Shown here: positions 1 to 20,129 of the stretch, one piece after another | Layout of the letters: the number at the start of each line of letters is the position of its first letter | How positions within the stretch are numbered: the stretch's first letter is position 1 | Notes under the pieces: generated by a model | Database searches by the model: none | Seen by the model: the letters and a program-made list of their open reading frames with translations, nothing else | What the model was told of the DNA's origin: nothing | Made by a program: the position numbers and the translations under genes | DNA from: a virus | Strand: one strand, 5' to 3' | DNA: 20,129 nt | Virus record (IMG/VR): IMGVR_UViG_3300046371_000458 | Coordinates: 1 to 20,129 of that record

Positions 1-33
1 CAAGGAATGTTTACACCGGGCCGAGGATACTAA
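1..33 (+). CDS. C-terminal end of an upstream gene (partial)
   Basis: Frame 1 is open from the window edge and reads QGMFTPGRGY before a TAA at 31-33. The stop shares its last base with the next ATG (TAATG), the same coupling used by other gene pairs here, so this is probably the real end of an upstream gene. Ten residues are too few to name a function; its place before a lysis gene would fit a structural protein. Confidence 0.5.
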   Translation, partial: QGMFTPGRGY

Positions 34-839
34 TGACATTTTCTGAAGCCTTTGCAAAAGCAAGAAAAGAACAAGGACCAGGTGGGGTATTTACCTACAA
101 AGGTAAAAAGTATTCTACTAATAGAGCCGATGATAAAGCAAAGACAGCCAAGAATAATGTAGAAAAGAAAACAGATATTATTCCTGTTAAAAAACCTAAA
201 GTAGAAAAGAAAACAGAAAAAAAGAAAAAAGATATTATTCCTGTTAAAAAACCTAAAGTAGAAAAGAAAAGTGATCTAGTTTCTGATAATATAGAGTATC
301 AAATTAAAGATTTAATTCAAAAAAATGTTTTAGGACCACTGGGCTTTGACCCTAAAACGTTAACAGAAGAAGATTTTGGTGACACCACTATAGACGCTTT
401 AAAAATAGCTGCACAGAACGCTATTGATGCTGATAGGGAAGGAGTTATTTATGCAGACTACGACGATATTTTAGGTAGCACATATAGCGACTCTATATTT
501 AAGTCAATTACTGACCCAGACAAAATTGCAAAAACAACTTTTGGTATGAGTGGGTCACCAATGACAGTTGGAGAAGATGGAAATTTATATTTTAATGATC
601 AGTACAATTTTGATAATCCTCAAGGGAGTAATCTTGGTGAAAAGATGCTTATGCTTGGTAAAGACGTTGTTAATAATCCAAGTCCTTATGGCATTATGAG
701 AGCAATAAGTGGACAGTTTGGATCAGGAACTGGAGAAGGATCTCCAATAAAAATTAATCTTGGACCAGCATCTGACTTTTATGATGAAGATCAACTAGCC
801 GGTATCATGTCAACAGAAGCAGCAAAGGATAAAGCATAA
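33..839 (+). CDS. Lysine-rich repeat protein, possibly virion-associated
   Basis: I do not recognise this 268-residue protein. Residues 1-30 are basic with aromatic residues (FTYKGKKY). Residues about 45-80 are a very lysine-rich linker with two copies of DIIPVKKPKVEKK spaced 19 residues apart. The remainder, residues 85-268, is acidic to neutral and glycine/asparagine-rich with no clear signal peptide or membrane helix. The basic N-terminus joined by a charged linker to a globular part resembles accessory virion proteins, but that is only inference. It sits directly upstream of the M15 peptidase, with stop and start sharing one base (TAATG), so the two are probably translated together. The start ATG likewise overlaps the stop of the preceding gene. 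Confidence 0.8.
   Translation: MTFSEAFAKARKEQGPGGVFTYKGKKYSTNRADDKAKTAKNNVEKKTDIIPVKKPKVEKKTEKKKKDIIPVKKPKVEKKSDLVSDNIEYQIKDLIQKNVLGPLGFDPKTLTEEDFGDTTIDALKIAAQNAIDADREGVIYADYDDILGSTYSDSIFKSITDPDKIAKTTFGMSGSPMTVGEDGNLYFNDQYNFDNPQGSNLGEKMLMLGKDVVNNPSPYGIMRAISGQFGSGTGEGSPIKINLGPASDFYDEDQLAGIMSTEAAKDKA
174..270 (+). repeat. Two perfect 40-bp direct repeats, 57-bp period
   Basis: Positions 174-213 and 231-270 are identical over 40 bp, starting GATATTATTCCTG and ending GTAGAAAAGAAAA. The period is 57 bp (19 codons), so the duplication stays in frame and adds one DIIPVKKPKVEKK unit. Perfect identity at synonymous positions suggests recent slippage or duplication, and the copy number may vary between related phages. 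Confidence 0.92.
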
Positions 840-1300
840 TGAACTTATCAAACAACTTTACATTAGCAGAGCTAACTAAATCTCAAACAGCGGTACGTAA
901 GAATATTAATAATGAACCGGGGACCGCGGAGATTGAAAATCTTATTCACCTAGCGAAGACTGTCTTACAACCAGTGCGCGAGCATTTTGGTAAACCAGTC
1001 ATGATATCCTCAGGCTACAGAAGCCCAGAGCTGTGCGAGGCTATCGGGTCTTCGGCTAAGTCACAGCATGCCAAGGGTGAGGCAGCAGACTTTGAGATTA
1101 ATGGAGTTGACAACAAGGAACTTGCATCGTGGATTAGTAAAAACTGTGACTTTGATCAATTGATACTAGAGTTCTATGATGGTGTTGATCCCAATTCAGG
1201 GTGGGTTCATTGCTCAGCATCCATGTCAAGATCAAGAAAACAAACATTGAAGGCAGAAAAAGTAGAAGGAAGAACGTCGTACGTTCCAATTCTTTTTTAG
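839..1300 (+). CDS. M15-family zinc D-Ala-D-Ala carboxypeptidase-like endolysin
   Basis: This 153-residue protein matches the M15A peptidase family, which hydrolyses peptidoglycan peptide stems with one zinc ion. The family signature is visible: SSGYRSPELCEAIG (58-71), SQHAKGEAADF (75-85) with ligands His77 and Asp84, a probable catalytic Glu111 in LILEFY, and the third ligand His124 in GWVHCS. The N-terminus (NFTLAELTKSQTA) is typical of these single-domain enzymes. No signal peptide is seen, so as a lysis enzyme it would need a holin or similar to reach the wall; as a virion enzyme it could act at entry. Its stop lies in a TTAG tetranucleotide that also holds the stop of the convergent helicase gene, giving a 4-bp convergent overlap (1297-1300). 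Confidence 0.9.
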   Translation: MNLSNNFTLAELTKSQTAVRKNINNEPGTAEIENLIHLAKTVLQPVREHFGKPVMISSGYRSPELCEAIGSSAKSQHAKGEAADFEINGVDNKELASWISKNCDFDQLILEFYDGVDPNSGWVHCSASMSRSRKQTLKAEKVEGRTSYVPILF

Positions 1301-2745
1301 ATCCAGTTCTTAAGATCTTCTCCCATAATTTCATTTGCTATATTTACCTTTGTCCTTAATGCTTTTACAATACGTTCATCTATAGTACCTTCTGCAATTA
1401 AATCTATGTACAATACACTGCCAGTCTGGCCGATGCGGTGCGCTCTATCTTCTGATTGTAGTCTTTTTTCTAGGTCATATGAGTTAGAAAAGTAAATTAC
1501 TGTATTTGCGGCCGTAAGGGTAATTCCGTACCCTCCAGTTTGTGCATTTCCTACGAAATAGCGTGTAGGGCCCTTTTCTTGCTGAAACTGAGCAATGTGC
1601 TCCTGGCGAAGGGTAGCATCCACCCCACCGTGATATTCGACTGTAGAGGCTTCTCCGTAAGCTTTTTTTAAAGATTCGACTATTTTTTTGATGTCCTCAC
1701 GGTAAGTTGCCCATATTATGACCTTGCCGTCAGTTTCTTCTAGACAATCCATTAAAGCCTGTATTCGATTGTTAGGAAGATGTTTTACTGTACCATCGTC
1801 AGCTTTAAACGTACCACAAGTGACTTGATGCAACCGCATCAACTGTGTCATAACATTTACTGTTGACATAACTTTGCCATCTTCTGTAAATGCCAACGCC
1901 GTTTCTTTTAGTTGCGCGTATATTTCTTTTTGCTCTTTAGATAATTCTACAATACGTTTAGTAAATACTTTTTCTGGTAGATCTAAGCAGTCTTCTTTCA
2001 ACACACGATAAGAAAAATCATCTAGCTTATCTCCAAGTTCATCTAGTCTTCTATAACTAGTAACTAATTGCACTGAACGACCGCCAAAATTTCTCTTGAC
2101 CATATTTGCATAACGTGCACGAAAACTGTAATAAGAGTTGTGGCCTAATAGCCAAGGGTCCAGGAATTCACATTGACTATATAAGTCAAGCGGAGACTTG
2201 GTTACGGGAGAGCCTGTCAATATTCTACGGTACTTCGCGAGTTCCCCAATGGTTAAAATATTTTTTGTTCGCTTTGCTGTCGGACTCTTGATCGTCGTAG
2301 ATTCGTCAATTCCTATTAAAGCTCTTCCAAGAAAGATGTTAAGGAAACTATGCGCAAAGTCCAGACCTTTCGACGTAGAAAAAGCTTCTACGTTCATTAT
2401 CAGTATCTTAAGTTCTTCTTTACCATCAAATAATGTATCTAACTCAGTCTGTTTTTTCTTAGTTATGTTTGCTTCCCACAATACTTTTGTGTGTTCGACA
2501 TGGTCTGGTAGATGTACAGGAAATTCTATTTGGTCCCAATTCTTGTAAACACCTTTAGGTGCCACTATTAGTGCACCGCGGATCGCGCCATTGTCGTATA
2601 ACATAGCAATGTTATCCACAAGTACTTTAGATTTGCCGGTACCCATTTCCATGAATAAAGCGTAGTTTTTCTGCGCCCACGACTTTTTTAAAGCCTTTAA
2701 TTGATGGGCATAAGGCTTGGTTTTATACCTATATGTATCTATCAT
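1297..2745 (-). CDS. SNF2-like superfamily 2 DEAD/DEAH helicase
   Basis: This 482-residue SF2 ATPase has the SNF2/RapA-type motif set. Seen are PYAHQLKAL (Q-like motif, 11-19), MGTGKSK (Walker A, 34-40), APKGVYKNW (motif Ia region, 62-70), IGIDEST (motif II, 144-150), RRILTGSP (motif III, 173-180), TGGYGITLTAANTVI (motif V) and QSEDRAHRIGQ (motif VI, near 433-443). SNF2-family proteins translocate on dsDNA; in phages they are found in replication or recombination modules. It lacks extra DNA-binding or nuclease domains. It is the only leftward gene in the window, diverging from the replication cluster and convergent with the M15 gene. Ending NLKNWI, it shares stop bases with its neighbour, with no terminator between them. 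Confidence 0.93.
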   Translation of the reverse strand: MIDTYRYKTKPYAHQLKALKKSWAQKNYALFMEMGTGKSKVLVDNIAMLYDNGAIRGALIVAPKGVYKNWDQIEFPVHLPDHVEHTKVLWEANITKKKQTELDTLFDGKEELKILIMNVEAFSTSKGLDFAHSFLNIFLGRALIGIDESTTIKSPTAKRTKNILTIGELAKYRRILTGSPVTKSPLDLYSQCEFLDPWLLGHNSYYSFRARYANMVKRNFGGRSVQLVTSYRRLDELGDKLDDFSYRVLKEDCLDLPEKVFTKRIVELSKEQKEIYAQLKETALAFTEDGKVMSTVNVMTQLMRLHQVTCGTFKADDGTVKHLPNNRIQALMDCLEETDGKVIIWATYREDIKKIVESLKKAYGEASTVEYHGGVDATLRQEHIAQFQQEKGPTRYFVGNAQTGGYGITLTAANTVIYFSNSYDLEKRLQSEDRAHRIGQTGSVLYIDLIAEGTIDERIVKALRTKVNIANEIMGEDLKNWI

Positions 2746-2820
2746 AAAATAATTTATTATTCTTTCTTGACATTAATGTATATATGATTATCTTATTGTC
2801 AACAAGAAAGTATAATAAAA
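2746..2820. promoter_or_regulatory. Divergent promoter region built as an inverted repeat
   Basis: The whole 75-bp gap between the helicase and the rightward early genes is AT-rich and nearly palindromic. TTTATTAT-T-CTTTCTT--GACA at 2753-2772 is mirrored by 2797-2819, whose reverse complement reads TTTATTAT-A-CTTTCTTGTTGACA. The only differences are one mismatch and a 2-bp insertion. Each arm carries a perfect -35-like TTGACA box (2767-2772 on +, 2802-2797 on -), so the two promoters would face each other and overlap. A fair -10 for the + strand is TATCTT at 2789-2794 with a 16-bp spacer. On the minus strand, TACATT falls at 16-bp spacing. The 24-bp centre is alternating TA-rich DNA. Promoter activity is inferred; the repeat is seen directly. 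Confidence 0.72.
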
Positions 2821-3228
2821 ATGAAACACAGAATTTTTGAACTATATAAACCACGTTCACTCGCAGAGTTTTTGGCATTCTACAAAGAGAATCCTAAGGA
2901 AACTTTTGTATATGTATTACAGCACCCGGCGCCACAAATAAATATTTTAAGTGCGTCAGATTTTGGATATTTGGTAATTTGTTTACCATCAACAGATAAT
3001 ATGTTGTACAGCACGGCACCTTTTATTAGAAAGATGAGAAAAAATTTACAGGATTTTAAACCCGATGATTATATTTTATGTACGGGTGATCCTTCAATTA
3101 TTGGATTATCCACTGCTATTGTTAGTGACATTACGCAAGGACAGTTTAATCTCTTGAAATGGGATAGACAAGAGAGAAGATATTATCCCTTAATGATAGA
3201 CATATATAATAAAGGAGAAATAGAGTGA
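2821..3228 (+). CDS. Conserved-type hypothetical early protein
   Basis: I do not recognise a named domain in this 135-residue protein. It looks like a compact alpha/beta fold: a helical N-terminus (SLAEFLAFYKEN), a strand-rich middle (FVYVLQ, GYLVICLP) and a conserved-looking stretch DDYILCTGDPSIIGLSTAIVSD at about 83-104. No membrane helix or signal peptide is seen. It is the first rightward gene after the divergent promoter region and precedes the replication genes, so an early role is likely. No good ribosome-binding site precedes the ATG; upstream is AAGAAAGTATAATAAAA. Its stop overlaps the GTG start of the next gene (GTGA). Confidence 0.82.
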   Translation: MKHRIFELYKPRSLAEFLAFYKENPKETFVYVLQHPAPQINILSASDFGYLVICLPSTDNMLYSTAPFIRKMRKNLQDFKPDDYILCTGDPSIIGLSTAIVSDITQGQFNLLKWDRQERRYYPLMIDIYNKGEIE

Positions 3229-3785
3229 GTACACTTACATTAGATGATCTAGAACAAGATCAACAAAACTTAATAGAAAAATCAGATATAAAAACTTTGG
3301 CTATGCATTGTCAAGAACTGCAGGCGCATGAAGAAGAGATTATAAGACTAGAAGAACAAGTTAAAGATATCAAACAAAAAGCAGATAAAATTTCATCAGA
3401 GGTGATACCAGAATTACTTGCAGAGCAAGGGCTGTCATCTTTGAAACTTGCTGATGGTAGTGGAGTAGAAGTTAAAAAAACTTACAGTTGCACTGTAAAA
3501 AAAGACTCTATGGAATTAGCATACAACTGGCTTCGAGAGAATGGACTCGGTGATCTTATTAAAAATGAGGTTGCTGTTACATTCGGTAAAGGCGAAGATA
3601 ACAAGGCAGAGCAATTGCTTAGCCTTGCAGAGCAAGAAGGTTATGAGCCTCAACAAAAACAAAAAGTTGAGCCCATGACATTGAAGGCTCTCTACAGGGA
3701 GCGTGTCGAGGCCGGCCTCGACATGCCTTCCGAATTCTTTCACACGTTTGTGAAGGATCAAACTAAAATAGGCCGGAAATCGTGA
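3225..3785 (+). CDS. Gp157-like coiled-coil replication-module protein
   Basis: This 186-residue protein starts at a GTG that overlaps the previous stop. Residues 25-70 form a strongly charged predicted coiled coil (ELQAHEEEIIRLEEQVKDIKQKA). A beta-like segment follows (LKLADGSGVEVKKTYSCTVKK), then a helical region and a C-terminal block LKALYRERVEAGLDMPSEFF that looks highly constrained. The plan resembles small phage proteins of the siphovirus Gp157 type encoded beside ssDNA-binding proteins; I hold this family assignment loosely. The gene lies immediately upstream of the SSB-like gene, so a role in replication or recombination is inferred. Oddly, codons for the C-terminal block switch to GC-rich choices (GTC GAG GCC GGC CTC GAC) and fold into three hairpins. 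Confidence 0.78.
   Translation: MSTLTLDDLEQDQQNLIEKSDIKTLAMHCQELQAHEEEIIRLEEQVKDIKQKADKISSEVIPELLAEQGLSSLKLADGSGVEVKKTYSCTVKKDSMELAYNWLRENGLGDLIKNEVAVTFGKGEDNKAEQLLSLAEQEGYEPQQKQKVEPMTLKALYRERVEAGLDMPSEFFHTFVKDQTKIGRKS
3687..3757 (+). other. Three tandem hairpins including a 20-bp perfect palindrome
   Basis: Inside the 3' end of the coiled-coil gene lie three adjacent stem-loops. The first is 3687-3702: a 6-bp stem with one G-U pair and loop TACA. The second is 3704-3723: TGTCGAGGCC followed by its exact reverse complement. The third is 3736-3757: a 9-bp stem with one G-U pair and loop CGTT. The GC-rich palindrome stands out in an AT-rich genome and uses codons that are rare in neighbouring genes. 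The next gene, for the SSB-like protein, begins 60 bp downstream. Possible roles are an attenuator, an RNase processing site, a DNA operator or a replication element. Confidence 0.75.
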
Positions 3786-3816
3786 ATCATGAAACATTAA
3801 CAAGGAGAATATAATC

Positions 3817-4578
3817 ATGAACCAAGTAGCAGAAAAAAAGAAGACAGACATTGCTTTAACAAGCATGTTTGAAGAAGACGCTAATACAGCTATAGGAGAA
3901 ATGGGAGCAGAAGATTTTGCTTTACCTTTCCTAAGAGTATTAGGACAACTATCACCCGAGATAAATAAACGGGACGCTAAGTACATAGAAGGCGCTGAAG
4001 CAGGTATGATATTTAATACCGTGACTAAGCAAGTGTATGATGGTGAGAAGGGAATCAACATAATTCCATGTTATTATAAACGTGAGTATGTTGAATGGTC
4101 GGATAGAGGAACAGGAACAAGTGCTCCTGTAGCTATACATCCGTCAACAAGTGATATCATCAATCAAGCTAAACGTGATGCAAATTACAAAGATAGATTA
4201 TCTAATGGTAACTATCTTGAAAACACTGCATCGTATTTTGTATTGACTGAAGATATGCAAACCGCACTAGTAACCATGAAATCTACGCAGTTAAAAGTTG
4301 CGAAGAACTGGAACACTATGATGAACACGTTAAAGATCAAAGGAAAGAATGGTCTGTTCACACCGGCGGCTTACAGTCACGTGTATAACCTTAAAACAGT
4401 AGAACAATCAAACGACAAGGGAACTTGGTTTGGTTGGAGTGTTGAAAAGGTTGGACCAGTACAAGAAAAATCTTTGTATGAGTCCGCAAAAAGTTTTGCT
4501 GAGAGTGTGTCTAAGGGAGACGTCAAAGCAAAACATGGTAATGACAGTACTAAGTCAGACGACGAAGTACCGTTTTAA
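3817..4578 (+). CDS. Phage single-stranded DNA-binding protein with SSB-type acidic tail
   Basis: This 253-residue protein has a folded part (about residues 35-215, rich in aromatic and basic residues such as YYKREYVEW and KNWNTMMNTLKIKGK) followed by a disordered polar region and the terminus KSDDEVPF. The last six residues imitate the bacterial SSB tail (DDDIPF in E. coli), which recruits replication and repair proteins. This tail and the position between the Gp157-like gene and the primase support an SSB role. The DNA-binding fold is not a recognisable bacterial SSB, so the assignment is by tail and context. A good Shine-Dalgarno, AAGGAG, lies about 11 bp before the ATG. A terminator-like hairpin follows the gene. 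Confidence 0.75.
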   Translation: MNQVAEKKKTDIALTSMFEEDANTAIGEMGAEDFALPFLRVLGQLSPEINKRDAKYIEGAEAGMIFNTVTKQVYDGEKGINIIPCYYKREYVEWSDRGTGTSAPVAIHPSTSDIINQAKRDANYKDRLSNGNYLENTASYFVLTEDMQTALVTMKSTQLKVAKNWNTMMNTLKIKGKNGLFTPAAYSHVYNLKTVEQSNDKGTWFGWSVEKVGPVQEKSLYESAKSFAESVSKGDVKAKHGNDSTKSDDEVPF

Positions 4579-4587
4579 TTAACCATG

Positions 4588-4619
4588 ATGTTCCGGGCAA
4601 CTCCCCCTGCCCGGAACAT
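4588..4619 (+). terminator. Terminator-like hairpin after the SSB-like gene
   Basis: A perfect 12-bp GC-rich stem (4588-4599 with 4608-4619; left arm ATGTTCCGGGCA) closes an 8-nt loop, ACTCCCCC. It is followed by ATTTCT, only a weak U-tract. It lies 10 bp past the SSB-like stop codon and just before the small basic ORF. It could be a leaky rho-independent terminator or a 3' stabiliser that sets high SSB mRNA relative to the primase. Confidence 0.7.
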
Positions 4620-4628
4620 ATTTCTAGT

Positions 4629-4856
4629 ATGAAAAGAAGCAGAGAATCGTTATATCAAATGCGTTACTATCGTAAAAAAACGATGGACGCTTTACGTAAT
4701 GAAAATAAACGGCTGAAAGAGCGAATTAATTTAATTCTAGACAGTCCGGAGGGAAAAGAATATAAACGAAGAAAGGCTCGCGAATACTATCGTGAGTATA
4801 GAGAGAAAAATAAAGATAAAATTAGAGAGTATCAAAGAGAGTATGCAAAAATTTAA
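4629..4856 (+). CDS. Small, highly basic hypothetical protein
   Basis: This 75-residue protein is dominated by Arg, Lys, Glu and Tyr, with an internal quasi-repeat (EYYREYREKNKDKIREYQREYAK). It is predicted to be one long charged helix. I recognise no domain; similar tracts flank HNH endonucleases in other phages, but no HNH core is present. It begins 10 bp after the terminator-like hairpin without an evident ribosome-binding site and overlaps the primase start. It could be a nucleic-acid-binding adaptor or simply a leader ORF for the primase. Confidence 0.55.
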   Translation: MKRSRESLYQMRYYRKKTMDALRNENKRLKERINLILDSPEGKEYKRRKAREYYREYREKNKDKIREYQREYAKI

Positions 4857-6375
4857 GGATATATTTGAAGGCAATAATAGTGCTTATGGACAATTAATAT
4901 TATCAGGCGAAACTACAGACAAAGGTAAAGCCGTTGGTAAAGCATTTATTAAAAGAGAATCAATTCCTGATCAGTTATGGAAAGAACACATTGAAGGTAA
5001 AGAGCCTGCACTAGGGGTAATACCTATTAATGAAGACAACATGTGTAGATGGGGATGTATTGATGTTGATGAATATAATTTAAGTCATCAAAAAATAATT
5101 GACGATGTAAAGAAAGCAAAGTTTCCATTAGTAACATTTAGATCAAAGTCTGGCGGCGCACATTTATTTTTATTTGCGAAAGAGTTTATTCCAGCATCAC
5201 TGATGCAATCAAAATTAAAAATGATGTCAGAGGCGCTAGGCTTTGGCGGTAGTGAGATATTTCCTAAACAGACAGAGATACTCGTGGAGCGTGGAGATAC
5301 AGGAAACTTTTTAAACTTACCATATCATGGAGACACATTAGGTTTTAGGTATACGTTTTTAGAAAATGGAGAAGAAGCTAGTCTAGAAGAGTTTTATAAA
5401 ATATATGACAACTCAGTACAGACTAAAGCTCAAATAGAATCTATTGTAGTAAAAGGCAAGGTTGTAAAAGAAGAAGCATTTAAAGATGGGCCACCATGTT
5501 TAAATAAATTAGCAGACGAAGGTTTTGGTGAAGGCTCACGTAATAATGCATTATTTAATGTAGCTGTATATCATAAACAGGCTAACCCGGATAATTGGGA
5601 AGATAAAGTTATGGAGGATAATACTAAGTGGATGAATCCACCATTAAACTATAAGGAAGTACAGGCACTATTAGCATCAGTAAACAAAAGAGGTTATGAT
5701 AAATATAGGTGTAAAGATCAACCTATTTGTGGAGTATGTAATGCTGCTAAATGTAGAACTAAAAGATTTGGTGTTGGATTTGAGGAAGAGCAGATGCCGG
5801 AGATGGATACATTAAGTAAGATAGCATCTAACCCACCGCAATGGTTTTTAAATGTTGGTGGTAAAAGAATAGAACTAAACTCGATGCAGCTACACAATGC
5901 TAATTTATTTGCGTTGGCTGTATTAGATCAAGCTAACATTATATCTCCTATACCAAAAGCAAAAGACTGGAGAGAGATTTATCTAAAACAACTTATGTTA
6001 AATCTAGAAGAGATAGAGCCTTTAGAATCATTAAACAGCAACGAACAGTTAGAAAATTTATTGTATGACTTTACAGTGCATAGAGCACAAGCAAGAACTA
6101 AGGAAGACATATTGAATAAAGCAGCGTGGACCGATGATGATAAGAAGATAACATTATTTAAGATGGATGATTTCTTTGCATTTGCGAAACGTAATAACTG
6201 GGAGATGGATAAAACTAAAACAGGTAATTTATTAAAACAATTAAAAGATATATTTGTAGAAGAGGTCAGATTAAAGATTAAAAACCAAACTCCTCGTCTT
6301 GTAAAAATAAAAGCTATGAAGAGATATGAACCGGATGTTTCTCAAAAGCCATACGAAGAAGAGGTACCTTTCTAA
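4843..6375 (+). CDS. Archaeo-eukaryotic (AEP/PrimPol-type) primase with SSB-like C-terminal tail
   Basis: I choose the ATG at 4843 (MQKFKDIFEG, 510 residues) over an upstream GTG at 4792, because the extension lies wholly inside the basic ORF and looks non-native. The N-terminal domain carries AEP primase motifs: GCIDVDEY with the metal-binding Asp74 and Asp76, SKSGGAHLFLF with His107, and EIFPKQTE (about 138-145) followed by NFLNLPYH. This is the type known as the TOTE-system primase domain. A PriCT-like helical segment follows (GSRNNALFNVAVYHK, around 231-245), then a four-Cys cluster (Cys290, 296, 299, 304) that could bind zinc, and an uncharacterised C-terminal region. The protein ends KPYEEEVPF, like an SSB tail. 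It would make primers for the phage polymerase. The stop shares one base with the helicase ATG. Confidence 0.82.
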   Translation: MQKFKDIFEGNNSAYGQLILSGETTDKGKAVGKAFIKRESIPDQLWKEHIEGKEPALGVIPINEDNMCRWGCIDVDEYNLSHQKIIDDVKKAKFPLVTFRSKSGGAHLFLFAKEFIPASLMQSKLKMMSEALGFGGSEIFPKQTEILVERGDTGNFLNLPYHGDTLGFRYTFLENGEEASLEEFYKIYDNSVQTKAQIESIVVKGKVVKEEAFKDGPPCLNKLADEGFGEGSRNNALFNVAVYHKQANPDNWEDKVMEDNTKWMNPPLNYKEVQALLASVNKRGYDKYRCKDQPICGVCNAAKCRTKRFGVGFEEEQMPEMDTLSKIASNPPQWFLNVGGKRIELNSMQLHNANLFALAVLDQANIISPIPKAKDWREIYLKQLMLNLEEIEPLESLNSNEQLENLLYDFTVHRAQARTKEDILNKAAWTDDDKKITLFKMDDFFAFAKRNNWEMDKTKTGNLLKQLKDIFVEEVRLKIKNQTPRLVKIKAMKRYEPDVSQKPYEEEVPF

Positions 6376-7922
6376 TGAAAGAATTAATACTAGGTCCTCC
6401 AGGTACAGGTAAAACAACTGAGCTTTTAAACATAGTTAAAAAACATTTAGATGAGGCTGTTGATCCTAAGGAAATAGGTTATTTTTCTTTTACAAAAAAG
6501 GCGGCTATTGAAGCTAAAAGCAGAGCTATTGAAAAATTTCCAATGTATGTTGAAGAAGATTTTCCTTATTTTAGGACTTTACATTCACTAGCATTTAATC
6601 AGCTACGATTAAAGAAAACACAAGTAATGCAAAAAGCTAATTATAAAGAGTTTGGAAAAGATTGCGGCATACCTTTAGACATAAAAATTGCTTACAATAG
6701 CGAAGAAGATGGAACATTTACTACCGACAATGAATACTTAAGATTGATAGATAAAGCGAGAGCCATGGACATACCTTTGCTAGATCTATACGACAGAAAT
6801 ACACATTATATAGACATAGAAAGGGATAAGCTTTATCTTATAGATAGAGAACTAAAAAGATATAAGCAAGAAACAGGGCTATTAGATTATGGAGATATGT
6901 TACAGAGGTTTGTTGAGTCGGATATGGCTCCAAGATTTACTGTCTTGTTCATCGATGAGGCCCAAGATTTATCTCCTCTCCAATGGAAGTTGGTGCGAAA
7001 CCTCTGGGGAAGATCTACTAATACTCACATCGCAGGCGATGATGATCAGGCTATATTCAGATGGGCAGGAGCCGATGTGGATCATTTCCTCAGGCTGGAC
7101 AGAGAAGTCGACAATATCCGTATTCTAAAAAAGTCTTATAGAGTACCTCCTGTAATTCATGAGGTTGCGCTAAGCGTTATAGGTAGAGTAGAAAACAGGT
7201 ACGAAAAAGAATATCAACCTTGTTCTGAAAGAGAATATAAAAAAGGTGTAATGACTAAGATAACCGGAAGCAGTGAACGTTATTCTAGTATTGAACAAAT
7301 AGATATGTCAAAAGGGAACTGGTTAGTGTTGGCTAGTACTAATTATCTTTTAGAAGATGCGGAAGAGCTTTGTAAAGAAAGGGGTTGGTACTATTCTAAA
7401 AAAGGCAATAACTCTTTACCTTTAAAACTATTGAAAGCAATTCAAGACTGGGAAAAGTTTAGACTAGGTGGAACTACTTTAAACTCTAAGGATATAAAAG
7501 ATATCTATAGCTACCTAGGAGAGAATGTCGCTAGGGGGTATAAGACTGGAACAACTTTGAAAGAAGATTCATACTATAATCATGAAACGTGCACCGCGGA
7601 TCACGGATTGTTGACGGATAAAGTTTGGTATGATGCTTTTAAAAAATTAGATCCGTTCACAGAAATTTATATAAGAAACATGTTAGCAAACAATGAAAAG
7701 ATTACCAAGGCGCCACGAATAAGTATGTCAACCATACATGGTGCAAAGGGAGGTGAGTGTGATAATGTTTTATTGTTTACAGACATATCAAAAGTAGCAA
7801 AAGAACAACACGACACAAACCCCGACGAACTACATAGACTTTTTTATAATGGCATTACTAGAACAAGAGAAAATCTACATATTTTAGAACCAAAAAATTA
7901 TGAAAGAGGATATGAAATATGA
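6375..7922 (+). CDS. UvrD/Rep-like superfamily 1 DNA helicase
   Basis: This 515-residue SF1A helicase shows all the main motifs: GPPGTGKTTE (Walker A, Lys13), SFTKKAAIEAKSRA (motif Ia), RTLHSLAF (motif Ib), LFIDEAQDLSPLQW (Walker B, Asp194-Glu195), AGDDDQAIFRWAGAD (motif III), LKKSYRVPP (motif IV), STIHGAKGGECDNVLLF (motif V) and YNGITRTRENLHIL (motif VI). Such enzymes unwind DNA 3'-5' in replication and repair. It is shorter than UvrD (about 720 residues) and has reduced accessory subdomains. It lies between primase and nuclease, is coupled to both by 1-4 nt overlaps, and is probably the main replicative unwinding enzyme, since no DnaB-type helicase is visible. Confidence 0.93.
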   Translation: MKELILGPPGTGKTTELLNIVKKHLDEAVDPKEIGYFSFTKKAAIEAKSRAIEKFPMYVEEDFPYFRTLHSLAFNQLRLKKTQVMQKANYKEFGKDCGIPLDIKIAYNSEEDGTFTTDNEYLRLIDKARAMDIPLLDLYDRNTHYIDIERDKLYLIDRELKRYKQETGLLDYGDMLQRFVESDMAPRFTVLFIDEAQDLSPLQWKLVRNLWGRSTNTHIAGDDDQAIFRWAGADVDHFLRLDREVDNIRILKKSYRVPPVIHEVALSVIGRVENRYEKEYQPCSEREYKKGVMTKITGSSERYSSIEQIDMSKGNWLVLASTNYLLEDAEELCKERGWYYSKKGNNSLPLKLLKAIQDWEKFRLGGTTLNSKDIKDIYSYLGENVARGYKTGTTLKEDSYYNHETCTADHGLLTDKVWYDAFKKLDPFTEIYIRNMLANNEKITKAPRISMSTIHGAKGGECDNVLLFTDISKVAKEQHDTNPDELHRLFYNGITRTRENLHILEPKNYERGYEI

Positions 7923-8200
7923 GATTTCATGAACATGTAAAAGGCGATAAAGCAGAATACATAGCTGCAATGTGGTTGTGGGATCAAGGATATTTGGTGT
8001 GTAGAAACATGTCTCAACAAGGAGCTGTTGATTTAGTTGCAATAAAAGAATATGAGGTTATACTCATCGACGTGAAATCAGAATGTAGAAGGAAGCGCGA
8101 CGGCTATAAAATAAATAGATCATTAACACCAATACAAAAAAATCTTGGTGTAAATATTTTAAATGTAAATGTAGACACAGGAGAATGTACGTATGTCTAA
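7919..8200 (+). CDS. Small PD-(D/E)XK nuclease, resolvase-like
   Basis: This 93-residue protein fits a minimal PD-(D/E)XK fold of the Hjc/UPF0102 type. A helix carries Glu13 (GDKAEYIAAMWLWDQGY), then comes GAVDLVAIK with Asp38, then VILIDVKSE with the Asp51-x-Lys53 pair. A basic stretch (CRRKRDGYKINR) follows and may contact DNA. Enzymes of this type cut branched DNA such as Holliday junctions, but some family members are inactive; substrate is not deducible here. The ATG overlaps the helicase stop (ATGA), indicating translational coupling inside the replication operon. Confidence 0.75.
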   Translation: MRFHEHVKGDKAEYIAAMWLWDQGYLVCRNMSQQGAVDLVAIKEYEVILIDVKSECRRKRDGYKINRSLTPIQKNLGVNILNVNVDTGECTYV

Positions 8201-8417
8201 GAAGTATGATCCGGTAAACTATCCAGAACACTATAATAAAGGTGGAGTACAATGTATTGATGCAATTAAATCAATGCAAGGAGACGGTTTTAAATATTAT
8301 CTACAAGGCAGTGCGGTCAAATATATATGGCGACACGAACACAAAGGCAAACCTATAGAGGACTTAGACAAAGCAATATGGTTCTTAAACAAACTTAAGG
8401 AACAATATAATGGCTAA
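8193..8417 (+). CDS. DUF3310-family protein
   Basis: This 74-residue protein has the DUF3310 pattern common in phages: DPVNYPEHY near the N-terminus, CIDAI (21-25), then GSAVKYIWRHEHKGKPIEDLDKAIWFLNKL. The function is unknown; some database entries call relatives nucleotide kinases, but no ATP-binding P-loop is present, so that name should not be used. It overlaps the nuclease upstream and the polymerase downstream by 8 bp each. AGGAG about 9 bp before its ATG is a good ribosome-binding site. Confidence 0.85.
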   Translation: MSKKYDPVNYPEHYNKGGVQCIDAIKSMQGDGFKYYLQGSAVKYIWRHEHKGKPIEDLDKAIWFLNKLKEQYNG

Positions 8418-10323
8418 AAGACCTTATGTACCTTTAAAACCTTTACAAACACCAATGAACTTTAGTCCAGAAACTGATTGGGTTGTACCTAATCTATTGG
8501 GTTTAGATTTATCATCTGCTAAAGAAATAGCTATCGACTTGGAGACACGTGATCCTAATTTAATAAAATTGGGTTCGGGTGCTATTTTTGGGGACGGAGA
8601 AGTTGTTGGTATTGCGGTTGCAGTAGATGGCTGGAAAGCTTATTTACCTTTTGCGCATGAAGGCGGCAAAGGCTGTTTAGGAAAAAAGACTGTGTTAAAA
8701 TGGTTTCAAACAGTTTTAGATTTACCTGCAGATAAAATATTTCATAATGCAATGTATGATGTGTCTTGGATACGTGCGATGGGTTTAAAAATTAATGGTC
8801 GTATTATAGATACTATGATTGCAGCGTCTTTAGTGGATGAGAATAGATTTCGTTATTCACTTGATGCAGTTGCAAAAGATTACGCAGGCATAAGAAAGAA
8901 TGAAGCTGTATTAAGAGAAGCAGCTAAAGAGTGGGGTGTTGATCCTAAGGCAGAAATGTGGCGACTACCTGCTCCATTTGTTGGAGAGTATGCAGAAAGA
9001 GATGCGGAGGCAACTTTAAAACTATGGCATGTGCTAAAAGTAAAACTGGATGAAGAACAATTATGGAATGTTTTTAATTTAGAAACAGATTTATTTCCAT
9101 GTTTGGTTGACATGAAATTTAAAGGGGTAAGGGTAGACTTAGAAAAAACAGAAGAGGTTAAAAAATTCTTATTGAAAGAAGAAAAAGAAACTAGGGCGAA
9201 GATGAAAAAACTGGCAGAGGTAGAAGTAGAAATATGGTCAGCTGCATCTATTGCAAAAGCTTTTGAAAAATTAGATATACCTTTTGATAGAACAGAAAAA
9301 GGAGCACCAAGTTTTACAAAAAACTTTTTAGCAACACACCCACACGATTTTCCTAAACTAGTGGTTACATGTAGGGAACTAGATAAAATGAACTCTACAT
9401 TTATTGAAACAATTTTAAAACGTGAACACAACGGTAGAATTCATGCAGATATAAATCAAATACGATCAGATCAAGGTGGTACAGTTACAGGTAGGTTTAG
9501 TTATTCTAATCCTAACTTACAACAGATACCCGCACGACATAAAATATTAGGACCAATGCTACGTAGTTTATTTATACCTGAAGAAAAACATACCTGGGGT
9601 TGTTTTGATTATTCACAACAAGAACCTAGGATATTAGTACACTATGCACATAAGATGAATATGGAAGGCGCTAGTACAATTGTTGAAGCATACAACAAAG
9701 GTGAGGCTGATTTCCATCAGATGATTGCGGACATGGCCGGCATTGATCGTAAGCAAGCAAAAACAATTAACCTTGGTATCATGTATGGTATGGGTAAAAA
9801 CAAATTAATGTCAGAATTAGGATTAATGAAAGAAGACGCAGAGAGCTTATTAAAAGAATATCATAGAAATGCACCATTTGTTAAAATGATATCTGAACGA
9901 GTGATGCGACAAGCAGAAGAAGTAGGAAAGATACGTACTCTAGAGGGAAGATCTTGTCATTTTAATTTATGGCAACCCGATGAATTTGGGGTATCCACAC
10001 CACTACCTCTGGAAGATGCAAAAAAAGAATATGGTCAGTTTCTAAAAAGAGCTTTTACTTATAAGGCTTTAAATAAATTGATACAAGGATCAGCAGCTGA
10101 CATGACTAAAAGAGCAATGTTAAATTTGTATAAAGAAGGAGTTGTGCCTCACATACAGGTGCATGATGAACTAGATATATCCGTTGAATCACCTGAACAT
10201 GCTAAAAAAATAATAGAGGTTATGGAAGCTTCCGCAGACTTATGTGTACCAAATAAAGTAGACTATGAAAAAGGACCAAACTGGGGAGAGATAGTGTCGG
10301 ATGCTAAAAAGGAAAAGAAATAA
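8410..10323 (+). CDS. polA: Family A DNA polymerase (PolA-type) with proofreading, Leu762 type
   Basis: This 637-residue replicative polymerase has an N-terminal 3'-5' exonuclease with intact catalytic residues: AIDLETRDP (Asp43, Glu45), FHNAMYDVSW (Asp117) and YAERDAE (Tyr194, Asp198). The polymerase domain shows motif A FDYSQQEPRI (Asp400), motif B RKQAKTINLGIMYG (Lys451, Leu455, Tyr459) and motif C QVHDELD (His585-Asp586-Glu587). No 5'-3' exonuclease domain is present, as usual in phages. The residue equivalent to E. coli Phe762 is Leu455. Metagenomic work on marine viruses ties Leu at this site to slower, more accurate enzymes and to a possibly temperate lifestyle. The gene follows DUF3310 with an 8-bp overlap; a 116-bp regulatory gap follows. 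Confidence 0.95.
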   Translation: MAKRPYVPLKPLQTPMNFSPETDWVVPNLLGLDLSSAKEIAIDLETRDPNLIKLGSGAIFGDGEVVGIAVAVDGWKAYLPFAHEGGKGCLGKKTVLKWFQTVLDLPADKIFHNAMYDVSWIRAMGLKINGRIIDTMIAASLVDENRFRYSLDAVAKDYAGIRKNEAVLREAAKEWGVDPKAEMWRLPAPFVGEYAERDAEATLKLWHVLKVKLDEEQLWNVFNLETDLFPCLVDMKFKGVRVDLEKTEEVKKFLLKEEKETRAKMKKLAEVEVEIWSAASIAKAFEKLDIPFDRTEKGAPSFTKNFLATHPHDFPKLVVTCRELDKMNSTFIETILKREHNGRIHADINQIRSDQGGTVTGRFSYSNPNLQQIPARHKILGPMLRSLFIPEEKHTWGCFDYSQQEPRILVHYAHKMNMEGASTIVEAYNKGEADFHQMIADMAGIDRKQAKTINLGIMYGMGKNKLMSELGLMKEDAESLLKEYHRNAPFVKMISERVMRQAEEVGKIRTLEGRSCHFNLWQPDEFGVSTPLPLEDAKKEYGQFLKRAFTYKALNKLIQGSAADMTKRAMLNLYKEGVVPHIQVHDELDISVESPEHAKKIIEVMEASADLCVPNKVDYEKGPNWGEIVSDAKKEKK

Positions 10324-10377
10324 CACCCGACACATGAAGGTGATGAAGATATCTATAAAATAAATTAAAATAAAATA

Positions 10378-10405
10378 TTGTCAAATCTTATATTTGATAT
10401 ATATT
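10378..10405 (+). promoter_or_regulatory. Promoter with overlapping dyad upstream of the RHH gene
   Basis: The 116-bp gap after the polymerase gene is very AT-rich. TTGTCA at 10378-10383 and TATATT at 10400-10405 are 16 bp apart and resemble a sigma70-type promoter. TCAAAT (10381-10386) and ATTTGA (10392-10397) form a perfect 6-bp dyad with 5-bp spacing that overlaps the -35 box and spacer. An excellent Shine-Dalgarno, AAGGAGA, follows at about 10426-10432. The nearby gene encodes a ribbon-helix-helix protein, so autoregulation through the dyad is a reasonable inference. Confidence 0.55.
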
Positions 10406-10439
10406 GTCCCATACAATAACAGAACAAGGAGAAAGAAGC

Positions 10440-10604
10440 ATGCCAGCAAACCCTAATTTTAAATCGGTTTCGGTATCTGTGGATACACATAAACGTTTGG
10501 AATCATTAGCAAAATCTCATTTTGAGGTTCCTGTTAGTATTCAAACATTAATTGATTTTTTACTTAAACAAAAAATAAAAAAGAAAAATGGTAGATCTCG
10601 TTAA
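10440..10604 (+). CDS. Ribbon-helix-helix (CopG/Arc-like) regulator
   Basis: I start this 54-residue protein at 10440 because AAGGAGAAAGAAGC immediately precedes that ATG; the upstream in-frame start at 10404 lies inside the promoter region. The layout fits an RHH DNA-binding domain: strand FKSVSVSVD (7-15), helix THKRLESLAKSHF (16-28), turn with VPVS, helix IQTLIDFLLKQKI (34-46), and a basic tail. RHH dimers bind palindromic operators and usually repress. It could repress its own promoter and the small downstream genes. Its 3' end overlaps the zinc-ribbon gene by 17 bp. Confidence 0.7.
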   Translation: MPANPNFKSVSVSVDTHKRLESLAKSHFEVPVSIQTLIDFLLKQKIKKKNGRSR

Positions 10605-10827
10605 AGCTATTTGTCCCCGCTGTGACGGAAACAGTTTTATTAGAGTACAAGACAAAGAAGTTGATTGTACTATGTGTGAAGAAGAATTTATGCATATGGG
10701 GATGAAAATAACAACCCACAACGGATATGTAATGCTACCAGTAAATCAAACAAGAACTAATGTTGAAGGCGGTATTGAATCTAAAACAAAATGGTCAGGA
10801 GAAACTTTACCAGAGGTAGGTAAATAA
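10588..10827 (+). CDS. Small zinc-ribbon protein
   Basis: This 79-residue protein has two CxxC knuckles, CPRC (9-12) and CTMC (27-30), separated by a short beta hairpin (NSFIRVQDKEVD). This is the shape of a zinc ribbon. The C-terminal half (ITTHNGYVMLPVNQTRTN) has no recognisable domain. Such proteins often bind nucleic acid or act as adaptors to RNA polymerase or other complexes; no specific function can be read. It overlaps the RHH gene and is probably co-transcribed with it. Confidence 0.75.
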   Translation: MVDLVKAICPRCDGNSFIRVQDKEVDCTMCEEEFMHMGMKITTHNGYVMLPVNQTRTNVEGGIESKTKWSGETLPEVGK

Positions 10828-10858
10828 TGGGACCACTAGACCCGGAGGATGAATACGG

Positions 10859-11026
10859 ATGGATAACGATGATGAGTTTATAATATTTTTAGTTAGGGTA
10901 TCTTCCCTACGAAAAGCTGCTGAAAGAGCAAAAGATCCCGAATGGAAAAGAATGTGGGAGCAAAAATTGGAGGAGTTAATAAATAATGAAGAAGAAACTA
11001 CTTACGGAACTAAAAGCGTACACTAA
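10859..11026 (+). CDS. Small acidic helical protein (55 aa)
   Basis: A short ORF starts at 10859 with GGAGG at 10844-10848, ten bases upstream. It encodes MDNDDEFIIFLVRVSSLRKA and continues as a charged helix (ERAKDPEWKRMWEQKLEELINNEEE). The strong ribosome-binding site and the otherwise empty 158-bp gap support it as a real gene. It overlaps the membrane-protein gene by 41 bp. An 18-codon ORF at 10827-10883 (MGPLDPEDEYGW) lies just before it and overlaps in another frame, and may only be a leader. No function can be assigned. Confidence 0.6.
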   Translation: MDNDDEFIIFLVRVSSLRKAAERAKDPEWKRMWEQKLEELINNEEETTYGTKSVH

Positions 11027-11204
11027 TTTTTTGTTGGCAGGCCTAACAATTTTTGTTTGTCTAATAGTTATTATTGTAAATTCTAGATATATTGTTAAAT
11101 TAGAAAGTACTATAGACACAATGTGGCACGAGATAAAGCAGGTGAAGGAGACTAATATAGGTTTATACCAATTTATCGAGGAACACGGAGATGACATTAA
11201 TTAA
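10986..11204 (+). CDS. Small single-span membrane protein
   Basis: This 72-residue protein has a basic N-terminus (MKKKLLTELK), one membrane helix at about residues 12-31 (YTNFLLAGLTIFVCLIVIIV), and a helical, possibly coiled-coil tail (KLESTIDTMWHEIKQVKE). By positive-inside topology the N-terminus would be cytoplasmic and the tail periplasmic. GGAGGAG at 10969-10975 gives a good ribosome-binding site. It could be a holin-like or membrane-modifying protein, but it is not next to the endolysin and no family is recognised. Confidence 0.72.
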   Translation: MKKKLLTELKAYTNFLLAGLTIFVCLIVIIVNSRYIVKLESTIDTMWHEIKQVKETNIGLYQFIEEHGDDIN

Positions 11205-11586
11205 TAAGGATAACAAGGTGAGAAGACAAATTCCTAATAGGATGCCTAGTGCAACTTTCACTCTACCAATTGATGGTAGACGAGTTGTTGGTATTGTAAA
11301 CTATGATGTCACTGACACAGGTATTATTCCAATGGCATTTTGGGTAAAACTAAAGCCAACAGATTCTTATCTAGACAGAGAGCTACGCGCAAGTGGTAAA
11401 CTAATATCTAGATGTCTACAAAATAACGAGTCACTAAAAGATTTGGTTGATACATTGTCACAAGATAATGTCATTGGTCAAATGGCTAATTATTTATATA
11501 AAAATATGGAAGATATTATTATGGGCAAGCAACCGGAGAAGAAACAACGAGAGCTATCGACTGATCCGTATGCTATGAAAGAATGA
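11191..11586 (+). CDS. Hypothetical protein with TSCPD-like segment
   Basis: This 131-residue protein starts with an ATG overlapping the previous gene by 14 bp. Residues 18-55 look like beta strands (SATFTLPIDGRRVVGIVNYD) followed by a helical part, ELRASGKLISRCLQNNESLKD (64-84) and LVDTLS. That helix pattern resembles the TSCPD domain at the C-terminus of B12-dependent ribonucleotide reductases (typically LEALGRLISLALR...). If real, this is an orphan TSCPD domain without the reductase core or the Cys pair. The resemblance is by eye and uncertain; otherwise it is a hypothetical protein. The C-terminus (KQPEKKQRELSTDPYAMKE) is disordered and charged. Confidence 0.7.
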   Translation: MTLINKDNKVRRQIPNRMPSATFTLPIDGRRVVGIVNYDVTDTGIIPMAFWVKLKPTDSYLDRELRASGKLISRCLQNNESLKDLVDTLSQDNVIGQMANYLYKNMEDIIMGKQPEKKQRELSTDPYAMKE

Positions 11587-11726
11587 ACAAATTTTTTACA
11601 GACGCTGATGTTGAATATATTAAAGAACACACTGAACGAGTGTTCAATCTTAAACAACAACGTGACGATAAAATAAAACAAATGGAAAGAGAAAACGAAA
11701 AGTGCTTACAGAAGAATTTGAAATAG
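11583..11726 (+). CDS. Small charged helical protein (47 aa)
   Basis: An ORF of 47 codons starts with ATGA overlapping the preceding stop and encodes MNKFFTDADVEYIKEHTERV followed by a basic-acidic helix. The stop/start overlap typical of this genome and the absence of another gene here support it. It overlaps the next gene by 25 bp. No family is recognised; it may be a coiled-coil accessory protein. Confidence 0.55.
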   Translation: MNKFFTDADVEYIKEHTERVFNLKQQRDDKIKQMERENEKCLQKNLK

Positions 11727-11929
11727 AGTGGGTACCAGAAACACCTGAAGAGGCAATGTCTTCAGTTGATCTACCAACGTGCACCGTGGATCGCCTTTGT
11801 AAAAAACTGTATGGCCATACTAACTGGGCAAGAATGGGTGCGGTTACTCCGGACGAACTTCTAAGAAACCCACACAGCTTTGATTTTGATGAAGGGATAG
11901 TTTATTTCAAGCAAGCAAGATTGGTATGA
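11702..11929 (+). CDS. Hypothetical acidic protein
   Basis: This 75-residue ORF appears to start at GTG (11702), reading MLTEEFEIEWVPETPEEAMS. An alternative ATG start lies at residue 19. The composition is normal for a folded small protein (CKKLYGHTNWARMGAVTPDELL), with two Cys residues but no CxxC pair. It precedes the 2OG oxygenase, which it overlaps by 4 bp (ATGA). No function can be assigned. It contains one copy of the polarised 11-mer at 11783-11793. Confidence 0.65.
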   Translation: MLTEEFEIEWVPETPEEAMSSVDLPTCTVDRLCKKLYGHTNWARMGAVTPDELLRNPHSFDFDEGIVYFKQARLV

Positions 11930-12606
11930 TAAAGGAAAATATATATTATTCTAAAAATGTTTTAGATGCTGCTCGTTTTAGAGATTTAAAAGATTTTTGT
12001 ACAAACCATTGTGAAGAAATACCAACATACAATTTTTGCAGAAGACAACAAGAGTCTTCTAATTTTATAGAAGAAATAATTAGACATTTAATAGGAAGAG
12101 ATCACCACGTAGAGTATTGGGTAAGGGACCAAATTGACTCAACCTTATTTCACGTAGATGCTAACGAGTTGCAGGCTAAAATAGACACAGCAAAATATGG
12201 TAAAGAAGACCCTGAAATGGTCGTTCAGTTTCCTTTAAATACTCACATACTATACGTAAACATAGATGAAAAAATGGAAGGCGGAGAGCTACTATTACTG
12301 CCGACCGAAGAATATATTATAGGTAGGCCTATACTAGATGAAAGATATAGAGTTAGAGAGGGGTCACAAATGTTGGTTGTTGAGCCTAGAGAGAACCATA
12401 TGGTACTTTTTGACAAACCTATATATCATGCTATAACTAAAGTAAGGAATAAAAGCGCTAAACGTCGTATTTCTCTTATGTTTTCGTCGTGGGGATATGT
12501 GCCTGATATATACAAAGACCATGAACATTGGGGTAATTACAGCATTGGTGACATAAATCCTACAAAATGGAAAATTCCACAAGCTGAGGAGCTAGAATTA
12601 AAATGA
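11926..12606 (+). CDS. 2-oxoglutarate/Fe(II)-dependent dioxygenase (prolyl hydroxylase-like)
   Basis: This 226-residue protein shows the double-stranded beta-helix iron site of 2OG oxygenases: FHVDANE with His76 and Asp78, the distal His168 in KPIYHAITKV, and a 2OG-binding Arg at 180 or 181 in AKRRISLMF. Strands typical of the fold lie between them (THILYVNIDEKMEGGELLLL). Related phage enzymes are often called prolyl 4-hydroxylases, but the substrate cannot be read; nucleic acid, virion protein or metabolite are all possible. The stop overlaps the ATG of the tail-type protein (ATGA), so the two are coupled, and modification of that protein is an inference worth testing. Confidence 0.85.
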   Translation: MIKENIYYSKNVLDAARFRDLKDFCTNHCEEIPTYNFCRRQQESSNFIEEIIRHLIGRDHHVEYWVRDQIDSTLFHVDANELQAKIDTAKYGKEDPEMVVQFPLNTHILYVNIDEKMEGGELLLLPTEEYIIGRPILDERYRVREGSQMLVVEPRENHMVLFDKPIYHAITKVRNKSAKRRISLMFSSWGYVPDIYKDHEHWGNYSIGDINPTKWKIPQAEELELK

Positions 12607-13277
12607 CATTACCATCAAGTGGACAATTAGATTTTAATAGTATTAGGGCAGAATTTTCTGGTCCTTCTTCTAATGTAACGATGAGTACATATAACAGAGG
12701 AGGAACTTATGTTTTTGCTGTTCCAGCAAATGCAAACATACCCACTAGTACTACAGCGCAAATTGAAGTTCCTGATTTTTATGGGGCTAAAAATAAAAGT
12801 GATTATGCTTCTTTTACAGGAGGCAGCCACGCTTATGGTGGCAAAGCAGCCTACACTAGTTATGGAGTAGGAGGCCCTAATCTACCTGCAGCTATAAGTG
12901 ACTCTTACAAAGTTGGTAGTAGTACCTATACTCTGACAGCTTGTTATAACGATGGTGCCAGTCGTAATAATTTTCACCTTAAACACTCCTCTGGCCCAGC
13001 ATCAGGTTATGCTGGAGACAGTAATTGGACATCTCGTAATTTTTATTTTTATGACACAAGTGGTAATGTAGATTTTCAATTCCGAACAGGAAGCAGTAAT
13101 GGGATATGTACGCCTCCACCAGATTTATGTTTCTGTGGACAATACGGAAACTTGAACTATTATTCAAATACTGATAATGGGTTTCTGTGTTCTACTGCAC
13201 AAGGTGCGACACCAGCAGATAAACAAACAGGCGACTTCGATGCTTTAAACCAAACTGTTGTTGTAAAGGCTTTTTAA
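12603..13277 (+). CDS. Tail/receptor-binding-type virion protein
   Basis: The N-terminus MTLPSSGQLDFNSIRAEFSG followed by STYNRGG and VPDFYGAKN (residues 1-65) is a pattern I recognise from marine phage virion or tail proteins, where it recurs at the start of otherwise variable proteins. The C-terminal 150 residues are Gly/Ser/Tyr/Asn-rich and beta-like with Cys residues (CTPPPDLCFCGQYGN), suggesting a variable carbohydrate-binding or fibre tip. No signal peptide is seen, as expected for a virion protein. Coupling to the 2OG oxygenase upstream suggests co-expression. The family assignment comes from the N-terminus only. Confidence 0.65.
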   Translation: MTLPSSGQLDFNSIRAEFSGPSSNVTMSTYNRGGTYVFAVPANANIPTSTTAQIEVPDFYGAKNKSDYASFTGGSHAYGGKAAYTSYGVGGPNLPAAISDSYKVGSSTYTLTACYNDGASRNNFHLKHSSGPASGYAGDSNWTSRNFYFYDTSGNVDFQFRTGSSNGICTPPPDLCFCGQYGNLNYYSNTDNGFLCSTAQGATPADKQTGDFDALNQTVVVKAF

Positions 13278-13508
13278 ATGTCTGATCTTGAAAACATATT
13301 TGAAATAACTTTTTTAAACAAAGAGTCAGAAACAACTCCTCCTGAAGAAATGACAATGCGTTACATTGCAACCAGCGCCGATGTTGCAAAAGGTTTATTT
13401 ATACAAAACTTTCATTCACGTGATTGGGAGTTCTTGTCTGCAAAATATCTTGGACAAAAAGACAAAAGTGCAGGTGATTGGGACTGTGCTGGGTGTGGGC
13501 AAAACTAA
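13278..13508 (+). CDS. Small hypothetical protein with C-terminal CxxC
   Basis: This 76-residue protein begins directly after the preceding stop. It has an acidic N-terminus and a globular middle (EMTMRYIATSADVAKGLFIQ), and ends DWDCAGCGQN, giving one CxxC pair. A single pair suggests either redox function or half of a metal site completed by a partner. It sits between virion-type genes, and an accessory virion or assembly role is possible. No family is recognised. Confidence 0.68.
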   Translation: MSDLENIFEITFLNKESETTPPEEMTMRYIATSADVAKGLFIQNFHSRDWEFLSAKYLGQKDKSAGDWDCAGCGQN

Positions 13509-13883
13509 ATGGATTTATCAGATTTCACCAGAACATCTTCATACATGCCCGACGAAGTAGTTTATTTCGACGAAGAAACTAATGAAAATAAAACTGCTAA
13601 AGAAATAAAACTAGTTTGGACACATAATACAGAATCGAGTTTATCTGTACACGATATGTGTATTAGAGAAGGCCACGAACAGTATGACGAGTTTGTGTTA
13701 AGGGAAGAAAATAGAATAGCAAAAAAATGGATGATTGAACTTGGTTATGACCCAGATTTATATATCACAAAAGAATGGATGATTGTAGAAAAAGGTAAAA
13801 TTAGTGAACCTGATGAAATAGAGGAGTGGTTAAAACCAAATCATCCGACGGCGATAAGCCCAATAACCTCGGAGGAAATATGA
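13509..13883 (+). CDS. Hypothetical acidic protein
   Basis: This 124-residue protein is acidic and aromatic-rich, with helical segments (HEQYDEFVLREENRIAKKWM, ITKEWMIVEKGKI). It has no membrane helix, signal peptide or metal motif. It follows the previous stop with no spacer and ends overlapping the next ATG (ATGA). I do not recognise a family. Confidence 0.72.
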   Translation: MDLSDFTRTSSYMPDEVVYFDEETNENKTAKEIKLVWTHNTESSLSVHDMCIREGHEQYDEFVLREENRIAKKWMIELGYDPDLYITKEWMIVEKGKISEPDEIEEWLKPNHPTAISPITSEEI

Positions 13884-14578
13884 TATTTAATGTACCTTTT
13901 GACGTTAGAAATATTGATAACCAGATTCAAATATCAATTAGTCAAAACACTAAGGCTAAACAAAGAATAAAACGTGAAGGCGTTAATGAATACACTAAGG
14001 ACTCTGAAGGTAATTTTTTACTAACACCTCACCCAGATTATAATTTTTTAATAAGATCGAACAATAATTATTTTTTATTAAATGGTAAAATTAAAGTTAG
14101 GTTTGAATGGGATGAAACATCTGTGTTTCAAGACGAACATAAACAAACTTATAGAGATCTTTTAGATAATCAATACGTAGGTTTAAAAAACCCTATAGAA
14201 GGATCATATACCCACGGAAGTGGTTTTATGGAAAGTTCTGTAGACCATCAGTATAGATCAGACACGTGGAAATCTTCTCACCTTGCTTACGAGCCTTATT
14301 GCACAACAGGAGAAATAACTGTTATGGAAGACAACACAACTATTCTATGCCCAATGCAGCACTATCCTGGTTGGACATTTGAACACATAGATATAATGCC
14401 AGGAGAAAGCATTGTAAGTACTAAACCAGGGGACGATACATATATTGTTTTTGGTGATACTTGTTCTATAGCAGGAACAGATATTGCTAAACATGCGGTA
14501 AAGAAACAAACAAGTTCTGAAATTACAATTAAGAATGATTCTTTAAATGTCTGTACTTTGGTTCGTATTTATAAATGA
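13880..14578 (+). CDS. Hypothetical beta-rich protein, possibly cupin-like C-terminus
   Basis: I start this gene at 13880 because GGAGGA sits five bases before that ATG and it overlaps the preceding stop; an upstream alternative start at 13826 lies inside the previous gene. The 232-residue product is rich in predicted strands. The C-terminal segment (WTFEHIDIMPGESIVSTKPG, then DDTYIVFGDTC) resembles a cupin-type beta barrel by pattern, but the His/Glu metal set is not clearly there. It may be a virion protein, given its neighbours, or an accessory enzyme beside the desaturases. It overlaps the first desaturase by 4 bp. Confidence 0.7.
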   Translation: MIFNVPFDVRNIDNQIQISISQNTKAKQRIKREGVNEYTKDSEGNFLLTPHPDYNFLIRSNNNYFLLNGKIKVRFEWDETSVFQDEHKQTYRDLLDNQYVGLKNPIEGSYTHGSGFMESSVDHQYRSDTWKSSHLAYEPYCTTGEITVMEDNTTILCPMQHYPGWTFEHIDIMPGESIVSTKPGDDTYIVFGDTCSIAGTDIAKHAVKKQTSSEITIKNDSLNVCTLVRIYK

Positions 14579-15330
14579 CAGAAATTATTCCTACAAAATA
14601 TGATCGGCATTATCTTACAATCACGTATCTTCTCATTACGTTTTTTACATTAGGTTGGGTATGGCAATACATCTGGAACTTAGATCCACGATTAATCATT
14701 ACATACATATTAGCTGTTCTGGTAGGAACACTAGGAACAAATGTTGGCTACCATCGATTGTTTACTCATAAAGCATTTCGCACGTCAAAGTTTTGGTATA
14801 ACTTTTTAGCTTTCTTTGGTGTGTATGGTACAGTTGCAGGTCCGGTAGGCTGGGTCGCGACGCACTTACACCATCACCGGCATCTTGGAACAGACATGGA
14901 TCCACATACACCGTGGACCGAGGACAGCTGGTTTGTAGGCTGGCTAAGAACGTTTCTACCGTATTGGATGAACATACCGGAACCAGACCTAAAGTTGTTG
15001 GTGGGTGTTAGGCATCTGCTAGCTAATAAGTTTATTATGTTCTTGCATAAGTGGGCACCAATACAGGTCTACGGAACGGGGATCGTGATTTGGTTGTTGT
15101 TTGGTTTTGACTGGTTCTTACTGGCGTTTTGTTTCCCTATTGGTTACTCATTGATTAGTCAGTTTTTTGTTAACTGGTTTCACTACGACATTGACTTTGT
15201 ACATAAAAATCGTAAATGGATAAATATAGTTATTGGTGGCGAAGGCAATCACAAAGAACACCACGAGCGACCACGTGATTATTCCAATGACTACCCAATA
15301 AAATATTTTATAGACTGGATTAAGACATGA
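14575..15330 (+). CDS. Membrane fatty-acid desaturase, copy 1
   Basis: This 251-residue protein is an integral membrane di-iron desaturase of the acyl-CoA/acyl-lipid delta-9 type. The three His boxes are intact: HRLFTH (60-65), HLHHH (97-101) and HKEHH (226-230, in NHKEHHERPRDYS). DPHTP after box 2 is also typical. Hydrophobic segments lie at about 15-35, 40-57, 75-92, 165-190 and 190-203. It would introduce a cis double bond into host or phage-directed acyl chains using O2 and an electron donor; no donor gene (ferredoxin, cytochrome b5 or reductase) is seen nearby, so host donors would be needed. It is at the short end of bacterial homologues. The stop overlaps the second copy's ATG. Confidence 0.92.
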   Translation: MTEIIPTKYDRHYLTITYLLITFFTLGWVWQYIWNLDPRLIITYILAVLVGTLGTNVGYHRLFTHKAFRTSKFWYNFLAFFGVYGTVAGPVGWVATHLHHHRHLGTDMDPHTPWTEDSWFVGWLRTFLPYWMNIPEPDLKLLVGVRHLLANKFIMFLHKWAPIQVYGTGIVIWLLFGFDWFLLAFCFPIGYSLISQFFVNWFHYDIDFVHKNRKWINIVIGGEGNHKEHHERPRDYSNDYPIKYFIDWIKT

Positions 15331-16067
15331 CTTGGTATCAAAAGTTCCCACAATATTATATTTCACTATGTTACATAGTTAGTGTTGCGTTATTTTTTAC
15401 GTTTATATGGAATTATCTTGATTATAGGCTCATTTTGACGTGGCTGGTGTTACAATTCTTAGGTATGGTGGGCATAAACATGGCTTATCATCACCTGGTG
15501 ACGCATAAATCGTACAAAACGAACTGGTTTTGGAAGATAATACTAACATATTTTGGTGGTATCGCGACACAATCAAGTCCGAATGAGTGGGCATTGGTGC
15601 ACTTAACACACCACCGATACACTGACACGGAGCAGGACCCACATACACCTAATCTATCCGGCAATAAAATTATGGGAGTGCTGCGCGCGGCGCTGCCAAT
15701 GTTTATGAACATCACGATAACAGATACGAAGGTTAATTTGATGGCGAAAAAAAGTTTTGATGACCCTATCTATCGGTTCTTTGACTATACCCATATGTTA
15801 TGGTTTCATGGAACGTGGATCGGGATTTATTATTTATTTGGTTTTGATTGGCTTATGATAGCGTTTGTATTTCCGGTGGCGTTGTGTCATATCGGAGAAA
15901 CTGTCATTAATTGTTTTCATTTTGATATGGATTCTGTCAGACGCCATGCCTGGTTTTGGAACATGTTGATTGTTGGTGCGGGATACCATGCTAAACATCA
16001 CGATACTCCAAGAGATTACACTACAGACTGGCCAGTGAGTAAAATTATTGATATGATAAAGACATGA
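15327..16067 (+). CDS. Membrane fatty-acid desaturase, copy 2
   Basis: This 246-residue paralogue also has all three His boxes: HHLVTH (55-60), HLTHH (92-96) and HAKHH (221-225, in YHAKHHDTPRDY). It is clearly homologous to copy 1 over its length (for example GVGIN/GTNVG before box 1, QDPHTP/MDPHTP after box 2, LFGFDW in both), but the two have diverged well beyond recent duplication. Positional differences around box 1 and in the TM segments could mean different chain-length or position specificity. It overlaps copy 1 and the next ORF by ATGA, so all three should be co-translated. Confidence 0.92.
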   Translation: MTWYQKFPQYYISLCYIVSVALFFTFIWNYLDYRLILTWLVLQFLGMVGINMAYHHLVTHKSYKTNWFWKIILTYFGGIATQSSPNEWALVHLTHHRYTDTEQDPHTPNLSGNKIMGVLRAALPMFMNITITDTKVNLMAKKSFDDPIYRFFDYTHMLWFHGTWIGIYYLFGFDWLMIAFVFPVALCHIGETVINCFHFDMDSVRRHAWFWNMLIVGAGYHAKHHDTPRDYTTDWPVSKIIDMIKT

Positions 16068-16333
16068 CTATACCACAAACTACAGGACACAAATACAAAT
16101 ACGTCGGTAGTTTGAATATAGTTGATACAGATGAGAAATATATAAAGGAATTGGAAAGAACAGTGGAAGAGTATTTTGATTATTGGGATTTCTCTGTCCA
16201 CGAATGGAAAGAAGTATTATGGCCAATGATAACAGCGTTAAAGCACGAAAACAGACAGTTGAAAGCAGAGATTGCGCTACTAAAGAAAGGAATAGAAAAA
16301 GCCAAAAGAATGACGAACCAGAAACTCGATTAA
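16064..16333 (+). CDS. Hypothetical protein with C-terminal coiled coil
   Basis: This 89-residue protein starts with an ATGA overlap with the second desaturase. The N-terminal half is acidic (DTDEKYIKELERTVEEYFDY) and the C-terminal part is a strong predicted coiled coil (LKHENRQLKAEIALLKKGIE). No family is recognised. Tight coupling to the desaturases could mean a partner, but may only reflect gene packing. Its 3' half overlaps a possible out-of-frame ORF. Confidence 0.7.
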   Translation: MTIPQTTGHKYKYVGSLNIVDTDEKYIKELERTVEEYFDYWDFSVHEWKEVLWPMITALKHENRQLKAEIALLKKGIEKAKRMTNQKLD

Positions 16334-16398
16334 TACATTACGGGGATAACCCGAAATGGCGTCGATACTGGAGCATTGTTTTTAGGCGAATGAGATAG
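16219..16398 (+). CDS. Possible overlapping small basic protein (59 aa)
   Basis: A second frame stays open through the 3' half of the coiled-coil gene and continues 65 bp past it. From the ATG at 16219, which has GGAAAG eight bases upstream, it encodes a basic protein ending DNPKWRRYWSIVFRRMR. The part beyond the overlap looks protein-like and fills a gap that would otherwise be empty. The overlapped part is low-complexity and could be a shadow. I give it less weight than its neighbours; a shorter real gene using a later start is another option. Confidence 0.35.
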   Translation: MANDNSVKARKQTVESRDCATKERNRKSQKNDEPETRLIHYGDNPKWRRYWSIVFRRMR

Positions 16399-16402
16399 TA
16401 AT

Positions 16403-17101
16403 ATGGATTTAATAAATGTACAAAAATATGATTATCCGAATTCTACTCGCTCCATTCATAAGGGTAGCAGACATTATACTATTGCAGATGTTCTTCAAGG
16501 ACAGCCTCTTCCATCGGTCACTAGCATTTTGTCAGCGACTCAAGAAAAAGATAAAGCAGCTAGCCTGCAAAGGTGGCGAGATCGTGTCGGACATGCTAAA
16601 GCGGCTGAAATAACAAAGACTAGCGCAGCGCGCGGCACGGCAATGCATCTCTATCTAGAGAAATATTGTCTTGGTGAGGGCTACATGGACCTGACGGACC
16701 TTGGAATAGAAGCCAAGAAGATGGCAGAAAAGATCGTGGACCGCGGGATTGATAATAGGATCGACGAGGTGTACGGGAATGAAGCGACACTATACTATCC
16801 AGGACTATATGCAGGTAGCTGTGATCTTATTGCAAGATTAGATGGTGATCTATCAATCATAGATTTCAAACAGAGCAATAAACCAAAACAGAAAGAATGG
16901 ATTAAAGACTATGAGCTGCAAATGGCGGGCTATGCGATGGCTCATGATGCAGTTTACGGCACAAATATTGATAAATGTGTCAATATGGTATGTACTCCTG
17001 ACCTATATTATCAAGAATTTACGATTTCAGGTGACGAACTACGCGAAGCCAAGTATGAATGGTTAAGAAGAGTTGACCTATTTTACAGTGAAAGGGATTA
17101 A
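16403..17101 (+). CDS. PD-(D/E)XK exonuclease, RecB/Cas4-like
   Basis: This 232-residue protein carries the RecB-type nuclease pattern: RGTAMHLYLEKY (His82), GLYAGSCDLIARLDG with Asp141, LSIIDFKQSNKPK with Asp154 and Lys156, and YELQMAGYAMAH with the Q173xxxY177 motif IV. The N-terminal LPSVTSILSAT fits related phage nucleases that process DNA ends for recombination or degrade host DNA. No Fe-S cluster Cys set like that of Cas4 is visible. The central part (about 16560-16800) uses more GC-rich codons than its neighbours. It stands apart from the replication cluster and may act in recombination or in nucleotide supply. Confidence 0.88.
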   Translation: MDLINVQKYDYPNSTRSIHKGSRHYTIADVLQGQPLPSVTSILSATQEKDKAASLQRWRDRVGHAKAAEITKTSAARGTAMHLYLEKYCLGEGYMDLTDLGIEAKKMAEKIVDRGIDNRIDEVYGNEATLYYPGLYAGSCDLIARLDGDLSIIDFKQSNKPKQKEWIKDYELQMAGYAMAHDAVYGTNIDKCVNMVCTPDLYYQEFTISGDELREAKYEWLRRVDLFYSERD

Positions 17102-17103
17102 TT

Positions 17104-17328
17104 ATGTATTTTGTAATAACAATATACTTGTTAATGGCAGGGACCAATGAAACAATAATGAGAGAATACACCGCTCAATCTTTTGAAGACACCTGGGCTT
17201 GTCATGCTTTTATACATAGAAACAAAATGGAGCTATTGACCCCACATATATTAAAACACGGTGATGATTTAAAAAGTTGGGAATTGTTTTGTGAATCTAG
17301 ATATTTGAAGGATTTAGACGACGTATGA
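17104..17328 (+). CDS. Small protein with hydrophobic N-terminus and Cys pair
   Basis: This 74-residue protein begins with a short hydrophobic stretch (MYFVITIYLLMAGT) and has single Cys residues in DTWACHAF and ELFCESR. The layout resembles the small protein at 19650-19877: a hydrophobic N-terminal strand or signal-like segment, then a Cys-bearing helix and a second Cys. They may be distant members of one family of small exported or membrane-linked phage proteins, but similarity is weak. Its stop overlaps the start of a 46-codon ORF (ATGA). Confidence 0.68.
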   Translation: MYFVITIYLLMAGTNETIMREYTAQSFEDTWACHAFIHRNKMELLTPHILKHGDDLKSWELFCESRYLKDLDDV

Positions 17329-17465
17329 TAAACTATTTATTAGAAAAATTGTATAAATTCTTGTTTGAATCAGACTGGGATCAAATGCATGTAGATAAAA
17401 TAATTATAGTGATGTATGCAATACCATTAGTGTTGCTAATATGTCACACATTTACCAAGGTATAG
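17325..17465 (+). CDS. Small single-span membrane protein (46 aa)
   Basis: A 46-codon ORF starts with ATGA overlap and encodes MINYLLEKLYKFLFESDWDQ followed by a hydrophobic helix (KIIIVMYAIPLVLLICH, about 25-41). The overlap and the clean membrane segment suggest a real gene. The size fits small membrane peptides of phages, including holin-like or superinfection-related ones, but no family is recognised. Confidence 0.6.
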   Translation: MINYLLEKLYKFLFESDWDQMHVDKIIIVMYAIPLVLLICHTFTKV

Positions 17466-17710
17466 TGGAGATTTGCCCCTATGAGTTACAAACAAAACAA
17501 AAATTTCTGAAACAGGCGGTAGATTGGTAGATTTGATGTTAAAGTATTGTTTTTATTTAGCAAACAGGCTACCGCGTAGTCTACCGGCTACCGCCCAAGT
17601 TGGTAGATTATTCAATTTTTCCCAGTTTTTTCACACTTCGCACGCGCGCATATTTCTTACAAATTTTTTTACAGAGGAGGGTCAAAATCCCACTATACTA
17701 AGGAGGCATC
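17466..17710 (+). promoter_or_regulatory. 245-bp repeat-rich non-coding region before the metallopeptidase
   Basis: No convincing gene lies here. GGTAGATT occurs as a tandem pair at 17518-17533 and again at 17602-17609. CTACCG occurs at 17569, 17581 and 17588. GGCTACCGC is repeated at 17567-17575 and 17586-17594, 19 bp apart. GGCGGTAG (17515-17522) can pair with CTACCGCC (17588-17595), and TCTACC (17580) with GGTAGA (17602), giving alternative stems; CTAC-CGC-GTAG (17569-17579) is a local hairpin. A strand of alternating CGCACGCGCGCA follows at 17639-17650, then a strong AAGGAGG five bases before the next ATG. Possible roles: regulatory leader or riboswitch-like RNA, small RNA, protein-binding array, or origin. 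Confidence 0.6.
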
Positions 17711-18115
17711 ATGATTAAAAAGAAACAAACATTGACGGAGGTACACGAGGTACCAGCTAATGGTAGACCTACTGAAGTTAAAGTTGGTTATAGAACTATA
17801 AAAATTAAATACATAAACCCCAGCTTTATACTAGACGACATGACCGACAGCTACGGTGAGTACAGGGCTAGAGAAGGTGTTATTTATATACAAGATAAAC
17901 TATGCGGACAAGAGCGCTGCAACACTACGTGGCATGAAATACTACATGCAGTAGTTTATGTTTTCTCACTTAACCAAGCAAACGGCCCACTTAAAGAGGA
18001 AGACGCAGAAGAATTGACTGTAAATACAATATCTAATGCTATGATGGGTGTATACAGGGACAACCCCTGGTTGTTAGACATGCTTAAAAAACATCTAAAT
18101 GAAATCGATAGCTGA
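17711..18115 (+). CDS. HExxH zinc metallopeptidase, ImmA/IrrE-like
   Basis: This 134-residue protein has a gluzincin-type site: WHEILHAVVYVF with His75, Glu76 and His79, and a third acidic ligand likely Glu100 or Glu101 in EEDAEELTVNTISN. A basic N-terminus and strands (VKVGYRTIKIKYI, GVIYIQDKL) precede it. Size and motif resemble ImmA/IrrE-type peptidases, which cleave repressors, and phage HExxH proteins of unknown substrate. No repressor gene of the Xre type is seen next to it. The strongest ribosome-binding site in the window (AAGGAGG) precedes its ATG, suggesting high expression, and a structured non-coding region lies upstream. It overlaps the next gene by 17 bp. Confidence 0.78.
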   Translation: MIKKKQTLTEVHEVPANGRPTEVKVGYRTIKIKYINPSFILDDMTDSYGEYRAREGVIYIQDKLCGQERCNTTWHEILHAVVYVFSLNQANGPLKEEDAEELTVNTISNAMMGVYRDNPWLLDMLKKHLNEIDS

Positions 18116-18644
18116 AGATATACTTGAGTGGTCTGAGAAGTACCTAGAACCAAAGAATGAATACTTAGGAAATGTCCCGGTATGTCCTTACGCGCGCACA
18201 GCCAGACTCAAGAAAACTTACAGAATATTAGAATGTAAAAACTTTAATGCTTTCCAAGATGCCATAATAGAGGGAGCAAAACTAGTAAAAGATCCTGATA
18301 TACAGATAGTTATAGTTGGTTGTGCTGATATTAAATATGAACCAGAAGAATTAGATTCAGTCATAGATATATTAAATCGTGTGTTAGTTCCACAAGACGT
18401 ATACCTGATGGGATCACATCCCTGGGACGAAGAAGAAGATCAACCTGTAGAGTTTTTAGAAACAGGAGAATGGGAACCAGAAAATGAGTTTATGATGGTG
18501 CTTATACAAAAATACGATGAACTAGAAAAAGCTAGTGACAATTTACGCAAAACTGGATATTATCGGCACTGGCCTAAGGACTATTACGAGGGCACAGTAA
18601 ATAAACGAAAATCTTATAGGAGATATCGACATGAAACCAGTTGA
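18099..18644 (+). CDS. Conserved-type hypothetical protein with VCPYA motif
   Basis: This 181-residue protein has an N-terminal WSEKYLEPKNEYLGNVPVCP followed by YARTARLKK. The VCPYA motif recalls small DUF1415-like proteins, where an L/V-CPFA motif is near the N-terminus; that is only a resemblance. An alpha/beta centre follows (IQIVIVGCADI, DVYLMGSHPWDEEED) and a basic, aromatic C-terminus (GYYRHWPKDYYEGTVNKRKSYRRYR). The function is unknown. It overlaps both the metallopeptidase gene and the next small gene. Confidence 0.72.
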   Translation: MKSIAEDILEWSEKYLEPKNEYLGNVPVCPYARTARLKKTYRILECKNFNAFQDAIIEGAKLVKDPDIQIVIVGCADIKYEPEELDSVIDILNRVLVPQDVYLMGSHPWDEEEDQPVEFLETGEWEPENEFMMVLIQKYDELEKASDNLRKTGYYRHWPKDYYEGTVNKRKSYRRYRHETS

Positions 18645-18813
18645 TAAAAAGAAAAATCCCGGTTTAGCAAAATTGCCGACAGAAGTTCGTAATAAAATGG
18701 GCTTCATGAAAAGAGGTGGGGCTGTTAAGAAAAAAATTAAAAAGAAAAAACGTGCTGGCAAAATGGGTGGCGGCATGATGAAAAAAAGAATGAAACGTGG
18801 AGGTAAAGCATAA
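18631..18813 (+). CDS. Very basic small protein
   Basis: This 60-residue protein is almost half Lys, Arg and Gly, with an N-terminal KNPGLAKLPTEVRNKMGFMK that looks conserved and a C-terminal poly-Lys/Gly/Met tail. It likely binds nucleic acid or a virion component. AGGAG at about 18618 precedes the ATG. It is the first of three consecutive small basic genes whose stops and starts overlap or nearly so (TAATG), so they are probably translated as a unit. Confidence 0.75.
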   Translation: MKPVDKKKNPGLAKLPTEVRNKMGFMKRGGAVKKKIKKKKRAGKMGGGMMKKRMKRGGKA

Positions 18814-18983
18814 TGGCTAAAGATACACACGTAACTAAGGATGGTAGAACAGCTAAAAAGGGTTTGTACTACTACATGAACCAACGCAAAAAGAAAGGCA
18901 CTAGCCGTAAAGGCAAAGGAACTGTTTCTGATAAAGCGTTAAAAGCATCTGCTAAAACTGCGAAGAAGCCAAAGAAAAAATAA
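18813..18983 (+). CDS. Very basic small protein (56 aa)
   Basis: This 56-codon ORF begins at the TAATG overlap with its upstream neighbour and ends in the same way before the next. It encodes TKDGRTAKKGLYYYMNQRKK followed by a Lys/Ser/Thr-rich tail. I recognise this kind of sequence from marine phage contigs as a short conserved basic protein of unknown function. The clean overlaps on both sides make it a confident gene despite its size. Confidence 0.8.
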   Translation: MAKDTHVTKDGRTAKKGLYYYMNQRKKKGTSRKGKGTVSDKALKASAKTAKKPKKK

Positions 18984-19279
18984 TGGCAACTTCTAGGGGG
19001 CAAATACCGAAGACCACTACTGGTAAAGGTGCGAACTATCGCAAGACTAAATCAGGTGCAGGTATGACAGCAAAAGGTGTAAAAGCCTATCGTCGTGCTA
19101 ATCCTGGTAGTAAATTAAAAACAGCTGTCACTGGTAAAGTTAAGCCAGGCAGTAAAGCTGCAAAGAGACGTAAGTCTTACTGCGCACGATCAGCAGGTCA
19201 ATTAAAAAGGTCATCTGCAAAAACAAGAAACGATCCTAATTCTAGAATTAGACAGGCGCGTAGAAGATGGAAGTGTTAA
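18983..19279 (+). CDS. DUF6321-like basic protein
   Basis: This 98-residue protein is strongly basic and matches a pattern common in marine phages: YRKTKSGAGMTAKGVKAYRR, then NPGSKLKTAVTGKVKPGSKA and CARSAGQLKRS, ending SRIRQARRRWKC. I take it to be the DUF6321 family. Its role is not known; the composition suggests DNA or RNA binding or packaging with the genome. One Cys occurs in YCARSAG and one at the C-terminus, and both look conserved in the pattern. No membrane segment is seen. Confidence 0.82.
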   Translation: MATSRGQIPKTTTGKGANYRKTKSGAGMTAKGVKAYRRANPGSKLKTAVTGKVKPGSKAAKRRKSYCARSAGQLKRSSAKTRNDPNSRIRQARRRWKC

Positions 19280-19663
19280 ATGAAAAGATTAGATGTCAGT
19301 GAAAACACCGCCATCAGCATGCCGGCGCGCAACCTTCTTAGTATTATTGGCGCTTGTCTTGTTGGTGCTTGGTTCGGGTTTGGCGTCATTGAGCGACTTA
19401 ATACTATAGAAACAAAAATACAGCTCATGGAGAAAGACTTGGAAGCTGCTAATACTTTTATTGACGGGGTCCCCAAAGGCGACATGGTCAGTCCACAAGT
19501 CCAAGAGCTCTACATGTTGGTTGAGTACCTTGCAGAAAGTACGGAAAAACTTAAAGAACAAATGGAAGGAGAAATACCTCTTATATTAAAAAATGAAATG
19601 GTTATACAGTTTCATGAAGAGAGGTTGATAGATTTAGAGGAACGAAAGAATGGGAATCATTGA
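19280..19663 (+). CDS. Membrane-anchored coiled-coil protein, possible lysis/holin-type
   Basis: This 127-residue protein has a short N-terminal part, one membrane helix (about 19-37, LLSIIGACLVGAWFGFGVI) and two predicted coiled-coil stretches (ERLNTIETKIQLMEKDLEAA, and VEYLAESTEKLKEQMEGEIP onward). The plan is like small phage holin- or spanin-type membrane proteins, and the gene is near other small virion-type genes, but no diagnostic motif supports a lysis role. It starts right after the preceding stop and overlaps the next ORF by 14 bp. Confidence 0.75.
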   Translation: MKRLDVSENTAISMPARNLLSIIGACLVGAWFGFGVIERLNTIETKIQLMEKDLEAANTFIDGVPKGDMVSPQVQELYMLVEYLAESTEKLKEQMEGEIPLILKNEMVIQFHEERLIDLEERKNGNH

Positions 19664-19877
19664 AACAGTTATCATACTTAGTTTGTACGTCTATGACGGG
19701 GGCAATAAAAATATTGAAGGTTGGTATCACCAGGATAATTTAAGTACATGTCTCACAGCTAAACGCACGGCGGAAAGGAATTCCGGCAATCAAGTACAAT
19801 ATACTTGCAGTTTAGAAAAATGCATGATGACAATAGATCAAACCGGCGTAAAACATTGCGATAAAATAATAAAGTAG
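19650..19877 (+). CDS. Small Cys-rich protein with hydrophobic N-terminus
   Basis: This 75-residue protein starts with MGIIETVIILSLYVYDGG, a short hydrophobic strand, and has four Cys residues (STCLTA, YTCSLEKC, HCDK) that could form disulphides. It resembles the protein at 17104-17328 in plan. Export or membrane association is likely but no signal-peptidase site is clear. The function is unknown. Confidence 0.68.
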   Translation: MGIIETVIILSLYVYDGGNKNIEGWYHQDNLSTCLTAKRTAERNSGNQVQYTCSLEKCMMTIDQTGVKHCDKIIK

Positions 19878-19890
19878 TATAGTAATATAT

Positions 19891-20129
19891 ATGAATTTAG
19901 TAGGTTTCGGACTTACTGTACATGACAGTTCAGTAGCCGCATATAAAAACGGAAAGTTTTTATACAGAAAAGCAGAAAGACAATTTAAATCAAAACATGC
20001 TCATGGTGATATGCATTGGGCCAAGTCTGTTTTAGATGAATGGGACATAGATGATTTTGAGTTAGCTGTTTCTACTTGGTTGTCTGGAAATAATTCACAA
20101 GATTTTATTAGAACTGTTGAAGGCATAGT
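19891..20129 (+). CDS. Carbamoyltransferase (NodU/TobZ-like), N-terminal part, truncated by window end
   Basis: The ORF from 19891 stays open to the window edge (79 codons). It begins MNLVGFGLTVHDSSVAAYKN, continues GKFLYRKAERQFKSKHAHGD, and matches the start of the NodU/CmcH-type carbamoyltransferase family: a G-x-x-HDSS ATPase-fold strand, then an ER-x-x-R/K-KH segment. These enzymes use carbamoyl phosphate and ATP to carbamoylate sugars, antibiotics or other small molecules. In a phage, a role in modifying nucleotides or surface glycans is possible. No ribosome-binding site is seen; upstream is AT-rich (TATAGTAATATAT). Confidence 0.8.
   Translation, partial: MNLVGFGLTVHDSSVAAYKNGKFLYRKAERQFKSKHAHGDMHWAKSVLDEWDIDDFELAVSTWLSGNNSQDFIRTVEGI

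Follow-up and report, generated by a model that had tools for sequence, protein, structure and literature searches.

The closest described counterpart of the locus analysed here is gene 32 of phages T4 and RB69. In its operator, T4 gp32 nucleates on a pseudoknot, from where it spreads across the start site; the fold precedes a leader that is A/U-rich, lacks structure and contains the ribosome-binding site (PMC535899, PMC3014915). The T4 gene 32 mRNA is also processed 71 nt upstream of the start and is unusually stable (PMC3014915). In T7 and T4, strong hairpins that are RNase III or RNase E sites bound cistrons in polycistronic messages; these are mostly intergenic, and their loop and core sequences need not be kept (see also PMC3014915). 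Conserved structured RNAs within coding regions have mostly been described in RNA viruses (PMC5758548).

The locus lies in a stretch of viral DNA of 20,129 nucleotides, hereafter the window. At the 3' end of a gp33-like gene, it carries folded RNA upstream of a gene that encodes a probable single-stranded-DNA-binding protein. Its features are the following.
3225-3785, plus strand: gp33-like gene (DUF7307, phrog_2378; Pfam PF23984, E 1e-33), the 3' end of which carries the element.
3602-3627, plus strand: H0, a further hairpin missed by the preliminary description, with covariation and near-invariant third positions.
3687-3702, plus strand: H1, the first hairpin of the preliminary description, 6 bp, -6.9 kcal/mol, present in the window and not conserved.
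3701-3726, plus strand: H2, the core hairpin, 11-bp stem, CCGG loop, -18.6 kcal/mol, containing the palindrome at 3704-3723.
3736-3757, plus strand: H3, 9 bp, 4-nt loop, -8.9 kcal/mol, z -3.8, with a clade-variable sequence.
3758-3816, plus strand: leader before gp34, A/U-rich, weakly structured, with the ribosome-binding site AAGGAG.
3773-3776, plus strand: CCGG with a near-invariant CGG arginine codon, which may pair with the H2 loop (3712-3715).
3817-4578, plus strand: gp34-like gene (Pam3_Gp34, phrog_2402; Pfam PF23977, E 3e-71), the product of which has the tip DDEVPF.
4588-4619, plus strand: hairpin after gp34, -22.1 kcal/mol, z -7.4, terminator-like or a 3' boundary.

The gp33-like gene (gp33 of phage Pam3) sits between a gp32-like gene and the Pam3_Gp34 gene, and the primase, helicase and PolA genes follow. 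The leader at 3758-3816 is about 68% A+T by our own count, and the 70 nt past the gp33 stop show no excess folding in the hairpin-bearing groups (median z -0.4 in that of the window). The closest named phage genome with the element is 023Pt_psg01 (MW574966), and its name suggests that it belongs to the HTVC023P-type podoviruses (PMC9599517). The cultured relatives HTVC027P and HTVC023P have Pelagibacter as host; a search of bacterial genome contigs for relatives that would identify the host of the window phage found none.

The preliminary description had reported three stem-loops at 3687-3702, 3704-3723 and 3736-3757, and all of them are present at these coordinates. The second is the perfect palindrome TGTCGAGGCCGGCCTCGACA, and for perfect 20-bp palindromes only about 0.02 are expected per 20 kb (arithmetic with uniform bases). 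As RNA, it forms together with its flanks GCG...TGC the 11-bp stem of H2, which folds with a z of -5.1, none of 200 shuffles being equally good. In the window genome this stem can be extended to about 3697-3731; an association of arginine and proline codons in its lower part (3698/3728), with four same-branch changes against 1.5 expected, was judged unconvincing. Among the main window genes scanned with codon-preserving shuffles, the strongest excess structure is that of the gp33-like and gp34-like genes, where the sense strand overall exceeds the antisense strand. With z between -4.2 and -4.9, the region 3615-3765 ranks among the most strongly folded parts of the window, as is also the case in relatives. 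Neither H2 nor H3 is called as an intrinsic terminator (G+C-rich stem and directly following U run), the only terminator-like calls on the plus strand being the hairpin at 4588-4619 and a weak site at 3533-3550. No covariance model of Rfam 15 matches the window up to an E of 5, and no published description of the element was found in the open-access library that was searched.

The sense RNA fold at the 3' end of gp33 is under strong selection, a conclusion that we regard as practically certain. Relatives were collected by protein similarity and not by the palindrome, and changes were counted on a tree that comprised 131 distinct gp33-gp34 sequences, mostly metagenomic contigs; the tree was built with the element included, ancestral states are parsimony estimates, and the null consists of the same substitutions moved to random branches. 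H2 is paired in 99.8% of the cells of these 131 relatives. Of its changes, 18 are double and compensatory, 25 are single and compatible and one breaks a pair, against 1.3, 34 and 20 in the null. The search for compensatory changes, a check suggested in the preliminary description, thus strongly bears out the nucleotide-level selection proposed there. New A-C mismatches are never seen (6.7 expected) and G-U pairs are common, indicating that the paired strand is the mRNA strand. The paired variants include a change of GTC..GAC to ATC..GAT as well as GCCGGC, GCCGGT, TCCGGG and TCCGGA. Compensation is also found where it alters the protein, as in the change of GAG/CTC to CAG/CTG (Glu to Gln), and the variant GTTGAG..CTCAAT corresponds to an Asp to Asn change; RNA pairing can dictate amino-acid choices in a phage protein. 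Each of the 19 distinct H2 hairpins found by protein similarity has a better fold as sense RNA than as antisense RNA, partly because one G-U pair is constant.

A wider pattern scan, the listed matches of which include some contigs counted twice, added an AAG/CTT variant (Glu to Lys). Among the matches listed, 23 of 27 variants are fully paired; the matches number at least 298, all of them at one and the same position within gp33, with a single match in each locus. As the window also holds no second copy, a repeated or mobile palindromic element was rejected. The antisense open reading frame at 3516-4061 was likewise rejected as the cause of the conservation, given the stops in its frame in several relatives. 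The H2-bearing gp33 directly precedes gp34.

The covariation extends beyond H2. When all column pairs were compared with each other (376,356 pairs), 3705-3722 of H2 ranked third, and the top two, 3609-3620 and 3611-3618, both belong to H0. Under the tree null, H0 shows 21 double changes against 4.1 expected and H3 shows four against 0.7 (P 0.01), while H1 has no double change and as many breaks as the null on the 131-sequence tree. The structures selected in this branch of HTVC023P-type marine phages are H2, also H0 and, less certainly, H3. Of the hairpins proposed to lie in tandem, that at 3701-3726 has very strong support and that at 3736-3757 modest support, but that at 3687-3702 is unsupported and H0 had been omitted. 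Constraint on synonymous sites, suggested earlier as a check, is also apparent: 21 of 358 third-codon positions change at most once in the tree and comprise, besides Met/Trp codons and a small remainder, positions 3701, 3704, 3710 and 3713 in H2, 3605 and 3626 at the base of H0, and 3776.

What is kept is not the perfect palindrome itself, which is but one among at least 19 variants of an RNA hairpin. It had been said to need rare GC-rich codons; this holds for GTC, GCC, GGC and CTC, with shares of 13, 12, 16 and 7% within their codon families in the gp33/gp34 genes of the group, but not for GAG (43%). As H2 is retained by paired mutations despite amino-acid changes in the gene that hosts it, it very likely serves as a control element, and the SSB-like protein is probably its target. 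Few cases of conserved, covarying RNA structure within a coding gene seem to have been documented in double-stranded DNA phages. The compensatory changes and synonymous constraint within an open reading frame resemble those of the coding-region RNAs mentioned above (PMC5758548), but here the message is that of a double-stranded DNA phage and belongs to no Rfam family.

The next gene had been described as SSB-like, and fold matches and C-terminal tips agree on this. The gp34 sequence has no match in the PDB. An AlphaFold2 model (pLDDT 85) gave only weak Foldseek matches; in a second structural search, single-stranded-DNA-binding OB folds dominate, with all SSB-fold matches below Z 8. The RB69 gp32 core is among the best structural matches, with a Z of 6.3 over 154 residues. 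According to this model, gp34 is probably an OB-fold single-stranded-DNA-binding protein. The tip DDEVPF and the tips of the relatives resemble the acidic tip of bacterial SSB. The primase (4843-6375) also has an acidic, SSB-tip-like end, EEEVPF, closely similar to that of gp34.

We infer the target gene, ligand and mechanism of the element. As the layout is that of T4 and RB69, i.e. folded RNA, an A/U-rich leader with the ribosome-binding site and then an SSB gene, the most likely reading is that H2 and the associated structures are a cis-acting translational operator for gp34 that acts by a gene 32-like mechanism; we give this reading a little less than an even chance. Once single-stranded DNA is saturated, free gp34 would nucleate on the folded RNA and spread along the A/U-rich leader across the ribosome-binding site, and would thereby repress its own translation in the manner of T4 gp32. 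The likeness to gene 32 of T4 and RB69 includes conserved RNA structure ahead of the start codon of the SSB gene (H2 and H0 covary), an A/U-rich, weakly structured stretch between the fold and the ribosome-binding site and, less certainly, the predicted fold of the window gp34. In both cases, the sequence of the fold also diverges among related phages, and the fold is missing in some, RB49 there and the HTVC023P group here. In contrast to gene 32, the fold is here an 11-bp hairpin with accessory hairpins embedded in the codons of the preceding gene, a pseudoknot is no more than a possibility, the sequences are unrelated, and repression is a proposal.

The possible pseudoknot would involve the CCGG loop of H2 and the CCGG at 3773-3776. 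CCGG or UCGG (YCGG) is found downstream in 193 of 195 loci with a CCGG-loop hairpin, and relatives without the hairpin show no such use of the CGG codon, a contrast that falls largely between clades. Position 3776, in this codon, has a single third-position change in the tree, although CGG accounts for only 13% of the arginine codons in the group. This is no more than suggestive of a pairing between the loop and the downstream CCGG, which lies beyond the reach of covariation because the bases are invariant, and the 4-nt loop would be tight, leaving little space for a classical pseudoknot. If it formed, a ribosome terminating on gp33 would cover the 3773-3776 strand, which would couple the control of gp34 to the translation of gp33. 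It is also conceivable, although we rather doubt it, that phages have evolved SSB autoregulation through folded RNA a second time, separately from T4 gene 32, and that the element represents this second family, in which the operator, possibly a pseudoknot, lies in the codons of the upstream gene and its state is read by the ribosomes finishing that gene.

Other lineages bear on the operator from both sides. In the HTVC027P group, the gp33 of which is about 40% identical, a hairpin of different sequence is found at the same place, with only canonical pairs, no break and three double changes in 31 sequences; this counts for an operator. What counts against it, besides the low Z of the SSB-fold matches, is that the element lies within a translated gene, about 60-115 nt from the start codon, a greater distance than that of the T4 pseudoknot. 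No comparable structure is seen at the place of the hairpin in the HTVC023P group or in related Pseudomonas, Escherichia and Xanthomonas phages, which makes the element lineage-specific. As gp34 is present without the hairpin in the HTVC023P group and in some near relatives, the hairpin is unnecessary for gp34 expression in general.

Processing or stabilisation of the mRNA ranks second, since there is also a strong hairpin downstream of gp34, both in the window and in most of the related groups (it is absent in the HTVC023P group); we consider it possible but on the whole doubtful. The hairpins would be cut by, or would shield from, host RNase III or RNase E, and gp34, bracketed by H2/H3 and the hairpin at 4588-4619, would be left on a separate, stable and highly expressed message. 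Stems of 11 bp or longer, such as that of H2, could be substrates of double-strand RNases. Strong hairpins bounding a cistron would also recall the T7 and T4 sites, and the T4 gene 32 mRNA offers a precedent for processing (PMC3014915); cleavage is here only proposed. However, processing has no obvious need for the near-invariant GAG/CTC core, the CCGG loop or the downstream CGG codon. Moreover, the hairpin at 4588-4619 is outside the covarying element, and its counterpart is also found in relatives without H2, which indicates that the two hairpins are not linked.

The near-invariant core and loop of H2 suggest direct recognition, which could also be that of another protein or process acting on the RNA or on the single-stranded DNA of the plus strand, e.g. 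a phage or host regulator, an antitermination signal, or a primase or origin hairpin. Primase, helicase and PolA genes are nearby, and a hairpin in coding-strand single-stranded DNA would likewise tolerate G-T better than A-C. Nevertheless, the HTVC027P group retains the place and not the sequence, and a replication site would not have to occupy the same codon position upstream of gp34 in all of the phages, so that we regard this explanation as unlikely. Far less probable is a double-stranded DNA operator bound by a dimeric repressor or similar: the dyad is perfect in the window and the exact 20-mer is found in 67 viral contigs, but many or most variants (TCCGGG, GCCGGT, CTT against GAG) are asymmetric as DNA and paired as sense RNA. 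The G-U pairs and compensatory changes across the H2 versions argue against such a site, which is largely contradicted by sense-strand departures that are G-U and never A-C. Chance complementarity of the codons of a VEAGLDMP protein motif, the good conservation of which does fix several stem bases, is contradicted by synonymous Leu changes that track Glu to Gln/Lys (GAG/CTC, CAG/CTG, AAG/CTT) and by the numbers of double and breaking changes, and has a negligible probability.

Further structures were observed at the locus. Strong folds lie inside gp34 at 4147-4270 and 4447-4540, with z down to -5.2 and the sense strand far above the antisense; their position is not conserved, and RNAalifold over gp34 found no structure common to the relatives. 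In the HTVC027P group, the L228 sequence has another strong fold (z -5.7) about 250 nt before the gp33 stop, and several relatives have similar minima. The stem of the hairpin after gp34 differs wholly in sequence between phages, but (C/U)UCCCCC or a close variant is kept in the loop by 48 of the 58 sequences of the window group. A complement to the CUCCCCC loop was sought and rejected, the sole GGGGGAG of the window being the same loop on the other strand. The HTVC027P group and the hairpin-less relatives have a downstream stem with a GGGAGACU or GCGAGAGU loop (GNRA-like). Elsewhere, the window encodes a row of small, very Lys/Arg-rich proteins (18631-19279) and a tandem pair of fatty acid desaturases (Pfam PF00487, 14575-16067), which are unusual auxiliary genes for a phage.

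Follow-up and report, generated by a model that had tools for sequence, protein, structure and literature searches.

The desaturase locus

The DNA analysed here (the window) comprises 20,129 bp, positions 1 to 20,129 of the IMG/VR virus record IMGVR_UViG_3300046371_000458. Two adjacent genes in it, designated Des1 and Des2, lie in a close-packed run between the genes for a DNA polymerase and an exonuclease (Table 1). The original prediction had described them as two complete integral-membrane desaturases sharing a 4-bp overlap, related to each other yet strongly diverged. The coordinates, the Pfam scores and the intact histidine boxes agree with the first part of this description, and the 37% identity, which extends across 244 aa (E 9e-58), agrees with the second.

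Table 1. Features of the desaturase locus, with positions in the window
Feature	Position	Strand	Evidence
2OG-Fe(II) oxygenase gene, at the head of the close-packed run that includes Des1 and Des2	11926..12606	+	PF13640, 27.1 bits
Gene of 232 aa upstream of Des1, 4-bp overlap with Des1	13880..14578	+	Sequence; tabulated loci
Des1, membrane desaturase, 251 aa, constant member of the pair	14575..15330	+	PF00487, 46.3 bits; relatives; SCD1-like model
First copy of AAGACATGACT, 5' end of Des2	15322..15332	+	Motif search of the window
ATGA (4 bp), Des1 stop overlapping Des2 start	15327..15330	+	Sequence
Des2, membrane desaturase, 246 aa, optional member of the pair	15327..16067	+	PF00487, 60.8 bits; 37% identity to Des1; SCD1-like model
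Second copy of AAGACATGACT, 3' end of Des2	16059..16069	+	Motif search of the window; junctions of relatives
Gene of 89 aa directly after Des2, probably coiled coil	16064..16333	+	Locus comparison

Wherever a tabulated locus extends far enough, the 232-aa gene stands before Des1 (38–75% identity). It evolves much faster than Des1, its constant companion (dN/dS 0.18–0.45); no significant match to it was found in Pfam, PDB profiles or INPHARED, and its relatives were detected only in these contigs. On the other side, the 89-aa gene adjoins Des1 directly in loci without Des2. The 2OG-Fe(II) oxygenase was considered as an obligate partner and ruled out, being absent from some Des1 loci. A simple scan for promoters and terminators gave no clear excess over shuffled sequences. 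Because Des1 and Des2 are located between the polymerase and the exonuclease, far from the M15 peptidase gene at the opposite end of the window, their position gives no support for a late role in lysis. The window closes with the start of a NodU/TobZ-type carbamoyltransferase gene (19891–20127), which is complete at L140:5189–6688; in the longer contig it is followed by a possible sulfotransferase and then by a second 2OG-Fe(II) oxygenase.

Sequence, fold and metal site

Both proteins score above the curated cut-off (29.7 bits) of the Pfam family FA_desaturase (PF00487), and neither has a match among the PHROG families. A single-sequence search of solved structures gave a match for Des2 only, to the mammalian stearoyl-CoA desaturase SCD1, and the family profile matched human and mouse SCD1 with E values of 5.9e-18 and 1.5e-16. 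AlphaFold2 models (pLDDT 80.9 for Des1 and 77.6 for Des2) were compared with the PDB using Foldseek; both predicted models matched SCD1 entries only, with a probability of 1.00 and best TM-scores of 0.66 (Des1) and 0.69 (Des2). The three histidine boxes are complete (HRLFTH, HLHHH and HKEHH in Des1; HHLVTH, HLTHH and HAKHH in Des2), and the box histidines (HxxxxH, HxxHH, HxxHH) are invariant in 10/10 Des1 and 6/6 Des2 sequences examined. From these sequences and models, Des1 and Des2 are most likely integral-membrane di-iron acyl desaturases of the SCD-like (delta-9 type) branch.

The fourth segment of the metal site departs from this pattern. SCD1 and most other phage relatives have N-x-x-x-H, with the asparagine four residues before the ninth histidine, whereas Des1 (N200, H203) and Des2 (N195, H198) both have N-x-F-H, with a spacing of three. 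Asparagine and histidine are thus both present, but this part of the site is shifted, and therefore a related reaction, such as hydroxylation, or another substrate is possible for the two enzymes.

Viral context

A 61,796-bp contig contains the full window at 99.995% identity and encodes a terminase and an SU10-like portal. Its large terminase subunit is 70–73% and its portal 60–62% identical to those of 023Pt_psg01 and of HTVC027P, a phage that infects Pelagibacter. The polymerase is 64% identical to that of 023Pt_psg01 and 55% to that of HTVC027P, and the order primase, helicase, polymerase and exonuclease is shared. The contig is close in size to phages of this type, whose mean genome size is about 58.8 kb according to a survey (PMC9599517). 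By these sequence criteria the desaturase-bearing phage is assigned to the HTVC023P-type podoviruses. Because the terminase, portal, polymerase and gene order are of the HTVC027P/HTVC023P type, its host is probably SAR11 or a close relative; for one relative, DSL-LC04, the listed host is a gammaproteobacterium.

The phage origin of the locus, which the original prediction had asserted and which a bacterial contig would have contradicted, is therefore confirmed by the terminase, portal and replication genes of the 61.8-kb contig and by its relatives. Desaturase genes are rare among sequenced phages, and nothing else was found in favour of a bacterial contig that carries the pair as a normal lipid operon of the cell. 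Against it, in addition to these viral genes, contigs assembled from many different metagenomes show the identical arrangement (all viral contigs compared are metagenome assemblies), and we regard a bacterial operon as scarcely credible.

Conservation of the pair

About 20 viral contigs carry relatives of Des1 with 78–100% identity. The two genes lie side by side in contigs L002–L010, L014, L015 and L017, and Des1 occurs without Des2 in five others (L011, L012, L013, L018 and L019). Des2 alone was never found in any contig covering the Des1 position. The presence or absence of Des2 requires at least four changes on the Des1 tree.

An 11-bp direct repeat, AAGACATGACT, brackets Des2 and has only these two matches in the window, compared with 0.01 expected by chance. 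Recombination between the two copies would excise Des2 cleanly. In L019, the 3' codons of Des1 resemble the end of a Des2 gene; this is suggestive of a trace of Des2 loss between the repeats, in a stretch too short for proof. Des2 alleles have probably also been exchanged among phages, because in L006–L008 and L021 the Des1 genes are 99–100% identical to the window copy but the Des2 genes only 63%.

Origin of the two genes

The phylogeny against bacterial and viral desaturases that had been proposed as a check of the original prediction was inferred by maximum likelihood from 89 proteins. Des1 (support 100/98) and Des2 (100/100) are each monophyletic and form sister clades within one clade (100/99), and the sister of this clade is a further viral clade (L038–L042; joint support 97/97). 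The grouping of Des1 with Des2 was the same after removal of the long-branch host sequences. Bacterial relatives retrieved by a pattern search are distant, with mostly 23–30% identity. Since the two genes are sister clades with a viral sister group and only distant bacterial relatives, they are most simply explained by a duplication inside a viral lineage that predates the diversification of the sampled phages, rather than by two captures. Two independent captures are not favoured, given the strength and stability of the sister relationship. A recent capture from a host was likewise set aside, as no close cellular homologue was found among the sampled sequences; bacterial desaturases were sampled incompletely, and cells may hold a closer relative.

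Selection and the substrate tunnel

For sequence pairs with unsaturated dS, dN/dS was 0.02–0.17 in Des1 and 0.03–0.10 in Des2, the estimates being pairwise and quick to saturate. Both genes are under purifying selection, and the low ratios together with the intact histidine boxes rule out a decaying second copy. In the alignment of Des1 with Des2, all copies agree at 62 positions, and a further 45 are fixed differences. Among these 45 are two that correspond to SCD1 tunnel positions that set acyl-chain length, namely Tyr104 and Ala108 of mouse SCD1, numbered from the location of box I. Val48 in Des1 and Gln43 in Des2 are found at the equivalent of Tyr104, and Thr52 and Met47, respectively, at that of Ala108. 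The phage/SCD1 alignment is gapless around both residues, on a distant template (16–20% identity).

In SCD1, the channel is capped by Tyr104, and preference for C16 over C18 chains goes with a bulkier residue in place of Ala108 (PMC7317563). If the analogy holds, Des2 may favour shorter chains than Des1 does. Because their tunnels differ at two chain-length positions, the two enzymes probably act on different chain lengths or acyl carriers. The two specificities that had been proposed for the pair thus gain indirect support from invariant differences at these positions, a comparison of two residues with a distant template.

Putative hosts and electron supply

A host-like set was assembled from small alphaproteobacterial genomes (1.1–1.6 Mb) around G036, a centre selected because it has a proteorhodopsin and a low local GC content; the set presumably represents Pelagibacterales. 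A PF00487 protein is present in 56/60 of these genomes. The 12 host-order desaturases examined have the boxes HxxxH, HxxHH and HIEHH and form a clade separate from Des1 and Des2. The phage desaturase profile matched only one genome of the 60, and weakly (E 4e-6), so that no close relative in host genomes, as looked for in a host-acquired auxiliary gene, was found for the pair. The sampled putative hosts are thus without the enzyme branch of Des1 and Des2. A search of the host order for DpoZ (2-aminoadenine polymerase) gave only matches below the cut-off.

No electron donor gene had been seen near the pair in the original prediction, and this holds for four families across the 61.8-kb contig: none of Fer2 ferredoxin, cytochrome b5, rubredoxin and FNR-type reductase turned up in it or in the phage contigs searched, and a phage-encoded donor from these families was rejected accordingly. 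Fer2 proteins are present in 6/6 host-like genomes, and the donor is presumably host ferredoxin.

Function of the pair

In our judgement, with a probability of roughly two in three, Des1 and Des2 are a lipid-modifying auxiliary desaturase pair, duplicated in viruses, with different chain-length or substrate preferences and driven by host ferredoxin. The two proteins would be co-produced by coupled translation and inserted into the host inner membrane, where they would place cis double bonds in the acyl chains of the host, using O2 and electrons supplied by the host's ferredoxin and ferredoxin reductase. Des2 would be an optional second activity, differing from Des1 in chain length or acyl carrier, and the two would have been kept as separate, selected functions since the duplication. 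The membrane in which the phage replicates would thereby become more unsaturated, or unsaturated at other positions. In this scheme, the substrate, regiospecificity, electron donor, host and benefit are those that we infer.

The histidine boxes and the predicted fold are the same in both enzymes, and Des2 is dispensable, as its absence from five related contigs shows. Both observations would suit redundant duplicates that carry out the same delta-9 desaturation, the second copy only raising the dosage. A dosage copy, however, should either remain similar or decay, and the low identity of the pair and the 45 differences, which include both tunnel positions, have been kept under purifying selection; redundancy is therefore unlikely. 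The FA_desaturase superfamily also includes reactions besides desaturation. The shifted N-x-F-H segment, and the distance of both proteins from any characterised desaturase, might point to related di-iron membrane enzymes, such as a hydroxylase, or a desaturase that acts on some other lipid or on a small molecule. We consider this quite unlikely, since SCD1 is the best as well as the only structural match, all three histidine boxes fit the delta-9 type, and the ninth histidine is retained, displaced by one position. Adjacency and translational coupling in most contigs would be expected if the proteins worked only as a pair, whether by forming a heterodimer or by acting one after the other on the same chain. 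But five contigs have Des1 alone with its boxes unchanged, so Des1 does not need Des2; the lack of any solitary Des2 was counted on this side too, and an obligate pair appears very unlikely.

The reading of Des1 and Des2 as an auxiliary pair with two preferences can be extended to a two-enzyme lipid-remodelling module, wholly evolved in phages, that would use the shifted metal-site motif and make desaturations that SAR11-type cells cannot make (two chain lengths or two double bonds). This extension is tentative, and we consider it possible but doubtful. SAR11 are the commonest bacteria of the ocean, and the question that the pair opens is whether phages of such abundant bacteria rebuild the membranes of their hosts in the course of infection, and with which double bonds.

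Other viral desaturase loci

Several other viral contigs have more than one desaturase gene. In IMGVR_UViG_3300023179_000086 (L144 and neighbours; positions 47,219–62,418 of 73,399 bp), a viral contig that also encodes phage-type helicases and a ribonucleotide reductase, eight different FA_desaturase genes surround a beta-ketoacyl synthase and a Rieske protein. Its gene content suggests a biosynthetic cluster, carried by a phage, whose product would be a polyunsaturated or acetylenic fatty compound, and the region is probably more surprising than the Des1/Des2 pair. Two desaturases each are found in L081 (5896–7356, back to back), L065 (5968 and 8336) and L077 (5764 and 8947). These belong to clades that are not related to Des1 and Des2, and the presence of several desaturases in one phage may be a recurrent feature. 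The desaturase (H1) of CAKLQH020000002.1 (L037), listed as Acinetobacter phage MD-2021a, was left out as a phage relative: btuB, ugpQ, baeR and baeS surround it, and the phage label is doubtful because this region looks like bacterial chromosome.

Comparison with known systems

Cyanophage lipid desaturases (vFAD), the subject of work by Roitman et al. in 2018 (ISME J 12:343, doi 10.1038/ismej.2017.159), are reportedly delta-9-type membrane acyl desaturases that were read as membrane-modifying auxiliary genes. By description they resemble Des1 and Des2 in being phage-encoded and of the delta-9 type, but they belong to other phages with another host, and we know of no tandem diverged pair among them. 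The cyanophage work is cited in PMC11480375 and PMC7300359. Desaturases are also found in pelagimyophages, in PMP-D genomes (PMC7029224) and in myovirus-kind pelagiphages (PMC11480375). One example, gp80 of Mosig EXVC030M (MT647606.1), is, like Des1 and Des2, a PF00487 protein from a phage of a SAR11-type host. It is, however, a single gene in a myovirus, with 27% identity over part of Des1; the protein (216 aa) is without the first membrane helix, has the usual N-x-x-x-H and belongs to another viral clade. In the survey of 82 HTVC023P-type genomes, desaturases are unmentioned in the main text (PMC9599517). The FAD genes of sea-ice (PMC7300359) and Nitrospirota (PMC7678222) viruses have three His motifs and SCD1-based models, and are described in those papers as linked to host gene transfer or as having host genes as best hits, whereas the relationships of Des1 and Des2 are purely viral.

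Among solved structures, SCD1 (PDB 4zyo, 4ymk and 6wf2) gives the only significant fold matches, with the three His boxes in the same order. Des1 and Des2 are about 70–90 aa shorter than the deposited SCD1 chains, to which they are 16–20% identical in the fold alignments, and differ from them in the N-x-F-H motif and in the residues at the tunnel positions.

Phage desaturases have so far mostly been reported as single, host-derived genes, and single ones are already known; we found no earlier description of this conserved, diverged pair. Here, in contrast, a desaturase has apparently been duplicated in a viral lineage, and the copies have diverged at tunnel positions and are linked across several diverged phages. 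What is new is thus a tandem pair with diverged members, apparently of viral origin, in the HTVC023P-type group, with an optional second gene, fixed tunnel differences and a shifted metal-site motif.
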